Shown here piece by piece: positions 1-64,000 of a DNA stretch of 64,000 nt. Positions within the stretch are counted from its first letter, which is position 1; every line of letters starts with the position of its first letter. Made by a program: the position numbers and the translations under genes. Where the stretch lies: contig NZ_LT630003.1 of NCBI RefSeq assembly GCF_900105615.1, positions 1,302,001 to 1,366,000 on the forward strand. Direction: 5' to 3'. The stretch comes from Lacrimispora sphenoides JCM 1415 (lineage in GTDB: Bacteria; Bacillota; Clostridia; Lachnospirales; Lachnospiraceae). The notes under the pieces were generated by a model. That model was not told where the DNA came from. It was given only the letters and a program-made list of their open reading frames with translations, and made no database searches.

Positions 1-9
1 AATGAAAAA

Positions 10-1242
10 ATGTTTGTTATTTATAATGAAAGAACAAGAAAGCCGATCAAGGTCTGGCTGGAAAATATAGATCAGATAGAAGAAAGCTGTTTGGAGCAGG
101 CGTATCACCTGGCCGATCTGCCATTTGTACATAAGTGGGTATGCCTGATGCCGGATACGCATACCGGCATGGGAATGCCCATCGGTGGCGTGCTAGCCAC
201 CAGCGGCGTCATTATTCCCAACGCAGTTGGCGTGGATATCGGCTGCGGAATGAACTTTGTCTCTACCAATATTAAGGCTGCCACGCTTAAAGAAGTAATG
301 ACAGGTAACGGCACGTTGGTGCAGACTATCATCGCAGATATTATGCGAAATGTTCCTGTGGGTTTTAAATCCCATAAAGAAAAACAGCTATCCCAGGTAC
401 TGGATCAAGCTCTTACTCGGGTGGAACAATACCAAAGCAACCCGGATCTGTTTCCTTTGATTGAATCTGCTTATTACCAGGTAGGCACCCTGGGCGGTGG
501 AAATCATTTTATTGAACTGCAGGAAGATCAGGATGGCTACTTAGGAATTATGTTACATTCCGGCAGCCGCCATTTTGGCAAGAGCATCTGTGATGCTTAC
601 CATAAGAAAGCCAGAGCCTTGAATACGACATGGTATTCACAGGTGCCCGATGAATATCGGCTTGCGTTTCTGCCGGTTGATTCAAAGGAAGGGCAGGAAT
701 ACATTACATGGATGAATCTGGCTATGGACTATGCCTTTGAAAATCGGGCCCGGATGATGGAACACGTGAAAAATATTGTTGCCTCTAAAATTCAGAAGTA
801 TTTAAACCAGGAGGTTTTGTTTGGTCACGAGATTAACTGCCATCATAACTATGCAGCTTTGGAAAATCACTATGATAAAAATGTCTGGGTACACCGCAAA
901 GGTGCCACCAGAGTCCGAAATGGGGAACTGGCAGTAATTCCTGGTGCAATGGGATCCTACAGCTATGTGGTCAAAGGAAAGGGAAATGAAGAGAGTTTTT
1001 GTACATCTTCCCACGGTGCTGGCCGGGCTTATTCCCGTAAGGGCGCAATGGCTGCCTTTAGCTGTGAAGAGGTCTTAAATGATCTGAAAGAACAGGGGAT
1101 TGTCCTGGGTAAAACGAAAAAGGCAGATGTGGCAGAAGAAAGCCGATTTGCTTACAAAGATATTCAGACTGTGATGGAAAATCAGACCGATTTGGTTGAG
1201 ATTGTCTCTCAGCTAAAGACCGTCGCAGTGGTAAAAGGGTAA
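10..1242 (+). CDS. rtcB: RtcB-type RNA ligase
   Basis: RNA ligase that joins a 2',3'-cyclic phosphate or 3'-phosphate end to a 5'-OH end using GTP and Mn2+. The 410 residues carry the family landmarks in order: PDTHTGMGMPIGGV near 48-61, VDIGCGMN with metal ligands Asp76 and Cys79, GGGNHFIEL, HSGSRHFG, HEINCHHNY, HRKGATR, and SSHGAGRAYS, whose His335 is the residue guanylylated in the family. The length suits short bacterial RtcB. Only nine bases precede the ATG and the frame is open to the window edge, so the ribosome site and any extension are not visible. No rtcA or rtcR is seen. Downstream come a structured RNA region and a slipin, which suggests an RNA-repair locus. The enzyme assignment is firm; its substrate is not visible. 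Confidence 0.96.
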   Translation: MFVIYNERTRKPIKVWLENIDQIEESCLEQAYHLADLPFVHKWVCLMPDTHTGMGMPIGGVLATSGVIIPNAVGVDIGCGMNFVSTNIKAATLKEVMTGNGTLVQTIIADIMRNVPVGFKSHKEKQLSQVLDQALTRVEQYQSNPDLFPLIESAYYQVGTLGGGNHFIELQEDQDGYLGIMLHSGSRHFGKSICDAYHKKARALNTTWYSQVPDEYRLAFLPVDSKEGQEYITWMNLAMDYAFENRARMMEHVKNIVASKIQKYLNQEVLFGHEINCHHNYAALENHYDKNVWVHRKGATRVRNGELAVIPGAMGSYSYVVKGKGNEESFCTSSHGAGRAYSRKGAMAAFSCEEVLNDLKEQGIVLGKTKKADVAEESRFAYKDIQTVMENQTDLVEIVSQLKTVAVVKG

Positions 1243-1256
1243 TTACCTGCTATATA

Positions 1257-1700
1257 CCAGCATTTAGAGCTGGATGGTGCCGGCTGTGATACAGTTCGGT
1301 ATGCCGCAGGAATTATATAAATGCGAGGTGGAAGGAAAATCCACAAGATCGCTCAAATTGATTGTTGCAGGTTCAAATCCTGCCGGTTATGGAACCGTAT
1401 CTCAATGGTAGAGAAATCAAAAGACACCTGCTAAGTGTCCCACTTTATGAAATGTAAACATGGTATCTGCCTGCCAGCGGAACCAGATAACCGACTAGCT
1501 CCGGTAACCCGGGGACGCCGGTATCGGTCCCGTAATGCGGTTATGGCAACAGAGAAGCAGCCTCGCACTGATCATTCGCTGCAGTACAGTTTTCGGTTCT
1601 CATGCCCGGCCAGAAGGAAAGTCAGAAGACGGCTTTCCGGGCGGCCGGGAACCAGATCAGAAACCAGGCTGAAGCCGATCGGTCCGCAGCATCTCTGTGG
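1257..1700 (+). ncRNA. Putative structured RNA between rtcB and slipin
   Basis: The 526 bases between rtcB and the slipin contain a dense series of perfect or near-perfect stems rather than a credible protein. Four hairpins have exactly 5-bp stems and 7-base loops, the geometry of tRNA anticodon and T arms: 1257-1273, 1328-1344, 1367-1383 and 1423-1439. Further on, ATAACCG (1487-1493) pairs with CGGTTAT (1538-1544) around two smaller hairpins, giving a three-way junction. CCCGGCC (1605-1611) pairs with GGCCGGG (1643-1649) and encloses a 6-bp stem at 1616-1621/1633-1638. More hairpins lie at 1651-1683 and 1684-1700. Whether this is one RNA or several, and whether it is processed from an rtcB transcript, cannot be told from sequence. 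The boundaries are approximate. Confidence 0.6.
1358..1420 (+). ncRNA. tRNA-like module in permuted order (bacterial Y RNA-like)
   Basis: TTGATT (1358-1363) pairs with AATCAA (1415-1420) and closes a module that contains, in order: a T arm with stem GCAGG/CCTGC and loop TTCAAAT (1367-1383); a hairpin CGGTT-ATGG-AACCG (1384-1397) where the acceptor stem would be, but closed by a loop; TA (1398-1399) matching tRNA bases 8 and 9; and a D arm with stem TCTC/GAGA and loop AATGGTA containing GG (1400-1414). T arm, closed acceptor stem, then D arm is the arrangement described for the tRNA-mimic part of bacterial Y RNAs (YrlA), which are often found near rtcB and the Ro homologue rsr. No rsr gene is in the window. 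The pairing is seen directly; the Y RNA identity is inferred. Confidence 0.55.
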
Positions 1701-1768
1701 CAGATATCAGGCTACATTCCCAAACAACATCTATAACAAGCGTGAATAATAAATAAGAGGTGAAAGCT

Positions 1769-2872
1769 ATGAAATATATAATTAATCAGAACCAGTGCGG
1801 TTTTTTAATGAAGGATGGTATTTTTATCAAAACCTTATACTGCGGAAAATACTGGTACCCGGGAATGCTCGGTTATCAAGTTGTAATAGAAAAAATGGAA
1901 GGTTCCGTCGGTTTTGGCACATTGCCTGTAGAGGTATTATTGCAGGATCAAACATTTGCTGATAAAGTTTTACATATCAAGATCCCCGAGGGACACATCG
2001 GCATTCTGCGATTAAATGGTGTGGTTCAGCAGGTGCTGACCGATCCGGTATATTTGTATTGGAACAATTGGAATCGATATGATTATGAACTGTTGGATAT
2101 GAGAGAGCCGAAAATGAAGGCGGAGATCACCAAATCCTGCCTGGCACATATTCCGTTAAAATATTATAAGAAAATTGAGATTAAAACGGGCGAAACAGGT
2201 GTTTTGTATTTTGACAATCAGATGGTGGGCGAATTAGCGGCCGGTACCTACTTTTATTGGACTTATGCCAAAGACGTAGTATGCCAGGTAGTTGATTTAA
2301 GAGCAAGATCCTTAGAGATCAACGGCCAGGAAATCCTGACAGCCGACCGAATCGGTATCAGAGTCAATCTGTTATGTACTTACCGGGTCACTCAGGTGAA
2401 AAGAATGCTTGAGACCATTAAGAATCAAGAAACTCAGATATATGCCTGCGTGCAGTTGGTGGTCAGAGAATTTATCGGCAAATATCGGTTGGATGAGATT
2501 CTGGAGCAAAAAGAAGAAATCTCCTGTTTTATCTGCACACAGCTGAAAGAAATGCAGGATGAATACTGCATCGAATTTTTGACTGTAGGGATTAAGGATA
2601 TTATCTTACCGGGAGAGATCCGGGAGATTATGAATACTGTGCTGATCGCCGAGCGGAAAGCTCAGGCCAATGTTATCACCAGAAGAGAGGAAGTGGCTTC
2701 CACTCGGTCACTTCTGAATACGGCAAAGCTAATGGATGAGAATAAAACGCTGTATAAATTAAAGGAGTTAGAGTGTCTGGAACGAATCTGCATGCAGGTC
2801 GGCAATATCAACATAGCCGGCAGCGGCGCACTGCTTGAGCAGCTGCGGGAGCTGATGGGCGGATACGTATAA
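1769..2872 (+). CDS. Slipin / band-7 (SPFH) family protein
   Basis: A 367-residue SPFH-domain protein. The region near residues 175-215 reads VDLRARSLEINGQEILTADR and continues into IGIRVNLLCTYRV, matching the slipin core. It is followed by GIKDIILPGEIREIMNTV and an Ala/Glu-rich helical stretch with AERKAQANVITRREEVAST, the usual oligomerisation segment. No N-terminal membrane helix is evident, unlike classical stomatins, so it is probably cytosolic or only peripherally membrane-bound. ATG 1769 is preferred because AGAGGTG lies seven bases upstream; an in-frame GTG at 1760 overlaps that ribosome site. It follows rtcB and the structured RNA in the same direction. Slipin genes have been noted beside rtcB in other bacteria, so a role in sensing or organising RNA damage is plausible but not shown. 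Confidence 0.85.
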   Translation: MKYIINQNQCGFLMKDGIFIKTLYCGKYWYPGMLGYQVVIEKMEGSVGFGTLPVEVLLQDQTFADKVLHIKIPEGHIGILRLNGVVQQVLTDPVYLYWNNWNRYDYELLDMREPKMKAEITKSCLAHIPLKYYKKIEIKTGETGVLYFDNQMVGELAAGTYFYWTYAKDVVCQVVDLRARSLEINGQEILTADRIGIRVNLLCTYRVTQVKRMLETIKNQETQIYACVQLVVREFIGKYRLDEILEQKEEISCFICTQLKEMQDEYCIEFLTVGIKDIILPGEIREIMNTVLIAERKAQANVITRREEVASTRSLLNTAKLMDENKTLYKLKELECLERICMQVGNINIAGSGALLEQLRELMGGYV

Positions 2873-2886
2873 ACATAAATGACAGA

Positions 2887-2943
2887 TTTCACAAATGGGC
2901 TGCCCTTGGCACGGAAATGTGCCAGAGGTGCCTGTTTGTGAAA
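2887..2943. terminator. Hairpin between convergent genes
   Basis: TTTCACAAA (2887-2895) pairs with TTTGTGAAA (2935-2943), and an inner stem TGGCAC (2907-2912)/GTGCCA (2919-2924) has a 6-base loop. It lies exactly between the end of the slipin gene and the end of the oppositely directed response regulator gene, so it probably ends transcription from both sides. Confidence 0.55.
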
Positions 2944-2944
2944 T

Positions 2945-3634
2945 TTACGCCTTAAGCCGATACCCCGCACCCCGCACCGTCTGGATATACCGGGGGTTGC
3001 CTGGATCTTCCTCTATTTTGTCCCTCAGACGGTTGATGTGGACGGCGACAGTGGCATTATCGCCCATGGCCTCCATACCCCAGATACGCTCGTAAAGCGT
3101 TTCCCGGTTAAAGACCACATCTTCGTTGAGTGCCATAAACAGTAAAAGCTCATATTCCTTGTTTTTCAGTTCGATTTCAATGTCATTTACATAGACTCTG
3201 CGAGTATCGGTGTTGATGCGGATATTGCCAAAGGTAATCTGTATCGGCGCGGTCCTATCCGATTTCTTCAATCTGGCATATTGAGCCAGGTGCGCCTTAA
3301 CCCGTGCTACCAGCACACTGGGAGAAAAAGGCTTCTCAATGTAGTCATCTGCGCCAAGTCCGAGTCCGCGTATCTTATCAATATCCTCCCAACGGGCCGT
3401 GACCATCAGGATAGGAATGTCCAGTGTCTCCCGCAGCTTGCGGCAGATGGTAAAACCGTCAATACCGGGAAGCATAAGATCAAGCAGGATCAGATCGTAG
3501 CAGCCCTGTAATGCTTTTTCCAAACCGATATTTCCATTCGTCGCAATTTCCACCTCAAAATTATGGATTTCAAGGTAATCTCGCTCAATTGCTGCGATTG
3601 CTGTATCATCTTCTATAATCAGTATTTTCTCCAT
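2945..3634 (-). CDS. OmpR/PhoB-family response regulator
   Basis: A 229-residue two-domain regulator. The receiver domain (1-115) has acidic residues Glu8, Asp9 and Asp10, phospho-acceptor Asp52 in LILLDLMLP, Thr79 in MVTA and Lys101 in EKPF. The C-terminal winged helix (about 130-229) has RETLYERIWG and ends in the usual TVRGAGYRLKA. It sits one base downstream of its histidine kinase on the same strand, so the pair is one operon. The operon diverges from the P-type ATPase gene, which is a likely target; tandem repeats typical of this regulator class lie in that promoter region. The signal is unknown. Confidence 0.95.
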   Translation of the reverse strand: MEKILIIEDDTAIAAIERDYLEIHNFEVEIATNGNIGLEKALQGCYDLILLDLMLPGIDGFTICRKLRETLDIPILMVTARWEDIDKIRGLGLGADDYIEKPFSPSVLVARVKAHLAQYARLKKSDRTAPIQITFGNIRINTDTRRVYVNDIEIELKNKEYELLLFMALNEDVVFNRETLYERIWGMEAMGDNATVAVHINRLRDKIEEDPGNPRYIQTVRGAGYRLKA

Positions 3635-3635
3635 A

Positions 3636-5108
3636 TTATTCCTCCGCTTTTGGCAGCCAAATTACAAGTTCCAAACCACCGTTTTTGCCAGCTTTTGCGT
3701 CAATCGTTCCATTCATGCGTTGTATCGCATTGGCGGCGATCGCAAGACCAAGACCGCTTCCGCGATGAGGATCCTGCCGGGAAGGATCGCTGCGATAAAA
3801 CACTTCGAACAGGTGGGACAGTGCTTCGTTTGGAACACCTGGTCCATCGTCACAAAGGGAAAGGCAGTATCCGCCGTTTTCTTCCCACAGGGAGATGGTC
3901 AGAGTACCTTTATCCTTCGTTTTATACTTGGCGCTGTTCTCCATAATGTTGGTCATCACACGCCGAAGCTGGTCCGGGTCAGCCAACACCGCAGCCGGGA
4001 CAAGAGCATTGGCGGATAAAACCAGTCCCTTTTCCTCATACTCTGTCCCTAATGCCCGTAGGAACTGCCGTACTTCATCGTCAAGCCGTAGGAGCTCCGG
4101 GTTATCTGGGTATTCACCAAGCTCCATCTTGGAGAACAGGAAAATCTTGGACAGCATACGGTCAATGTCTTCTGCTTTGCTTTTGATGATTTCTAAATAT
4201 CCTTTTTGGTTTTCCGGTGTTTTGGCAATACCATCCAGAAGCCCTTCCACATAAGCCTGTATAGAAGTCAATGGACTGCGCAGGTCATGGGAGATACCGG
4301 CCAGCAATTCCTTGCGGCTTTGCTCATGCTGGTCAGTCAGCTCTACCGAGGCTTTGAGCCGGGCGGCCATTTCATTGAAATCGGCACAAATAGGTGCGAA
4401 CTCGTCTTGACAATCATATACAATGCGGTGCTCTAAATTTCCATCGCTGATCTGTCTTACGCCGTCAGAAAGAATGTTCAGCGGCTGTTCGATTTTCTGG
4501 AACACAAACTTCGTAAGAAATCGGTTAGTAAGCAGGATAGAGAAGAGTATGGCAATCAAAAGAATAACCGCCTGTATTACAAGGACAACTTTCAGGATAC
4601 GATAGGATAGCTTTGAAGGGCTGGCAAAAATGGCGATGCGGTAAACGGCGCCATTATTTTCGACTTGCTGAACATATAGCTCACGATTCCCGTTGGAAAC
4701 AAAGCCTTTTCCTCCCAATATCGCTTCAGCTTCCATCAGAATTCTATCTGCATCGGTTGCACTCCCATACTGATAGAGAGTTTTACCGGAAGAATCCACA
4801 GATAACGCTATGGAGTTTCTGTCCAGTATCCTGCTGATCCCAGCCAGATCCTCCGCAAGGTTTGCGTTCTTTTCTTTTTTCAGTGATTTCTCGACGATCA
4901 TGGAAATGCCCCGGCTGGCCTTATAAAAGTCTTCGCTGTCATTAAAACCAAGACCCGAGCCAGATGTGACGACAAACCAGAGAATGCCAGCACAAACAAT
5001 TCCAATAAATGAAGTGATTACTACTGGTACAATGATCATCAGAATATTGGAAATAACAAGCCGTTTTTTTATTGTTATATTTTTATAAAATATTGCTTTT
5101 ATTTTCAT
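3636..5108 (-). CDS. Sensor histidine kinase (HAMP, HisKA, HATPase)
   Basis: A 490-residue membrane kinase. One membrane helix is near 18-48 and a second near 170-193, enclosing a short extracellular sensor region. HAMP follows at about 195-250, then the HisKA motif GISHDLRSPLTS with His274, and the ATP-binding boxes NIMENSAKYK, LCDDGPGVP and GSGLGLAIAANA. The frame opens at ATG 5123, but no ribosome site precedes that codon. ATG 5108 has GGCGGTG about eight bases upstream and is preferred. It is cotranscribed with the response regulator one base downstream. Candidates for its input include cations, given the divergent P-type ATPase, or envelope stress from antibiotics. Confidence 0.93.
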   Translation of the reverse strand: MKIKAIFYKNITIKKRLVISNILMIIVPVVITSFIGIVCAGILWFVVTSGSGLGFNDSEDFYKASRGISMIVEKSLKKEKNANLAEDLAGISRILDRNSIALSVDSSGKTLYQYGSATDADRILMEAEAILGGKGFVSNGNRELYVQQVENNGAVYRIAIFASPSKLSYRILKVVLVIQAVILLIAILFSILLTNRFLTKFVFQKIEQPLNILSDGVRQISDGNLEHRIVYDCQDEFAPICADFNEMAARLKASVELTDQHEQSRKELLAGISHDLRSPLTSIQAYVEGLLDGIAKTPENQKGYLEIIKSKAEDIDRMLSKIFLFSKMELGEYPDNPELLRLDDEVRQFLRALGTEYEEKGLVLSANALVPAAVLADPDQLRRVMTNIMENSAKYKTKDKGTLTISLWEENGGYCLSLCDDGPGVPNEALSHLFEVFYRSDPSRQDPHRGSGLGLAIAANAIQRMNGTIDAKAGKNGGLELVIWLPKAEE

Positions 5109-5265
5109 ATAAAACACCGCCATGTAAACAATATTTAAAAGTATAGCATAATTTTTTTTATTAGTCTTTAACCCTGCATAAACAATTAAAAAATATTTGC
5201 TGCTTTCTTATATCGCATGAAATGTAATTTTGCCATATCAGGGTAACTGTTTAGTTTATGAAGAG

Positions 5266-5305
5266 TTTAACTTCAATTTAACTGGACTTTATGTTTAGAT
5301 AATAT
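5266..5305 (+). promoter_or_regulatory. Tandem repeat operator and promoter upstream of the P-type ATPase
   Basis: TTTAACT occurs at 5266-5272 and again at 5277-5283, an 11-bp direct repeat of the sort bound by OmpR/PhoB-family regulators. The second copy contains a possible -35 TTAACT (5278-5283), 16 bases before a possible -10 TAATAT (5300-5305). The inverted repeat AGATAA/TTATCT covers 5297-5312. This fits activation of the ATPase by the divergent response regulator, but it is inferred only. Confidence 0.35.
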
Positions 5306-5442
5306 AACTTATCTGAACTGGCATAGCAAGTGGAAGATAAAAGGACTGATGTTCAGCCTGTCCATCCGATGATGAAAGTGGTGAATGTTCGATGATATGG
5401 TTAATAAACGGAAAATAAGACTGGATATAAATGGAGGAAAAT

Positions 5443-7755
5443 ATGGAGGCACCAATGCAAGGTCTGTCTGCGCAGGAAGTAAAGGAACGCAAAGAACGGG
5501 GAGATTTGGGAAAACAACCAGGTTCCATTACAAAAACCAAGGCGCAGATATTTAAAGAAAACATTTTTACATTATTCAATTTGCTCAATTTTATTATTGC
5601 GGCATTGCTTTTTGCTGTCGGTGCTTATTCCAATATGATTTTTATTGTCATTATTATTATCAATGTTATAATCGGGATTGCACAGGAACTAAAAGCGAAA
5701 AAACTGATAGACGAGCTGTCGATCTTAAACCGGCCAAAGGCAAAATTGATAAGAGATGGCAGAGAGATCGTTGTTGAAACCGAGGACATCGTTATAGATG
5801 ATGTAATGGTACTGGAAAGCGGACATCAAATCTGTAATGACGGGATTGTGCTTGGCGGTATGGCAGAAGTTAATGAATCGCTGCTAACCGGCGAAAGTGA
5901 TGCCATATTAAAGACAGAGGGCAGCGAGCTTTATTCCGGAAGCTTTGTCGTTACTGGAAAGTGTTATGCGAAAACAACGCACGTAGGCAGTGAAAATTAT
6001 GCCGTGAAGCTCATGGAGGAAACAAAAAAAACTAAGAGTGTTTCGTCTGAATTGCTCGGTTCCATGAAACAGGTGACCCGCTTTACAAGCTTTCTTATTG
6101 TGCCGTTGGGGATTCTGTTGTTCCTTGAAGCAATCATGCTCAGGCAAGTATTGGTTTCGGATGCGGTCGTATCTTCTTCGGCGGCACTTTTGGGGATGCT
6201 TCCCAAAGGATTGGTGCTCCTGATTGCTGTTTCGCTTGCAAACGGCGTTATCCGTCTGGCAAATATGAAGATTCTGGTTCAGAATATCTATTCTCTGGAG
6301 ACACTGGCGCATGTGGATGTTCTGTGCCTTGATAAAACGGGAACCATTACAGACGGTAAGATGAAGGTTAAGGAAGTGCTTCCGTTAAGGGATTTTCCGA
6401 ATAAAAAACTGTCACCGCTGATTCAGTCTTATCTTGCTGCGAGTGATGATAATAACGCAACCTTTCAGGCTCTTCAAGAACATTTTGGAACAAATTCTGT
6501 GTACCAGCAGACATATAAAATTCCATTTTCCTCCCTTCGGAAGTGGGGCGCGGTCAGCTTTAACACTGCCGGAACAGTATTCATCGGTGCGGCTGAGCGG
6601 ATTATGAACGTATTGCCTGCGGCTGTAGAGCACCAGATTGAAAAGGGCTGCCGTGCTGTTATAATAGGCATTTACGATGGTGAATGGCAAAATGAAAGAG
6701 AACTGCCGGATGAGATTGAACCGCTGTGCGCCGTTATTTTAGAAGATAATATTCGAAAAGGCACTGCAAAAACACTGGAGTATTTTCGCAAAGAAGGCGT
6801 TGACGTAAAAGTTATTTCCGGTGATCATATCAAAACAGTGTCTATCATCGCGAAGAAAGCAGGATTAAAGGATTGGGAAAATGCAGTCGATCTGTCCTCC
6901 TTTGGAGAGGACATGGATTATGACAGCATATGCATGAAGTATACTGTATTCGCCCGGGTGACGCCGAAACAAAAGCAGTTGCTTGTGATGGCTATGAAGC
7001 GCGCAGGACATCAGGTGGCGATGACTGGCGATGGTGTGAATGATCTTTTAGCCCTTAGAGAAGCAGATTGTTCTATCGCAATAGCCGAAGGCAGTGATGC
7101 CAGCCGCCAGATTTCACAGATCGTATTGTTGGATTCAGATTTTGCAAATCTGCCGCAGGTGGTGTTGGAAGGAAGAAAAGTGATTAATAATGTGACCAGA
7201 ACAGCAGGGGTATTTTTTATTAAAACGATCTATTCTTTGCTGCTGTCTATTTTCTTCCTGCTGTTTAATATGCCTTTTCCGTTTATTCCAATTCAAATTA
7301 CGCTGATTGACGCTTTTATTGAAGCGTATCCATCGTTTCTGACAATTTTTGAATCGAATACGAAGAGAGTCCGCAGCTCTTTCTTAAGGACAGCATTGGC
7401 AAATGCAGCACCATTTGCGCTGACTATTACAGCCGGAATCATTTTTATCAGCCTTACCTTACCATTTGATACACAGCAAAGGCAGACGATTATGTACATG
7501 CTTTTAATTCTGGTATCTATGCTTTCGGTTATTAAAAGTTGTATTCCATTTACAAAGCTGCGTGTATTTATTTGTGTTACAATGGTGTTAGGGGCATTTG
7601 GGGCGCTGTGGATACTGCCTCAGTTGTTTGAAATTTCTGTCATAACAACAGCGATGTTGTCTTATATAGGGAAAGTGTTTGTGGGACTGTTGCTAATTTT
7701 GACACTTCTGATCTGTATAACCCCCAAAATTGAAAAGCATGAAAACCTTGGCTGA
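5443..7755 (+). CDS. Cation-transporting P-type ATPase
   Basis: A 770-residue pump that couples ATP hydrolysis to cation movement across the cell membrane. Seen in order: an N-terminal pair of membrane helices (about 40-85), the actuator loop with ESLLTGESD, helices near 210-270 ending in GMLPKGLVLL, the phosphorylation motif DKTGTITDG with Asp297, the hinge MTGDGVNDLLALREAD, and about six C-terminal helices. MLPKGL replaces the PEGL or CPC of the classical subfamilies, which excludes a P1B heavy-metal pump. It resembles the CtpE-type group linked to Ca2+, but the ion cannot be read from sequence. ATG 5443 is chosen because GGAGG ends five bases before it; an in-frame ATG at 5431 includes that ribosome site. 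Confidence 0.88.
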   Translation: MEAPMQGLSAQEVKERKERGDLGKQPGSITKTKAQIFKENIFTLFNLLNFIIAALLFAVGAYSNMIFIVIIIINVIIGIAQELKAKKLIDELSILNRPKAKLIRDGREIVVETEDIVIDDVMVLESGHQICNDGIVLGGMAEVNESLLTGESDAILKTEGSELYSGSFVVTGKCYAKTTHVGSENYAVKLMEETKKTKSVSSELLGSMKQVTRFTSFLIVPLGILLFLEAIMLRQVLVSDAVVSSSAALLGMLPKGLVLLIAVSLANGVIRLANMKILVQNIYSLETLAHVDVLCLDKTGTITDGKMKVKEVLPLRDFPNKKLSPLIQSYLAASDDNNATFQALQEHFGTNSVYQQTYKIPFSSLRKWGAVSFNTAGTVFIGAAERIMNVLPAAVEHQIEKGCRAVIIGIYDGEWQNERELPDEIEPLCAVILEDNIRKGTAKTLEYFRKEGVDVKVISGDHIKTVSIIAKKAGLKDWENAVDLSSFGEDMDYDSICMKYTVFARVTPKQKQLLVMAMKRAGHQVAMTGDGVNDLLALREADCSIAIAEGSDASRQISQIVLLDSDFANLPQVVLEGRKVINNVTRTAGVFFIKTIYSLLLSIFFLLFNMPFPFIPIQITLIDAFIEAYPSFLTIFESNTKRVRSSFLRTALANAAPFALTITAGIIFISLTLPFDTQQRQTIMYMLLILVSMLSVIKSCIPFTKLRVFICVTMVLGAFGALWILPQLFEISVITTAMLSYIGKVFVGLLLILTLLICITPKIEKHENLG

Positions 7756-7790
7756 ATTCCAGCCTGACGCTGATCTCACGAGGTGAATAC

Positions 7791-8159
7791 ATGGAAAATT
7801 ATTCGCAAAAAGAGCTGGATGCTGCATTACAGCTTATATTTACTACCATCAAAAATTGTGAAAAAATGCAATTAAAATTTGCAGAAGGTACATCGCAGCA
7901 TTCTCTTTTAAAGAATAGAATTAAGGCTTTGTATATTTCAAAAGCTTTAATAGAAAAAGATAGTAATATAGGAATGTATACTAAAACTGATTTAATAAAA
8001 GCATTACCGCCTGTTCTGTCAATCATAAGCAAAACTGAGAAGGCTCAAATTAAATATGACAAAGAAACTATTCCGTACAGACGATTCACTCCGATCATAC
8101 ATGCAATGAATATTTCCAAAGACTTTATAGAGAAGGAGATATCGAATCGAACACCGTAA
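7791..8159 (+). CDS. Small two-repeat helical protein, unknown function
   Basis: I do not recognise this 122-residue protein. It consists of two related halves, about 7-60 and 67-118. Each has a run of helix with E-K-x-Q-x-K, an acidic/threonine turn, then an alpha-helical segment ending in (N)xISKxLIEK or (N)xISKDFIEK. The halves align without large gaps, so it arose by internal duplication. There are no Cys, no signal peptide and no membrane helix; it is Lys/Glu-rich and probably cytosolic. GAGGTG lies six bases upstream of the ATG. It starts 35 bases after the P-type ATPase and could be cotranscribed with it, although its base composition is more AT-rich and closer to the resistance island that follows. 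Confidence 0.75.
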   Translation: MENYSQKELDAALQLIFTTIKNCEKMQLKFAEGTSQHSLLKNRIKALYISKALIEKDSNIGMYTKTDLIKALPPVLSIISKTEKAQIKYDKETIPYRRFTPIIHAMNISKDFIEKEISNRTP

Positions 8160-8248
8160 ATTTTGCCAATAAAAGCCGCTGGTTATACTGTCTGAGTATG
8201 AATTTGGTGTCAGCATATTAGAAAAAGATTTTCTTTAGCCACTCTTTG

Positions 8249-8277
8249 TTGACTTTTCAAGTAAATAATAGTACAAT
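8249..8277 (+). promoter_or_regulatory. Promoter of the ABC-F/cfr island
   Basis: TTGACT (8249-8254) and TACAAT (8272-8277) are separated by 17 bases, a near-consensus housekeeping promoter. The resulting transcript would have about 400 untranslated bases before the ABC-F gene, containing two short reading frames and three hairpins. A weaker second promoter, TTAATT then TATAAT (8435-8440), may lie within the leader. Confidence 0.65.
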
Positions 8278-8303
8278 AATAAAAAATAATTCGAGGTGAA
8301 AAA

Positions 8304-8324
8304 ATGATTAATTTTTCTTGCTAA
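8304..8324 (+). CDS. Six-codon upstream reading frame
   Basis: GAGGTG (8293-8298) precedes an ATG by five bases, and the frame then encodes only M-I-N-F-S-C before TAA. It lies just before a terminator-like hairpin (8352-8370). Short leader frames of this kind precede many drug-inducible ribosome-protection genes, where a stalled ribosome changes RNA folding. Translation is inferred from the ribosome site only. Confidence 0.45.
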   Translation: MINFSC

Positions 8325-8351
8325 TTTTTCCAGTACACTTAATACAAGGCG

Positions 8352-8376
8352 AAACAGGGCTGTCCTGTTTGTTTTG
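8352..8376 (+). terminator. First attenuator hairpin of the ABC-F leader
   Basis: AAACAGG (8352-8358) and CCTGTTT (8364-8370) pair around loop GCTGT and are followed by GTTTTGTT. Flanking bases (AGTAC before, GTACT after) can lengthen the stem. It is positioned after the six-codon reading frame. Confidence 0.5.
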
Positions 8377-8465
8377 TTGTACTCATGCAAGAAAGATATT
8401 CTTTTTTCTCTTAATTTATACACTTGTGTTGTGCTATAATTTTTAGCTTAACTGCGTATATTTAT

Positions 8466-8505
8466 GAGCTGTAAGAATAATTAATTCTTGCAGCTCTTAT
8501 TTTTT
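8466..8505 (+). terminator. Second attenuator/terminator of the ABC-F leader
   Basis: A 13-bp stem, GAGCTGTAAGAAT (8466-8478) with ATTCTTGCAGCTC (8484-8496) and one G-T pair, has a five-base loop and is followed by TTATTTTTTAT. This is a good intrinsic terminator placed before the 26-codon leader frame, so the resistance genes need read-through, or initiation further downstream, to be expressed. Confidence 0.7.
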
Positions 8506-8535
8506 ATAAAATTTTATAAGGAGGATTAATAAATT

Positions 8536-8616
8536 ATGATAAATACAGACACTTTGATAACACATGTTAATATCCATATAGAGTCGGATACTGCAGGCGG
8601 CACATATATGGAGTAA
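8536..8616 (+). CDS. 26-residue leader peptide before the ABC-F gene
   Basis: AAGGAGG (8518-8524) precedes this ATG, and the frame encodes 26 residues and ends TAA 66 bases before the ABC-F start. It contains Thr-His at 9-10, His14, Asp18, Gly21 and a C-terminal Met-Glu. All of these match at the same positions in the 26-residue frame in front of the downstream cfr-like gene. The stop codon lies inside the loop of a switchable hairpin. A drug-sensing leader is the likely role; it is inferred from position, ribosome site and the paired leader. Confidence 0.6.
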   Translation: MINTDTLITHVNIHIESDTAGGTYME

Positions 8617-8643
8617 TAATAAGGTCGCCTGATTGTTCCGACT
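8573..8643 (+). promoter_or_regulatory. Switchable hairpins overlapping the ABC-F leader peptide
   Basis: One fold pairs TCCATATA (8573-8580) with TATATGGA (8605-8612). The alternative pairs AGTCGGA (8582-8588) with TCCGACT (8637-8643), with inner stem CAGGCG (8594-8599)/CGCCTG (8626-8631), followed by a T-rich run. The folds interleave and cannot both form, as expected for ribosome-controlled attenuation. Confidence 0.55.
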
Positions 8644-8682
8644 TTGTTATTTATATGATTAAATTCAGAGGAGGACAAAAAT

Positions 8683-10161
8683 ATGTCTTTAATAAATGTA
8701 GCAAATCTAACCTTTGCTTATGAAGGTAGTTATGATAATATTTTTGAAAATGTAAGTTTTCAGATTGATACCGATTGGAAATTAGGCTTTACCGGAAGAA
8801 ATGGCAGAGGGAAGACTACCTTTCTAAATCTTTTGCTGGGCAAATACGAATATAGCGGAAGCATTTCTGCGAATGTGACGTTTGAATATTTTCCTTATGA
8901 AGTGGAGGAACAAAGTAATTTCACCATAGATATCATAAGGGAAATCAGTCCAAATTCAGAGGATTGGGAGATAGTTAAAGAATTATCATTATTAGATATG
9001 GATTATGACACTTTGTATAGGCAGTTTTATACACTATCGAAAGGTGAGCAGACGAAAGCACTGTTGGCTGCCATGTTTTTGAAGGAGAAATCCTTCTTAC
9101 TGATCGATGAGCCAACCAACCATTTGGATGCTGAAGCCAGGCAAAAACTGAGTGATTACTTGAAAAAGAAGAAAGGATTTATCCTGATTTCCCATGACAG
9201 GTCTTTTTTAGATAATTGTGTAGATCATATCTTGTCTATTAATAAAACGAATATCGAAATACAAAAGGGAAACTTTTCTTCATGGTGGAGAAATAAAGAA
9301 TTACAGGATAATTTTGAGCTTGCAGAAAATGAAAAATTAAAAAAGGACATTAACAGACTTTCAAGCTCGGCGAAACGGACCTCCACCTGGTCAGATAATG
9401 TTGAAAGCAGTAAGTTTGGAACCACTAATTCCGGAAGCAAATTAGATAAAGGATACGTTGGACATAAAGCTGCAAAAATGATGAAGCGTGCTAAAAATAT
9501 AGAATCCAGACAACAAAACATGATAGAGGAAAAGTCAAAGCTTCTTAAAAATATTGAATCAAATGAAAGCTTAAAATTAGCACCGTCTAAGTTCCATGAT
9601 AAAAAGCTTGTGGAGTTAACAGATGTTACAATTAATTATGATGATAAAATTGTCTGTGAAGGAATAAGTTTCACCATTGAGCAAGGTGAAAAAATTGCTG
9701 TTCAAGGAAAGAACGGCAGTGGAAAATCAAGCATCTTAAAATTGATTTATGGAGATGACATCCCTCATAGTGGAATTGTAAGAAAGAACAACAACTTAAT
9801 CATTTCCTATGTCTCACAAGATACATCAGATTTATATGGTGATTTATCTGAGTATGCGGATAAGAACGGCATTGACGAGAGCTTATTTAAATCAATGCTT
9901 AGAAAGCTTGATTTTTCAAGAGAACAGTTTGAAAAGCATATCGAGGATTTTAGCGGAGGACAGAAGAAAAAGGTATTACTTGCTAAAAGTCTTTGTGAAC
10001 GGGCACATTTATATATTTGGGATGAGCCATTAAACTTTATTGATGTCATTTCCCGTATGCAGATTGAGAAATTATTAACAGAGCATGAACTGACAATCTT
10101 GTTTGTTGAGCATGACAGAACATTTTGTGAAAATGTGGCAACAAAAACAATTAAATTATAA
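8683..10161 (+). CDS. Lsa-type ABC-F ribosomal protection protein
   Basis: A 492-residue ABC-F ATPase without membrane segments. It has two nucleotide-binding domains: Walker A GRNGRGKT (38-45), signature LSKGEQ near 119 and DEPTNHLD in the first; GKNGSGKS near 343, FSGGQKKK and LYIWDEPLNFID in the second. A charged linker at about 190-300 is the antibiotic-resistance domain that reaches into the ribosome. Overall pattern, length and the WDEPLNFID variant match Lsa proteins, which displace lincosamides, streptogramin A and pleuromutilins from the peptidyl transferase centre. GAGGAGG precedes the ATG. An elaborate leader lies upstream and a cfr-like gene 161 bases downstream. The drug range of this member is not deducible. 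Confidence 0.9.
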   Translation: MSLINVANLTFAYEGSYDNIFENVSFQIDTDWKLGFTGRNGRGKTTFLNLLLGKYEYSGSISANVTFEYFPYEVEEQSNFTIDIIREISPNSEDWEIVKELSLLDMDYDTLYRQFYTLSKGEQTKALLAAMFLKEKSFLLIDEPTNHLDAEARQKLSDYLKKKKGFILISHDRSFLDNCVDHILSINKTNIEIQKGNFSSWWRNKELQDNFELAENEKLKKDINRLSSSAKRTSTWSDNVESSKFGTTNSGSKLDKGYVGHKAAKMMKRAKNIESRQQNMIEEKSKLLKNIESNESLKLAPSKFHDKKLVELTDVTINYDDKIVCEGISFTIEQGEKIAVQGKNGSGKSSILKLIYGDDIPHSGIVRKNNNLIISYVSQDTSDLYGDLSEYADKNGIDESLFKSMLRKLDFSREQFEKHIEDFSGGQKKKVLLAKSLCERAHLYIWDEPLNFIDVISRMQIEKLLTEHELTILFVEHDRTFCENVATKTIKL

Positions 10162-10180
10162 AGTGGAAAAGGAAATTAAT

Positions 10181-10261
10181 ATGTATAAAGAGTTAATAAT
10201 AGCAACACACAATAGGCTCCATGCAAAGCCGGATGTTTTGGGCGACGCTTGCATGGAGTAG
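10181..10261 (+). CDS. 26-residue leader peptide before the cfr-like gene
   Basis: The frame starts 19 bases after the ABC-F stop, with GGAAA before the ATG as a modest ribosome site. It encodes 26 residues and ends TAG 61 bases before the cfr-like start. Thr-His (9-10), His14, Asp18, Gly21 and the final Met-Glu coincide with the leader of the ABC-F gene, and the DNA around both stop codons (ATGGAGTA, then GTCGC) is also shared. The two leaders are therefore homologous, and the pair probably senses the same drugs. Confidence 0.58.
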   Translation: MYKELIIATHNRLHAKPDVLGDACME

Positions 10262-10318
10262 GATAAGTCGCTAATCATACTGGCTTTGCTTCCTAACGAT
10301 TTAAAGTGAGGAGGAAGC
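10217..10318 (+). promoter_or_regulatory. Switchable hairpins and masked ribosome site before cfr-like gene
   Basis: CTCCATGCAA (10217-10226) is perfectly complementary to TTGCATGGAG (10249-10258). GCAAAGCCGG (10223-10232) overlaps the first arm and pairs instead with CTGGCTTTGC (10280-10289), with inner GCGAC/GTCGC. GCTTCCT (10288-10294) can also pair with AGGAAGC (10312-10318), which is the ribosome site of the cfr-like gene. The three are partly exclusive, so translation of the leader should decide access to the start codon. Confidence 0.55.
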
Positions 10319-10322
10319 CTGC

Positions 10323-11357
10323 GTGAAACAGACAAAAACAAAATATAAAATAATGAAACAAATAGTATCAGATATGAAATTACCTGATTATAGATACGAA
10401 CAGATTATAAATGCTGTTTTTCATCAAAGAATAGATAATTTTGATAATATGCAGATACTGCCAAAAGCGTTAAGGATGGCTTTGGTAAATGAGTTTGGAA
10501 ATTGTGTATCAAGTGTAAAACCTGTTTTTATACAAGATTCCAAACAAGCTGAAAAATTGCTGTTCGAATTATCTGATGGAGAAAAAATAGAAGCTGTTGG
10601 ACTAAAATATAAGCAGGGATGGGAATCGTTTTGCATATCTACCCAATGCGGCTGCGGTTTTGGCTGTCGCTTTTGTGCAACGGGAAGTGCTGGTTTTAAA
10701 CGTAATCTTACGGTTGATGAGATCACTGACCAATTACTTTATTTCCTTTTTAATTCTCATAAACTCAATAGCGTATCGTTTATGGGAATGGGTGAAGCTC
10801 TTGCAAATCCGGAGTTATTTGACGCCGTAAAAATTTTAACGGATCAAAGTTTATTTGGATTAGGGCAGCGAAGAATTACTGTTTCAACAATTGGCATTAT
10901 ACCGGGAATTCAAAGATTGACCAGAGAATTTCCACAAGTGAATCTGACCTTTTCCCTTCATTCACCATTTGATAAACAACGAAGCGATTTAATGCCTATA
11001 AATAAAAGATTTCCATTGAATGAAGTAATGAAAGCATTAGATGAACATATCATTCATACGGGTCGGAGAGTGTTTATTGCTTATATTATGCTTGAAGGAA
11101 TGAATGATACCAAAGATCATGCAGAAGCAGTTGTAAGTTTATTGAAAAGCCGCGGTTCATGGGGACATTTATATCACATTGATCTAATCCCTTATAATTC
11201 CACGGACAAAACAGCTTTTAAATTTCAATCTTCAAGTGCTATCAGACAATTTGGCGGCATTCTAAAGAAGGCCGGTATAAGCGTAACGATTAGAACGCAA
11301 TTTGGCTCTGAAATTAGTGCTGCATGCGGACAGCTGCATTATGAAAGTGAATTATGA
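10323..11357 (+). CDS. cfr-like: Cfr-type 23S rRNA (adenine-C8) methyltransferase
   Basis: A 344-residue radical SAM methyltransferase of the RlmN/Cfr family. The [4Fe-4S] cluster cysteines are Cys111, Cys115 and Cys118 (CGFGCRFC). The two catalytic cysteines are Cys104 (SFCIS) and Cys335 (AACGQL), matching Cys105 and Cys338 of Staphylococcus Cfr. Stretches such as LTVDEITDQ, SFMGMGEALAN, STIGIIPGI, VNLTFSLHSP and VVSLLKSR agree with Cfr rather than housekeeping RlmN. Cfr methylates C8 of A2503 and gives resistance to phenicols, lincosamides, oxazolidinones, pleuromutilins and streptogramin A. The start is GTG 10323, five bases after GGAGGAAG. It lies downstream of an Lsa-type ABC-F gene in an AT-rich island that looks acquired. 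All catalytic residues are present. Which cfr variant this is cannot be settled by eye. Confidence 0.88.
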   Translation: MKQTKTKYKIMKQIVSDMKLPDYRYEQIINAVFHQRIDNFDNMQILPKALRMALVNEFGNCVSSVKPVFIQDSKQAEKLLFELSDGEKIEAVGLKYKQGWESFCISTQCGCGFGCRFCATGSAGFKRNLTVDEITDQLLYFLFNSHKLNSVSFMGMGEALANPELFDAVKILTDQSLFGLGQRRITVSTIGIIPGIQRLTREFPQVNLTFSLHSPFDKQRSDLMPINKRFPLNEVMKALDEHIIHTGRRVFIAYIMLEGMNDTKDHAEAVVSLLKSRGSWGHLYHIDLIPYNSTDKTAFKFQSSSAIRQFGGILKKAGISVTIRTQFGSEISAACGQLHYESEL

Positions 11358-11416
11358 TGCTGGCCGCAAATTTTATACCAGGCATCTACACTTATGATTA
11401 TGAGCCAATAGTAGAA

Positions 11417-11455
11417 AACAAGGTACAGGAGTAATAATCTGTACCTTGTTTTTTG
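11417..11455 (+). terminator. Intrinsic terminator after the cfr-like gene
   Basis: AACAAGGTACAG (11417-11428) and CTGTACCTTGTT (11439-11450) form a perfect 12-bp stem with a 10-base loop, followed by TTTTTTG. It closes the resistance operon. Confidence 0.9.
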
Positions 11456-11603
11456 TATGTTGCAGGGATTCGGGGATCAATCCTTCGGTGATCTGCTTGC
11501 TGTTAATATAATTCGTTTGGAAATATTTATGATTTCGTTATTCCTTTCATTCATTTTTATGCTATCATTAAATTATTCTATATGTTTTTGCGGGGGAGGA
11601 AGA

Positions 11604-13871
11604 GTGAATAAAAAAGGCGGAGTAAAGTTAAGCAAAATGCGTTACTTGTATTATGGGTTGTGCATTTTGATCGGCTGCTTTGTATTGTGGATCGCTTTGA
11701 TGGAAGGAAAGCGGCTGCATTATTTGGATATAGAAATTATGCCAGCAAAGCAGAGCTTTGTAATCAATGTTGGGGCAAATAGCGAGGATGTTGATATCTT
11801 TGCTGCGGAAAAAGATGTTCATGTTACGGTCAGCTATACCGGAAAATTGCAAGAGCATCAGACGAGACAGACAATAGAGGGAAATATCAGGGAAAAAACA
11901 TCAGACAGCACGCCGATCCATCTTTTGTTGTTTGGCTTTGACAACACAGATAATTGGCAATGGGAACTGTTAAGTTCTGTGGGCTTGTCTTCAATTCACT
12001 ATAGTCAGGGAGAGATGGCAAATATTCGGGTGTACCTTTACGTGTTTGCCGTTGCCATATTTGGGGTACTGGGCATTTTTCTGCTTTTTAAAAATAATGG
12101 TAAAAAGAGAAACTATACAAAAGAAAGATTACTGGAATTTACGGATGACGCAGAGAATCAGGCAGCATTTGAGGCGGGGAAGCGGTGGTTTTTGATTCAT
12201 GACAGGAGACGATACTGGAACCGATGTCTGATATTATTATTCGCCTTCGGATCAGGTTTTTACATTTTCCAGGAATATTTCTACAAGTGGGTCTTTCTGA
12301 ATTCATTAGACTACATAGGAATTGTTTTTATAGTAACTCTGGTGATTTTAAGCTTAGGCGGTGCCTTGGAAGCTTATTGGGCAAAAAAGCATATGGAGGT
12401 ACTTACAAAAGAGAACCGGCCCCTTACTGCGGCGGCAGCTTTTTTAATGGAGGCAGCCTATGGTCCCTATAGGCTGCAGTCCTACTATAAAAAACAAGTA
12501 CATAATGCTGCCGCCGGACTTGCCAGGGCTGGAAAATATGAGCAGGCGCTGAAGCTGGCTGATTTTGGCTGGAAGGGCGTTCAGGAAAAGAAACTGATGC
12601 AGCTGGCTCACAGCAATCTATGCTACGTATGCTTCATAGGGCTGGGAAGGCAAGAAGATGCCGAAACAGAATATTCACACCAGAAGCAGCTTGTTAAAAA
12701 TCATCCCCAATTAAAAAGGATAGGAGAGGCGATGCTTCTGTTATCTGAAATCAGGAAGGCATATACAGATCAGAAATTTGGGCAGGTGGAAGCCTATGTA
12801 AATGTATATTGTGATCGTTATCCAGACGCATATCATTGCATACCGCTCATGCCTATTCAGATGAATGTTTATGAACAAGCAGGTGAAATGGAGAAGGCAA
12901 AAAATATATGCGGTAATCTGCTTTCCTACAGCCCTGAAAATATAGCAGTCAGGGAGGCGATGGGATATGGAGCTTGTACCTATGTGGAATCTACCGGCTT
13001 CCTGAAAGATAAGACCGGACTTGTGTGCCGGATTGTTTTAACCGGAGTACTTGGCATTTACACGGTGCTGTTTGGAATCCTTATGTTAATGGGTTCACAT
13101 CATTGGGGAACAAGTAAAACGAGAGTATATGAAGAGACGAAAGCCGAAGAACTCATACAGCAAACAAATGCTACCGAGAAGGCAGAAGAAGAGCCGATGG
13201 AAACAGAGATGTCGGAAACGGAGCAGGAGCAGACTGTTCAGGCTTCTAACTCCCAGGCGCCAGGCTTTAAGCTGGATTTGCCAAAAGAATGGAATCGCCT
13301 GGCTGTCAGAAATGAGTTTAAAGGAGGGTGCAGCTACCATCAGAAAAAATCTTATGATTTGATGGGGGATGGGGTTTTATTCTATATTCAGACGTACTCG
13401 GACTGCAGCTATGTTAATCTGCCAGACTATGATATATGGGGATATGATGGTCCCTATGTATATGTAATGTCACTGCCCACAGATGTGACGTTTTATATGG
13501 AAGACAGTTCCATAATGGAAGAATACAATAAAATGCATCGTGAAATCAGTCAAATACAGGATACTTTCCGGATTCAGTCTGATACTGCAAAATATGACGG
13601 CTCTGAATTTGTATTTCCTAACAGCAGCGATAGCCTTTTGCAGGAGCCGGATTTATGGAATCTTTCAGCCAGTCAGCTGCGGATTGCAAGAAACGAGATT
13701 TATGCAAGACATGGCAGGCGGTTTGCTGATGAAGAATTGCAGAGGTATTTTAATCAATGCAGCTGGTATGAAGGAATGATTGATCCAAAAGATTTTGAGG
13801 AAGATGTGCTGAATGAAACAGAACGTTTCAATATCCGTTTGATTCAGGAACAACAGAAAAGTATGGAGTAG
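11604..13871 (+). CDS. Multi-span membrane protein with C-terminal YARHG domain
   Basis: A 755-residue envelope protein of unknown role. Membrane helices are seen near 15-32, 145-165, 215-260 (two) and about 490-510. The region between 270 and 450 is helical and rich in Ala, Tyr and Leu, like TPR repeats (for example KYEQALKLADFGWKGV). After a low-complexity Glu/Thr/Gln linker, residues from about 555 are outside the membrane. They end in a YARHG domain (LRIARNEIYARHGRRF near 690-705), a module found in extracellular clostridial proteins. GTG 11604 with GGGAGGA a few bases upstream is preferred; an in-frame ATG at 11457 lies inside the preceding terminator tail. It is 20 bases upstream of another membrane protein and probably cotranscribed with it. 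Confidence 0.75.
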   Translation: MNKKGGVKLSKMRYLYYGLCILIGCFVLWIALMEGKRLHYLDIEIMPAKQSFVINVGANSEDVDIFAAEKDVHVTVSYTGKLQEHQTRQTIEGNIREKTSDSTPIHLLLFGFDNTDNWQWELLSSVGLSSIHYSQGEMANIRVYLYVFAVAIFGVLGIFLLFKNNGKKRNYTKERLLEFTDDAENQAAFEAGKRWFLIHDRRRYWNRCLILLFAFGSGFYIFQEYFYKWVFLNSLDYIGIVFIVTLVILSLGGALEAYWAKKHMEVLTKENRPLTAAAAFLMEAAYGPYRLQSYYKKQVHNAAAGLARAGKYEQALKLADFGWKGVQEKKLMQLAHSNLCYVCFIGLGRQEDAETEYSHQKQLVKNHPQLKRIGEAMLLLSEIRKAYTDQKFGQVEAYVNVYCDRYPDAYHCIPLMPIQMNVYEQAGEMEKAKNICGNLLSYSPENIAVREAMGYGACTYVESTGFLKDKTGLVCRIVLTGVLGIYTVLFGILMLMGSHHWGTSKTRVYEETKAEELIQQTNATEKAEEEPMETEMSETEQEQTVQASNSQAPGFKLDLPKEWNRLAVRNEFKGGCSYHQKKSYDLMGDGVLFYIQTYSDCSYVNLPDYDIWGYDGPYVYVMSLPTDVTFYMEDSSIMEEYNKMHREISQIQDTFRIQSDTAKYDGSEFVFPNSSDSLLQEPDLWNLSASQLRIARNEIYARHGRRFADEELQRYFNQCSWYEGMIDPKDFEEDVLNETERFNIRLIQEQQKSME

Positions 13872-13891
13872 GAATTTGGAGGCTGTATCCC

Positions 13892-15379
13892 ATGCAAGAG
13901 AATAAAGGAAGAATGAGTTGGAAAGCATTTTGGCTTTTATTGATAAATCCTCTGACAGCAGCGGTATATCTTGTGTTTTTGCAACGCTTATACCGATTGT
14001 GCCAGTTTGGAGGAAAGAGAAGGAATATACCGATATTAGCAGGCTGTATGATATTTTTCTGTATGATGCTTTTGATAGCGATTATAGCGGCTATTAAAAA
14101 GGGGAGAAGGACAGAAGAACAAACTAATATTGTGAAAGAAACCGAATTACGAAAGAAGAAAAAAGGCCGATGGTTATATAGAAGTTATATGTCAGTGCTT
14201 CTGTTATTTTATATTGGAACTACATTGTTTTACGGAGAGAAAATTGTACTTAGCGCCAGTAATTTTAATGGAAAATTATCATGGTTTTTATATGAAAGAA
14301 CCCATAAAAGGACTGTAGAGATTGTTCATGATAATGTTTTTTCAGGTGGAATCGATAATATGATAGCGGATTTAGGGCAGAAGCTTCAAATGCCGGAAGT
14401 TTTATATGTCGCTACCAGTTTTAATCTTCATTTCAAACCAGATGGAACCATAACTTCGTTGGAAACCTATTTATATGGAAATGATGACAGAGGAAATTTA
14501 AAGACCTATTTAATCAACTATGATGGGAGCAAGTCAAAACGTGCGACTGTTTATTTGGATGGATCAGTATCGGAGCAGGGCAAAGACCTTAAGAAATTGC
14601 AGCCGATGGTTGAGATACTAAAACAAGTAGATCTGGAAGAGGCCGTACAACAATGGGGGGAAGAAGAATACGGAATCATTTATTATGGAGTGCGGGATTG
14701 GGGAAATGATTCTACGGGAATCAATTGGGTGGATTTAAATGAGGGCAGGCCGGCGAATGCTGAGACCGGATCCAATATTCGAGGGTATACAGTTTCTGTA
14801 TTTGTACCGGGCAAAGAAAATGAAATTACGCCAATACGCTATCTGGCGGCATCAGAAGAGGAAGAGCAATCTGACAGAGAAGCATTGTCTGAAGAGAAGC
14901 CTGCCGCAATCAATCCAGATGAAGAATTTCAATTTTTAAATGGTGACCGGTTCCGTCTGAATGTAGTAGATGCCGCTCTTGGCAGCCGCTATTACACCCT
15001 GGAGTACAGTGATGATGGCGGAAAAAGCTGGAAGGTTGTGAATCAAGATCCGTTTTTAGGTCAGGCCGGGGTGGCCGCAGGCATTGCCTTTATTAACGAA
15101 AAGCTGGGATTTTTCTGTCTTTCACATAATGGCGGCGATGAGGCAGAGCTATACCGGACAGATGATGGTGGAAAAACGACAGAGCCAGTACAGCTTCCGT
15201 ATTCCGTTATGGAAAAAGATCCGAATCAGGATTCTCCGTTTGATTTCCCCCAAATGCCATATGAAGAAGATGAGATTTTGAAAATGGTGATAGGACAGGG
15301 GGCTGATGGGGGACAAGAGGTTCTTTACCATTCAGAAGATGGAGGAATCAGCTGGGAATTTGTCATGGAGATCAGATAA
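13892..15379 (+). CDS. Membrane-anchored protein with BNR-like repeats
   Basis: I do not recognise the full-length 495-residue protein. Two N-terminal membrane helices (about 12-32 and 45-65) are followed by a basic stretch and a third helix near 95-115, then an extracellular part. The C-terminal third has at least three Asp-box motifs of the BNR type, YSDDGGKSW, YRTDDGGKT and HSEDGGISW, with the spacing of a beta-propeller as in sialidase-like or YCF48-like folds. The middle region (130-300) has no clear match. GGAGG lies about ten bases before the ATG, and the gene follows the YARHG protein by 20 bases, so both may form one envelope-associated unit. Enzymatic residues of a sialidase are not apparent, so a binding or assembly role is more likely. 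Confidence 0.7.
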   Translation: MQENKGRMSWKAFWLLLINPLTAAVYLVFLQRLYRLCQFGGKRRNIPILAGCMIFFCMMLLIAIIAAIKKGRRTEEQTNIVKETELRKKKKGRWLYRSYMSVLLLFYIGTTLFYGEKIVLSASNFNGKLSWFLYERTHKRTVEIVHDNVFSGGIDNMIADLGQKLQMPEVLYVATSFNLHFKPDGTITSLETYLYGNDDRGNLKTYLINYDGSKSKRATVYLDGSVSEQGKDLKKLQPMVEILKQVDLEEAVQQWGEEEYGIIYYGVRDWGNDSTGINWVDLNEGRPANAETGSNIRGYTVSVFVPGKENEITPIRYLAASEEEEQSDREALSEEKPAAINPDEEFQFLNGDRFRLNVVDAALGSRYYTLEYSDDGGKSWKVVNQDPFLGQAGVAAGIAFINEKLGFFCLSHNGGDEAELYRTDDGGKTTEPVQLPYSVMEKDPNQDSPFDFPQMPYEEDEILKMVIGQGADGGQEVLYHSEDGGISWEFVMEIR

Positions 15380-15441
15380 GTAATAGAGAAATAAAAATTC
15401 CTTTGGGGAATATGCCGGTGCACAGCTGAGACGCCTTCAAA

Positions 15442-15648
15442 ATGCAGGATATGACAGCAGAACTGCGAAATGGGATTGACGTGCTGCTGGAAATTAAAAA
15501 AAGGAGCGACGAAAGAGAAAAATGCATGCAGATTCCGATTATCCGGGATTTCATCATCGATGAAATAGGAAGACAAAAGGCCTATGTGGAAGGTATTTCA
15601 GATGACAGAAAGCGTGACTGGGAAAAACTAAATGATATTTTTCTATAG
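15442..15648 (+). pseudogene. Possible remnant of a small hypothetical gene
   Basis: A 68-residue frame rich in Asp, Glu, Arg and Lys with protein-like composition (EIKKRSDERE; DDRKRDWEKLNDIF). It has no ribosome site before its ATG. The overlapping frame just upstream (about 15403-15470) also reads like protein for some 20 residues (for example LRRLQNAGYDSRT) and ends in a stop. A frameshifted remnant of a longer gene is the simplest reading; a genuine short gene is the alternative. A terminator follows 20 bases downstream. Confidence 0.4.
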
Positions 15649-15667
15649 ATTTTACGATAAGTTTCAA

Positions 15668-15705
15668 TAAAAGCAGCACCTGTTTATGTAGGGGCTGCTT
15701 TTTTA
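15668..15705 (+). terminator. Intrinsic terminator
   Basis: AAAGCAGC (15670-15677) pairs with GCTGCTTT (15694-15701), followed by TTTTA. It ends the membrane-protein unit. Confidence 0.75.
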
Positions 15706-15790
15706 GTGTTCCTGGAGGGCAAACATTTAACGAGTAAAAGTATCTGATCCGAAAATTCAAATAACTATCTGGAATTAACACCGCAAGCTA

Positions 15791-15819
15791 TTGTAATTTT
15801 ATTCACAAAGTGATAATAT
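15791..15819 (+). promoter_or_regulatory. Promoter upstream of the 15.9 kb gene pair
   Basis: TTGTAA (15791-15796) and TAATAT (15814-15819) are 17 bases apart. Transcription would start at about 15826, at the edge of the heptamer repeats, so these would lie at the extreme 5' end of the mRNA. Confidence 0.45.
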
Positions 15820-15826
15820 AAATCAT

Positions 15827-15854
15827 AAGTAGTAAGTAGTAAGTAGTAAGTGGT
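15827..15854. repeat. Four tandem heptamers
   Basis: AAGTAGT occurs three times in perfect tandem (15827-15847), followed by AAGTGGT (15848-15854) and a partial unit. The array lies between a promoter and the AAAGGAGG ribosome site of the next gene. Seven-base units can gain or lose copies by slippage and would change the length of the untranslated leader. Confidence 0.85.
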
Positions 15855-15894
15855 AAGTAAACCAAATTATTAATACAGTTAAAGGAGGAATATT

Positions 15895-16767
15895 ATGGAT
15901 TTAACATTATCAGAACGTTTTGCACTAATTGGCTTTAACGGTAATGAGAGCGAGTATAGAGAAACTGCTAAGCAGAATGTATTAAAAGTATTAGCTGCTG
16001 CTGTATTTTTGGAGGAAAACTACAACCCTGGGACGGGTAAATGGAACTTTAATGAAGAAGGAATGAAAGATGCCATGAAAAAAGCAGATAAAAAAGCATT
16101 GGAACGAACTTACGCGGAACGATTACAAAGTAAACAGCTGCTTTCTAAGGTTCCTAATTTGTTAGGCTGTGATTTATATTACGATAAAAATATTAAGCTA
16201 AAAACCTATGTAAGCGATTCAAGGGAGTATGAATGCCAGTTAGATTTATTAAGAGCTGAGTTTTTTGAAGAAGGACCCATCTCAGAGGAAAGCATTATTT
16301 TGGTATGGCTGTTATTAGAGTCCCTTTGCTTCTTTCAGGTCTTTTCTGTCTATGAACAGAATATAATCACAGCGCGGATGACAGGCATTCGCAATGAAAG
16401 TACCTTGGCAAAAGCACTTTATCCCATTGGGGTACGTTCTTTATGGGGGGCTGTAGTGGCTGGTTTTTTACGTATGAAAAGCCAGGCAGCTGCTACTGAG
16501 ACAGGAAAAGGCTTTAATTTCATATTCCCATTCTTTGAAAGAAAACAATCGATCTTTATCGATACGGAAGAATATTTTCCAAACGCACAGATGCGATTGA
16601 AGAATGTATTGGATCGAATATCTTCACAGGGGCATGTATATGAGGTACTTCGAGAAGGGGCAGTCCCGGTTGTTAAAATTGATAATATTAAATATGAACT
16701 AATCCCTGAAGCAATCAGCGGCAGAATGCCAATTCATGGAGTAAGATTACGACGTTACAATCTGTAA
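15895..16767 (+). CDS. Hypothetical cytosolic protein
   Basis: I do not recognise this 290-residue protein. It opens with LTLSERFALIGFNG, a faint echo of the GPP34-like opening, then has an all-helical half up to about 110 and a hydrophobic helix near 140-165 (ILVWLLLESLCFFQVF). The C-terminal part is basic and beta-rich, ending in GVRLRRYNL. There is no signal peptide. The Ala-rich LAAAVFLEENY and the single hydrophobic helix could make it membrane-associated. AAAGGAGG lies seven bases before the ATG. A MerR-type regulator gene starts ten bases after its stop, so the two form an operon with a promoter and tandem heptamer repeats upstream. Confidence 0.7.
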   Translation: MDLTLSERFALIGFNGNESEYRETAKQNVLKVLAAAVFLEENYNPGTGKWNFNEEGMKDAMKKADKKALERTYAERLQSKQLLSKVPNLLGCDLYYDKNIKLKTYVSDSREYECQLDLLRAEFFEEGPISEESIILVWLLLESLCFFQVFSVYEQNIITARMTGIRNESTLAKALYPIGVRSLWGAVVAGFLRMKSQAAATETGKGFNFIFPFFERKQSIFIDTEEYFPNAQMRLKNVLDRISSQGHVYEVLREGAVPVVKIDNIKYELIPEAISGRMPIHGVRLRRYNL

Positions 16768-16777
16768 GGAGCTGGAT

Positions 16778-17053
16778 ATGTCAAGACAGCGAACAATTGA
16801 AAAAATAATGGAATCAGAATATGTATCAATCGGAGAATTGGTACGACTGACCAATACCAGATACAGTACCCTAAAGTTCTATACAGAAGAGGGAATGCTG
16901 CCTTTTGAACAGGCAGAAACGAATCTGACCAGGAGATTCAAACGTGTAGAAGCAATCACCCGCATTGAGGAAATAAGGGAAATGCGTCAGAACGGCAAAA
17001 CAATACCGCAGATAAAGGAACTGCTTCAGGAATCTGTGAAAGACCAGGAATAA
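16778..17053 (+). CDS. Small MerR-family DNA-binding protein
   Basis: A 91-residue protein that is essentially only a MerR winged helix. IGELVRLTNTRYSTLKFYTEEGMLP (about 18-42) is the helix-turn-helix, and TRRFKRVEAITRIEEIREMR with GKTIPQIKELL gives the wing and the first dimerisation helix. The usual C-terminal effector domain is absent, so it may act through a partner or respond through oligomer state. AAGGAG precedes the ATG. It follows the hypothetical 15.9 kb gene by ten bases. Its target is unknown; its own promoter is a natural candidate. Confidence 0.85.
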   Translation: MSRQRTIEKIMESEYVSIGELVRLTNTRYSTLKFYTEEGMLPFEQAETNLTRRFKRVEAITRIEEIREMRQNGKTIPQIKELLQESVKDQE

Positions 17054-17615
17054 ATGAGATAGTAATTTCCAGTGTTTGTTTTTAAGTTGATTACCAAAGG
17101 TCAATGTGTTCGGATTGGAACAGTGGATTAAAATGTAATTAAGATTAGTAGATCAGGAGCAGAGGTGTTTTGTCTGATAAAAGGGAGGAGCCGGCAAGAT
17201 CGGGGGAATCCTGCCGGCTGTATGAAAAAAAGTTTTATTTTAAAGGGTTATTGGCCTCTTTACAGTTATTAATATACCTGTAAATTGTGACGGGAGTTTG
17301 ATAAATCTGTGAAGAGTTTGTGAAAGGAAAGAAAAGTTAGAGACCATGGATTAATTTCTACACTCGAAAAACATCATGCAGGGGCGAAGTAAGGTTCTGG
17401 GAATTAGTATCATATAATGAATATGTGATGCAGCGTTTCTTGCCTTTCTCGATAAGAGAAATAAGCGGAAATAAAAACACCCACCCTGTCTGCCAACAGG
17501 TTGGGCGGTGTCTGTAAGGATATTTATCCTATAAACCTGGGAGCATCCACTTTTGGAGTGGATGCTTTCTTTTATATTTCTATTCTCTTCCTAAATTCAA
17601 AACATTAAGTAATAG
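17054..17615. other. Intergenic stretch without a gene
   Basis: No frame with a ribosome site and protein-like composition is seen in these 562 bases. There are three inverted repeats. AGCCGGCA (17189-17196) pairs with TGCCGGCT (17212-17219). ACACC near 17477 pairs with GGTGT near 17507 around CTGT/ACAG. The third is the terminator at 17542-17574. The rest is AT-rich and unassigned. Confidence 0.5.
17542..17574 (+). terminator. Intrinsic terminator
   Basis: AGCATCCACT (17542-17551) and AGTGGATGCT (17557-17566) form a perfect 10-bp stem with a five-base loop, followed by TTCTTTT. The T-run is on the + strand, so it stops rightward transcripts before they run into the leftward gene at 17616. 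Confidence 0.8.
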
Positions 17616-18209
17616 TTATAATATTTGAACATGCAGAGCATCGGCTTCATTTGGAATAACCGAATTTTGAAAATTGGTGTGAGCCACGATCACGTCCACT
17701 AATAAACCTGGATGAAGTGAACGAAGAGGAACAGGGTTACTGTCTTTGTCTCGAATCGTAGTTATATTGCTGATATTAAATCTTATTTGATTATCTGCAT
17801 TATTAGGATCGCCAGTAAAGAGAAAAGAGTTATCGATATCTACTTTTGCGATTCGGTCTATAATAAAGTTCAGTGGCGGCTGATCGTAAGTCCTTGCAAC
17901 AACTAAAGTTGCATCAGCCTGTGGTGGAGTGAGTCCTGCATTAATCGATGAAAATAAGGAATCCACCAACATGCCCTCTTCAATGTCGGATAATAATATA
18001 TGATAGCCGTATGAATTTAGTATGACAGTGCTAATGGTTACATTAAGTCTTAAGGATTCTGATATGGTTTCATTTTGTTCATAATTGGCGTAGAGAATGT
18101 CTAAATATCCGATATTATTATTAATAAGAAAAACCTCATCAACCACTGCATTATGGATTTGCAGCATTCGTCCAATATGCGTGATTGTACCTAAATTACA
18201 TATGCGCAT
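17616..18209 (-). CDS. Hypothetical two-repeat protein
   Basis: I do not recognise this 197-residue protein. It appears to be an internal duplication. Near residue 75 it reads LLSDIEEGMLVDSLFSSIN and continues to PPQADATLVVA; near 165 it reads PLRSLHPGLLVDVIVAHTN and continues to IPNEADALHVQI, with beta-rich segments before each. The pattern suggests two small barrel domains. It has a single Cys, no signal peptide and no membrane helix. AGAGG lies six bases before the ATG. It is transcribed alone, leftward, between two rightward units, and is AT-rich. The function is unknown. Confidence 0.7.
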   Translation of the reverse strand: MRICNLGTITHIGRMLQIHNAVVDEVFLINNNIGYLDILYANYEQNETISESLRLNVTISTVILNSYGYHILLSDIEEGMLVDSLFSSINAGLTPPQADATLVVARTYDQPPLNFIIDRIAKVDIDNSFLFTGDPNNADNQIRFNISNITTIRDKDSNPVPLRSLHPGLLVDVIVAHTNFQNSVIPNEADALHVQIL

Positions 18210-18581
18210 TCGTGGCCTCTTAAGGATTTTACCAATTTTTATAATATATGCGTAAATAAATTTAAGATACGTGTTATTACAAAGAAAGGGAAATTGATTG
18301 ATAGAAAATCAAGAGAGTACCAGTTCCGGAAGGCATGATTCCGGCGCAGTGTAAATCAGTCAACCTCCGGAAAAGCTTAAAGGGGTAAGCATAAAATAGC
18401 CAGGTACATTTAAAAGAAAACGATAGAGTCACTGGGTCTGCTTTAAACCTGGGACAGTCTAAGAGGAGTCTGATTCGGCTCCTCCTTTTTCTTCCCACCG
18501 CCTGTCACTTTCTAATGACAAGGAATGAATGGAAAGTTATACTGCTTAGGAGGATAATGAGACCAGAAGGAAAGTGATTGT
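18210..18581 (+). promoter_or_regulatory. Structured leader region before the PTS regulator
   Basis: No gene is seen here. CCAGGT (near 18402) and ACCTGG (18447-18452) can pair across about 40 bases, and a hairpin GAGGAG (18463-18468)/CTCCTC (18479-18484) followed by CTTTTTC forms an intrinsic terminator about 90 bases before the regulator's ATG. A conditional leader is possible. I could not match it to a riboswitch class. Confidence 0.4.
18463..18490 (+). terminator. Terminator in the leader of the PTS regulator
   Basis: GAGGAG (18463-18468) pairs with CTCCTC (18479-18484) around a 10-base loop, followed by CTTTTTC. It may either end a short upstream RNA or act as an attenuator for the frv-like operon. 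Confidence 0.6.
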
Positions 18582-20465
18582 ATGATACAGGATTTGACAC
18601 AAAAGCAGATACAGCTTTTGAATTGCCTGATGCATCAGGAGAATGCCATTGATGGGGAAGAGTTGGCGAAACGGCTTGGAATCTCTTCCAGAACGGTAAT
18701 GCGGTATCTCTCGGTTCTAAGTGAGGAACTGAAAACGTTTGACGTGTCCATTTCCCGTAAAAGGGGACAGGGGTATGCTTTAGAGGGAAACAAGGCGGCA
18801 TTAAAGCCTCTTCTTACCAAAAAGGAATACCGTCAGAAAGATGGAGATAAACGGATTCATGAGATGATTCTGGAAATCATCGACCGGGATGAGATCACCA
18901 TTGAGAAACTCAGCGATATCATGTTTTTAAGTTCGTCCACCTTAAATAAGATGACCGCCGATGTAAAGGAATTTTTAAGCAGATACAGGCTGACTCTTGC
19001 CGGAAAGCCTTATTATGGACTCTCCATTACGGGTGAGGAAACAGATATCCGCACTCTTTTGGGGGACATCGGCCTGGATTACTGCAATGCAAAGCTTGTG
19101 AATACAGGAATTTACAACATTTCTGAGGAAGAGCTTGACCGGACAGATGAGCTGGTGTTCGGATACATTCAGGAATACGGAATGATAGTGGCAGATATGG
19201 ATTTAAACAATCTGATTGCAAGAATCATCATCGCCCTTTCGCGGAACAGAAAAGGGCGTCAAGTGAACGGAATGAAGCTTGGAGCCTCCATTACCGGCCA
19301 TAACTATCAGATGATACGTTCTATTATGGAGGCTCTGGGTAAGGAATTCCATATTGCAGTTGCAGAGGAGGAATGTTTCTATGTCATGGTGTGCTCCGGT
19401 TTTATGGGATATAACTTAAACCTTGCGGATACAGCAGACTGTGAGGAAATGCGCCGGTTCGTCAGTGATTTTCTGGCGGAGATTTCCGAACTTACAGGGA
19501 TTTCCTATAATCAGGATGAGAAAGTGATGAATGTTTTAAGCATGCACTTAAAAGCCCTGATGCAGAGGGCCAGAGCCGGAAACTACTCGCCAAATCCCAT
19601 TATCGGACAGATTAAAAACAGCTATCCTCTGGAAATGAATTATGCCATCCTGATGGCACAGCGCTTTGAGGAGCGGTTTAACGTTTCCATTAATGAGGAT
19701 GAGATCGGTTATCTGACCGTTTATTTAGGAGTTTATGAGCCCCAGGCCGGAGAGCGGATTAAGGCGGTGATCCTATGTAATTACGGAATCGGCACATCTC
19801 AGATGATTCTGGAGAAGATTCAGAGTGAAGTTCAGAACATATTTATATGCAGCGTTTATCCGGTCCGATATTTAAAGCTGGCTTTGGACCGGAAGCCGGA
19901 TGTAATTATTTCAGCGGTTCCTGTGGAGGAGTATGACGGAACTGTTCCTGTAATCGTTTCCCATGATCTGCTGGGTGAGAAAGCGATTTCCCGAATTCAG
20001 GAGCAGATCTGGCAGAAGATCTGTATTGAAAAGGAGCTAATGCGGTATTTTGACCCGGACTGCTTTGGATATATCAGCGCGGAGAACCGGTTCCAGGCCA
20101 TTAAAGAACTAGGTGCCATGCTGGAACGAAAGAAAGGCATTGGAAGCCAGATGATAAATGCCATAGAAAAGCGTGAAAGGATCAGTTCCACAGAGGTTGG
20201 AAACCTGGTGGCCGTGCCTCATGTGCTGATGCAGGGAGAATTCTCTTCCTGTATTGCCATCGGGATTTTGGATAATCCCGTCCAATGGGGTAGTGAGATG
20301 GTTCAGATGGTATTCTTAGCCTGTTTTAACCAGTCTGGAAATCAGTATGCCCGGATTTTCAGAACACTGTATAAAGTGGTCCACTCAGAGGAACTGGTGC
20401 GCCGCCTCATACAGGCGGATGATTTTTATACATTTCAAAATATTATGTGCGGGAGAGAGGTGTGA
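18582..20465 (+). CDS. PRD-containing PTS transcription activator (MtlR/LicR type)
   Basis: A 627-residue regulator with the full modular order: an HTH domain (about 1-65, RLGISSRTVMRYLSVLSEEL), a second HTH-like region (about 85-150), two PTS regulation domains (about 180-390), an EIIB-like domain from about 396 (IKAVILCNYGIGTSQMI, with Cys near 402), and an EIIA-like domain (about 490-627) with His547 in AVPHVL. Such proteins activate the adjacent PTS operon when phosphorylated by HPr and dephosphorylated by the cognate EIIB. AGGAAAG lies upstream of the ATG. Its TGA overlaps the ATG of the EIIA gene, so regulator and transporter are coupled. The gene order resembles frvR with frvABX. Confidence 0.92.
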   Translation: MIQDLTQKQIQLLNCLMHQENAIDGEELAKRLGISSRTVMRYLSVLSEELKTFDVSISRKRGQGYALEGNKAALKPLLTKKEYRQKDGDKRIHEMILEIIDRDEITIEKLSDIMFLSSSTLNKMTADVKEFLSRYRLTLAGKPYYGLSITGEETDIRTLLGDIGLDYCNAKLVNTGIYNISEEELDRTDELVFGYIQEYGMIVADMDLNNLIARIIIALSRNRKGRQVNGMKLGASITGHNYQMIRSIMEALGKEFHIAVAEEECFYVMVCSGFMGYNLNLADTADCEEMRRFVSDFLAEISELTGISYNQDEKVMNVLSMHLKALMQRARAGNYSPNPIIGQIKNSYPLEMNYAILMAQRFEERFNVSINEDEIGYLTVYLGVYEPQAGERIKAVILCNYGIGTSQMILEKIQSEVQNIFICSVYPVRYLKLALDRKPDVIISAVPVEEYDGTVPVIVSHDLLGEKAISRIQEQIWQKICIEKELMRYFDPDCFGYISAENRFQAIKELGAMLERKKGIGSQMINAIEKRERISSTEVGNLVAVPHVLMQGEFSSCIAIGILDNPVQWGSEMVQMVFLACFNQSGNQYARIFRTLYKVVHSEELVRRLIQADDFYTFQNIMCGREV

Positions 20466-20929
20466 TGATGACGAAGGAAGTAATCAAAAAGGAATATATT
20501 TTTACCGGAATGGAATTTGGGAGTAAGGATGAAGCGCTTCGTTCCATCGCAGAGCAGGCGGTAAGCTTAGGGCTGTGCCGGGATGTAGAAGGAACTTATC
20601 AGGGCTTTTTGGAACGGGAGTCCCAGGGCCCTACCGGCATGGAGGACGGGTTTGCAATTCCTCATACCCGTTGTGAATCCGTTATTCAGACGGGAATCAT
20701 TGTAATGAAGTCGAAAAATGAACTGGAGTGGGAATCCTTTGACGAAAAGCCGGTTCACATTATGATTGCCCTGATTGTTCCAAAGGAAAATTATGGAAAT
20801 GAACACATCCAGATTCTGGCATCCCTTTCCAGAATGCTGATGAAGCAGGAATTCCGGAACAGGATCATGGAGTCTGATTCCGCCGGGGAGATTTATGAGA
20901 TCATTCATCAGGCAGTGTCTGTTAACTGA
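20465..20929 (+). CDS. PTS EIIA component, fructose/mannitol type
   Basis: A 154-residue phosphocarrier. The active-site histidine is His67 in GFAIPHTRC, within the typical SREQVGPTGMEDGFAIPH-like context (here ERESQGPTGMEDG precedes it). The ATG at 20465 overlaps the TGA of the regulator (TGATG), with GAGAGAGG just upstream. It accepts phosphate from HPr and passes it to the EIIB encoded 79 bases downstream. Length and motifs match stand-alone EIIA domains. The imported substrate is not evident from this subunit. Confidence 0.93.
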   Translation: MMTKEVIKKEYIFTGMEFGSKDEALRSIAEQAVSLGLCRDVEGTYQGFLERESQGPTGMEDGFAIPHTRCESVIQTGIIVMKSKNELEWESFDEKPVHIMIALIVPKENYGNEHIQILASLSRMLMKQEFRNRIMESDSAGEIYEIIHQAVSVN

Positions 20930-21008
20930 TGAATTCTTTCAGAAGTTGGTGTTGCTGGGGGCGCCCGGCTGAAAAGTATATAAAAATTAAGAGAAAAGAG
21001 GAAAAATA

Positions 21009-21326
21009 ATGGCAAAGAAAAAATTAGTAGCATTATGCGCATGTACCATGGGACTGGCCCATACCTTTATGGCAGCTCAGGCCTTAGAGGATGCGGCAAA
21101 GGAGATGGGATACGACGTGAAAGTGGAGACTCAGGGGGCGGACGGAATTCAAAATGAGCTGACCCCGGCAGAAATCGCTGAGGCAGACATTATTATTCAT
21201 GCCGTTGCCATCGCACCCCAGAACAATGAGCGCTTTGACGCATATGATATTTACGAAATCGGCCTTCAGGACGCAATTAAAAATGCCAAGGGGATTATTC
21301 AGGAAATTGAAAGCATGGAAGATTGA
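21009..21326 (+). CDS. PTS EIIB component, fructose type
   Basis: A 105-residue EIIB. The phospho-cysteine is Cys12 in CACTMGLAHTF, equivalent to the CPTGIAHT motif of fructose-type EIIB, though CTMGL is a variation on CPTGI. KVETQGADGIQNELT matches the conserved KVETQGSxGxxNxLT segment. AGAGGAA precedes the ATG. It stands between EIIA and EIIC and completes the phosphate relay to the transported sugar. The changed active loop suggests a substrate other than fructose. Confidence 0.93.
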   Translation: MAKKKLVALCACTMGLAHTFMAAQALEDAAKEMGYDVKVETQGADGIQNELTPAEIAEADIIIHAVAIAPQNNERFDAYDIYEIGLQDAIKNAKGIIQEIESMED

Positions 21327-21356
21327 AAAAACGAAAGATAAGGGGGATAAAAGAAG

Positions 21357-22619
21357 ATGGCAATTACAAAGAGGAGTGCATTGACTGGACAGGCAGAAAA
21401 CAAAAATGCAGGCAGCTCCAATAAGCCTGTACAGCAGAAACCGGAGATTCAGGAGAAAAAGAGGATTTGGGATACATTGTCACGTCACGTAATGACCGGT
21501 ATCAGCAACATGATTCCATTCCTGATCATGGGCGGACTGATTCTGGCATTTTCACAGCTTATTCCATATGTAATCCTGAGCGTGGACCCGTCCATAGGCA
21601 TTTTGGATGCCATGAACAGCGGAGCTTATGATGGATTTAACTTATTTCTTTTGAAATTTTCCGAATTATGCGCAAATTTTGGCGGAACGCTGTTCGGATT
21701 TGCGATTCCTATGTTTGCAGCTTTTATGGCTAATTCCATCGGCGGCAAGCTGGCGTTTCCGGCTGGTTTTATCGGAGGTTTGATGGCTACGAAACCAACT
21801 GCAGTTGTGAGCCTTGTGGATGGAACCTGGACGGCTTCTTCGCCCGTAGCTTCTACATTTTTAGGAGCGCTGATCATCGCCATTGCAGCCGGGTATTTTG
21901 TAAAGTTTTTAAACCAGAAGATTAAAGTGAGCCACAATATGCTGGCATTCAAATCCACTTTCCTGATTCCCATGCTGGCGGCTGTGTTTGTCATGCTGGG
22001 CATGCATCTGGTTGTAACGCCTCTTGGTGGAATGTTAAATAGCCTGATCAAATCGGGACTTTCAGCAGCCGGTAAGGCCGGGTCTTATGGATATACCATT
22101 GCTTTATCTGCTGCTACGGCCATTGACCTGGGAGGCCCCATCAACAAAGCGGCCGGGTTTGTGGCACTTGGATTTACAACCGATAAAGTACTGCCCATCA
22201 CTGCACGTGTGGTTGCCATAGTCGTACCTTCCTTTGGATTGGGACTAGCGACCTTGATCGACCGTCTGGTAGTAAAGCGCCATGTGTTTGACAAGCAGTT
22301 CTATCCTCAGGGGAAGACTGCCATGTTTCTGGCGCTGATGGGAATCTCTGAGGGAGCCATTCCCTTTGCCCTGGAAATGCCTAAGGTAATTATTCCCTCT
22401 TATATGATCGGTGCCATATGCGGTTCCCTTTCGGCTACTATGTTCGGTGCGGTGCAGTGGTTCCCGGAGTCCGCTGTTTGGGCGTGGCCTTTGTGCCAGA
22501 ACATTCCGGGTTATATCGCAGGAATTGTGGTGGGAGCTGTGGTGACGGCTTTGCTGGTGATTTTTATCCGCAACAACATGATACTAAAAGGCAGGCTGAC
22601 GGTAGATTCCAACGACTGA
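21357..22619 (+). CDS. PTS EIIC component, fructose type
   Basis: A 420-residue membrane permease with about nine to ten hydrophobic segments after a polar N-terminus of some 45 residues. HVMTGISNMIPFLIMGGLILAF (about 50-70), PAGFIGGLM, DLGGPINKAAG and GISEGAIPFA are hallmarks of the fructose EIIC family. It moves the substrate through the cell membrane while EIIB phosphorylates it. GGGGGAT precedes the ATG, and the gene is 30 bases after EIIB. Downstream genes encode peptidases and a C-S lyase rather than sugar kinases, so the substrate may be an unusual conjugate. Confidence 0.93.
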   Translation: MAITKRSALTGQAENKNAGSSNKPVQQKPEIQEKKRIWDTLSRHVMTGISNMIPFLIMGGLILAFSQLIPYVILSVDPSIGILDAMNSGAYDGFNLFLLKFSELCANFGGTLFGFAIPMFAAFMANSIGGKLAFPAGFIGGLMATKPTAVVSLVDGTWTASSPVASTFLGALIIAIAAGYFVKFLNQKIKVSHNMLAFKSTFLIPMLAAVFVMLGMHLVVTPLGGMLNSLIKSGLSAAGKAGSYGYTIALSAATAIDLGGPINKAAGFVALGFTTDKVLPITARVVAIVVPSFGLGLATLIDRLVVKRHVFDKQFYPQGKTAMFLALMGISEGAIPFALEMPKVIIPSYMIGAICGSLSATMFGAVQWFPESAVWAWPLCQNIPGYIAGIVVGAVVTALLVIFIRNNMILKGRLTVDSND

Positions 22620-22638
22620 TAGGACAGGAGATGGCGGA

Positions 22639-23724
22639 ATGGAATTCCATCTGAAAAGTGGAAGGCAGTTTATGGAACGAAACGGTCTGGATGGACTGTT
22701 GCTGGTATCCAGAGAAAATAAATTTTACACGGCGGGGCTATACAGCGGCAGCGGCTATGTGCTGCTTACGAAAAAGGGCTGCTATTCCATTGTGGATGGA
22801 CGGTACTATGTCCAGCAAAAGGAGCGGATCGCTGGAGCCCTTAAGGAAATGAATGCCAGGGTTTTGCTGGCGGATAAAAACTGCGGGTACATGGAGTACA
22901 TAAGCCGGATTGCGGAGGAAGAGTCTGTCAGAAAACTGGGCTTTGAGGCGGAGGCCGTTTCTTTTGCCCAGTACCAGAAACTGAAAGCGGGACTGATGAC
23001 AGAGCTTGTGCCCGTATCACCGGATTCCATTCGCATGGTGAAGACGGAAGATGAGATTTCCTGTATTAGCAGGGCCTGTGAGATTGCTGACCGGGGATAT
23101 TCCTATATCCTCGGTCAGATCAAAGCAGGAATGACCGAAAAACAGGTGGAGAACCGCCTGATTTATTATATGAAAGAACTGGGAGCACAGAAAGAGTCCT
23201 TTGATGTGATCGTTGCCAGCGGAATCAATGGCGCTATGCCCCACGTCAAGGCAGGGCAAAAGGTCATTGAAGCCGGAGATTTTGTTACCATGGATTTCGG
23301 CGTCCGGGTGGGCGAATACTGTTCTGATATTACCCGAACCGTTGCAGTGCAGATGGTTGATCCTAATATGCGCCAGGTATATGAGACCGTAAAAAAGGCA
23401 CAGGAGACGGCGATCCATGCCATTCGTCCTGGGAAAAAATGCAGTGATATCGACCGGGCTGCCAGAGACGTGATTGAGAAAGCAGGATATGGCCCGGCAT
23501 TTTCCCACAATCTGGGACATGGTCTGGGGATTGCCTGCCACGAACTGCCTGATTTCGCACCTGGAGATGAAAGGGTTCTGGTGCCCGGTATGGTCATGAC
23601 TGTGGAACCTGGAATCTATTTAGAAGGGCTTGGCGGTGTGCGCATTGAGGATGATGTGCTGGTTACGGAAGAGGGTTTTCGCCTGCTCACATCCTCGCCC
23701 AGGGAACTGACTGTTGTGGGATAA
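22639..23724 (+). CDS. M24-family aminopeptidase (Xaa-Pro type)
   Basis: A 361-residue two-domain metallopeptidase. The creatinase-like N-terminal domain (1-125) is followed by a pita-bread catalytic domain with all five metal ligands: Asp219 (TMDFGV), Asp230 (YCSDITRT), His294 (LGHGLG), Glu323 (TVEPGIY) and Glu337 (RIEDDV). It removes N-terminal residues, probably before proline, and acts in the cytosol. GGAGATGG precedes the ATG, 19 bases after EIIC. Its place in a PTS operon suggests that it trims a peptide part of the imported compound. Substrate specificity cannot be read from sequence. Confidence 0.93.
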   Translation: MEFHLKSGRQFMERNGLDGLLLVSRENKFYTAGLYSGSGYVLLTKKGCYSIVDGRYYVQQKERIAGALKEMNARVLLADKNCGYMEYISRIAEEESVRKLGFEAEAVSFAQYQKLKAGLMTELVPVSPDSIRMVKTEDEISCISRACEIADRGYSYILGQIKAGMTEKQVENRLIYYMKELGAQKESFDVIVASGINGAMPHVKAGQKVIEAGDFVTMDFGVRVGEYCSDITRTVAVQMVDPNMRQVYETVKKAQETAIHAIRPGKKCSDIDRAARDVIEKAGYGPAFSHNLGHGLGIACHELPDFAPGDERVLVPGMVMTVEPGIYLEGLGGVRIEDDVLVTEEGFRLLTSSPRELTVVG

Positions 23725-23737
23725 GGAGTCTGGTTAT

Positions 23738-24793
23738 ATGGATAAAGAATTTTTAAAAGAATTATGCGAGGCTGGGGCAGTGGCATCCAATGAACACCGG
23801 ATCAGGGATGTACTGCGGAAAAATTGCATGCCCTATGCCCAGGAGTTGGCTTATGACGGACTTGGCAGCATCATTTTTACCCAGAAGGGAGAAGGCCCGT
23901 CGATCCTTTTGGCTGCACATATGGACGAAGTGGGGTTTCTGGTGCGGTCCATTTCCAGCCAGGGGATGGTGATGGTGCTGCCCGTGGGAAATGTGCGGAC
24001 CTTTTCCAGATTCATGCAGGAGGTGACGGTCACAACTGCTGGCAGCAGGGAGTATAAAGGGATATTAAACGGAGTATATGATGAAGATAAGAAAGAGGCA
24101 GCAGGCCTTTATGTGGATCTGGGGCAGGACAGTTTAGAGGAGGTCCTGGATCTTGGAGTGCAGCCTGGAGACATGGTTACTTTCTCTTCCGTTTTCCGGG
24201 AATATGAAAATGGCCGTTTTGCCGCCAGAGCCCTTGATGACCGGGCGGGCTGCTGGGTGATGGGCGAGCTGATGAAACGGATGGCTGGGAACGTTCATCC
24301 GAACCGTATCAGCTATGCATTTACCAGTTCCGAGGAAGTGGGTACGAGAGGAGCAAAAACAGCGGCAAGAGTAGTGCTTCCGGATATCTGTATTGTATTG
24401 GATGCAGCCTGCAATGGCAGCGAGTTTGTGCGTGACCACACCAATAACCGGCAGATAGGAAAGGGGCCCATGATCGTTCACTATGACAAAAATGTTGTAA
24501 GCAACCGCGCCATGGTGGAGCTGGTACGCCGTTCTGCAAAGGAGCTGGATATCCATGTACAGGATGATATGTTCTTAAACGGAGGAACGGACGGCGGTGT
24601 GCTTCATCAGGACGGAACGGGGCATCCTGCCGTGGTGCTTGGCATTCCAACACGCTATGGGCATTCTCCCTATTCCATTGCATGCTACCGGGATATGGAG
24701 CAGATGGTGGATTTGCTGGAGTGTCTGCTGATGAAGCTGGATAAAGAGGTCTGCAGGCAGATCGGATTTGAGGCGGAAGCATATGAAGTATGA
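23738..24793 (+). CDS. M42-family aminopeptidase (FrvX-like)
   Basis: A 351-residue metallo-aminopeptidase of the M42 family, which forms large tetrahedral particles. Metal and catalytic motifs are present: AAHMDEVGF with His61 and Asp63, ALDDRAGC near 166, SSEEVGTRGA near 200, DAACNGSEF, and the C-terminal GGTDGG with RYGHSP. ATG 23738 is chosen because AAGGAG lies 11 bases upstream; an in-frame GTG at 23714 overlaps the previous gene. Its 3' end overlaps the C-S lyase gene by 11 bases. FrvX of the E. coli frv operon is the same family in the same kind of PTS setting. Confidence 0.93.
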   Translation: MDKEFLKELCEAGAVASNEHRIRDVLRKNCMPYAQELAYDGLGSIIFTQKGEGPSILLAAHMDEVGFLVRSISSQGMVMVLPVGNVRTFSRFMQEVTVTTAGSREYKGILNGVYDEDKKEAAGLYVDLGQDSLEEVLDLGVQPGDMVTFSSVFREYENGRFAARALDDRAGCWVMGELMKRMAGNVHPNRISYAFTSSEEVGTRGAKTAARVVLPDICIVLDAACNGSEFVRDHTNNRQIGKGPMIVHYDKNVVSNRAMVELVRRSAKELDIHVQDDMFLNGGTDGGVLHQDGTGHPAVVLGIPTRYGHSPYSIACYRDMEQMVDLLECLLMKLDKEVCRQIGFEAEAYEV

Positions 24794-25964
24794 TTTTGAT
24801 CAATTGATTGACAGACGGGGAACATATTGTACCCAGTGGGATTATATAAAGGACCGGTTCGGAGAAGAGGATTTGCTTCCCTTTTCCATTTCCGATACGG
24901 ATTTCATGGCGCCCTGGCCAATCAGGAAAAAACTTATGGAGGTGGTGGAACATGGGATCTATGGCTACAGCCGGTGGAACCATGAAGATTTTAAAGGTGC
25001 TGTGGCAGGATACTTTGCTGACCGCCATAAGGTATTGGTCAGCCCGGATTGGGTGGTTTACAGCCCGTCAGTGCTGTATTCCATTGCAGTGCTTTTTCGT
25101 CTGCTGAGCCGTGAGCATGACAGGGTGCTGGTGTTTGAACCCATGTATGATGCCTTTTATCACGTAATTAAGGACAATAACCGGGAAATGGTCCCTCTTA
25201 GTCTTACGCCGGAAAACGGCAGGTATGAAATCGACTTTGACCGGTTTGAGAACCTGGTTATGGAGTGCCGGATTTTCCTGCTTTGTTCCCCTCACAACCC
25301 TACGGGCAGGGTCTGGACTACGGTTGAAATGGACCGGATGGTGGAGCTGTGCAGAAAGCATCAGGTTGCAATCATTTCTGATGAAATACACTCGGATGTG
25401 GTTTTAACAGACCGGAAGCATTGCCCGGTTCTTAAATATGGGAATCAATACGACCAGCTGTATCTGGTCAGCTCTGCCAGCAAGACCTTTAACACGCCCG
25501 GCCTTATAGGCTCTTACTGTGCACTTCCGGATGAGAGGGTCCGTAATCGGTTTATTTCCCGGATGCGCAACAGGGATTTTCTCAACTCCGTAAGCCTAAT
25601 GGGGATGCACGCCATGATGACAGGCTACGGGGAATGTATGGATTACGCAGACCAGCTGTGTACCTATATCAGGGGAAATATGAAAGAATTGTCCAATTTC
25701 GTGGAAGAGGAACTGAAAGATACCGGGGTAAGATTTCATATGCCGGAGGCCACTTATCTGGCCTGGATTGATATGAGCAGAGTGTGCGCCGACAGCGGTG
25801 CCATACAGAATGCGCTTGTACATGAGGGAAAGGTCGGAATCATGCCTGGAAAGGCTTATGGGGATGAGAATTACCTCCGGATGAATCTGGGGTGTCCCCG
25901 GGGAAAGCTGATGGAAGGACTTGAGAGGATGAAGAGGGCTTTGGATAAGCTCCCGCTGATATAA
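24783..25964 (+). CDS. MalY/PatB-family aminotransferase / C-S lyase
   Basis: A 393-residue PLP enzyme of fold type I. The PLP lysine is Lys234 in SASKTFNTPG, preceded by DEIHSDVVL and CSPHNPTGRVW, both diagnostic of the MalY/PatB group. That group includes cystathionine beta-lyases that cleave C-S bonds to give a thiol, pyruvate and ammonia. ATG 24783 follows GAGGCGGAAG and overlaps the M42 gene, so the two are translationally coupled. A terminator follows. Together with two peptidases and a PTS this suggests breakdown of an imported S-conjugate, but aminotransferase activity is also possible. Confidence 0.9.
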   Translation: MKYDFDQLIDRRGTYCTQWDYIKDRFGEEDLLPFSISDTDFMAPWPIRKKLMEVVEHGIYGYSRWNHEDFKGAVAGYFADRHKVLVSPDWVVYSPSVLYSIAVLFRLLSREHDRVLVFEPMYDAFYHVIKDNNREMVPLSLTPENGRYEIDFDRFENLVMECRIFLLCSPHNPTGRVWTTVEMDRMVELCRKHQVAIISDEIHSDVVLTDRKHCPVLKYGNQYDQLYLVSSASKTFNTPGLIGSYCALPDERVRNRFISRMRNRDFLNSVSLMGMHAMMTGYGECMDYADQLCTYIRGNMKELSNFVEEELKDTGVRFHMPEATYLAWIDMSRVCADSGAIQNALVHEGKVGIMPGKAYGDENYLRMNLGCPRGKLMEGLERMKRALDKLPLI

Positions 25965-25970
25965 TGATAG

Positions 25971-26008
25971 AAAGACGCTCATTTTGTGAAAAATGCGGCG
26001 TCTTTTTT
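25971..26008 (+). terminator. Terminator of the frv-like operon
   Basis: AAAGACGC (25971-25978) pairs with GCGTCTTT (25998-26005), continuing as TTT. It ends the seven-gene operon. Confidence 0.85.
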
Positions 26009-26049
26009 CTCCAATAATATTTGTTGTGAGACAAATTAAAAAATTACTA

Positions 26050-26078
26050 TTGATAGTCAGCATTTTTTTCGATAAAAT
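26050..26078 (+). promoter_or_regulatory. Promoter of the redox protein gene
   Basis: TTGATA (26050-26055) and TAAAAT (26073-26078) are separated by 17 bases, 79 bases before the ATG. This gene therefore has its own promoter, separate from the glycerol operon. Confidence 0.55.
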
Positions 26079-26157
26079 AAGCTTGCAGAAGAATATTTAT
26101 GATTGTATCTCATTGTTTGAGGTATAGAAACTAACAACATATGAGGAGGTGCCTGTT

Positions 26158-26814
26158 ATGCTTGATATTACAACAATATCGGCAGAAAGTGATTTGATTG
26201 ATCAGGAGCTGAAAGAGCAGCTGTCTGATATATTAAAAAAAATGAAAGACCCTGTGACGATCAAAGCGGTGGTGGATATATCACGGGAGAAAGATCTGCA
26301 GATGGCTTCATTTTTGAAAACGATTGTCTCTCTCAGTGAAAAGCTAGGCCTGGAGCTCTACTCCCCGGAGGAGGGAGATCAGGTTCCGGAGCTGGATACG
26401 ACTTTTCTGCCGGTCACCGGTCTTTACAAGGCGGGAAGCTATGGCCGCTGTGCTTTTCACGGTATTCCGGGTGGGAAAGAAATCAATTCTTTTATTTTGG
26501 CTATATATAATCTTGCAGGTCCGGGGCAGAAGGTATCGGGCGGCCTGCGTAAAAAGATTTTAAAGCTCAAGTCAAAAACCAATATAAAGATATGTGTATC
26601 CTTGTCATGCCATCATTGTCCAGGGGTAGTGGCGGCCTGTCAGCAGATTGCCATTTTAAATCCGGATATCGAGGCGGAAATGATCGATGCGGCACTCTAT
26701 ACGGATTTGGTTGCCAAGTATAATATTGAGCGTGTGCCGATGATCATATTCAATGATAAAGAAATCCATATGGGGAACAAAGCAATAGAGGAAATTGTCA
26801 CATTGTTAAAATAA
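26158..26814 (+). CDS. AhpF N-terminal-like disulfide redox protein
   Basis: A 218-residue protein resembling the stand-alone N-terminal part of AhpF: two thioredoxin folds, the first without cysteines and the second with the CHHC active site (Cys151 and Cys154, in SCHHCPGVVAA). NPDIEAEMID and NIERVPMIIFND match the remainder of the redox fold, including the cis-proline. AhpF itself has a flavoprotein domain that reduces this unit; here that domain is absent, so a separate thioredoxin-reductase-like partner is needed. The FAD/NAD oxidoreductase at 31634 is a possible one. ATG 26158 follows GAGGAGGTG. It precedes the glycerol operon on the same strand but is separated from it by about 290 bases and a new promoter. 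Confidence 0.82.
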   Translation: MLDITTISAESDLIDQELKEQLSDILKKMKDPVTIKAVVDISREKDLQMASFLKTIVSLSEKLGLELYSPEEGDQVPELDTTFLPVTGLYKAGSYGRCAFHGIPGGKEINSFILAIYNLAGPGQKVSGGLRKKILKLKSKTNIKICVSLSCHHCPGVVAACQQIAILNPDIEAEMIDAALYTDLVAKYNIERVPMIIFNDKEIHMGNKAIEEIVTLLK

Positions 26815-26919
26815 TAACTAAAAATAAAATAAAAAATTTAAAATAATATACAAATTGCACAAAAATGTAGTTTAAGATGCCGATAAACTGTTTGATTTTG
26901 TAGAAAAAAATTTGAACTA

Positions 26920-26948
26920 TTGAAAGAGTATATACAATGTGCTATATT
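26920..26948 (+). promoter_or_regulatory. Promoter of the glycerol operon
   Basis: TTGAAA (26920-26925) and TATATT (26943-26948) are 17 bases apart. Transcription would begin near 26955 and immediately enter the antiterminator-type leader. Confidence 0.6.
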
Positions 26949-26980
26949 GAGTTCAAGGTAATAATCATGCGGAGATGATG

Positions 26981-27030
26981 AGAGCATAGCAGAACAACAG
27001 AAATGTTGCTTCTAAACTATGCTCTTTTTT
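26981..27030 (+). promoter_or_regulatory. Conditional terminator in the glp leader (probable GlpP target)
   Basis: AGAGCATAG (26981-26989) pairs with CTATGCTCT (27017-27025), with an inner stem CAACA/TGTTG capped by GAAA (26995-27008), followed by TTTTTTCC. It is a strong intrinsic terminator about 80 bases before glpP. In Bacillus, GlpP with glycerol-3-phosphate prevents termination in such leaders. Here the regulator gene lies inside its own controlled operon, implying positive feedback. Confidence 0.75.
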
Positions 27031-27107
27031 CCGTTTCGGATGATTACTGGCAGGCTTTTGCGGCCAGATGTCAAAAGGATATCGATGCAAAAAAGAGAGG
27101 AGCTCCA

Positions 27108-27677
27108 ATGGACCAGAAATATTACGACTTGTTTGAGAGCAATCCGGTTATCGCGGCGGTAAAGGATATGAAAGGTCTTGCCGACTGCTGTAGCATGGAG
27201 GAGATCCGGGTAGTATTTATCCTGTTCGGGGATATCTGCAATTTAAGTTCGATTGTTAAGCAGATCAAAGATGCGGATAAAGTAGCTATGGTACATATTG
27301 ACCTGATTACAGGTTTAAGCGGAAGAGAAATTGCAGTTGATTTCATTAAGAATAATACGAAAGCGGACGGCATTATCTCAACGAAGCCGGCACTGATTAA
27401 GAGGGCCAAAGAATTATCATTATTTACAACATTAAGAATATTTGTCCTGGATTCTATGGCTTTTGAAAATATAGATAGGCTGATGAATGTAGCCAGGCCG
27501 GATATCATTGAAATATTACCCGGTCTGATGCCAAAGGTGATTAAGAGGGTATGCAGTCTGGTCAAAGTGCCGGTGATAGCCGGAGGACTGATATCGGACA
27601 AAGAGGATGTGATGGAAGCCCTTGCAGCAGGTGCGATATCCGTATCCACAACCAATCCGATGGTATGGAAAATGTAA
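27108..27677 (+). CDS. glpP: Glycerol-3-phosphate responsive antiterminator
   Basis: A 189-residue TIM-barrel-like RNA-binding antiterminator. VHIDLITGLSGREIAVDFI, ADGIISTKPALIKRAKEL, PDIIEILPGLMPKVI, VPVIAGGLISDKEDV and ALAAGAISVSTTNP are the conserved GlpP segments, including the phosphate-binding GG loop for glycerol-3-phosphate. The frame opens upstream, but ATG 27108, just after GAGAGGAGC, gives the usual length of about 190; the upstream part overlaps the leader terminator. It is the first gene of the glycerol operon and should relieve termination in its own leader. Confidence 0.93.
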   Translation: MDQKYYDLFESNPVIAAVKDMKGLADCCSMEEIRVVFILFGDICNLSSIVKQIKDADKVAMVHIDLITGLSGREIAVDFIKNNTKADGIISTKPALIKRAKELSLFTTLRIFVLDSMAFENIDRLMNVARPDIIEILPGLMPKVIKRVCSLVKVPVIAGGLISDKEDVMEALAAGAISVSTTNPMVWKM

Positions 27678-27688
27678 AAAGGAACTGA

Positions 27689-29260
<1,572 letters not shown>

Positions 29261-29326
29261 GCCGAAGACTAATACTATTTTTGTAACTATTGACAGATGT
29301 TCAAAAATGAACAAGGGGGATACATT

Positions 29327-30040
29327 ATGTTGCCATATATAGCAGAATTTATCGGAACCATGATTCTGATTCTTTTAGGCGATGGCGTTGTAGCAAACGT
29401 AACATTAAACAAGTCTGGTATGAAAGGTGCTGGTTCAATCCAAATTACCTTTGCATGGGGTCTTGCTGTTTTAATTCCGGCCTTTATCTTCGGTGCAGCT
29501 TCCGGTGCTCATTTTAATCCTGCATTAACAATTGCCTTAGCTGTGGATGGAAGCATGGCCTGGGGTCTGGTTCCCGGTTACATAGTGGCTCAGTTTGCCG
29601 GTGCATTTTGCGGTGCGGTTCTTGTTTATCTTCTGTTCAAGGATCAATTTGATGCAACGGAATCTGCTGCTACCAAACTGGGTGTATTTTCAACAGGACC
29701 TTCTATTCCCAATATGGGACGCAATATTTTAAGTGAAGCAATCGGTACATTCGTATTAGTATTTAGTATCAAGGGTATTTCACAGGTCAGCGGCATTGCT
29801 ACCGGTCTGGATAAGCTCCTGGTATTTGGTATTATCGTTTCTGTTGGTATGTCCCTTGGCGGACTGACTGGATATGCGATTAATCCGGCTCGTGACCTTG
29901 GTCCGCGTATTGCCCACAGTGTTCTTCCGATTAAGGGCAAAGGCGATTCTAACTGGGGATATGCACCAGTTGTGATTGTCGGCCCGGTCATTGGTGCGGT
30001 TGCTGCGGTACTGCTGTATCAGGCAATTCCCTGGGCATAA
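29327..30040 (+). CDS. glpF: Glycerol uptake facilitator (aquaglyceroporin)
   Basis: A 237-residue MIP channel with six membrane helices. The two pore motifs are SGAHFNPALT and GYAINPARDLGPR, whose Arg after the second NPA forms the selectivity filter. The D after the second NPAR is typical of glycerol-conducting members. AAGGGGG precedes ATG 29327 by eight bases. It lets glycerol diffuse in, trapped afterwards by GlpK. It sits between glpK and the glycerol-3-phosphate oxidoreductase genes and is followed by a strong GAAA-capped hairpin. Confidence 0.96.
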   Translation: MLPYIAEFIGTMILILLGDGVVANVTLNKSGMKGAGSIQITFAWGLAVLIPAFIFGAASGAHFNPALTIALAVDGSMAWGLVPGYIVAQFAGAFCGAVLVYLLFKDQFDATESAATKLGVFSTGPSIPNMGRNILSEAIGTFVLVFSIKGISQVSGIATGLDKLLVFGIIVSVGMSLGGLTGYAINPARDLGPRIAHSVLPIKGKGDSNWGYAPVVIVGPVIGAVAAVLLYQAIPWA

Positions 30041-30102
30041 TATTGAGATAATCATATAACCATCCTGATCGATAATATCATATATGGATTGCGGGAGAAT
30101 GG

Positions 30103-30145
30103 AGCGGCGCAAATAGGCGTGGAAACACGTCTTGTTTGTGCCGCT
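30103..30145 (+). other. Strong intra-operon hairpin with GAAA loop
   Basis: AGCGGCGCAAA (30103-30113) pairs with TTTGTGCCGCT (30135-30145), with an inner stem CGTG/CACG capped by GAAA. No T-run follows, so it is more likely an mRNA processing or stability element between glpF and the oxidoreductase genes than a terminator. Confidence 0.55.
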
Positions 30146-30178
30146 TCTGGTAATATATGAAAGGGAGGACACAAAAGT

Positions 30179-31615
30179 ATGTATGACGTAATTATTATTG
30201 GAGCGGGTGTATCTGGCAGTGCCGTCGCACGCGAACTTTCCCGATATAAGGTGAATGCCTGCGTTCTGGAAAAAGAAGAAGATGTGTGCTGTGGAACCAC
30301 CAAGGCCAACAGTGCCATCATCCATGCCGGCTATGATGCGGCAGAAGGATCCTTGATGGCCAGGCTGAATGTAGAAGGAAATCAAATGATGCCAGAGCTT
30401 TCTAAGGAACTTGATATTCCTTTTGAGCAGTGCGGGTCTTTGGTTGTATGCCTGGATGAAGCATCGCTGCCGAATCTGCAGACCCTTTATGACCGGGGCG
30501 TTAAAAATGGCGTAAAGGATCTGGAAATCATTACAGACCAGGAAAGAATCAGGGAAATGGAGCCAAACCTGGCAGATGAGGTGATTGCAGTTTTATCTGC
30601 TCCGACAGCGGGGATTGTATGTCCCTTTCATTTGAATATTGCATTGGCAGAAAATGCTTATACCAATGGCATTGACTTTAAATTTGATACTGAGGTAGAA
30701 AGTATAACGCAGATCGAAGGTGGCTGGAAGCTGGAAACAAGCAAGGGGGTGTATGAGACCCGGTATGTGGTGAACGCGGCCGGTGTTTATGCAGACCGCT
30801 TTCATAATATGGTCAGTGAATCAAAGATCCATATCACTCCCCGGCGGGGCGATTACTTTCTATTGGACAAAAACGCAGGAAAGCATGTAAAACGGACAAT
30901 TTTTGCACTGCCGAGTAAATATGGCAAGGGGGTACTGGTAACTCCTACGGTTCATGGAAATCTTATCATCGGCCCAACCGCTGTTGATATAGAGAATAAG
31001 GAAGGCACAGCGACCACCAGAGAGGGCCTTGATGAACTTTCAAAGGCTTGTCTGAACGTGAAGAATCTGCCGTTTAGACAAGTGATCACCTCTTTTGCGG
31101 GCTTAAGGGCCCATGAAGACCATCATGAATTTATTATCCGGGAGCTTGATGATGCACCGGGATTTGTGGACTGTGCAGGTATTGAATCACCTGGTCTTAC
31201 CAGCAGTCCGGCAATCGGCAAAATGGCAGCAGAAATTTTACGGGAAAAGCTGGATTTAAGCGTAAATCCTGATTTTAATGGAACCCGCAAAGGAAACATT
31301 GATTTAGATACTTTGTCAAAAGAGGAGAAAGCTGCTCTGATTGAGAAAGAACCGGCATATGGAAATATTATCTGCCGCTGCGAAATGGTAACGGAAGGGG
31401 AGCTTTTAGACGCCATTCACCGGCCCTTGGGTGCCCGAACCTTAGATGGTATCAAACGCCGGACCAGGGCAGGAGCAGGACGCTGTCAGGCAGGTTTTTG
31501 CATGCCTAAAACAATGGAGATTCTTCACCGGGAACTGGGTATTCCCATGACTGAAATAACGAAATCCGGCGGGAATTCACAGCTGTTAGTCGGATATAAC
31601 AAGGACAGAATATAA
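30179..31615 (+). CDS. Anaerobic glycerol-3-phosphate dehydrogenase, FAD/[2Fe-2S] subunit
   Basis: A 478-residue flavoenzyme. The FAD-binding Rossmann motif GAGVSGSAVAREL starts at residue 8, and the DAO-fold body includes CGTTKANSAIIHAGYD and GIESPGLTSSPAIG. A C-terminal BFD-like domain supplies [2Fe-2S] cysteines Cys399, Cys401, Cys436 and Cys441 (C-x-C then C-x4-C). This resembles GlpA-type dehydrogenases and the related L-2-hydroxyglutarate oxidase group; the glycerol context favours glycerol-3-phosphate. GGGAGG precedes the ATG. Genes for an NAD/FAD oxidoreductase and a DUF1667 protein follow directly, and these three travel together in anaerobes as one electron-transfer unit. Confidence 0.87.
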   Translation: MYDVIIIGAGVSGSAVARELSRYKVNACVLEKEEDVCCGTTKANSAIIHAGYDAAEGSLMARLNVEGNQMMPELSKELDIPFEQCGSLVVCLDEASLPNLQTLYDRGVKNGVKDLEIITDQERIREMEPNLADEVIAVLSAPTAGIVCPFHLNIALAENAYTNGIDFKFDTEVESITQIEGGWKLETSKGVYETRYVVNAAGVYADRFHNMVSESKIHITPRRGDYFLLDKNAGKHVKRTIFALPSKYGKGVLVTPTVHGNLIIGPTAVDIENKEGTATTREGLDELSKACLNVKNLPFRQVITSFAGLRAHEDHHEFIIRELDDAPGFVDCAGIESPGLTSSPAIGKMAAEILREKLDLSVNPDFNGTRKGNIDLDTLSKEEKAALIEKEPAYGNIICRCEMVTEGELLDAIHRPLGARTLDGIKRRTRAGAGRCQAGFCMPKTMEILHRELGIPMTEITKSGGNSQLLVGYNKDRI

Positions 31616-31633
31616 AAAGGGGGCGCGCTACGG

Positions 31634-32899
31634 ATGAAAGAATATGATATTGTGATAATTGGCGGCGGACCTGCTGGCCTTGCTGCGGCGATTGCGGCCC
31701 GGGATAACGGCTCTGAAAGCATATTGATCCTGGAAAGGGATAAGGAGCTCGGGGGGATATTAAATCAGTGCATTCATAACGGTTTTGGACTGCATACATT
31801 TAAGGAAGAATTGACAGGACCGGAATATGCGGCTCGTTTCACGGAACAAGTAGAAAAACATAAGATTGAATATGTTCTAAATACAATGGTTATGGAAATC
31901 AGCTCTGACAAGGTGGTTACGGCAATGAACAGGGAGGAGGGACTGTTTGATATCCAGGCCAAGGCGATCATCCTGGCCATGGGATGCAGAGAACGCTCCA
32001 GGGGGGCGCTCAATATACCTGGATACCGGCCGGCCGGTATTTTTTCAGCCGGTACAGCACAGCGTCTTGTTAATATGGAAGGCTACATGCCCGGGCGAGA
32101 GGTAGTGATTCTTGGATCCGGTGATATCGGATTGATTATGGCCAGACGACTGACTCTGGAAGGAGCCAGGGTTAAGGTGGTGGCTGAAATCATGCCATAT
32201 TCCGGAGGGCTTAAAAGGAATATTGTCCAGTGCCTGGATGATTATGGAATTCCGCTTAAATTGAGCCACACGGTAGTCGAGATCAGAGGCAGGGAGCGGC
32301 TGGAGGGAATTACTCTGGCGGCAGTGGATGACAGGGGGAAACCAATTGCCGGAACAGAAGAGGAATATTCCTGTGACACCTTGCTTTTATCGGTCGGACT
32401 GATACCGGAAAATGAACTCTCCGGTGCCATGGGAGTGGTTTTGAATCCGGTCACATCAGGCCCGATTGTAAATGAAAGTCTGGAAACAAATGTGGAAGGA
32501 GTCTTTGCCTGCGGAAACGTGCTTCATGTGCATGATCTGGTGGATTTCGTTTCGGAAGAAGCTGCTGCAGCCGGAAAGAATGCTTCAGCATATGTGAAAA
32601 ACGGGACGCAGAAAACGGGCGGCCGGGAAATCAGTCTTGAGGGTACTGATGGGGTCCGTTATACGGTTCCAAGCACGATTGACCCAGAACGTATGGAGGC
32701 AGCTCAAATTGTCCGGTTCCGGGTTGGAAATGTTTATAAAAACTGTTATATCGGTGTATACTTTAATAACGAGAGGGTATTGCATCGGAAGCGGATGGTG
32801 ATGGCACCAGGAGAAATGGAAGAAATAAAGCTGGAAAAAGAAAAGTTACTGTTGCATCCGGATGTTGACAGGATTACAATAAGGATAGAGGAGGCATAG
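31634..32899 (+). CDS. NAD(P)/FAD oxidoreductase, thioredoxin-reductase-like
   Basis: A 421-residue two-dinucleotide-domain flavoprotein. GGGPAGLAAAIAA at 10-22 binds FAD, LGSGDIGLIMARRL near 160 binds NAD(P), and VFACGNVLHVHDLVD is the C-terminal FAD motif. No redox-active CxxC of thioredoxin reductase is seen, but LNQCIHNGFG carries one conserved cysteine near 48. It stands between the glycerol-3-phosphate flavoenzyme and the DUF1667 gene, so it probably transfers electrons from that enzyme to NAD or another carrier, in the manner of GlpB. The start ATG follows GGGGGCG by ten bases. Confidence 0.85.
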   Translation: MKEYDIVIIGGGPAGLAAAIAARDNGSESILILERDKELGGILNQCIHNGFGLHTFKEELTGPEYAARFTEQVEKHKIEYVLNTMVMEISSDKVVTAMNREEGLFDIQAKAIILAMGCRERSRGALNIPGYRPAGIFSAGTAQRLVNMEGYMPGREVVILGSGDIGLIMARRLTLEGARVKVVAEIMPYSGGLKRNIVQCLDDYGIPLKLSHTVVEIRGRERLEGITLAAVDDRGKPIAGTEEEYSCDTLLLSVGLIPENELSGAMGVVLNPVTSGPIVNESLETNVEGVFACGNVLHVHDLVDFVSEEAAAAGKNASAYVKNGTQKTGGREISLEGTDGVRYTVPSTIDPERMEAAQIVRFRVGNVYKNCYIGVYFNNERVLHRKRMVMAPGEMEEIKLEKEKLLLHPDVDRITIRIEEA

Positions 32900-32902
32900 G
32901 TC

Positions 32903-33262
32903 ATGGAAAAAAGAGAACTTATCTGTATCAGCTGTCCTATGGGCTGTCCTCTGACCGTGGAACTGGAAGGCGGGGAAATCGTGAACATTACAGGAAATAC
33001 CTGTAAGCGAGGTGAGGTATATGGCCGAAAGGAAGTTACCAATCCCACAAGGATCGTCACATCCACCGTGAAGGTGGAAGGCGGTAAATCCGACATGGTA
33101 TCGGTAAAAACCAGAGAGGATATACCCAAAGATAAAATCTTTGAATGTGTAAAAGCACTCAAAGGCATCACGGTGAAAGCGCCTGTCCGGATCGGCGATG
33201 TGATCCTTCCTGATGTGGCAGGAACAGGAGTAGATATCGTAGCGACGAAAGAGTGTAGATGA
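32903..33262 (+). CDS. DUF1667 iron-sulfur-type small protein
   Basis: A 119-residue protein with Cys8, Cys11, Cys15 and Cys34 (ICISCPMGCPL, then GNTCKRG), a pattern suited to one Fe-S cluster, plus Cys118. VTNPTRIVTSTV and KDKIFECVKALK match the DUF1667 family. It starts three bases after the preceding oxidoreductase, with GGAGG within that gene's end, so the pair is tightly coupled. In anaerobes this family accompanies glycerol-3-phosphate-dehydrogenase-like flavoproteins and is presumed to act as an electron-transfer subunit. No biochemical function is proven that I know of. Confidence 0.85.
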   Translation: MEKRELICISCPMGCPLTVELEGGEIVNITGNTCKRGEVYGRKEVTNPTRIVTSTVKVEGGKSDMVSVKTREDIPKDKIFECVKALKGITVKAPVRIGDVILPDVAGTGVDIVATKECR

Positions 33263-33321
33263 CAATGGGCCTTTTTGAAGCTCTGTGTTGCTGTGAATGA
33301 TTAGTCGAAGGAGGACTTTCT

Positions 33322-33525
33322 ATGAAGATTAAGAAAATGGATATCAACAATATGAACGGATTAACCGAAGATGAAGATACAACCTGCGGCTTGAATGACA
33401 TGAATTGTCTTGGAGAAGAAGAGGATAAAACCTGCGGTATCAATGATATGAACTGCTTAGAGGATGAAGAAGAGGATACAACTTGCGGCTTAAATGATAT
33501 GAATTGTTTGGGTGAAGATGAATAA
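33322..33525 (+). CDS. Tiny acidic peptide with three C-x6-C repeats
   Basis: A 67-residue product with AAGGAGG seven bases before its ATG. After a short N-terminus come three near-identical units, T-C-G-(L/I)-N-D-M-N-C-L, separated by Asp/Glu-rich linkers, with Cys at 22, 29, 38, 45, 55 and 62. Residues 8-14 (INNMNGL) look like a degenerate, Cys-less first copy. In each unit the first Cys is followed three residues later by Asp (CGLND or CGIND), the CX3D spacing used in Cys-Asp thioether ranthipeptides. Metal binding or a modified peptide are both possible. It sits between DUF1667 and dhaK in the glycerol operon. I do not recognise the family. Confidence 0.8.
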   Translation: MKIKKMDINNMNGLTEDEDTTCGLNDMNCLGEEEDKTCGINDMNCLEDEEEDTTCGLNDMNCLGEDE

Positions 33526-33559
33526 ATTCATAATATAACGAATGGACAAGGGGGTTCTT

Positions 33560-34546
33560 ATGAAAAAATTTATCAACGATACGGTATTGGTGGAAGAACA
33601 GATGATTTTAGGGATGGTGAAGGCTTATCCCGGGCATTTGAAAAAGCTGGATTGCGGTAATGTTGTTGTGCGGGCCGAGAAGAAAGAGGGTAAGGTAGCT
33701 TTGATCAGCGGCGGCGGAAGCGGGCATGAACCGGCTCATGGCGGTTTCGTCGGAACCGGAATGCTGGATGCCGCAGTTGCGGGTCCGGTCTTTACCTCCC
33801 CGACTCCGGATCAGATCTATGAGGGCATTAAAGCGGTTGCTACGGATGCTGGTGTACTTATGATCGTTAAGAATTATACCGGTGATGTCATGAACTTTGA
33901 GATGGCCGCAGAGATGGCGGAGATGGAAGGCATCACCGTGAAGCATGTTGTCACGAATGATGATGTGGCAGTAAAGGACAGTCTTTATACGATCGGCCGC
34001 AGAGGAGTGGCAGGGACAGTCTTTGTGCATAAAATAGCCGGTGCTATGGCCGAGACTGGTGCAGATCTTGATAAAGTGCAGGCAACTGCGCAAAAAGTAA
34101 TTGATAATGTAAGAACGATGGGAGCAGCGATTGAACCTTGTACGGTACCGGCAGCAGGGAAACCGGGATTTACTCTTTCCGATGATGAGATGGAAATCGG
34201 AATCGGCATCCACGGAGAGCCGGGAACCCATAGAGAGCCGGTTAAAAAAGCGGATGAGATCGTTGATATGCTGCTGAGCCAGATTCTTGAAGATATCGAT
34301 TATGCAGGCAGCGAAGTAGCAGTTATGATTAATGGTGCCGGCGGAACACCGCTGATGGAGCTTTATATCATTAACAATCGGGTTTCTGATGTTCTGGCAG
34401 AAAAAGGTATACGGATACATAAAACCTTTGTCGGAGAATATATGACCTCCATCGAGATGCAGGGCTTTTCAATCTCCCTTCTTCGTCTGGATGATGAAAT
34501 GAAGCAGCTTTTAGATGCGGTCGCAGATACGCCTGCTTGGAAATAA
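33560..34546 (+). CDS. dhaK: Dihydroxyacetone kinase subunit DhaK
   Basis: A 328-residue subunit that binds dihydroxyacetone covalently through a histidine, here His218 in GIGIHGEPG. ISGGGSGHEPAHGGFVG near 50, DQIYEGIKA and VKNYTGDVMNFEMA near 110 are family signatures. ATG 33560 follows AAGGGGG; an ATG 18 bases upstream overlaps that site. It works with DhaL and the phosphoprotein DhaM encoded downstream, using PEP through the PTS in place of ATP. Length and motifs are intact. Confidence 0.96.
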   Translation: MKKFINDTVLVEEQMILGMVKAYPGHLKKLDCGNVVVRAEKKEGKVALISGGGSGHEPAHGGFVGTGMLDAAVAGPVFTSPTPDQIYEGIKAVATDAGVLMIVKNYTGDVMNFEMAAEMAEMEGITVKHVVTNDDVAVKDSLYTIGRRGVAGTVFVHKIAGAMAETGADLDKVQATAQKVIDNVRTMGAAIEPCTVPAAGKPGFTLSDDEMEIGIGIHGEPGTHREPVKKADEIVDMLLSQILEDIDYAGSEVAVMINGAGGTPLMELYIINNRVSDVLAEKGIRIHKTFVGEYMTSIEMQGFSISLLRLDDEMKQLLDAVADTPAWK

Positions 34547-34569
34547 AGGGATATTTTTTGTGTTTTTTC

Positions 34570-34592
34570 AGTCCCCGCTTATTGCGGGGACT
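34570..34592 (+). other. Hairpin between dhaK and dhaL
   Basis: AGTCCCCGC (34570-34578) and GCGGGGACT (34584-34592) form a 9-bp stem with loop TTATT, followed by TTATC. The weak T-run suggests partial termination or protection of the upstream mRNA. Confidence 0.55.
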
Positions 34593-34628
34593 TTATCAAT
34601 GTAAATATGGATCAGAAAGGTGGTTGCC

Positions 34629-35255
34629 ATGGCAGACAGTAAAAAGGTATTAGAAATCTTGAAAGCAATCAGTTTAAAAATGGAAGAACAAAAGGATTAT
34701 CTTACGGAACTGGACCAGCCGATTGGAGACAGTGATCACGGTATTAACCTGGCCCGTGGTTTTGCTGCGGTAAATGAAAAGCTAACCGGTCTGGAAGGCA
34801 AGGATATCGGGACTATATTAAAGACAGTAGGTATGACGCTTGTTTCGACTGTCGGCGGGGCATCTGGTCCGTTATACGGATCTGCTTTCATGAAGGCTGG
34901 ACAGGCCATGGCTGGAAAGGAAGATGTAGACATCACCGATTTTCTGACGGCCATAAAGATTGCCATCGAAGCAGTAGAACAGCGTGGTAAGGCAGTGGTG
35001 GAGGAGGCGACCATGCTGGATGCTATGGTGCCGTCCTATCAGGCTATGGATCAGGCTGCCCAGGAAGGGAAAACAGTTGGGGAAGTTCTTAACGCAGGAG
35101 TCAAGGCAGCATGGTCAGGAGTGGAGCATACAAAGGATCTGATTGCCACCAAAGGCCGGGCCAGTTATGTGGGTGAACGGGGCCTGGGGCATCAGGACCC
35201 GGGGGCTACGTCTTATTCTTTTATGCTGGAAGTGATTTCTAAAGTAGCAGGCTGA
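34629..35255 (+). CDS. dhaL: Dihydroxyacetone kinase subunit DhaL
   Basis: A 208-residue ADP-binding subunit. The Mg-coordinating aspartates lie in DQPIGDSDHGINLARGF (about 29-45), and TVGGASGPLYGSAF and HQDPGATSYSF are conserved nucleotide-binding segments. It carries the phosphate from DhaM to dihydroxyacetone held on DhaK. ATG 34629 with AAAGGTGG upstream is preferred over an in-frame GTG nine bases earlier. It is followed 17 bases later by dhaM. Confidence 0.95.
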   Translation: MADSKKVLEILKAISLKMEEQKDYLTELDQPIGDSDHGINLARGFAAVNEKLTGLEGKDIGTILKTVGMTLVSTVGGASGPLYGSAFMKAGQAMAGKEDVDITDFLTAIKIAIEAVEQRGKAVVEEATMLDAMVPSYQAMDQAAQEGKTVGEVLNAGVKAAWSGVEHTKDLIATKGRASYVGERGLGHQDPGATSYSFMLEVISKVAG

Positions 35256-35272
35256 AGGGAGGTGTATCATTG

Positions 35273-35653
35273 ATGGTTGGATTAGTCATCGTATCTCACA
35301 GTGATTCGCTGGCAAAAAGTGTTGTGGAGCTGACAAAAATCATGGCATCCAATGCGCAGATTGCCCCGGCAGGCGGGCTAGAAGACGGAAGCTTTGGCAC
35401 CAGCTTTGAGAAAATCCAGGCTGCGATTGAATCTGTTTATACCGACGACGGAGTGTTGGTGCTCATGGACATGGGCAGTGCCGTCATGACCACTGAGATG
35501 GTAATCGAAATGCTGGACGACAAAAAGGTGGAAATGGTAGATTGCCCATTAGTGGAGGGAGCGGTTGTAGCCTCCATAGATGCGGCTGCCGGAATGGATT
35601 TTGAAACGATTAAGGGAGATCTTGCGAAAGTAGGAGGGACCAGGAAGTTTTAA
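35273..35653 (+). CDS. dhaM: PTS-dependent dihydroxyacetone phosphotransferase subunit DhaM
   Basis: A 126-residue EIIA-Man-like domain with the phosphorylated His9 in VIVSHSDSLA. GVLVLMDMGSAVMTTEM near 65-80 is a DhaM signature. It is the short form: it lacks the HPr and EI-like domains of the E. coli protein and therefore takes phosphate from general HPr. ATG 35273 follows AGGGAGGTG; a TTG immediately upstream is unlikely. It is the last gene of the glycerol/dihydroxyacetone operon, and a terminator follows 13 bases after the stop. Confidence 0.94.
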   Translation: MVGLVIVSHSDSLAKSVVELTKIMASNAQIAPAGGLEDGSFGTSFEKIQAAIESVYTDDGVLVLMDMGSAVMTTEMVIEMLDDKKVEMVDCPLVEGAVVASIDAAAGMDFETIKGDLAKVGGTRKF

Positions 35654-35666
35654 ATATGGCAATAAG

Positions 35667-35708
35667 AGAGCTATGAACCACCGAAAAAATGGTAACATAG
35701 CTCTTTTT
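35667..35708 (+). terminator. Terminator of the glycerol/dha operon
   Basis: AGAGCTATG (35667-35675) pairs with CATAGCTCT (35696-35704), with inner ACC/GGT, followed by TTTTT. Its outer stem resembles that of the glp leader terminator. Confidence 0.88.
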
Positions 35709-35773
35709 GTATGATCAATGATTGATCAAGTAATCTTAAACCAAGGACTCACGGAAAGGGGAGGCTGACATAT

Positions 35774-36592
35774 ATGAGACGGCAATTCGATAAGCAGGTG
35801 AAGCAGATAAAAAAAGAAGAAAATAAATTGCTTAACAAAAAGGAAAATCCATTATTAAAAGCTTCCATAGAGCCTGTTGCTGATAAAATTCAAAGTTATA
35901 TTCCAAACAAATTGAAAACGGCCCTGGAGACGGCATTCTATAAAGGCTTCCGGTTGGTTTTTGAAAAAGGGTATATTTATATAGAGAAAACTTATGATAA
36001 AGATAAGATACAGTTGGAATATGATTTAAATAATTATGCCATTGACAAAGTAACCAAAAGAAAATATCTGAAACGCCTGGACCGGCATTCCAAGCAGTCC
36101 CAGATGTTTAATTCTTCCATTTCTGTACTGGAAGGAGGAGTTTTGGGTGCATTGGGAATCGGCTTGCCAGATATCCCGCTTTTTTTATCCTTGGTCATGA
36201 AATCTGTTTATGAAATTGCTTTAAGTTATGGATATCATTATGAAACAGAGGAAGAAAAAGCTTATGTCCTGCTTTTGATCTGTACTGCAATGGCGAAACA
36301 GGAGCAGCAGAAAGAATTCTATCAAAAACTTGAAAAATTAGGCGAGGACATCGATTATAAAATTATTCCGGAAATTGACTTGGAAGAACTTATAAAAACC
36401 ACAGCTGGAATCCTATCAGAGTCATTATTAGTCGCAAAATTCATTCAGGGAATCCCATTGATAGGAGCGGTGGGTGGCTTTGTAAATTATAACATCATTC
36501 GTAAGATCAGCAAATTTGCCGGTGTGAAATATAAAAAGAGATATTACATGAATAAACAAAAAAGTGCTGCCATCAAGCGGGACACTGAATAA
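35774..36592 (+). CDS. EcsC-family protein
   Basis: A 272-residue protein of the EcsC family. The conserved part is VLEGGVLGALGIGLPDIPLF near 120-140, followed by a hydrophobic stretch and later SLLVAKFIQGIPLIGAVGGFVNY near 222-245, so it is likely membrane-associated. EcsC is named after the Bacillus ecs operon, but its function is unclear. AAAGGGGAGG lies upstream of the ATG. It stands alone after the dha terminator, with no partner ecsAB genes here. Confidence 0.85.
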   Translation: MRRQFDKQVKQIKKEENKLLNKKENPLLKASIEPVADKIQSYIPNKLKTALETAFYKGFRLVFEKGYIYIEKTYDKDKIQLEYDLNNYAIDKVTKRKYLKRLDRHSKQSQMFNSSISVLEGGVLGALGIGLPDIPLFLSLVMKSVYEIALSYGYHYETEEEKAYVLLLICTAMAKQEQQKEFYQKLEKLGEDIDYKIIPEIDLEELIKTTAGILSESLLVAKFIQGIPLIGAVGGFVNYNIIRKISKFAGVKYKKRYYMNKQKSAAIKRDTE

Positions 36593-36755
36593 TTATAACT
36601 TTTAGGGTTTGGGTCCTGCCCGATGATGAGGGAAAATATTAAAGCCGGGATATACGGTAGATGTTTATTTTACAGATAAGGAACCGGAAGTAAAAACCAA
36701 TAAAGAGCTTCCCGGGACACGGAAGAATATTCGGTGAAAGCCGAGGATAAAGAAG
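36593..36755. other. Intergenic stretch with possible gene remnant
   Basis: The frame starting near 36642 encodes about 31 residues of protein-like composition (for example YTVDVYFTDKEPEVK) with no start codon or ribosome site, and ends at a TGA near 36733. It may be debris of a lost gene. Nothing else is seen. Confidence 0.3.
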
Positions 36756-36783
36756 TTGACAAATTTGGAATATACAATATACT
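36756..36783 (+). promoter_or_regulatory. Promoter of the RpiR regulator gene
   Basis: TTGACA (36756-36761), a perfect -35, is 16 bases before TATACT (36778-36783), 47 bases upstream of the ATG. Confidence 0.65.
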
Positions 36784-36830
36784 TACTATAAAAGAAATAT
36801 AGACATTTCTTGCATTGGGGATGATGATGG

Positions 36831-37646
36831 ATGTATATTGTAGCTTATCGTTTGTTAAATTTACTGAATGACTGTGAGTTTGGTTCTACGGATGCACATA
36901 TCGCGAAAAATCTGCTGGATATGATATACGAGGTTGAATTTATACCGATTGACCAGGTCGCGGCAAAATGCCACATTTCCAAGTCAACACTTTCTAAATT
37001 CATAAAGCGCCTTGGTTTTGAGGATTACAAAGAGTTTAGGGATAATGTGAGGAATGAGAAGAAAAGAAGCAGATATACCGGAAACGAACAAAAATTGTCG
37101 ATGAACGAGTTTATTGAAGCACAAGGAATTGAACGATATTTGAATATCCTTTCTGGTGATATTAAGAATTTTCTGTCCGGAATTAGTATGGAGCAGATTC
37201 AAAAACTGGCAGAAGCAATTTATGATTATGATAAAGTTGCTGCATTCGGAGCCGTTTATTCGGAAACGGTTGCTATGGATTTTATGTATATGTTTGCCGA
37301 GGAGAGGAAATATATAAAAACAAATCTCTTTGATACAAAGCAGGAACAATTTATTAATCAGGCGGATGAGGATACTCTGATTATTATATTTTCTAATTCG
37401 GGACAGTACATCTATCGGGATGGGCTGAAAGCTTTGAATTCATCCAAATTATTTATCAAAAAAACCAAGGGCCGGATAGCACTTATTACTTCGAACAAAG
37501 AGGCTGCATATGACCCCTGTATCACGTACCCGGTCTTATATCACTTAACCACGGATGTGCAGAATCATCTGATTGTTGAACGTATCGTCGTGAATCTGAT
37601 TGTGGACAGCTACAGAAAAGTCAGGAAAGAGAAAAGAGAAAAATAG
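36831..37646 (+). CDS. RpiR/MurR-family regulator with SIS domain
   Basis: A 271-residue transcription factor. The N-terminal helix-turn-helix (about 15-75) includes DQVAAKCHISKSTLSKFIKRLGF, a clear RpiR motif. The C-terminal SIS fold (about 110-255) has AFGAVYSETVAMDF and IIIFSNSGQY and would bind a phosphorylated sugar. It has its own promoter and terminator, and a mannose-type PTS operon follows on the same strand, which is its likely target. Such proteins act as repressors or activators depending on the member. A 16-bp palindrome upstream of the PTS operon is a candidate site. Confidence 0.9.
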   Translation: MYIVAYRLLNLLNDCEFGSTDAHIAKNLLDMIYEVEFIPIDQVAAKCHISKSTLSKFIKRLGFEDYKEFRDNVRNEKKRSRYTGNEQKLSMNEFIEAQGIERYLNILSGDIKNFLSGISMEQIQKLAEAIYDYDKVAAFGAVYSETVAMDFMYMFAEERKYIKTNLFDTKQEQFINQADEDTLIIIFSNSGQYIYRDGLKALNSSKLFIKKTKGRIALITSNKEAAYDPCITYPVLYHLTTDVQNHLIVERIVVNLIVDSYRKVRKEKREK

Positions 37647-37662
37647 ATGAACCGATAAAAGA

Positions 37663-37690
37663 CAGACTTTCATGAAGAGTCTGTTTTTTT
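37663..37690 (+). terminator. Terminator after the RpiR regulator gene
   Basis: CAGACT (37663-37668) pairs with AGTCTG (37678-37683) around TTCATGAAG, followed by seven T. Confidence 0.8.
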
Positions 37691-37759
37691 GTTAGAAATA
37701 ACTAAATTTTGTTTGAATTATTAAGGTGAAGTTGCTAAAAAAGTTTCCAAAAAGCGAAA

Positions 37760-37775
37760 TTCAAAGATTTTTGAA
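37760..37775. promoter_or_regulatory. Palindrome, candidate RpiR operator
   Basis: TTCAAA (37760-37765) and TTTGAA (37770-37775) are inverted around GATT. It lies just before a TATAAT (37787-37792) in the gap between the regulator and the PTS genes. Position suggests a regulator site; no binding evidence exists. Confidence 0.35.
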
Positions 37776-37850
37776 ATGATTTTATTTATAATGAGTTGCA
37801 AGTTGTTATGCATCATAAGTTGTTAAATTTAGTCATGAAAGGAGTTAGAG

Positions 37851-37871
37851 ATGTACGAGGGCTATCAATAG
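37851..37871 (+). CDS. Six-codon reading frame before the PTS operon
   Basis: GAAAGGAGTTAGAG precedes an ATG whose frame is only M-Y-E-G-Y-Q then TAG. The ribosome site is good and well spaced, which is unusual for a chance ATG. It could be a translated leader controlling the EIIAB gene 66 bases later, or an eroded start of a former gene. Confidence 0.3.
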   Translation: MYEGYQ

Positions 37872-37937
37872 CCGTAGAATTATGGGGAGGGTGACATTGC
37901 CAATAAAAAGATAGTGAAAACGTTAGGAGGAAGGGAT

Positions 37938-38840
37938 ATGTATTTTATTATTGCTTCGCATGGCGAATATGCCGAGGCCTGTAAAAAGAGCTGCGAAATG
38001 ATTACTGGAGCAGCACCCCAGTTTTCAGTAGTGACTTTTACAGAAGAAATGACGAAAGAATCGGTTGAGAGTGCTTACAGAAAGATTCTTGAGGAAAAAG
38101 GAGCAGAACAGTGTCAGGCGATTATTACTGACATAAAGGGGGGGACGCCTTATAATGCAGCAATTGCCATAAGACATGAGTATCCATCTGTTGCGCTGGT
38201 ATCAGGACTATGTCTGGGCATGCTGATTGCATTGAATGTAGGTGATACGCTGGAGAATGCGATTGAACAGTCAAGGGAAATAATTACCGGAGAAGGGGTA
38301 TCTGCCGCAAAACAGACTACGAAAGCAGTTGTATCTGCTGAGCCGGTGGAAAATAACGGGATTGTGAATTTCAGGCTGGATGAACGTCTGATTCACGGCC
38401 AGGTGGCAACCTTCTGGACGCGTACTCTTGGCGTTACAAGAATTATGATAGTAGACAACAATATCCTGATTGATGAAATTGGCAAAAATGCTCTGCAGGC
38501 AGCAGTTCCGTCAGGGATCAGGCTAAGCGTCCTGTCAGTAGCGAATGCAGCGAGGAGGCTGAACAAAGGTGCGTACGCAGGACAGAGAGTATTCCTCATA
38601 GTAAGGAGGACGGATACAATCCGTGAGTTACTTGATGCAGGGGTCAAAGTAAAGGAAGTAAACATTGGAAACATGGGAGTGAAAGACGGACGGAAGCAAA
38701 TAACGAAATCCGTATACTGCACGAAGGAAGAAATTAAGGACATTCTGGATATAGAGAAATCCGGCGTGCAGGTATATGCCCAGATGGTACCGAATGACGA
38801 TAAGAAGAAATTCACATCTTTTTTAAACAAGGAGGCATAG
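37938..38840 (+). CDS. PTS mannose-family EIIAB fusion
   Basis: A 300-residue cytosolic protein made of two phosphotransfer domains. EIIA (about 1-120) has His8 in FIIASHGEYA and TDIKGGTPYNAA. After a short linker, EIIB (about 140-298) has His153 in RLDERLIHGQV. Both phosphorylation sites are present, so HPr phosphate can pass within the chain to the sugar. ATG 37938 follows AGGAGG by seven bases; an in-frame GTG 24 bases upstream is less likely. EIIC and EIID follow directly. The mannose family carries mannose, fructose, sorbose, amino sugars and glycated compounds, so the substrate stays open. Confidence 0.93.
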   Translation: MYFIIASHGEYAEACKKSCEMITGAAPQFSVVTFTEEMTKESVESAYRKILEEKGAEQCQAIITDIKGGTPYNAAIAIRHEYPSVALVSGLCLGMLIALNVGDTLENAIEQSREIITGEGVSAAKQTTKAVVSAEPVENNGIVNFRLDERLIHGQVATFWTRTLGVTRIMIVDNNILIDEIGKNALQAAVPSGIRLSVLSVANAARRLNKGAYAGQRVFLIVRRTDTIRELLDAGVKVKEVNIGNMGVKDGRKQITKSVYCTKEEIKDILDIEKSGVQVYAQMVPNDDKKKFTSFLNKEA

Positions 38841-38843
38841 AGA

Positions 38844-39647
38844 ATGGGAATTCAAGTGTGGCAGATTCTAGTATTGACATTATTAGCTTTCTTTTTTATT
38901 TGTGAGGGCTTATCCACCTCTATATTTGCAAACCAGCCGGTTATCATTGGAACAATTACCGGTATTGTTATGGGCGACATAGGAACAGGGCTGGCAGTAG
39001 GGGCGACTCTTCAGCTGATGATCCTTGGAGTAGGTACATATGGAGGGGCATCCATACCAGATTATGTAACTGGTGCCATGATTGGGACCGTATTTGCAAT
39101 CACATCGGGAAAGGGAATGGAGTTTGGTATGGGACTGGCGGTGCCTGTAGGACTTTTGATGGTACAGCTTGATGTCCTTGCAAGATTTTCCAATGTGTTC
39201 TTTTCCAAAAGAGTCGAGGCAGCAATAGAAAGATTGGACTTTAAGGGGATTACAAGGAATACATGGCTGGGCGCTTTTTCGTGGGGGCTTTCCAGAGCGA
39301 TTCCGGTTTTCCTGATGTTAATTTTCGGGCAGAACCTTGTAAATGCCATTACAGAGTATATGCCGGAATGGTTAATGAGCGGTCTGTCAGTTGCAGGAGG
39401 ACTGCTTCCTGCTGTGGGCATTGCAATCCTGCTTAGATATCTTCCTGTTAAAAATTACATTGCTTATCTGCTCATTGGATTCATTGCAGCAGCGTACTTG
39501 AAAGTACCTATGGTTGGTGTAGCAATCATGGGAGTTGCATTAGCAATCATCGCATTTAAGCAGGAGGCGGCGAAAAACCAGAACGTTGTTGTAGTAAATC
39601 AGGGTGCAGTTCAGGAGGGATTGTTAGATGGAGAATATGAAGACTAA
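38844..39647 (+). CDS. PTS mannose-family EIIC
   Basis: A 267-residue membrane protein with about seven hydrophobic segments. QPVIIGTITGIVMGDIGTGLAVGATLQL (about 34-60) is a mannose EIIC signature, followed by LGVGTYGGASIPD. It forms the sugar channel with EIID. It starts four bases after EIIAB, with AAGGAGG inside that gene's end, and overlaps EIID by 20 bases. Confidence 0.93.
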   Translation: MGIQVWQILVLTLLAFFFICEGLSTSIFANQPVIIGTITGIVMGDIGTGLAVGATLQLMILGVGTYGGASIPDYVTGAMIGTVFAITSGKGMEFGMGLAVPVGLLMVQLDVLARFSNVFFSKRVEAAIERLDFKGITRNTWLGAFSWGLSRAIPVFLMLIFGQNLVNAITEYMPEWLMSGLSVAGGLLPAVGIAILLRYLPVKNYIAYLLIGFIAAAYLKVPMVGVAIMGVALAIIAFKQEAAKNQNVVVVNQGAVQEGLLDGEYED

Positions 39648-40449
39648 TCAGGAAAAGATTACAAGCCAGGATATAAACAGTGTAAGCAAACGATGGATTC
39701 TGGCATCACAGATTACATGGAACTATGAAAAGATGATGGCAATAGGCTATCTATATTCCATTCTCCCGGTTCTGCGTAAATTATATAAAAAAGATGATGA
39801 ATTAAAAGCAGCAATGAGAAATCATGTGCAGTTTTTTAACACGACTCCCCATATGGGCGGATTTATACTGGGCATTGATATTGCAACAGAGGCAGAAGGA
39901 AAAAACAGCAGCACAGATGGGGTTGAAACGGCAAATGGCATTAAAACAGGTCTGATGGGGCCTTTTGCAGGCGTCGGTGATACCATATTTGGAGTCCTGA
40001 TACCGACGATTTGCGGTTCCATAGCCGCATATATGGGACAGCAGGGGAATGTGACAGGTGTCGTTATCTGGATATTGGTTAACATTGCAATCATGGCATT
40101 CCGTTATATCACAGTTGGAATTGGATACAGAGAGGGAACAAAATTAATTGTTTCTGCAAAAGATAAACTGGATGCATTGACAAGTGCGGCAACACTGCTT
40201 GGTATTACCGTGGTCGGTGCTTTGATTCCGACTGTAGTAAATGCGAATGTTACAGCAACGTTTATATCTGGTGATGTCACTTTGGCAGGACAGGACATTT
40301 TAGACCAGATCATGCCAAGCCTTGTTCCGGTTCTGGTTGTAGCCGCGATCTATGTTTTACTTGGTAAGAAAAAGATGACCTCTACGAAGGCAATCTTGAT
40401 TGTTATGGCAGCATCCATCCTATTTGCTGCAATTGGATTTTTGGGATAA
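39628..40449 (+). CDS. PTS mannose-family EIID
   Basis: A 273-residue partner of [27 protein letters not shown] (about 70-92), [18 protein letters not shown] and [11 protein letters not shown] are EIID signatures, and membrane helices occupy the C-terminal two thirds. The ATG follows CAGGAGGGA inside the end of EIIC; the 20-base overlap points to coupled translation. Length agrees with the family. Confidence 0.94.
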
Positions 40450-40538
40450 ACAGACAACATATCGTTTCCGGCAATGGGCAGAAATGTTCCGGTCAGGGAA
40501 TGGTGGATAAATTAAATGATACAGTTAGGAGAGATATT

Positions 40539-41243
40539 ATGGGATTAGAGTTTTTTAACAAATCAAAAAAGATTATGGAACAACTGGAGGCAGCAGAACA
40601 GGAGCACATTCATGAGGCGGCCATATTAGTTTCTGATTCTATCAGAAACGGAGGAATCCTGCAGGCATTTGGAAGCGGGCATTCCTATGCAGGTGCAATT
40701 GAAGTATGCGGAAGAGCCGGAGGCTTGATACCAAGCAAGCTTATCCGTGACAAGGCGGAAGGAATGTATGAGAGTGTGGAAGGAAATGCTCCGTTTTTAA
40801 TGCGGCAGGTGAACATAGGAGAGAATGATATTTTCATTCTGATCTCTAACTCCGGCAGAAACCCATTCGCAATAGAAATGGCTGATTACATAAAGAAAAA
40901 AGGCAACAAGCTGATCGTAGTAACTGCACTGGAAGTATCAAAAAGCTCAACTTCCAGACATTCTTCCGGTAAGCTTTTATATGAGTTCGCAGATGTGGTT
41001 TTGGATAACCATTCCACATTTGGGGATGCAGCCCTGGAAGTTGAAGGGTTGGACTACAAAGTTTGCGGAACCTCCTCACTCAGCACATGCCTTCTTTTGC
41101 AGCAAATGATTTATGAAGCGGTACAAGATATGATAGCAAAAGGATATGAGCCTCCGGTTTACAAGAGCGCTAATATTGACGGAGGAAGAGAATTTAATAA
41201 TACTCTTGAACAGAAATATGCAGATAGAATCTGGCATATTTAA
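40539..41243 (+). CDS. SIS-domain sugar phosphate isomerase-like protein (UPF0309 type)
   Basis: A 234-residue single SIS domain. [20 protein letters not shown] near 45-65 and [16 protein letters not shown] near 105-120 form the phosphosugar-binding loops. It resembles UPF0309 proteins more than GlmS or NagB-type deaminases. ATG 40539 follows TTAGGAG by eight bases; an ATG 39 bases upstream has no such site. It lies between a mannose-family PTS and cutC and probably isomerises or otherwise processes the imported phosphosugar. The reaction cannot be specified. Confidence 0.8.
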
Positions 41244-41265
41244 AAACAAAGAGTGATAACAGCGG

Positions 41266-41295
41266 TTGAAGAGGCGAGCGAGTTTTTGATATAAT
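41266..41295 (+). promoter_or_regulatory. Possible promoter of cutC
   Basis: TTGAAG (41266-41271) and TATAAT (41290-41295) are 18 bases apart, 27 bases upstream of the cutC ATG. It would give cutC expression independent of the PTS genes. Confidence 0.45.
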
Positions 41296-41321
41296 AAAAA
41301 TTCTGAGAGTATGAGGTGATT

Positions 41322-42077
41322 ATGAAACATCCGGTATTAGAAGTATGTACAGATTGTGTGCAGTCTGCGGTAAATGCGGATCACGCAGGAGCAGACAGGA
41401 TTGAGCTTTGCAGCAATTTGGTAATCGGCGGTGTGACTCCAGGAATGGCGCTGTTTAAGCTGGTAAAAAAATATACGGATATAAAAGTCCGTGTCCTTCT
41501 GCGTCCCAGATACGGTGATTATTGTTATAATGCTTATGAATTTGAACAATTAAAAGAAGAAGTACAGATGTATCGTGAGTTGGGAGCTGACGGTGTGGTA
41601 ATGGGAATCTTAAAGCCGGATGGCAGACTGGACGGGGAAAGAATGTCCGAACTGAAAAGATTAGCCGGAAACATGGACACTGCACTGCACAGAGCATTTG
41701 ATGCCTGCATAAACCCAATGGAAACGATGGAACAGGCAGTTTCTTTAGGAATAAAAACCATTTTGACTGGCGGTCAATGTGGAAATGCATGGGATGGCAG
41801 AGAATTATTAAAAGAGCTTTATGAGAAAAGTGCAGGAAGAATCGAAATCCTGGCAGCAGGAGGAATTAATGCTGAAGTAATGGATAAATTAATTCCGCTT
41901 ACCGGAATCACCTCTTTTCATATGTCCGGTAAAATTGAGGTGGACAGCATGATGACATATCGAAAAGCAGGAAGCAGCATGGGGCTTCCTGAAAGAGATG
42001 AATATGCCCTTTGGCAGACATCAGAGGAAAAAGTAAAACAGGCTGTTCAAGTTTTAAAAAATGTTTCGAAAAAGTAA
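41322..42077 (+). CDS. cutC: CutC-family TIM-barrel protein
   Basis: A 251-residue TIM barrel. EVCTDCVQSAVNADHAGADRIELCSNL (about 5-31), GGVTPG, VRVLLRPRYGDYCY, LHRAFDAC and ILTGGQCGNAWDG are diagnostic of CutC. The family was named for copper tolerance in E. coli, but its enzymatic activity is not established, and its frequent presence beside sugar genes, as here, hints at carbohydrate metabolism. ATG 41322 follows GAGG by five bases. A terminator lies 22 bases after the stop. Conserved Cys, Arg and His residues are present. Confidence 0.9.
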   Translation: MKHPVLEVCTDCVQSAVNADHAGADRIELCSNLVIGGVTPGMALFKLVKKYTDIKVRVLLRPRYGDYCYNAYEFEQLKEEVQMYRELGADGVVMGILKPDGRLDGERMSELKRLAGNMDTALHRAFDACINPMETMEQAVSLGIKTILTGGQCGNAWDGRELLKELYEKSAGRIEILAAGGINAEVMDKLIPLTGITSFHMSGKIEVDSMMTYRKAGSSMGLPERDEYALWQTSEEKVKQAVQVLKNVSKK

Positions 42078-42099
42078 AGCGGAATAGAATTCCGGCAGG

Positions 42100-42133
42100 G
42101 GCTGTGTGCTGATTATTTAGCACACAGCCTTTT
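42100..42133 (+). terminator. Terminator after cutC
   Basis: GGCTGTGTGCT (42100-42110) pairs perfectly with AGCACACAGCC (42119-42129), loop GATTATTT, followed by TTTT. Confidence 0.88.
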
Positions 42134-42262
42134 GAGTTAATAACAAATTGCGAATTACTGGCTATTCAAAGGAGGTCGTAGACAGAATTGCTTTTTATAT
42201 AAATCTGAAATAAAATCAATTAAAACATACCGGGTTTAAAGCGAAAATACCAAGTGGGGGTG

Positions 42263-42325
42263 ACGAAACGTTTTCATATTTAAAAAAATGCCCATCTTTG
42301 CAGGAAATAAAATATTTGCTATAAT
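42263..42325 (+). promoter_or_regulatory. cre-like site and promoter of the YesMN operon
   Basis: ACGAAACGTTTTCA (42263-42276) matches the right half of the catabolite-control (CcpA) consensus completely and the left half partly. Twenty bases later TTTGCA (42297-42302) and TATAAT (42320-42325) form a promoter with a 17-base spacer, 80 bases before the kinase ATG. Glucose control of this operon is plausible. Confidence 0.5.
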
Positions 42326-42404
42326 AAAAATTACCATATTTCAAAATGCAATCGCGACGGATATATGGAGCTTCATATAAATGATACCGGAAAGAGGAAA
42401 AGGA

Positions 42405-44228
42405 ATGAAAAAGCCTTCTAAATTATCTGTTCGGATGTTTCTATTGTTACTGCTATGTGTGGTCATGCCTTTGGCAGGGACCTGTATTTACGTACGAGTC
42501 AGCATGGAACATTTTATCCAGGAAAAGCTGAGTGAAAAAGTTATTCAGAACATTTCAAGGGGAGAACGGAATATCTGCGATAATTTACAGAACATAGCCG
42601 CTCTGACCAACGTCTTTGTATATGACGAAGAACTGCAAAGGCGTATTACAGATTCCAATACGTCTGAATATGACAACACAAAGTACTTTGACCAGATGAT
42701 ACATAAGCTGAGCATTGCCAGCGGATTTGATTTCGTTCAGGATATGAAGATCATTCTGTTTGATGATTACAGCAGGATATACTCCAACTGGAGCATGAAT
42801 TACCAGGATTACCAGTTTCTCCTGGATCAGGATTGGGTGAAAAAGAGCAGGGAGAACAATGGGCATATTGTATGGGCTATGTTTAATCCGGCCTATATTA
42901 TTGGTGAACAGAAAGATCAGACCTACATTTCTCTGGCAAAATCCCTGCTCAATGATTATACAACGGGTAATGTCATAGGAACGCTTATCATCAGCATTGA
43001 CCAGAAAAAATTCAGCGACCTTTTGATGGAATACGCCTATGCCGGTGACATGGCTTATGTCTGTGTGGGAGAAGGAACTGTGCTAATGCAGAATGACACC
43101 CAGGGGCTCATTCATGAAGAGGATATAAGGAATCTGTTCCGGGAGACGGAGAAGAAAAAAAGCGGGAGCCTGCGGTATCAGTCTGCAGGAGGAAACTTTC
43201 TTATAAGTTATTACACCATACCAAAGCCGTGGGTATTTAACGATCAGCAGATGAAAGTCTTTCATTTCACCAATTATCAGGAAGTGACCAATCAGGTGGA
43301 AATGATCGGGAGCAGGATGAATCTGATCATCCTGATCGTCATATGCGCGCTTGTCTTAATTCTGTATCTTTCCATCAGGATGCTGGTTAAGCCCATTGTA
43401 AAACTCAGCGGCCAGATGGAAAATTACACGCTGGATATGGATTTAAAAGATATCGATATGAATCGGTCCGATGAGATCGGCCAGTTAAACCGCTCCTTCC
43501 GGCAAATGTCCATTAACATCCGCCATTTGTTTGAAGAGCTTAAAAATGAGCACGAGATAAAGGAAAAATACCGGTATGAGTCTTTGCGGGCACAGTTAAA
43601 TCCCCATTTTCTATTCAATACCCTGTCTACTATCCGCTGGATGGCGATCATAAGAGGAGCGGATAATATCGTAGATGGAATTGATGCTTTGGCCCATATA
43701 TTAAAATACAGCATGAGCAGGGAAAACTGCCTGGTAACGGTGGCGGAAGAGGTGGAGAATATCAGGAATTATCTTTATATCCAAAACTGCCGCTACGGAA
43801 ATCACTGCAGGCTGGAAATGGAACTTGAGGAAGACATCATGAATTTGAAAACAGCTAAATTTATCCTTCAGCCCATTGTAGAAAATGCTATCATTCATGG
43901 ATATGACAAGGAAAGGGAAGAAATCCTGATCAGGATTTACGGATCTGCAGAGGAGGACAGCCTTAACATATATGTGGAGGATGACGGTGTAGGTATTTCC
44001 CCTAATGTTATCAGGCAATTTGAGGCCTCCAGAGAAGGCCGGATAAAGGAAAGCAAGCTGACAGGCATCGGAATCAAGAATGTGGATGAGTATATCCGAA
44101 TTACCTTCGGCAATGAGTATGGGCTGACCATAGAAAGTCTTAAAACAAGAGGGACGGTGGTATTGTTCACACTTCCGGTAATCAGAGAGGAGAAATCAGG
44201 GGATGAAAAGGGTGATGATTGTAGATGA
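42405..44228 (+). CDS. YesM-family sensor histidine kinase
   Basis: A 607-residue membrane kinase. One membrane helix is near 10-30 and another near 303-325, flanking a large extracellular sensor domain. HAMP follows (about 328-380), then the His_kinase motif RAQLNPHFLFNTL with His401 and an ATP-binding domain with VENAIIHG and DDGVGIS. ATG 42405 follows GAGGAAAAGGA. It overlaps the YesN-type regulator by 26 bases, so both are one unit. In Firmicutes such pairs control adjacent carbohydrate ABC importers, here the one starting at 45998. Confidence 0.93.
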   Translation: MKKPSKLSVRMFLLLLLCVVMPLAGTCIYVRVSMEHFIQEKLSEKVIQNISRGERNICDNLQNIAALTNVFVYDEELQRRITDSNTSEYDNTKYFDQMIHKLSIASGFDFVQDMKIILFDDYSRIYSNWSMNYQDYQFLLDQDWVKKSRENNGHIVWAMFNPAYIIGEQKDQTYISLAKSLLNDYTTGNVIGTLIISIDQKKFSDLLMEYAYAGDMAYVCVGEGTVLMQNDTQGLIHEEDIRNLFRETEKKKSGSLRYQSAGGNFLISYYTIPKPWVFNDQQMKVFHFTNYQEVTNQVEMIGSRMNLIILIVICALVLILYLSIRMLVKPIVKLSGQMENYTLDMDLKDIDMNRSDEIGQLNRSFRQMSINIRHLFEELKNEHEIKEKYRYESLRAQLNPHFLFNTLSTIRWMAIIRGADNIVDGIDALAHILKYSMSRENCLVTVAEEVENIRNYLYIQNCRYGNHCRLEMELEEDIMNLKTAKFILQPIVENAIIHGYDKEREEILIRIYGSAEEDSLNIYVEDDGVGISPNVIRQFEASREGRIKESKLTGIGIKNVDEYIRITFGNEYGLTIESLKTRGTVVLFTLPVIREEKSGDEKGDDCR

Positions 44229-45840
44229 TGAGGTTTTGGTGCGCCTGGGAATCCAGTCATTGATCAAATGGGAAAACTATGGATACCAGATTGTCTGTGA
44301 TGCATCGGATGGGGAAGAGGCACTTCAAAAGATCAGACAGTACCAGCCGGATATCGTTCTTACGGATTTAAAGATGAGCCCGGTGGATGGCTTTGAGCTG
44401 ATCTCTGAGTGCAGGGAAAAACATCCTCACATCCAGTTTGTTGTCTTAAGCAGCTATAATGATTTTGACAATGTAAGAAATGCCATGAAAATGGGGGCGT
44501 TTGATTATGTTTTTAAATTGACGGTGAAGCCGGAGGAACTGCTGAAAATCATGGATGAAGCCACCTCCTCAGGGAAAGGGACCGATACAGCCCAGGAAAC
44601 CACTGCACTGGCGGAACGGAATCTGGAAGTCATAAAGAAGGGACTGTTTAAAAGGATTTTAAACTCTGAAACCTTTTTGAAGAAATATTTAGAGGAACTG
44701 ATGAGACTGCCTCTTTCCGTAAATTTTGACCATCCGTTCCATATTCTCTCCATTACCATCGATGATTTTAAGGTGGTGAGAAAAAAGGGGGATTTTATGG
44801 ATTTAGAGCTCCTGATATTTACCATGGAAAATATCCTTAGTGAGTTGTTCAACCGCCATCACCGTGCAGAAGTGTTCCAATATGGGGAATATGATTTTGC
44901 CGTGGCAGTAAACCTGGAAGAAAATCAGGATCATAAGGCCTTTTTTACAGCAATGGAGAAGGAGTTCGGCATCTTTTTAAGCTGCGCCAGACAGTATTAC
45001 GGTCTGGAGGTAAGCGGAGCATTGAGCAGGGAATGTACGGGGATCAAAGGGTTAAAGGAGGCCATTGCTCAGAACCGGGGTACATTAAATATGCGCTTTT
45101 TTTCGGAACCTGGAAAGCTTCATCCATACGAGAGGAGCGTTAAGGAAGAGGCGGTTCTTCCGGCTGAGTTTCACAGCTCTGTTTTAGAACGTCTGGCGGC
45201 GGAACACGACTTTTTCGGGATGAGGAAGTTTCTGGAGGACTTATTTGAATTCCTGAAAGAAAAGAACCGGTGGGAGCCTGAGGAAATCCGTTATCTTTTA
45301 AGAAAGGCCTATGGAACCCTGGCAGCCTCCTTTGCCCGCAGCAGAGCCGATATAGATCTGTTCCTGGATAAGAACGGAATAAACATGGAGGCATCCATCA
45401 ATGATTATACATATCTTGAAAAAATCAGGCAATCCGTACTGGAATTGCTGGAACAGTATAAAAAGGAGTATGAATCAAACAGCGGCAGAATATTGAGAAA
45501 AGAGGTTGCCGAAGCAAAGAGTTTTGTCCGAAGTCATATGAAGGAAGAACTGCAGGTTGCAGAAATTGCGGCTATGGTGAACATGAGCGGCAGTTATTTT
45601 TCCCACGTATTTAAAAAGGAGGAAGGGATTAGCTTTTTGGAATATGTATACCGGGTGAGAATGGAGCATGCCAGATACTTACTGGAAAGCAGCGATTTAA
45701 AGATAAATGAGATTGCAGATGAGGTTGGAATCTTTAATCCCAATTATTTCAGCACCCAGTTTAAAAAGAGCGTGGGACAGTCTCCTTTGGAATATCGCCA
45801 GGCTTGGTTAAAGAAAGCGGAGGAAAATAGCAGAATATGA
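44203..45840 (+). CDS. YesN-family response regulator with AraC output domain
   Basis: A 545-residue regulator. The receiver domain has Asp8 and Asp9, phospho-acceptor Asp55 in IVLTDLKMSPVDG, and Ser/Lys counterparts in VLSSYNDF and FKLTVKP. The middle 300 residues are the usual uncharacterised YesN linker. Two AraC helix-turn-helices end the protein, with VAEIAAMVNMSGSYFSHVFKKEEG near 452-475 and IADEVGIFNPNYFSTQFKKSVG near 500. It probably activates the sugar ABC genes 150 bases downstream, after a terminator. Confidence 0.93.
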   Translation: MKRVMIVDDEVLVRLGIQSLIKWENYGYQIVCDASDGEEALQKIRQYQPDIVLTDLKMSPVDGFELISECREKHPHIQFVVLSSYNDFDNVRNAMKMGAFDYVFKLTVKPEELLKIMDEATSSGKGTDTAQETTALAERNLEVIKKGLFKRILNSETFLKKYLEELMRLPLSVNFDHPFHILSITIDDFKVVRKKGDFMDLELLIFTMENILSELFNRHHRAEVFQYGEYDFAVAVNLEENQDHKAFFTAMEKEFGIFLSCARQYYGLEVSGALSRECTGIKGLKEAIAQNRGTLNMRFFSEPGKLHPYERSVKEEAVLPAEFHSSVLERLAAEHDFFGMRKFLEDLFEFLKEKNRWEPEEIRYLLRKAYGTLAASFARSRADIDLFLDKNGINMEASINDYTYLEKIRQSVLELLEQYKKEYESNSGRILRKEVAEAKSFVRSHMKEELQVAEIAAMVNMSGSYFSHVFKKEEGISFLEYVYRVRMEHARYLLESSDLKINEIADEVGIFNPNYFSTQFKKSVGQSPLEYRQAWLKKAEENSRI

Positions 45841-45918
45841 AAGAAAAACAGCAGGATTTTAAAGTATTGGCAAAATAAAAAACCAGTGAAGCCGGAAATC
45901 GAAAGAATTGAAAGAAAG

Positions 45919-45955
45919 ACAGCAGACAGAGGGATATCACTTGTCTGCTGTTTTT
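45919..45955 (+). terminator. Terminator after the YesN gene
   Basis: ACAGCAGACA (45919-45928) and TGTCTGCTGT (45942-45951) form a perfect 10-bp stem followed by TTTTT. A weak promoter, TTGTCT (45941-45946) with TATAAA (45963-45968), may overlap it. Confidence 0.85.
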
Positions 45956-45997
45956 GCTATAGTATAAAAGAAATCAAAACTATTGGAGGAAGGTATA

Positions 45998-47395
45998 ATG
46001 AGAAAGTGGAAAAAGATAGGGGCACTCGGCATGGCATCTCTAATGGCAATGTCAGTGATGGCCGGCTGCCAGAGCGGCCAGAAAACAGAACAGGTAACTG
46101 CGTCTGGGGAGACAGCTAAAACAGATGAATCAAAAACAGAAGCGCCAAAAGCAGGAAATGGAGAACCTGTAGTTTTGCGGATGTGGGGAGGCGTTCCTGC
46201 GGAAGCTGGTCCTCAGGCTGTTTGTGATAATTTTAACCAGCTCTACAAGGACAAAGGGATACAGGTAGAGTACGAACGGTTTGTAAATGATGATACGGGA
46301 AATTTAAAGCTGGAAACAAATCTTCTCTCAGGAGACGGTGTGGACCTTTATATGACATACAGCACCGATGTTCTGACAAAGCGTGCGGAAGGAAACATGG
46401 CACTGGATCTTTCAGAACTGATTGCCCGTGATGATTTCCAACTGACAAAATATTTCGGGACCCTGGCAGAGGCGTATTACATAAACGGAAAGCCTTATTC
46501 CATTCCTACAAAGCTGGATCAGTATGGAATTGTTTTAAATGAAGACATGTTTGAAGCAGCCGGGATTGAGATTCCTACGGAATGGACATTTGACGAATTC
46601 CGCGAGATCGCCAAAAAGCTTACTCATGGAGAAGGCCAGGATAAGGTTTACGGCATGTTTTGGAATTCCCAGCAGGATCTGACCTATCTTTTCACTTACC
46701 TGGTGGCCCAGACAACCGGCGGAGATCCTATGTATAAAAATGACAAGGAAACCAGCTTTGATGATCCTGTGGTACTTAAATCCGTTGAACTGATCAATAA
46801 CATGATGAATGTGGATAAAACATCTCCTACTCATACGGATTCTGTGACCCAAAAGCTGTCTCAGGAAAGCATGTTCCTGACCGGAAAATCTGCCATGACG
46901 GTGGGACCGTGGATTGTAAGAAGCGTTAAGGATCAGGCCAGCTATCCCCATGACTTTAAGACGGCATTCGCTCCTTATCCTGTGGTGGAAAAAGGACAGA
47001 GAAATTATACCCAGGGAGGCTATGGCGATCATCTGTGCATCAATCCAAAGTCCCAGAACATTGAGGCAGCATGGGAATTTGCAAAATGGTACGCTAATGA
47101 AGGAATGCTTCCCGTAGTGGAAGGTGGCCGGGTGCCGGCTTCCAATACTTATAATGCCCTTGAGGTAACAGAGGCGTTTGTCATGGGAGCCGAGGATTAT
47201 TTAGATGCAGAAACCACCCAGAAGATCCTTATCACACCGGCAGACAATTACGCGGTACCTTCCATCACCAACCATATTGCAGAGGTAAAGAAAATCGCGG
47301 TGGAAGAACTGGAAGGGATATTTATCGGAAAGCAGACAGCGGAGGAAGGCATGAATAAGGCCAAAGCCAGAGCTGATGAGCTTTTGCAGAAATAA
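45998..47395 (+). CDS. Sugar ABC transporter solute-binding lipoprotein
   Basis: A 465-residue extracellular solute-binding protein of family 1. The signal peptide ends in a lipobox, SVMAGC, with lipidated Cys24. A Thr/Glu/Lys-rich linker follows, then the binding fold (RMWGGVPAEAG near 60, VEYERFVNDDTGNLKLETNLLSGDGVDLY, KPYSIPTKLDQYGIVLNEDMFEAAGI). ATG 45998 follows GGAGGAAGG. Two permease genes come next; no ATP-binding subunit is nearby, so a shared MsmX-like ATPase elsewhere is expected. The ligand is probably an oligosaccharide or glycoside. Confidence 0.93.
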   Translation: MRKWKKIGALGMASLMAMSVMAGCQSGQKTEQVTASGETAKTDESKTEAPKAGNGEPVVLRMWGGVPAEAGPQAVCDNFNQLYKDKGIQVEYERFVNDDTGNLKLETNLLSGDGVDLYMTYSTDVLTKRAEGNMALDLSELIARDDFQLTKYFGTLAEAYYINGKPYSIPTKLDQYGIVLNEDMFEAAGIEIPTEWTFDEFREIAKKLTHGEGQDKVYGMFWNSQQDLTYLFTYLVAQTTGGDPMYKNDKETSFDDPVVLKSVELINNMMNVDKTSPTHTDSVTQKLSQESMFLTGKSAMTVGPWIVRSVKDQASYPHDFKTAFAPYPVVEKGQRNYTQGGYGDHLCINPKSQNIEAAWEFAKWYANEGMLPVVEGGRVPASNTYNALEVTEAFVMGAEDYLDAETTQKILITPADNYAVPSITNHIAEVKKIAVEELEGIFIGKQTAEEGMNKAKARADELLQK

Positions 47396-47408
47396 TCAGA
47401 GAAAAATT

Positions 47409-47442
47409 CCCGGGGCTGCTGGTTCCATTATGCAGCCCCGGG
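47409..47442 (+). other. Strong hairpin between binding protein and permease genes
   Basis: CCCGGGGCTGC (47409-47419) pairs perfectly with GCAGCCCCGGG (47432-47442). No T-run follows. Hairpins at this point in binding-protein operons commonly protect the upstream mRNA and keep the binding protein in excess over the permeases. Confidence 0.7.
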
Positions 47443-47476
47443 ATAATAAAAAGAAGAAAGGAGGGAACCACTGAAC

Positions 47477-48373
47477 ATGAAGAAAATCAGGCTTAGCAGA
47501 CAGCTAAAGGTGGATTTAACCGGCTATGCTTTCATTCTGCCCAATATTATCGGTGTATGCCTTTTCACCTTATTTCCCATGATCTTTTCTCTGATCATCA
47601 GCTTTACGAACTGGGATTATACCAAAGGGATCGGCAACTGGGATTTTATCGGACTTAAAAATTTTATTGACATGTGGCAGGATGGATGGTTTACCAGTTC
47701 CCTGATTAACACCATCATTTTTGCGGTTGGAGTGGTACCGGTGACCGTTTTTCTGGCACTGGTGTTAGCGGTCATCATTGATAAATACTGCGTTGCCAGA
47801 CTTCCCATGAGGCTGGCGCTTTTTATGCCCTACATATCCAATATCGTAGCGGTTGCCATTGTTTGGGTGATGATGTATTCCCCCTGGGGGCCATTTACCC
47901 AGTTGGTGAAGTTATTTGGAGTGGAGAATCCTCCCCAGTGGCTTGGAGATACAACCTGGGCTTTGCCCGCGCTGATGCTTATGACCGTATGGTCAGGAGT
48001 GGGGTATGCCAATATGATCTATACATCGGCACTTCAGGGACTTCCTCAGGATGTTTATGAGGCGGCGGATATTGACGGAGCAGGAGAGGTTCAGAAATTC
48101 TTTAAACTCACGATCCCGTTTTTATCACCTACTACCTTTTTCCTGATCATTACTACGTTCATCACCTCGTTCCAGGTGTTTGCGCCTATTCAGATCATGA
48201 CAAGAGGCGGCCCCGGAACGGCCACCAATGTGTTGGTTTACTATATTTACACTTCGGCCTTTACCTTCTACAAGATGGGATATGCTTCCGCTATGTCGTG
48301 GATATTGTTCTTGATCCTCTTTGGCATAACCATGTTCCAATGGGCGGGGCAGAAAAAATGGGTCAGTTATTAA
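47477..48373 (+). CDS. Sugar ABC transporter permease (MalF-like)
   Basis: A 298-residue inner-membrane permease with six hydrophobic segments. The cytoplasmic EAA loop that docks the ATPase is VYEAADIDGAGEVQKFFKLTIP near 193-214. The N-terminus FILPNIIGVCLFTLFPM is typical of the MalF/UgpA group. AAAGGAGGGAAC precedes the ATG. It pairs with the permease encoded 70 bases downstream. Confidence 0.95.
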   Translation: MKKIRLSRQLKVDLTGYAFILPNIIGVCLFTLFPMIFSLIISFTNWDYTKGIGNWDFIGLKNFIDMWQDGWFTSSLINTIIFAVGVVPVTVFLALVLAVIIDKYCVARLPMRLALFMPYISNIVAVAIVWVMMYSPWGPFTQLVKLFGVENPPQWLGDTTWALPALMLMTVWSGVGYANMIYTSALQGLPQDVYEAADIDGAGEVQKFFKLTIPFLSPTTFFLIITTFITSFQVFAPIQIMTRGGPGTATNVLVYYIYTSAFTFYKMGYASAMSWILFLILFGITMFQWAGQKKWVSY

Positions 48374-48443
48374 GAAAACACCCTGCGGGTATACCTGTAT
48401 GCCCAAAGGACATGGGCAATAAAGAAGAAAGGTGGCGCCTGGA

Positions 48444-49295
48444 ATGAAGAAATATCAACGGATCATCCTTAGGGTCCTGTTTACCGTAGTCATAGGGGCT
48501 CTGGCTGTCTCCATGGTCACCCCGTTTTTATGGATGCTTTCGGCATCAATGAAGCTTCCTCTGGATGTCATGAAGCTTCCGATTGAATGGATACCAAAAT
48601 ATTTTTATCCTGATAATTACAAGAAAGTGTGGAATGTGGGAGGCCTGGCAGTCAGGGATTACCATTTCGGCCTGGCATACTGGAACTCCATAAAGATCGC
48701 CGTCATCAATCTGACGGGATCCGTGCTTACCAGCACTCTGGCAGGGTATGCCTTTGCTAAAATTAAGTTCAGAGGACGAAATATCCTCTTTCTGATCTAT
48801 CTGGCCACCATGATGATCCCCAGTCAGGTGACCCTGATCCCCAAGTTTGTCATGTTTAATAAAATGGGGCTCACCGGAACCCATTTAACCCTGATTCTTC
48901 CGGGGCTGATTACCATTACAGGCACATTTCTCATGCGCCAGTATTTTATGCAGATTCCGGATGAACTGAGAGAGTCGGCAAGGGTAGATGGGGCCCACGA
49001 GTTTCTCATATGGTTAAAGATCATGGTGCCTATTGCGAAGCCTAATATGGCCTCTCTTGCAATGGTGGTGTTCCTGTGGAACTGGAACAGCTATCTGGAG
49101 CCATTGGTATTTTTAAGCGATTGGCGATTGTATACAATTCCTATTGCACTTACGAATTTTATTGAAGAAAGTGTGACGGAGTATAATCTGGTCATGGCAG
49201 CAGCGGCCTCTGCCCTGATTCCGGCTTTTCTCGTATTTTTACTGGGGCAGAAGTTTCTTGTTAAGGGCCTGGTGGCTGGTGCAGTGAAAGGATAA
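48444..49295 (+). CDS. Sugar ABC transporter permease (MalG-like)
   Basis: A 283-residue permease with six membrane segments. WMLSASMKLPLDVMKLP near 35 and the EAA loop ELRESARVDGAHEFLIWLKIMVP near 182-204 identify the MalG/UgpE group. The C-terminus LVKGLVAGAVKG is typical of these proteins. ATG 48444 follows GAAAGGTGG by eight bases; an in-frame GTG within that site is unlikely. The FAD oxidoreductase gene begins ten bases after it. Confidence 0.95.
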   Translation: MKKYQRIILRVLFTVVIGALAVSMVTPFLWMLSASMKLPLDVMKLPIEWIPKYFYPDNYKKVWNVGGLAVRDYHFGLAYWNSIKIAVINLTGSVLTSTLAGYAFAKIKFRGRNILFLIYLATMMIPSQVTLIPKFVMFNKMGLTGTHLTLILPGLITITGTFLMRQYFMQIPDELRESARVDGAHEFLIWLKIMVPIAKPNMASLAMVVFLWNWNSYLEPLVFLSDWRLYTIPIALTNFIEESVTEYNLVMAAAASALIPAFLVFLLGQKFLVKGLVAGAVKG

Positions 49296-49305
49296 GGTTG
49301 AGAAT

Positions 49306-50589
49306 ATGAAATATATAATGGAAAATAAGAGAGAGATACCTGTAATACGTGAGGTGGATGTGCTGGTGCTGGGAGGAGGGCCGGCAGGAATCGGGGCAGC
49401 GGTTGCAGCGGCAAGAGAAGGCGCTGTGACCATGCTGGTGGAGCAGGCTGGAGATGTGGGAGGAATCGCCACGGCAGGACTTATGAGCCACTGGACGGGA
49501 AGCACGGAAGGGGGATTTTACGAGGAAATCCTGAGCCGTTCGGCAGAGTTTTCCGGGGAAGGACGGCAGATCATTAATCCTGAGCGTTTAAAGACAGTTT
49601 TTCTCCGCATGCTTATGGAGGCTGAGGTTAGTCTCAGGCTGTATACCTTTGCCAGTGATGTTATTATGGAGGGGAATGTGATCAAGGGAGTGATCCTGGA
49701 AAGCAAGTCTGGCAGGGAGGCTGTTCTCGCGAAGATCGTCATTGATGCTACAGGTGATGGCGACATAGCGGCAAAGGCCGGGGCTCCCTATTTTAAGGGC
49801 AGAGAAGGCGACGGACTCATGCAGCCGGCTACGATCATGTTTAAGGTGGCAGGCGTTGATGAGGAGAGAGGTGTTTTTCCCGGCGGCTTTGAAGAAAGCT
49901 TTGACCTTCCCGACGGGGATTTACAGGAGCTGGGAAAGAAGCATCTGCCAGAGCCTGCGGGACATGTGCTCCTTTACAAGACAACGCTTCCGGGAGTAGT
50001 CACCTGCAATATGACCAACTGTACCGGAGTGGACGGTACAAATGCCGAGGATCTGACGAAGGCAACCCTTGTATGCAGAGAGCAGATGGATCAAATCGTT
50101 GCTTTCCTTAGAAGATATGTACCGGGCTTTGAAAACTGTTATATCATCAGCTCCGCATCCCTGGTAGGAATCCGGGAAACCAGGCATTTTAAGGGAGTTG
50201 AGACCATTCGTCCGCAGGATATCCTGGAGGCCAGGGTATTTGACAACTGGGTGGTGGCAAAGGCCTGCTTTAATTTTGACGTACATAATTTAACCGGCAA
50301 TGGCCTGGACGAAACCGGCAGTCAAAAGCATTTTCCTCAGACAAAAGGATATACCATCCCTTACGGCTGTTTCGTACCATTGGAAATCGACAATCTGTAT
50401 CTGGCGGGAAGAAATATTTCAGGAACCCACATGGCCCATTCCAATTACCGGGTCATGCCGATCTGCGCCAATATGGGGCAGGCGGTGGGGATTGCAGCAG
50501 CCATGTGCGCCGCTTCTGAAACAGTGCCCAGAGACTTAGAAGTGAAAAAGATTCAGAGCCGCCTTATGGAATTGGGGGTGAATCCGTGA
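49306..50589 (+). CDS. FAD-dependent oxidoreductase (PF12831 type)
   Basis: A 427-residue flavoprotein. The FAD-binding loop is VLVLGGGPAGIGAAVAAAR near 20-38, followed by GDVGGIATAGLMSHW and IVIDATGDGDIAAKAGA, hallmarks of the FAD_oxidored group, and a C-terminal NLYLAGRNISGTHMAHSNYRV near 364-384. It belongs to the operon of the sugar ABC importer and overlaps the next flavoenzyme by four bases. Members of the family occur in polysaccharide and glycoside loci, where sugar oxidation is suspected. The actual substrate is unknown. Confidence 0.85.
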   Translation: MKYIMENKREIPVIREVDVLVLGGGPAGIGAAVAAAREGAVTMLVEQAGDVGGIATAGLMSHWTGSTEGGFYEEILSRSAEFSGEGRQIINPERLKTVFLRMLMEAEVSLRLYTFASDVIMEGNVIKGVILESKSGREAVLAKIVIDATGDGDIAAKAGAPYFKGREGDGLMQPATIMFKVAGVDEERGVFPGGFEESFDLPDGDLQELGKKHLPEPAGHVLLYKTTLPGVVTCNMTNCTGVDGTNAEDLTKATLVCREQMDQIVAFLRRYVPGFENCYIISSASLVGIRETRHFKGVETIRPQDILEARVFDNWVVAKACFNFDVHNLTGNGLDETGSQKHFPQTKGYTIPYGCFVPLEIDNLYLAGRNISGTHMAHSNYRVMPICANMGQAVGIAAAMCAASETVPRDLEVKKIQSRLMELGVNP

Positions 50590-52346
50590 ACACATATCAT
50601 TATGACTTTGTCGTAGTTGGAGGCGGTATGTCCGGCATCTGCGCGGCCATTGCTGCCGCCAGAAGAGGTGTGAATACGGCCTTGATCCACGACAGGCCTG
50701 TTTTAGGCGGCAATGCCAGCTCCGAAATCCGGATGCATATCTGCGGGGCAGACCATCACATGGCGGTTCCAAATGCCCGTGAAACAGGAATAATAGAAGA
50801 AATACTTCTGGAAAACAAGCGGAGAAATCCAGAGATGGTGTATCCGATTTTTGATTCCGTTCTATGGGAAAAGGTTCATTATCAGGAAAACCTGACCCTT
50901 TATTTAAATACTCATATGACGGAGGTCTTGTGCGATGGTGACAGGATCGAAGCGGTATGTGCCCTGCAGATGACAACGGAGAAAACGTTCCGCATTTTCG
51001 GTACTCTGTTTTTAGATGCCACGGGTGACGGCGTTCTGGGAGCTAAGGCGGGAGCAGAGTACCGGATCGGAAGGGAAAGCAGTTCCCAATATGGAGAGTC
51101 CCTGGCTCCGGAAAAAGAAGATCCCTATACCATGGGAAACTCCCTTATGTTCAAGGCTCGTGACATGGGTCATGAGGTGCCTTTTATAAAGCCTTTCTGG
51201 GCCAATACCTATACCGAGGAGCAGCTTAGGCTGCGGGATCACAGTGATGTCACCTCCGGGTATTGGTGGATCGAGCTGGGAGGCGGAGAACGGGATGTGA
51301 TTTCCCAAGGGGAAGAGCTTCGTGACGATCTGTTAAAGGCTGTATTTGGTGTATGGGATCATATTAAAAACGGCGGAGAACACGGTGCGGAGCGTATGGA
51401 ACTGGAATGGGTGGGCTTTCTTCCTGGAAAAAGGGAAAGCCGCCGGCTCATAGGAGATTATGTGCTGACGGAAAAGGATTGTCTTCAGAGCACCCGGTTT
51501 GAGGATGCCATAGCCTTTGGGGGATGGCCCATGGATATTCATACAGTTGAAGGCTTTCTAAATGAGAACGATGATCCTACGGTCTGGAACCAGGTTAACG
51601 GCATATACTCCATACCCTACCGGTGCCTGTATTCAAAGAACATCAGCAACCTGTTTTTAGGAGGCAGGGCAATCAGCTGTTCTCATGTGGCATTTTCCTC
51701 CACAAGGGTTATGGGAACTTGTGCGGTCGTTGGTCAGGCGGTAGGTACGGCCGCTTCCATGGCAGTAAAAAGGAATCTGGGGCCTCGGGAAATCCTTGAT
51801 TATGTGGGGGAACTGCAGCAGGAGCTTTTAAAGGATGACTGCTATATTCCCTTTGCTGCCAACCAGGATCCTGATGATTTCGCCAGGCAGGCAGTGGTGA
51901 CAGCGACCCACCATATTCCGGGATGTGAGCCGGAAAAGGCGGTAAACGGAGTGGCAAGAACGGTGGATGAAGAGTCAAACTGCTGGCGTGCCACCATAGA
52001 AGACCGCCCTTCCCTGCTTCTATCCCTGCCAGGGAAGACGCCTATCCGGGAAATACGTCTGGTACTGGATTCCAATTTAAGCAGGGAGATTACTCCTTCC
52101 ATAAATCAGGACGTGCTATCCAGACAGAAGTCCGGGCCGCCGTCGGAGCTTTTAAAAGAATATGAAGTGGATATCCTTCTGGAAGGGAAAGTTGTGGAGC
52201 ATATGGCCGCCCAGTCCCATGGACAGAGGCTACAGCAGCTTTTCATTGACGGAACGGTAGGAGACGCCATCCGGATCAGTCCCATTTCTACATATGGAAG
52301 CAGGGAAGCGGGGATCTTTGAAGTGAGGATTTATTCCTGTAAATAA
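50586..52346 (+). CDS. FAD-dependent oxidoreductase with C-terminal discoidin-like domain
   Basis: A 586-residue flavoprotein related to its upstream neighbour. FVVVGGGMSGICAAIAAAR near 8-26 binds FAD; LGGNASSEIRMHICGADHH, FLDATGDGVLGAKAGA and NLFLGGRAISCSHVAFSSTRVMG complete the fold. Residues from about 430 (EKAVNGVARTVDEESNCWRA and on) look like a galactose-binding, F5/8-type beta sandwich, so the enzyme may act on a glycan or glycoside. The GTG start overlaps the previous stop (GTGA) and GGGGGTG lies upstream. There is no signal peptide, so this sugar-binding module works in the cytosol, which is notable. Confidence 0.83.
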   Translation: MNTYHYDFVVVGGGMSGICAAIAAARRGVNTALIHDRPVLGGNASSEIRMHICGADHHMAVPNARETGIIEEILLENKRRNPEMVYPIFDSVLWEKVHYQENLTLYLNTHMTEVLCDGDRIEAVCALQMTTEKTFRIFGTLFLDATGDGVLGAKAGAEYRIGRESSSQYGESLAPEKEDPYTMGNSLMFKARDMGHEVPFIKPFWANTYTEEQLRLRDHSDVTSGYWWIELGGGERDVISQGEELRDDLLKAVFGVWDHIKNGGEHGAERMELEWVGFLPGKRESRRLIGDYVLTEKDCLQSTRFEDAIAFGGWPMDIHTVEGFLNENDDPTVWNQVNGIYSIPYRCLYSKNISNLFLGGRAISCSHVAFSSTRVMGTCAVVGQAVGTAASMAVKRNLGPREILDYVGELQQELLKDDCYIPFAANQDPDDFARQAVVTATHHIPGCEPEKAVNGVARTVDEESNCWRATIEDRPSLLLSLPGKTPIREIRLVLDSNLSREITPSINQDVLSRQKSGPPSELLKEYEVDILLEGKVVEHMAAQSHGQRLQQLFIDGTVGDAIRISPISTYGSREAGIFEVRIYSCK

Positions 52347-52368
52347 GTGTTACGATCGGTTAAGTAAA

Positions 52369-52426
52369 AATCCTGTTTGCCGGCGGAAGTCTTAACACTT
52401 CCGCTGTCAAACAGGATTCTTTTTTC
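52369..52426. terminator. Bidirectional terminator
   Basis: AATCCTGTTTG (52369-52379) pairs with CAAACAGGATT (52408-52418), with an inner stem GCGGAAGT/ACTTCCGC (52383-52404), and runs of A before and T after. It separates the rightward flavoenzyme operon from the leftward ABC ATPase operon. Confidence 0.92.
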
Positions 52427-52437
52427 TCTAAATAGTA

Positions 52438-53451
52438 TTATACTCCCATGTCCAGGGTTTTCGAAAACAAGGTACTTCCCTTACGCAGCTCCTGACGTGC
52501 AGTCTGTATCAGGGAATCCATCTTTTCAAGCTCCTCTAACAAGAGTTTTTCTTCCCCGCTGGTATCCAGGACTTTGCTGATACCGCCGTTTTTAATGATG
52601 ATCCGCTTGTCTGCCATAAGTGCAAGAAGAGGATCGTGAGTTGCCATTAACACGATCTTATCGGAGGAGATTAATAGCTCAAGAGCCTTTTTACGGTCAA
52701 TTCCGGCATTTTCGATTTCATCGATAAGAACAATGGGAGAAGAGCTTAAAATAGCAGTATCTGCGATCATCAAGGCTCTGGACTGTCCTCCGCTTAAACT
52801 GGTGACAGGAGTGGTTAAGTCAAATTTTTCACCTGCCAGATGATTGGCGGCCAGGATGATCTGTTCAATAACAGTCTGGGGGTTCTCCACCAGCCGGCTT
52901 ACGGCATGCATCCTTAAAAATTCTTCTACCGTAAGGTCCATAACAAAATTCATATTCTGGGATAACTGTGCCACCAGCCGGTTGTTGGAGGAGAAACGCC
53001 ATTTATTATCCGGTTTCTTTCCATTAATCAAAATGCTGCGGCCTGTAGGCGTATCCTTTTGGGCCGCCCATTCGATATCTGCCAAAAGGCGGCTTTTGCC
53101 GGACCCTGTAGGCCCTACGATGGATATAATCTGAGAGGTTTCCACCGTTAGTTCTGTAAAGCCTTCCGGATTGCCGGATTTGTCATTTCCCGCAAGGATT
53201 GTCATGGAAAGGACCCGGTTGCTTTTTTCAAGCCCCAGAAACGCACTCATCTGTTCTAAGTAAACAGGAAGATTGGACAGGAGTTTTTCCTTGTCAATGG
53301 CCTGGTCCTCTAATTCCTCTTCTGTAAAATGCTCTAAATATTCCCGGAAGGTCTTATCTCCATACCCTGCAATATCCAGCCTGTTTTGTTCAAAGTATGC
53401 GCTTACAAAGGGATATTCTTTAAGAAGCTGGTCTAAGCTTAATTCTATCAT
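52438..53451 (-). CDS. Soluble ABC ATPase of an uncharacterised operon
   Basis: A 337-residue ATPase without membrane helices. An N-terminal helical domain (about 1-75, LDQLLKEYPFVSAYFEQNRLDI) precedes an ABC core with Walker A GPTGSGKS (113-120), signature LSGGQSRA near 216, Walker B VLIDEIENAG near 235 and the switch histidine in MATHDP. The IENAG after Walker B differs from the DEPT of import ATPases. Its start overlaps the GTPase stop by four bases (ATGA). No permease belongs to this operon. A mechanical or assembly role together with the GTPase and the binding-protein homologue is inferred. Confidence 0.8.
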   Translation of the reverse strand: MIELSLDQLLKEYPFVSAYFEQNRLDIAGYGDKTFREYLEHFTEEELEDQAIDKEKLLSNLPVYLEQMSAFLGLEKSNRVLSMTILAGNDKSGNPEGFTELTVETSQIISIVGPTGSGKSRLLADIEWAAQKDTPTGRSILINGKKPDNKWRFSSNNRLVAQLSQNMNFVMDLTVEEFLRMHAVSRLVENPQTVIEQIILAANHLAGEKFDLTTPVTSLSGGQSRALMIADTAILSSSPIVLIDEIENAGIDRKKALELLISSDKIVLMATHDPLLALMADKRIIIKNGGISKVLDTSGEEKLLLEELEKMDSLIQTARQELRKGSTLFSKTLDMGV

Positions 53452-54149
53452 GTCTTATCTGCCCCCAAATTGATTTTTTTAACGTTTCCCATCTGAAATG
53501 CTTCTCCGATCCTTGTTTCTCCAAGACAATAGGAGCAGAGAGCAGAAGGCATAGGGAAGCGAAGCTGCATGCCCTGGACAGATTCAATGTTCTGGTTTTC
53601 ATCATAGAGAAGGCTTCCAAGCTCGTAGGCTCCCTGCCCGGTTAAGCCGTTTACATGCATGGTGACGGCACGGGGATTTACGGAGCTTACACAGGAGGCG
53701 AAAACCTCACGTTCCGCCTGGGACACAATATCCCCCTTTGTAATCACCACAAAATCAGCGGATTTTAACATGGGGCCGATCTTTTTCGGAGTATTGATGC
53801 CGGAAAGATTGTCAATGACGCATACTCCCTTGATTTCCTTTAAATAGGGGGAACAGCGGTTGCAAAGACCGGCGGATTCTGTGATGAGCAAATCCAGATT
53901 TTCCTCTTTGCCCCAATTTACCACCTCTTCAATATTGGAAGCAAAGAAATGATCAGGGCATAAGGCACCGGAAAGTCCCTTTTTAACCGGTATACCGGCT
54001 TTTTCATAGGCAGCATCGTCATCCGTATAAAGACAGTCAAATTTGACAACACCTACCTTTATATTTCTGCTCTGATAAGAGGCGATGGTTTTTAATATCA
54101 CAGACGTCTTCCCGGAGGAAGGTGGGCCTGATACAATAATCAGATTCAT
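53448..54149 (-). CDS. G3E-like GTPase (HypB/CobW group)
   Basis: A 233-residue P-loop NTPase. Walker A GPPSSGKT spans 8-15. LLITESAGLCNRCSPYL near 90-106 resembles the HypB/UreG switch region but carries a C-x2-C, and VVITKGDIV near 135 is the guanine-specificity motif (TKGD). A further CSYC occurs near 208. The cysteines suggest metal or cluster binding. HypB and CobW relatives insert metals or support cobalamin chemistry, so a metallochaperone role is likely. AAGGAGG precedes the ATG, and the gene overlaps both neighbours by four bases, so all three proteins are made together. Confidence 0.8.
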   Translation of the reverse strand: MNLIIVSGPPSSGKTSVILKTIASYQSRNIKVGVVKFDCLYTDDDAAYEKAGIPVKKGLSGALCPDHFFASNIEEVVNWGKEENLDLLITESAGLCNRCSPYLKEIKGVCVIDNLSGINTPKKIGPMLKSADFVVITKGDIVSQAEREVFASCVSSVNPRAVTMHVNGLTGQGAYELGSLLYDENQNIESVQGMQLRFPMPSALCSYCLGETRIGEAFQMGNVKKINLGADKT

Positions 54150-55399
54150 AAAGCCTCCTTTTCCGCTGCCTGATAAAACAGCTGTTCAGTAGTATTGATA
54201 AGCGCTCCGATATCATGGCTGTGAATATAATCCCAGCCAAGCCACATGAATTTCTGATCTGGTCTTAAGTGGTTGTCCACCAGCGGATTGGTAGAAGGAA
54301 ATTTCCCGTTAGAGGAAAGGATTTCACCTATTTCTTTGGAATACAGGAAGTCCACAAATGGTTTGACCTTCTCCTTGTTCTTTGTACTTGCCAAAAGGAA
54401 AATCGGGCTGATGATCGCGCCATCCTTTGGCCATACGGGCCGGAGGGGGCTTTTCTCATCTGCCATACTGGCAAAAAAGTAAGGGGAAATCGTAACGGCA
54501 GGAACCTTGTTTCCATCCTTTGATATATGGGATTTTACCATCTGGGCCGGATGCATGCTGCGCAAAAGAGCCTTTCCCATTTTTTCAATGCCTTCATCTC
54601 CATAATACCGGTGGATATGCAGCAAAAATGCGTTGAACATGTCCAAGTCCTTCATTGGCATGCTGACGCTGTTTTCAAATTCAGGTTTCATTAAATCCGC
54701 CCAGCTTTCAGGAAACGGACGGTCTCCTAAAACAGCGGTATTCACCATAATAACCGCAGGAACAATGCCGATGATGGCATATTGGTTTTTTGGATCCTTT
54801 AAAGAAATGGCGTCATTGTCAAAATCAGGATTTATTTGCTTCATATCAGAAATATCTTCAAAGGTACCGGAATCCCGGTAACGTCCCATCAGGTTTTTAT
54901 CAAAAAACAAGTCAAAGCCAGCCGAAAGATAGAGATCGGATAAGGCATCAGCGTTGCCGTCTGCGGCGATGATCCGTTCCTTTACATCATCAAGTCCAAG
55001 GTTGGCAGATTTTAAATTGTAGTCCACCTTATAGTCCATGGAATCCTTTTGGGAAGCCATCCAGGCTTCAAACTTTTCCAAAAGAGGAAGGCGGATGGGG
55101 CAGGGGAGTACCCCTTCAATGCGGATATCACCGCCTTCTTCTTTTCTCGTAGGGGTAAGTCCGGAAGTGAGGTCCGGAAGGTTTTGCTTAATGGTCTCTT
55201 CCAGTTTTTCTATGAAAAGCTCCTGATTTAGCTTTCTCATGGATAAGGCCATTTCCAGAGTGACCGTCTTACCAAGGGTGTTGCGCATGATTGGATTGTT
55301 TAATTGCTCAAAACCATTTGCAACAAACAGTCCGATTGTTTCGGGGAATTTTTCGGTTATATCGTAAATGGTGTCAGTAATATTTATATAATGTGCCAT
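54146..55399 (-). CDS. Cytosolic ABC binding-protein homologue with DUF1858-like N-terminus
   Basis: A 417-residue protein. Residues about 1-65 (INITDTIYDITEKFPETIGL, then LGKTVTLEMALSMRKLN) resemble the DUF1858/ScdA-N helical domain. From about 95 the sequence is an iron-type periplasmic binding-protein fold (SBP_bac_6-like), with ADALSDLYLSAGFDLFFD, YAIIGIVPAVIMVNTAVLGDRP and GAIISPIFLLASTKNKEKVKPFVDFLYSKE. There is no signal peptide or lipobox, so it should stay in the cytosol, which is unusual for this fold. ATG 55399 follows AAAGGAAG; the longer frame to 55453 lacks a site. It is the first gene of the leftward operon. Confidence 0.8.
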   Translation of the reverse strand: MAHYINITDTIYDITEKFPETIGLFVANGFEQLNNPIMRNTLGKTVTLEMALSMRKLNQELFIEKLEETIKQNLPDLTSGLTPTRKEEGGDIRIEGVLPCPIRLPLLEKFEAWMASQKDSMDYKVDYNLKSANLGLDDVKERIIAADGNADALSDLYLSAGFDLFFDKNLMGRYRDSGTFEDISDMKQINPDFDNDAISLKDPKNQYAIIGIVPAVIMVNTAVLGDRPFPESWADLMKPEFENSVSMPMKDLDMFNAFLLHIHRYYGDEGIEKMGKALLRSMHPAQMVKSHISKDGNKVPAVTISPYFFASMADEKSPLRPVWPKDGAIISPIFLLASTKNKEKVKPFVDFLYSKEIGEILSSNGKFPSTNPLVDNHLRPDQKFMWLGWDYIHSHDIGALINTTEQLFYQAAEKEAL

Positions 55400-55475
55400 T
55401 TTTCTTCCTTTCTGTATGCGATAAAATTCTGGGTTATTCGATATGTTTATCATAACATATGATTTCCCATTTTGT

Positions 55476-55535
55476 TGTTGTAATTACAACACATGAGGAA
55501 CCGTTATTGATACTATTTATTAAAAACTATATTAT
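55476..55535. promoter_or_regulatory. Perfect palindrome and promoters between divergent operons
   Basis: TGTTGTAATTACAACA (55476-55491) is an uninterrupted 16-bp palindrome. Rightward, TTGATA (55507-55512) and TATTAT (55530-55535) with a 17-base spacer form a promoter starting 15 bases after it. Leftward, TTACAA in the palindrome lies 18 bases before TATGTT, which gives a possible -35/-10. A single regulator bound here could control both operons. Confidence 0.6.
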
Positions 55536-55662
55536 AACACCTGTTTCCCATGAATGGTTAAAAGAATTTAATCGGTAAAAATCAAAAAATTATGGAATGA
55601 AAAAGAGCTGATGGAATTATGATGAATTAAATGGTTTATAGAATAGTACAAGGAGAAAGCAT

Positions 55663-56676
55663 ATGATCGTTTCGTGGATGACAACAAACCAGTGTAATCT
55701 TAAGTGCAAACATTGTTACCAGGATGCCGGCAGTAAAAAGGCAGATGAATTAACAACGGAAGAAGCCAAAAGGCTGATCGATGAAATCGCCAGGGCTGGT
55801 TTTCGCATTATGATATTCAGCGGAGGGGAACCGTTAATGCGCCCGGATATCTATACCCTGGTATCCTATGCTGCCGGTGCGGGCCTTCGGCCTGTTTTTG
55901 GCACCAACGGTATGCTGATTACGGAGGAAGCGGCTAAGAATTTAAAGAAATGCAAAGCTGCAGTCATGGGGATCAGCCTTGACAGCCTGGATGAACAAAA
56001 ACATAACAGATTCAGGGGAGATGAAAATGCATACCGGCTGACTTTAGAGGGAATCGAAAATTGTAAAAAAGCCGGCCTGCCCTTTCAGATACATACTACG
56101 GTCATGGACTGGAATCAGGAGGAAGTGGAAGATATTATTGACTTCAGCGTGAAATCAGGCGCTGTAGCCAATTACCTGTTTTTTCTGATTCCGGTTGGCA
56201 GAGGGAAATATTTAGAAGAAACCTCGCTGAAAGTCATAGAGTACGAAAGGCTTCTGCAGATTATCATGAAGAAGCAGAAGGAAGTTCCCATTGATATCAA
56301 ACCCACCTGTGCCCCTCAATTTACAAGAGTGGCAAAGGAGATGGAGGTTGATACCCGTTTTACCAGAGGCTGCCTGGCCGGACTTTCCTACTGCGTGGTA
56401 AGCCCTGTTGGAAAGGTCCGCCCCTGTGCCTATATGGTTGAGGAAGCAGGAGATGTCCGCAAAGAACCGTTTGATGAAATATGGAAAAACAGCAGCCTGT
56501 TTAAAACCCTGCGCACCCGGAATTACAAGGGGACATGCCGTGACTGTATTTACGAAGAAGAGTGCGGAGGCTGCCGTGCGAGGGCAGGATATTATCATGA
56601 CGGCGATTATATGGCAGAAGACAGCTATTGCGCTTACGGAAAACAATTATGCAAAGAAGGTGCCTTAATAAATTGA
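55663..56676 (+). CDS. Radical SAM/SPASM protein (NirJ/AhbD-like)
   Basis: A 337-residue radical SAM enzyme. The [4Fe-4S]-SAM cysteines are Cys11, Cys15 and Cys18 (CNLKCKHC), followed by FSGGEPLMRPD near 53-63 and ISLDSLDE. A C-terminal SPASM-like domain has many cysteines (CAPQF, RGCLAG, RPCAYM, CRDCIYEEECGGCRARAG), enough for one or two extra Fe-S clusters. It resembles the NirJ/AhbD group (heme d1 and alternative heme synthesis) and related peptide maturases. ACAAGGAG precedes the ATG. Its stop overlaps the start of a chelate-binding lipoprotein gene, so it probably modifies or dismantles what the transporter brings in, or makes a metallophore. Confidence 0.88.
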   Translation: MIVSWMTTNQCNLKCKHCYQDAGSKKADELTTEEAKRLIDEIARAGFRIMIFSGGEPLMRPDIYTLVSYAAGAGLRPVFGTNGMLITEEAAKNLKKCKAAVMGISLDSLDEQKHNRFRGDENAYRLTLEGIENCKKAGLPFQIHTTVMDWNQEEVEDIIDFSVKSGAVANYLFFLIPVGRGKYLEETSLKVIEYERLLQIIMKKQKEVPIDIKPTCAPQFTRVAKEMEVDTRFTRGCLAGLSYCVVSPVGKVRPCAYMVEEAGDVRKEPFDEIWKNSSLFKTLRTRNYKGTCRDCIYEEECGGCRARAGYYHDGDYMAEDSYCAYGKQLCKEGALIN

Positions 56677-57617
56677 AGAAAAAATCCATGGCGTATGCAG
56701 TGATGCTTTTTATGATAGTAAATATGCTTGCCGGGTGCGGCAAAAAGACAGGGGAACCGGCTGCCGACATGCCGGAGGGATACTGCTTTACCGATGCCCT
56801 TGGGCAGGAGGTGACGGTCAGGAAAACGGAGCGTGTGGTGGCGTTAATGGGGAGCTTTGCAGAAGTCTGGCTGTCAGCCGGAGGCAGTCTGGCCGGTGTT
56901 ACGGATGATGCATTTGATGAAAGAGGACTGGAGCTTTCGGAGGAAACTGTATCCGTGGGGAAATATAACAATCCCAATGTAGAAAAAATCATAGCCTTAA
57001 ACCCGGATCTGGTTCTATTGTCATCAGAAACCAAGGAGCATGCAGCGCTTAAAGAGGTTTTAAAACAAGTAGGTATTACGGCTGCCTATTTTAAAGTCAC
57101 ATATTTTGATGACTACCTGTCCATGCTTAAGACCTGTACGGAAATAACCGGAAGAGAAGAGCTGTATGAAAAAAATGGGCTGGCTGTAAAAACAGAGATT
57201 GAAGAAATCCTCGACAGGGCAAAAGCTGAGGAGCCTCCCACTGTTTTACTTCTCATTACATATTCCGGCGGAGCGGTGGCGCAAAATTCCAAGACCATGA
57301 CAGGAAACATGTTAAATGATCTGGGTTGTAAAAACATAGCTGACGAGAATCAGAGCCTGTTAAAGGAGTTTAACATGGAGAGCATCGTAAAAGAAGATCC
57401 GGATTATATTTTTGTGATCCCCATGGGAAATGACGATACCCTTGCCATGAAGAATTTAAAGGAAAGCATTGAAAAGAATCCGGCATGGAATGGCCTTTCC
57501 GCCGTTAAAAATAACCGTTATATTCTTTTGCCAAAGGGAAAATTCCTTTATAAACCCAATGAAAAATGGGCGGAAAGCTATCAATACCTTACGGAGATTC
57601 TATATGGGAAGAAATAA
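56673..57617 (+). CDS. Metal-chelate ABC transporter binding lipoprotein
   Basis: A 314-residue binding protein of the BtuF/FepB/FhuD fold. The signal peptide ends in the lipobox NMLAGC with Cys22. VVALMGSFAEVWLSAGGSLAGVTDDAFDE, VEKIIALNPDLVLLSSETKEH and VKEDPDYIFVIPMG are typical of siderophore, heme or cobalamin binding proteins. TTG 56673 overlaps the radical SAM stop (TTGA), gives a proper Lys-rich signal peptide and has GAAGG 12 bases upstream; ATG 56691 would remove the basic residues. It delivers the ligand to the FecCD-type permease encoded downstream. Confidence 0.9.
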   Translation: MKKKSMAYAVMLFMIVNMLAGCGKKTGEPAADMPEGYCFTDALGQEVTVRKTERVVALMGSFAEVWLSAGGSLAGVTDDAFDERGLELSEETVSVGKYNNPNVEKIIALNPDLVLLSSETKEHAALKEVLKQVGITAAYFKVTYFDDYLSMLKTCTEITGREELYEKNGLAVKTEIEEILDRAKAEEPPTVLLLITYSGGAVAQNSKTMTGNMLNDLGCKNIADENQSLLKEFNMESIVKEDPDYIFVIPMGNDDTLAMKNLKESIEKNPAWNGLSAVKNNRYILLPKGKFLYKPNEKWAESYQYLTEILYGKK

Positions 57618-58596
57618 TAAGGCGAGGCTGCTTATCCTCTTATCATCTGCGGGGCTTGCAGTTTCGGTTTTGCTGGGATTATGCCTGGGAACCAGTAACA
57701 TCCGGCCAACTGTTCTCGTAGCTACCCTGTTTGCAGGAGAGCCTGATGATTTTTTATATCGGATTCTTCTTACAGTCCGCCTGCCAAGGGTCACAGCAGC
57801 CTTGCTTGCAGGAAGCGCGCTTGCAGTATCCGGTGCGATCATTCAGTCCGTGTTAAACAATCCTCTGGCAAGTCCTAATATCATAGGAGTGAATGCAGGA
57901 GCCGGACTTTTTGTTTTGCTGGCATCTGCATTTCTTCCGGCAGACCCGCTCCTCCTGCCTTTGTCGGCGTTTTCCGGTGCCCTCCTTGCCTGTATGCTGG
58001 TTCTTGCCATTACCATGACCGGAAGATTGTCAAGGGTTCTGTTGGTTTTGACAGGCTTTGCGGTAAACAGTATTTTCAGCGCAGGAATGAATACGATTAT
58101 GATTTTATATCCCGATGCCTACGTAGGGGCAGGAAATTTTCTGGTGGGAGGACTTTCCTCTGTTACTTCAAATGTACTTGTCTATCCTTCGGTTTTTATA
58201 GCTGCAGGCTTTATTCTGGCACTGCTTTGCTCCAAGGGTTTAAACATTTTAAATCTTGGGGCAGACAGTGCAAAAACCCTGGGAATGAATGTAAATGCCT
58301 GCCGATGTGCCTATTTGGCCATTGCAGCCATACTTGCAGGCGCGGCGGTCAGCTTTGCCGGGATGATCGGTTTTGTGGGCCTTCTGGTTCCTCATGGGGT
58401 GAAATTAATGATCGGTCAGGACAACCGGTATGTCATACCCGCAAGCGCTCTGACAGGTGGTGTCTTCGTAATTTTGTGTGATCTGCTTGCCAGAACCTTA
58501 TTCCTGCCCTATGAGCTGCCGGTGGGTATTTTGATGTCCTTGATGGGAGGACCGTTTTTTCTTTATCTGATTCTAAAAAACAGGCGGAAGGAATGA
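57604..58596 (+). CDS. FecCD-family ABC permease
   Basis: A 330-residue permease with nine to ten membrane helices. VRLPRVTAALLAGSALAVSGAIIQ near 58-81, NPLASPNIIGVNAGAGLF and AGAAVSFAGMIGFVGLLVPHGVKLMIG near 238-264 are the FecCD/BtuC signatures. It exports no signal and forms a homodimeric channel. ATG 57604 overlaps the preceding gene by 14 bases and has CGGAG six bases upstream; a longer open frame to 57469 lies inside the binding-protein gene. It transports iron-siderophore, heme or corrinoid. Confidence 0.94.
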   Translation: MGRNNKARLLILLSSAGLAVSVLLGLCLGTSNIRPTVLVATLFAGEPDDFLYRILLTVRLPRVTAALLAGSALAVSGAIIQSVLNNPLASPNIIGVNAGAGLFVLLASAFLPADPLLLPLSAFSGALLACMLVLAITMTGRLSRVLLVLTGFAVNSIFSAGMNTIMILYPDAYVGAGNFLVGGLSSVTSNVLVYPSVFIAAGFILALLCSKGLNILNLGADSAKTLGMNVNACRCAYLAIAAILAGAAVSFAGMIGFVGLLVPHGVKLMIGQDNRYVIPASALTGGVFVILCDLLARTLFLPYELPVGILMSLMGGPFFLYLILKNRRKE

Positions 58597-59369
58597 TGGA
58601 AATTATGATCAGGCTTGAGGATGTGACTTATTCTTATAACAGGCAGCCGCTGATCCATGGGCTGGATTTAACGTTTGAAAAAGGAAAGATAACCACCATC
58701 GTCGGGCCCAATGGATGTGGAAAAAGTACGGTGATAAAGCTTTCTTCCCGTCTGTTGCATCCGGATCAGGGAAAGGTATTTTTAGAGAATAAAGAGATCG
58801 GCGTTATGAAACGAAAGGAGTTTGCCAGGAGTGTATCTGTGCTGCTTCAAAGCAGCCACATACCGGATATGGCAGTGGAAGATGCGGTAATGTCAGGAAG
58901 ATATCCACATCAGTCTCCAATCAGTTTCTCTTCTGCCGAGGATAAACGGCTGACGGAATATGCCATGGAAATGACATACTGCCAGTCTCTGAGAAATAAA
59001 AATATGTGCCAGCTTTCCGGAGGAGAGCGCCAGCGTGTCTTTCTTGCCATGGTACTGGCTCAGGATACGCCGGTTATTATTCTGGATGAACCCACAACAT
59101 ATCTTGATATTAATGTCTCCTATGAAATTATGGAGCTTATAAACAGTTTAAACAGGAAGCTTGGAAAAACCATTGTGCTGGTTTTGCATGATCTTAATCT
59201 GGCTCTTAATTACTCAGACCGTCTGGCTGTGATGGAAAATGGAAAGGTGGTCGCCTATGAGGAAGCATCGGACCACAGAGTTCATCGCTGCATCAGTGAT
59301 ATCTTTAAGGTGGATATCCGGCGGCTGATGGAAAAGGAAAAGTCTTATTATTATTCCTTTAAAATATAA
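58593..59369 (+). CDS. FepC/BtuD-type ABC ATPase
   Basis: A 258-residue import ATPase. Walker A GPNGCGKST (38-46), signature LSGGERQRVFLA near 142, Walker B VIILDEPTTYLD near 165 and switch His in LVLHDLN are all present. FKVDIRRLMEKEKSYYYSF at the C-terminus is usual for the iron-chelate group. Its ATG overlaps the permease stop by four bases. It energises the permease. Together with the binding protein it completes the importer that is cotranscribed with the radical SAM gene. Confidence 0.95.
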   Translation: MMEIMIRLEDVTYSYNRQPLIHGLDLTFEKGKITTIVGPNGCGKSTVIKLSSRLLHPDQGKVFLENKEIGVMKRKEFARSVSVLLQSSHIPDMAVEDAVMSGRYPHQSPISFSSAEDKRLTEYAMEMTYCQSLRNKNMCQLSGGERQRVFLAMVLAQDTPVIILDEPTTYLDINVSYEIMELINSLNRKLGKTIVLVLHDLNLALNYSDRLAVMENGKVVAYEEASDHRVHRCISDIFKVDIRRLMEKEKSYYYSFKI

Positions 59370-59411
59370 AATTTAGCTGGTGATTCTGTCTTAGCGAAAG
59401 TAAAATAAAAA

Positions 59412-59508
59412 AGCGGTTCTGCTATGTTAATTATGATGTGGCCTCCAATAAGTTAGATTTTTGGTCCAACTGATTGGGGGCAGTTCATTAAAGACATAGA
59501 GAACCGCT
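59412..59508. repeat. 97-bp imperfect palindrome between convergent genes
   Basis: AGCGGTTCT-G-CTATG (59412-59426) pairs with CATAGAGAACCGCT (59495-59508), 14 bp with one bulge. Inside, CCTCCAAT (59442-59449) pairs with ATTGGGGG (59473-59480), and AGTTAGA with TCCAACT. It could be an extended bidirectional terminator or a short MITE-like element with terminal inverted repeats. Confidence 0.6.
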
Positions 59509-59512
59509 ATTA

Positions 59513-60370
59513 TTATTGACAATTTTTCCGATAAATGCTAGCTGAAATTCCGTAATACTGCTTAAATGCATAAGAGAAATGCTGAACAGATGAATAATTG
59601 AGCCGGTCGGCAATCTCTGAAATGTTTAAGCCGGCGTCGTTCAGATAAATTTTTGCCATGGACATCTTTGCCTCAGTTTTTTTCTGAAGAAATGTCTTTC
59701 CATAGTATTCTTTTAAAAATCGTTCTGTCTGCCGGATGCTTAAGCCAAGGCGTGCGGCCAGGCTTTCTAAAGTAAGGGTCTCATATTCATAAAGAAAACT
59801 TTCCTCAACAATGATATATTTGCTGTCCACCAGATTGGACGGAGAAAAATGTACCTTCGATTGCCGCCTGTTTTCATAGTTGCGGACAATTTTCACCACA
59901 CACTGCTGAAGCAGGGTTTCTACCTGAATCATGTAACCGGTATACCGGTGCTCCAGTTCAAAGAAAATCTGCTGCATCAGCGGATATAGCTCCTGGGTAT
60001 CCTGACCGAACCAGAAATGGGTATGCTGGAATTTATATGCCACGGTTTCCGTTCCCAGATTTCCGGAACCGGAATTCCGAAGCTTAAAATAGATGCAATA
60101 CTCTGTCATTGGATCATTTTTAATGGGGATCTGTTCATGCTCCACATGGGGACCGGTCATGTAAAGGGTATTAGGGGTAATGTCATAAACCTGGTCATCA
60201 ATATAGACAGTTCCGTGACCATAGGGAATGTAATGGATCTCGTAGCTGTTGTTCCCGTGGCTGTGCCTGGGCATGGAACGGAGAAATCGCTCGAACACAA
60301 TGTTCAGGACAAGGAATGTTGTATCATTGATTGTAATCTTAATATTCAGATCAGTATATACCGTTCTCAT
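59513..60370 (-). CDS. AraC-family transcriptional regulator with cupin domain
   Basis: A 285-residue regulator. The N-terminal cupin-like sugar-binding domain (about 30-110) has SMPRHSHGNNSYEIHYIPYG and ITPNTLYMTGPHVEH. The C-terminal AraC domain (about 185-285) has LESLAARLGLSIRQTERFLKEYYGKTF and ISEIADRLNYSSVQHFSYAFKQYYGIS. ATG 60370 follows ACAGGAGG; the open frame extends further without a ribosome site. It diverges from the aldolase/kinase/dehydrogenase genes, whose promoter has a good -10 (TATAAT 60502-60507) but a poor -35, as expected for AraC activation. Confidence 0.92.
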   Translation of the reverse strand: MRTVYTDLNIKITINDTTFLVLNIVFERFLRSMPRHSHGNNSYEIHYIPYGHGTVYIDDQVYDITPNTLYMTGPHVEHEQIPIKNDPMTEYCIYFKLRNSGSGNLGTETVAYKFQHTHFWFGQDTQELYPLMQQIFFELEHRYTGYMIQVETLLQQCVVKIVRNYENRRQSKVHFSPSNLVDSKYIIVEESFLYEYETLTLESLAARLGLSIRQTERFLKEYYGKTFLQKKTEAKMSMAKIYLNDAGLNISEIADRLNYSSVQHFSYAFKQYYGISASIYRKNCQ

Positions 60371-60501
60371 TGCATACCTCCTGTTTCCCAGTGCTATCAC
60401 CAGTTTACCAAGAGAGGAGGCCTAAGTCAAGATGTTCGAAAACACGACATTATCGGTCTTGGGTTGTCTCATAAGGCACTAATCATTTGGGGAAATATCT
60501 T

Positions 60502-60507
60502 TATAAT
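60502..60507 (+). promoter_or_regulatory. Probable -10 of the aldolase operon
   Basis: TATAAT at 60502-60507 lies 44 bases before the aldolase ATG. The bases 17 upstream (near 60479) are far from TTGACA, so the promoter probably needs an activator, most simply the divergent AraC protein. Confidence 0.4.
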
Positions 60508-60551
60508 TAAAGTCAGAACAAAAAACCATCACGATTTTAGGAGGAAGTACT

Positions 60552-61403
60552 ATGGCATTAGTTACGTCGAAACAGATGCTGCTGGATGCACAGAAGGGTG
60601 GATACGCAGTAGGGGCATTTAATGTGGAAAATATGGAGATGGTAAAGGCAGTCATTGCCGCAGCCAAGGAGCTGCAGGCTCCGGTGATGCTTCAGACCAC
60701 ACCGTCTACTGTAAAGTATGGAACCTTAAAAACATATCAGGCCCTGGTAGCTGCGGAGGCAGAAAAGGCCGGTATTCCGGTATGCCTCCATCTGGATCAT
60801 GGAAGCAGCTTTGAGCTTGCAGTGCGGGCCATCCAAGCAGGTTATACATCGGTCATGATCGATGGCTCCCATGAGGACTTTGAACAGAATATCGCCCTTA
60901 CGAAAAAGGTGACAGAAGTTGCAAAAGCATGCGGTGTTACGGTGGAAGCAGAGCTGGGTAAGGTAGGCGGAAAGGAAGATGATCTGGAAGCCGAGGGAGA
61001 TACGAATACCGACCCGGCAGAGGCCAGGGAGTTCGTTGAACGCACGGGGGTGGATTCATTGGCAATAGCCATTGGAACGGCCCATGGATTCTATGCAGAT
61101 ACGCCTGTCCTTGACAAAGAGAGAGTTTCGGAGGTTAAGTCGCTGGTTTCAATCCCACTGGTACTTCATGGTGCGTCTGGCTTAAGAGACGAGGATATCC
61201 GGGAGTGTGTGCAGAGAGGCATGTGTAAGGTGAATTTTGCAACAGAACTGCGAGTTGCCTACACAGATGCAGGAAAGAAGCTGATTGCAGAAAATCCGGA
61301 TATGTTTGATCCCAAAAAACTGGGAGGCGTTGGAATGGAAGCCGTAAAGGAACTTGTAAAAAACCGCATCCTGGTTTGCGGATGCGACCATAAGGCAAAA
61401 TAG
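60552..61403 (+). CDS. Class II ketose-bisphosphate aldolase (KbaY/GatY/Fba type)
   Basis: A 283-residue Zn-dependent aldolase. VCLHLDHGSS near 77-86 supplies catalytic Asp82 and zinc His83; VEAELGKVGGKED near 135, GTAHGFY near 178 and LHGASGLRDEDI near 208 complete the site. It splits tagatose- or fructose-1,6-bisphosphate, or a related sugar phosphate, into DHAP and an aldehyde. Neighbouring genes for an FGGY kinase and a GatD-like dehydrogenase favour a tagatose/hexitol-type pathway over central glycolysis. AGGAGG precedes the ATG. Confidence 0.92.
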   Translation: MALVTSKQMLLDAQKGGYAVGAFNVENMEMVKAVIAAAKELQAPVMLQTTPSTVKYGTLKTYQALVAAEAEKAGIPVCLHLDHGSSFELAVRAIQAGYTSVMIDGSHEDFEQNIALTKKVTEVAKACGVTVEAELGKVGGKEDDLEAEGDTNTDPAEAREFVERTGVDSLAIAIGTAHGFYADTPVLDKERVSEVKSLVSIPLVLHGASGLRDEDIRECVQRGMCKVNFATELRVAYTDAGKKLIAENPDMFDPKKLGGVGMEAVKELVKNRILVCGCDHKAK

Positions 61404-61422
61404 AAACAGGACGGAGAATGAT

Positions 61423-62931
61423 ATGGGACCATATTTATTGGGAATCGATATCGGTACGAGCGCCTGCAAGGTGGCTCTTTTTGACCAGGGAGGAAACGTC
61501 ATTTCCTCTGCCAGCGAAGAATATGAGGTTTCTTATCCAAAGCCAGGCTGGGCGGAGCAGAACCCGGAGGACTGGTGGACAGGGATTTGCCGTGGGATAA
61601 AAGGGGTATTGGAACAATCCAAAATCCCGGCAGGGCAAATTGCCGGAATCGGAATCGACGGGCAGAGCTGGGCGGCAGTAGCGGTCGACCGGGAAGGAAA
61701 TGTTCTGGCTGATACGCCAATCTGGATGGATACCAGAGCAGACGATATCTGCAAGGAATTAAATGACAGGGTGGGAGAAAAAAGGATCTTTGAAATTTCC
61801 GGCAATTCTCTTCAGCCATCCTATACCACACCTAAAATCATCTGGTATCAGAGAAATCTTCCTCAGGTGTATGAGCGTACATATAAAATTCTCCAGTCTA
61901 ACAGCTACATCGCATGTAAGCTGACTGGAAAGATGACACAGGATGTCTCTCAGGGATACGGACTGCATTGCTTTGATATGCATACAGGCACCTGGAATCG
62001 GGAAATGTGTGAAGCGTTTGGCATCCCGGAAGGGCTCCTGCCTGAGATCTATTCCTGCCATGAAGTGATCGGAACAGTGACGGACCATGCAGCGGCACAA
62101 TCCGGTCTCGCTGCCGGGACTCCTGTCGTGGCCGGGGGTCTTGATGCAGCCTGCGGAACCCTGGGCGCCGGTGTGATCCACTCAGGAGAAACTCAGGAAC
62201 AGGGCGGGCAGGCAGGCGGAATGAGCATTTGTATGGATCAATATAAGGCAGATATGCGGCTGATTCTTGGTTACCATGTGATTCCCGGCATGTGGCTGCT
62301 TCAGGGAGGTACAACAGGCGGTGGCGGAGTGATGCGCTGGCTGGAGCGGGAATTGGCTGATTATGAAAGAGAAGAAGGCAGGCGCTGCGGCAGAAGCTCA
62401 TTGGAATTGCTTAATGATCTGGCGCAGGAAACTGCTCCGGGAAGCGATGGATTGATTTTTCTGCCCTATATGGCAGGTGAGCGTTCCCCTATCTGGAACC
62501 CAAAGGCAAAGGGTGTTTATTATGGCCTGGATTTCAGCAAGACAAAAGGTCATTTAATCCGTGCAGCCATGGAAGGCGTTGCCATGTCCTTAAAGCATAA
62601 TCTGGAGGTTGCCGAGCATGCAGGTGCTAAAGTGAGCGTACTAAGGGCAATGGGAGGTTCTGCAAATTCCCTTTTATGGACGCAAATCAAGTCGGATGTG
62701 ACGGGAAAGCCCATTGCAGTTCCATCATCCGATACCGCCACTACCCTTGGTGCTGCCATCCTGGCTGGAGTAGGCGTAGGAATCTATGGGAGTTTTGAAG
62801 ATGCGGTAAAGATAACCGTTAAAAATAAGCGCTACCATGTGCCAAATCAGGACAATCGGGAGGTATATGACCGGAATTACCGGAATTATCTGGAGATATA
62901 CGACTCATTACAAACAATTATGGAAAAGTAG
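61423..62931 (+). CDS. FGGY-family carbohydrate kinase (XylB-like)
   Basis: A 502-residue sugar kinase. LLGIDIGTSACKVALFD near 5-21 is the phosphate-1 motif, followed by GIGIDGQSWAAV, DTPIWMDTRAD, GGLDAACGTLGAG with the catalytic Asp near 241, FLPYMAGERSPIWNP and LRAMGGSANSLLW near 405-420. This matches xylulokinase-like FGGY proteins, not glycerol kinase. It probably phosphorylates a ketose made by the dehydrogenase encoded next. ACGGAG lies upstream, 19 bases after the aldolase gene. The sugar is not readable from the motifs. Confidence 0.92.
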   Translation: MGPYLLGIDIGTSACKVALFDQGGNVISSASEEYEVSYPKPGWAEQNPEDWWTGICRGIKGVLEQSKIPAGQIAGIGIDGQSWAAVAVDREGNVLADTPIWMDTRADDICKELNDRVGEKRIFEISGNSLQPSYTTPKIIWYQRNLPQVYERTYKILQSNSYIACKLTGKMTQDVSQGYGLHCFDMHTGTWNREMCEAFGIPEGLLPEIYSCHEVIGTVTDHAAAQSGLAAGTPVVAGGLDAACGTLGAGVIHSGETQEQGGQAGGMSICMDQYKADMRLILGYHVIPGMWLLQGGTTGGGGVMRWLERELADYEREEGRRCGRSSLELLNDLAQETAPGSDGLIFLPYMAGERSPIWNPKAKGVYYGLDFSKTKGHLIRAAMEGVAMSLKHNLEVAEHAGAKVSVLRAMGGSANSLLWTQIKSDVTGKPIAVPSSDTATTLGAAILAGVGVGIYGSFEDAVKITVKNKRYHVPNQDNREVYDRNYRNYLEIYDSLQTIMEK

Positions 62932-62941
62932 GAGGCTGAAA

Positions 62942-63991
62942 ATGAAAGCGGCAGTCGTTTGTGCAAATGAAAATGTAACATATCAGGATTATGAGGAACC
63001 GGTGGCAGGACCGGGACTGGTAAAGGTGAGAGTGAAAGCGTCCGGTATATGTGGTTCTGACATACCCAGAGTCCTGCATCATGGAGTTCACTATTATCCC
63101 ATCGTGCTGGGACATGAATTTTCCGGTGATGTAGTGGAAGTAGGAGAGGGCGTTAAGAAAATCAAAGTCGGTGACAGAGTATCCGGTGCACCGTTGCTTC
63201 CCTGTATGAAATGTGATGATTGTCAGAATGGAAACTTTTCCCTCTGCAAGCATTATAGTTTTATCGGTTCCAGACAGCAGGGGAGCAATGCGGATTATGT
63301 AGTATTACCGGAGCAGAACGCGGTTGTGTTTGATAAGAGCATTTCCTATGAGCAGGGCGCCATGTTTGAACCATCCACGGTTGCCCTTCATGGGATTTTC
63401 CAGAATGAGTACAGGGGAGGTGAGTATGTTGCTGTTTTAGGCGGCGGAACCATAGGCATGTTTACGATGCAGTGGGCTAAAATATTTGGTTCCAGAAAAG
63501 TTGTGGTATTTGATATCAGTCATGAGCGTCTGGAGCTTGCAAAACGGCTGGGAGCCGATGAAACCGTCAACACCACTGAAGATGGCCATATGGAAAAGGC
63601 CATGGCTATTACTGAGGGGAAAGGCTTTTCCTACGTATTTGAGACGGCCGGACAGATACCCACCATGCACATGGCCTTTGAACTGGCGGCGAATAAAGCT
63701 CATGTATGCTTTGTGGGCACTCCCCATGAGGAGCTTGCGTTTACTCCGGCCATGTGGGAAAATATGAACCGGAAGGAATTTCATCTGACCGGTTCCTGGA
63801 TGTCTTACAGTTCCCCGTTCCCTGGAAAAGAGTGGAGCCTGACTGCACACTACTTTGCGACTGGACAGCTTAAGTTCGATCCGGGTTTTATCTATAAAAA
63901 GGTTCCCATGAGCCAGGCACAGGAGGCCTTTCAGATGTTCAAGATACCAGGCCAGGTCAAGGGAAAAGTTCTGCTGGTAAATGAAGAATAG
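62942..63991 (+). CDS. Zinc-dependent polyol dehydrogenase (GatD-like)
   Basis: A 349-residue medium-chain dehydrogenase. Catalytic zinc ligands are Cys37 (GICGSD), His58 and Glu59 (GHEFSG). Structural zinc cysteines are Cys88, Cys91, Cys94 and Cys102. AVLGGGTIGMFTMQWAK near 160 binds NAD. IPRVLHHGVHYYPIVLGHEF is characteristic of the galactitol-1-phosphate 5-dehydrogenase and sorbitol dehydrogenase group. ATG 62942 follows TAGGAGG; the open frame extends into the kinase gene without a ribosome site. A GGAGGCAGCC just after the stop is probably the ribosome site of a further operon gene beyond the window. Confidence 0.92.
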   Translation: MKAAVVCANENVTYQDYEEPVAGPGLVKVRVKASGICGSDIPRVLHHGVHYYPIVLGHEFSGDVVEVGEGVKKIKVGDRVSGAPLLPCMKCDDCQNGNFSLCKHYSFIGSRQQGSNADYVVLPEQNAVVFDKSISYEQGAMFEPSTVALHGIFQNEYRGGEYVAVLGGGTIGMFTMQWAKIFGSRKVVVFDISHERLELAKRLGADETVNTTEDGHMEKAMAITEGKGFSYVFETAGQIPTMHMAFELAANKAHVCFVGTPHEELAFTPAMWENMNRKEFHLTGSWMSYSSPFPGKEWSLTAHYFATGQLKFDPGFIYKKVPMSQAQEAFQMFKIPGQVKGKVLLVNEE

Positions 63992-64000
63992 GAGGCAGCC

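Follow-up and report, generated by a model that had tools for sequence, protein, structure and literature searches.

The Lacrimispora sphenoides locus described here raises the question of whether two neighboring resistance genes, one for ribosome protection and one for methylation, are placed under one kind of control, how such control would operate and how it came to precede both genes. The window, i.e. the whole stretch of 64,000 nucleotides that was analyzed (strain JCM 1415, contig NZ_LT630003.1, positions 1,302,001 to 1,366,000), contains a gene encoding a Lsa-family ABC-F protein of 492 aa (8683..10161; NF000167 767.8 bits, cutoff 750) followed by a gene encoding a Cfr-family 23S rRNA methyltransferase of 344 aa with a GTG start (10323..11357; TIGR04432 612.6 bits, cutoff 550). 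Each gene is preceded by a frame of 26 codons, and all window features given below are on the + strand. Our main reading, to which we assign a probability of about 0.7, is that the two leaders are members of a single family of RNA switches that depend on a ribosome and control translation of the gene behind, in which a drug-stalled ribosome would turn the gene ON.

Conservation of two leaders at the lsa-cfr locus

The G+C content of positions 8001-12000 was 0.349, against 0.40-0.50 in the remaining 4-kb blocks of the window. Among 397 genomes of the host's family, only the window's own genome had a cfr match at E 1e-90, and the close relatives of this cfr were distributed in Lacrimispora, Clostridium, Terrisporobacter, Metaclostridioides and Tissierella. 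The low G+C, the single occurrence in the family and the relatives across genera would together fit a horizontal spread of the cfr locus. The same genome encodes a second lsa, 58% identical (C1:1775095-1776588, L183), with no 26-codon leader within 420 bases upstream.

Leader A (8536..8616, 26 codons plus stop, MINTDTLITHVNIHIESDTAGGTYME) is located before the lsa-type gene and leader B (10181..10261, 26 codons plus stop, MYKELIIATHNRLHAKPDVLGDACME) before the cfr-type gene. The first-pass annotation of this DNA had reported two frames of exactly 26 codons with shared residues in ungapped register and common DNA around the stop codon, and each of these observations was confirmed: both frames have the reported length, the residues listed there account for 8/26 matches between the window's leaders A and B (permutation p 0.0006), and the DNA common to both stop-codon regions, ATGGAGTA .. 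GTCGC, is present. Lack of conservation at homologous loci had been named beforehand as the outcome that would speak against the proposal. Among 80 cfr-type loci, both leaders were detected in 9/9 of those with a cfr of 78-87% identity (L003-L011), and every one of these leaders had 26 codons. The tenth and last of the 80 cfr loci with the leader was L013 (cfr 64%), where leader B reads MYKLDYIVTHDRLHAKPEVSGDLCME and where no lsa match was obtained in its 7 kb. In L004 the lsa gene is cut down to a 90-codon frame (around 2420-3003), with both leaders and cfr retained.

A survey for Lsa gave a match in 71 of 391 genomes. Of the 30 loci that were fetched, five carried leader A at most 350 bases upstream, namely the window's own locus, L088, L089, L090 and L102, and in the last two no cfr match was detected within the fetched stretch. 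The 26-codon leader is a minority form among the Lsa and cfr loci fetched. Before the cfr-type genes of L012-L082 another conserved leader, about 36-42 codons long, was observed (e.g. MFEVVNVHVNRSLSVGTVHDQTKRMPEHYPSIDRCT), matched by motif at 62/71 mostly Paenibacillaceae cfr loci; a folding scan of eight such leaders gave no clear codon peak.

That A and B are homologous to each other, as the annotation had assumed, was borne out by matches of up to 15/26 residues. The two leaders of L010 matched in 12/26 residues, and A of L090 matched B of L013 in 15/26 residues and 55/81 bases, a value reached by 0/100,000 permutations. Both frames have their own Shine-Dalgarno sequence and are conserved together with the downstream gene, as in erm-type systems.

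Overlapping RNA arms, further copies and the origin of leader B

In leader A, arm a (8572..8581; columns 37-46 of alignment A1, which comprises 22 leaders) pairs with arm c (8604..8613, columns 69-78), and arm b (8578..8587, columns 43-52), which overlaps arm a, pairs with arm d (8638..8647, columns 105-114). An inner helix is formed by 8596..8601 (columns 61-66) and 8624..8629 (columns 91-96). Arm d may alternatively pair with the Shine-Dalgarno side of the lsa-type gene (arm e, 8666..8674, read from the sequence), a pairing that was judged by eye and is weaker than in B. The corresponding segments of leader B are arm a (10217..10226, also recovered by pattern match), arm c (10249..10258), arm b overlapping arm a (10223..10232) and the inner helix (10241..10246 with 10267..10272), in the same alignment columns. 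Within arm d of leader B (10280..10294, columns 105-114 and sequence), positions 10280-10289 pair with b, and 10288-10294 are the complement of the Shine-Dalgarno side before the cfr-type gene (arm e, 10308..10318, from the sequence). The register of d:e differs between A and B.

In A1, 97.3% of the pair cells of helix a:c form, compared with 23-48% when the partners are slid by 1-3 columns; for b:d together with the inner helix the values are 96.6% and 31-44%. For both helices, none of the 500 shuffles reached the observed covariation score or the observed number of cells changed on both sides. Pairs with a two-sided change numbered four in a:c and four in b:d, matched by 39/500 and 77/500 shuffles, and such counts are not independent since the leaders compared are related sequences. 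The same pair of mutually exclusive hairpins had been proposed for each gene; both are conserved, and covariation indicates that the two helices are real and, like those of erm-type leaders, mutually exclusive. Searches with Rfam 15 gave no family above gathering cutoff in window positions 8150-11500 or in the leader regions of L129, L125, L130, L132, L123, L138, L013 and L084; a sub-cutoff RT-6 match covered the L123 leader (25.6, cutoff 46.7). In the lsa(E) plasmid locus L086 and the lsa locus L131 the hairpin region is partly kept, and no 26-codon frame was listed there.

With a first leader model (R1), every strong match preceded lsa or cfr, and the matches before other genes were weaker. 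A later model (R2) detected three strong copies in the window genome, before a Mef-like MFS gene, cfr and lsa (E 4.5e-18, 1.3e-14 and 3.1e-11; next match 0.14). The Mef-like gene is located outside the window (C1:1083603-1084904, module region to 1085040) and has a 12-codon leader, MLLCIGTAPCKV, with the same RNA arms. The label denotes resemblance, since the MFS protein falls well short of the Mef cutoffs (112.7 with the best Mef model, cutoff 870). The protein had a match in 32/99 relatives (E 1e-60), and 25 of 30 fetched loci contained a leader by filter, either of 11-15 codons (M.LCIG.APCKV type) or of 26-29 codons (MLCHRIIDLSNQLCTKSDDKAIFVQR type).

The module was also found before CD3324-type genes in L125, L130, L132 and L137, identified by an NCBIfam match in L130 and L137 and by similarity in L125 and L132, and weakly in L206, L207 and L210. 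Among 12 further CD3324 loci, arm-like sequence was seen by eye in three (L171, L175 and L181) and was absent by eye from the other nine. The CD3324/Mor-like small gene is followed in L132 and L137 by a Vat-like gene (235 and 242 bits, cutoff 300) and in L125 by an RlmB-like one (114.5, cutoff 160). Our literature search found no relevant paper on CD3324-family genes. Nine R2 matches outside the strong ones were inspected, and two were convincing: L205 (Tissierella sp. P1; E 1.2e-7), where the module immediately precedes a gene that matches RlmB below cutoff (58 bits) and presumably encodes a methyltransferase of the SpoU family, and L203, a Mef-like copy in the genome that also holds L013. 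In L188, L208, L211 and L212 a convincing leader was absent. The module is wider than the first-pass annotation had it, with a third copy in the same genome and further gene types elsewhere.

The exact form of the arm pattern is rare, since two of 206 clostridial genomes carry it (reversed control none). A distant blastn search of plasmids with 123 bases of leader B gave no match. Three pattern matches were obtained in viral contigs, of which only L137 had a leader and a gene; L135 and L136 did not and were rejected. Searches of the viral contigs with CD3324 and Mef-like proteins gave no relatives.

Alignment A2 comprises 24 leaders of four gene families that were chosen by hand, only three of them from CD3324 genes. 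Helix a:c was 99.1% paired (22-56% when slid) with four two-sided pairs, reached by 100/500 shuffles, and helix b:d was 94.9% paired (20-45% when slid) with seven two-sided pairs, reached by 0/500 shuffles. At the overlap of arms a and b, column 31 and its two partners read GCC in 17 and ATT in seven of the 24 leaders, exceptions none; three leaders of the ATT set precede lsa, and the other four are distant Mef-type leaders. The Shine-Dalgarno side also has complementarity to arm d, with the best fit among the Mef-type leaders.

The annotation took the pair for one leader module duplicated to serve both genes. A local duplication of leader A upon cfr joining lsa would account for the equal length, the same frame, the common residues (up to 15/26) and the location of both leaders within one gene pair, but A occurs without cfr in the stretches fetched for L090 and L102, and B without lsa in the 7 kb of L013. 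In a tree of 41 leaders, B did not branch beside A; it clustered together with the CD3324-gene and short Mef-type leaders (UFBoot 88), although the inner nodes linking B were weak (33-57) and B alone was not recovered as a clade. A local duplication is not supported by these comparisons and appears doubtful, and A and B are more aptly seen as two representatives of a wider family that precedes at least four gene types.

Ribosome position and the proposed switch

In the folding scans, each leader was masked to the ribosome leading edge, a P-site codon k corresponding to a mask up to base 3k+13, and the exposure of the Shine-Dalgarno region was computed. Exposure was maximal at codons 8-11, which contain Thr9-His10, in 20/22 leaders (59/264 shuffled controls), and the gain was above 0.1 in 19/22 (24/264 shuffles). 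In a base-by-base scan the best edge was at nt 40-44 in 19/22 leaders, which equals codons 8-11 for masks from 3k+11 to 3k+15. Exposure without a ribosome was 0.04-0.39 in B leaders and 0.17-0.52 in A leaders, and B leaders were at or below 0.47 throughout. The window's own leader A gained just 0.05, with its base-by-base maximum at nt 17; the gain was 0.05 in A_L089 and -0.08 in B_L007, and the peak fell outside codons 8-11 in A_L102 and B_L007. Folding thus predicts that a ribosome stalled in the leader would expose the Shine-Dalgarno region, weakly so for the window's leader A. For 22 Mef-type and CD3324 leaders picked by hand, the maximum was in the interval set by arm a in 18 (32/176 shuffles) and the gain exceeded 0.1 in 15 (49/176 shuffles); L150, L123, L154 and L160 missed the predicted interval. 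The predicted stall codon shifts along with arm a as leader length varies.

The sequences themselves show the leaders and that these are homologous, both helices (through covariation) and the amino-acid-level conservation of Thr9-His10, and folding predicts the codon interval; drug, stalling, OFF state and induction are added by inference. In the OFF state, a would pair with c, and d would occupy the Shine-Dalgarno side (e). If a ribosome with bound drug stalled while its P site was near codons 8-11 (Thr9-His10), it would cover a and leave b free; b would then capture d, and the released Shine-Dalgarno region would turn the gene ON. Given the overlap of a and b, a stall short of this point or beyond it would leave the gene OFF, and the switch would read the position of the stall. 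The OFF state is presumed, because equilibrium folding without a ribosome favored b:d, not a:c, in 10/13 leaders (a:c in 3/13). The leaders probably act by translation attenuation through a drug-stalled ribosome at one spot, and the drug-sensing role claimed earlier fits the predictions of the folding scan and the genes controlled. Arrest by linezolid and chloramphenicol is described as best with a penultimate Ala and less with Ser or Thr (PMC8987054). Thr9 as penultimate residue with His10 in the P site would fit phenicols and oxazolidinones.

Transcription attenuation was considered as an alternative, in which b:d or another leader hairpin would be a terminator and the stalled ribosome would let RNA polymerase through, as in CplR-type or VmlR-type ABC-F leaders. 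Attenuation of this type is common for ABC-F genes according to PMC10201436, and a T-rich stretch is located 3' of arm d in leader A. However, no terminator was called at b:d or d:e of leader A or on the + strand at leader B, the B and Mef-type leaders have no T-run after arm d, and a canonical terminator tied to another frame, MINFSC, is already present upstream of the lsa gene. We therefore regard control of transcription by leaders A and B as unlikely.

The hexapeptide frame MINFSC (8304..8324), recognized from the sequence and by comparison of lsa loci, is a putative upstream attenuator of the lsa-type gene. Downstream of it lie a segment whose complement occurs in the MINFSC codons as well as in the 3' arm of the terminator (8387..8394, the likely antiterminator side) and an intrinsic-terminator-like hairpin with a T-rich tail (8466..8506; stem 8466-8496 by terminator scan). 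M..[FI]SC frames were found within 600 bases upstream in 22/62 lsa loci. At 17 of these 22 loci one segment, GCAAGAA at 8387 in the window, has complementarity to the codons TTTCTTGC and likewise to a TTCTTG-type segment farther on; the latter corresponds in the window to the 3' arm of the hairpin 8466-8496. A terminator with a U-tract, as in CplR and VmlR, is found at the MINFSC element and not in leaders A or B on the + strand. A promoter-like TTGACT-17-TACAAT is located at 8249-8277, such sites being not more frequent here than in shuffles. The MINFSC element may add a further attenuator, of the transcription type, in series with leader A, and leader A is kept in L009 although the region 5' of it is replaced by unrelated repetitive sequence without a MINFSC frame.

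It is very improbable that the 26-codon frames are incidental, i.e. that the RNA is a ligand- or protein-binding element and its arms can be read as codons only by chance. The arms do account for much of the similarity between the peptides: Leu/Ile13, His14, Tyr/Cys24, Met25 and Glu26 fall within arms a and c, so that the conservation of residues 13, 14 and 24-26 is largely forced by RNA pairing, and two more residues, Asp18 on the b:d side and Gly21 in the inner helix, likewise fall at or within paired segments. Part of the A/B similarity quoted in the annotation is arm complementarity, and peptide-level selection on the whole similarity was rejected, as residues 13-16 and 24-26 lie within complementary arms. 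The Mef-type leaders moreover read the same arm sequence in another frame (APCK, compared with LHAK). However, besides Met1, only Thr9-His10 was both identical in 21/21 leaders counted (the 22nd, L084, with Thr-His one codon earlier, was left out) and outside the complementary arms, with codons varying synonymously only (ACA 20, ACG 1; CAT 13, CAC 8). Likewise, residue 3 was Leu in all 14 short Mef-type leaders, from five codons. The frames have also retained a Shine-Dalgarno sequence and a start, and the predicted stall codon follows arm a across leader lengths.

A broader extension of the ribosome-dependent switch, which we hold tentatively and at slightly less than even odds, is that a single portable element reads the position of a stalled ribosome to about three codons on at least five kinds of resistance-type genes (ABC-F protection, Cfr methylation, Mef-like efflux, CD3324 genes with Vat-like acetylation, and RlmB/SpoU-like methylation). 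Stall-site codons would be exchanged (Thr-His, Leu-Cys-Ile, Asp-Leu-Ser) to set the drug sensed, and the switch RNA would stay constant. If true, inducible resistance to ribosome-targeting drugs in clostridia would partly be one shared regulatory module and not one leader per gene. The codons that determine drug specificity and the RNA that carries out the switch would then be separable parts, making context-specific stalling comparable across natural leaders. The overlapping arm sequence offers a search handle for resistance-type genes, including those of the CD3324 family.

Comparison with known attenuators

The hairpin segments of erm leaders are numbered, and their rearrangement is a 2:3 exchange. 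Here, arms a and b overlap on one segment, and the ON helix would be b:d in place of that exchange. The peptides of A and B are unrelated to erm leader peptides, and the A/B module serves several gene types. The erm-type translational attenuators (ermC, ermB) likewise have a short upstream frame, stalling and a hairpin exchange that frees a downstream Shine-Dalgarno sequence (PMC11264731 and PMC10219788).

In ARE-ABCF attenuators, too, a stalled ribosome on an upstream frame controls resistance ABC-F genes, and PMC10201436 gives consensus uORFs of 3-4 residues (MAGN for LsaA, MR[I/M] for CplR and MIN for VmlR), describes a terminator combined with Shine-Dalgarno sequestration in CplR and states that cfr is often beside lsa. 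Unlike these uORFs, the leader frame has 26 codons with no terminator called inside and also precedes a cfr gene. The MAGN consensus of the LsaA type, as given in PMC10201436, was found neither in leader A with its 26 codons nor in the upstream frame MINFSC, which resembles the ARE-ABCF uORF class more than leader A does. In the literature searched, mostly without subscription papers, no description of leaders A and B was found.

Upstream of plasmid lsa(B) (L084, S. aureus plasmid NZ_CP028164.1), too, there is a frame of 26 codons that includes Val-Thr-His, and the complementary arms CTCCGTATA / TATACGGAG come after this motif. The frame is absent from the record's own table, which describes itself as incomplete. 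It differs in that Thr-His is one codon earlier and other residues diverge, with ungapped matches of 3/26 to the window's leader B, 2/26 to L102 and 1/26 to the window's leader A (p 0.48 to 1.0). Its membership in the family is based on the arms and the common V-T-H. Two Rfam RF02452 ncr1575 matches are located between cfr and lsa(B) in L084, at 4635-4852 and 5624-5835.
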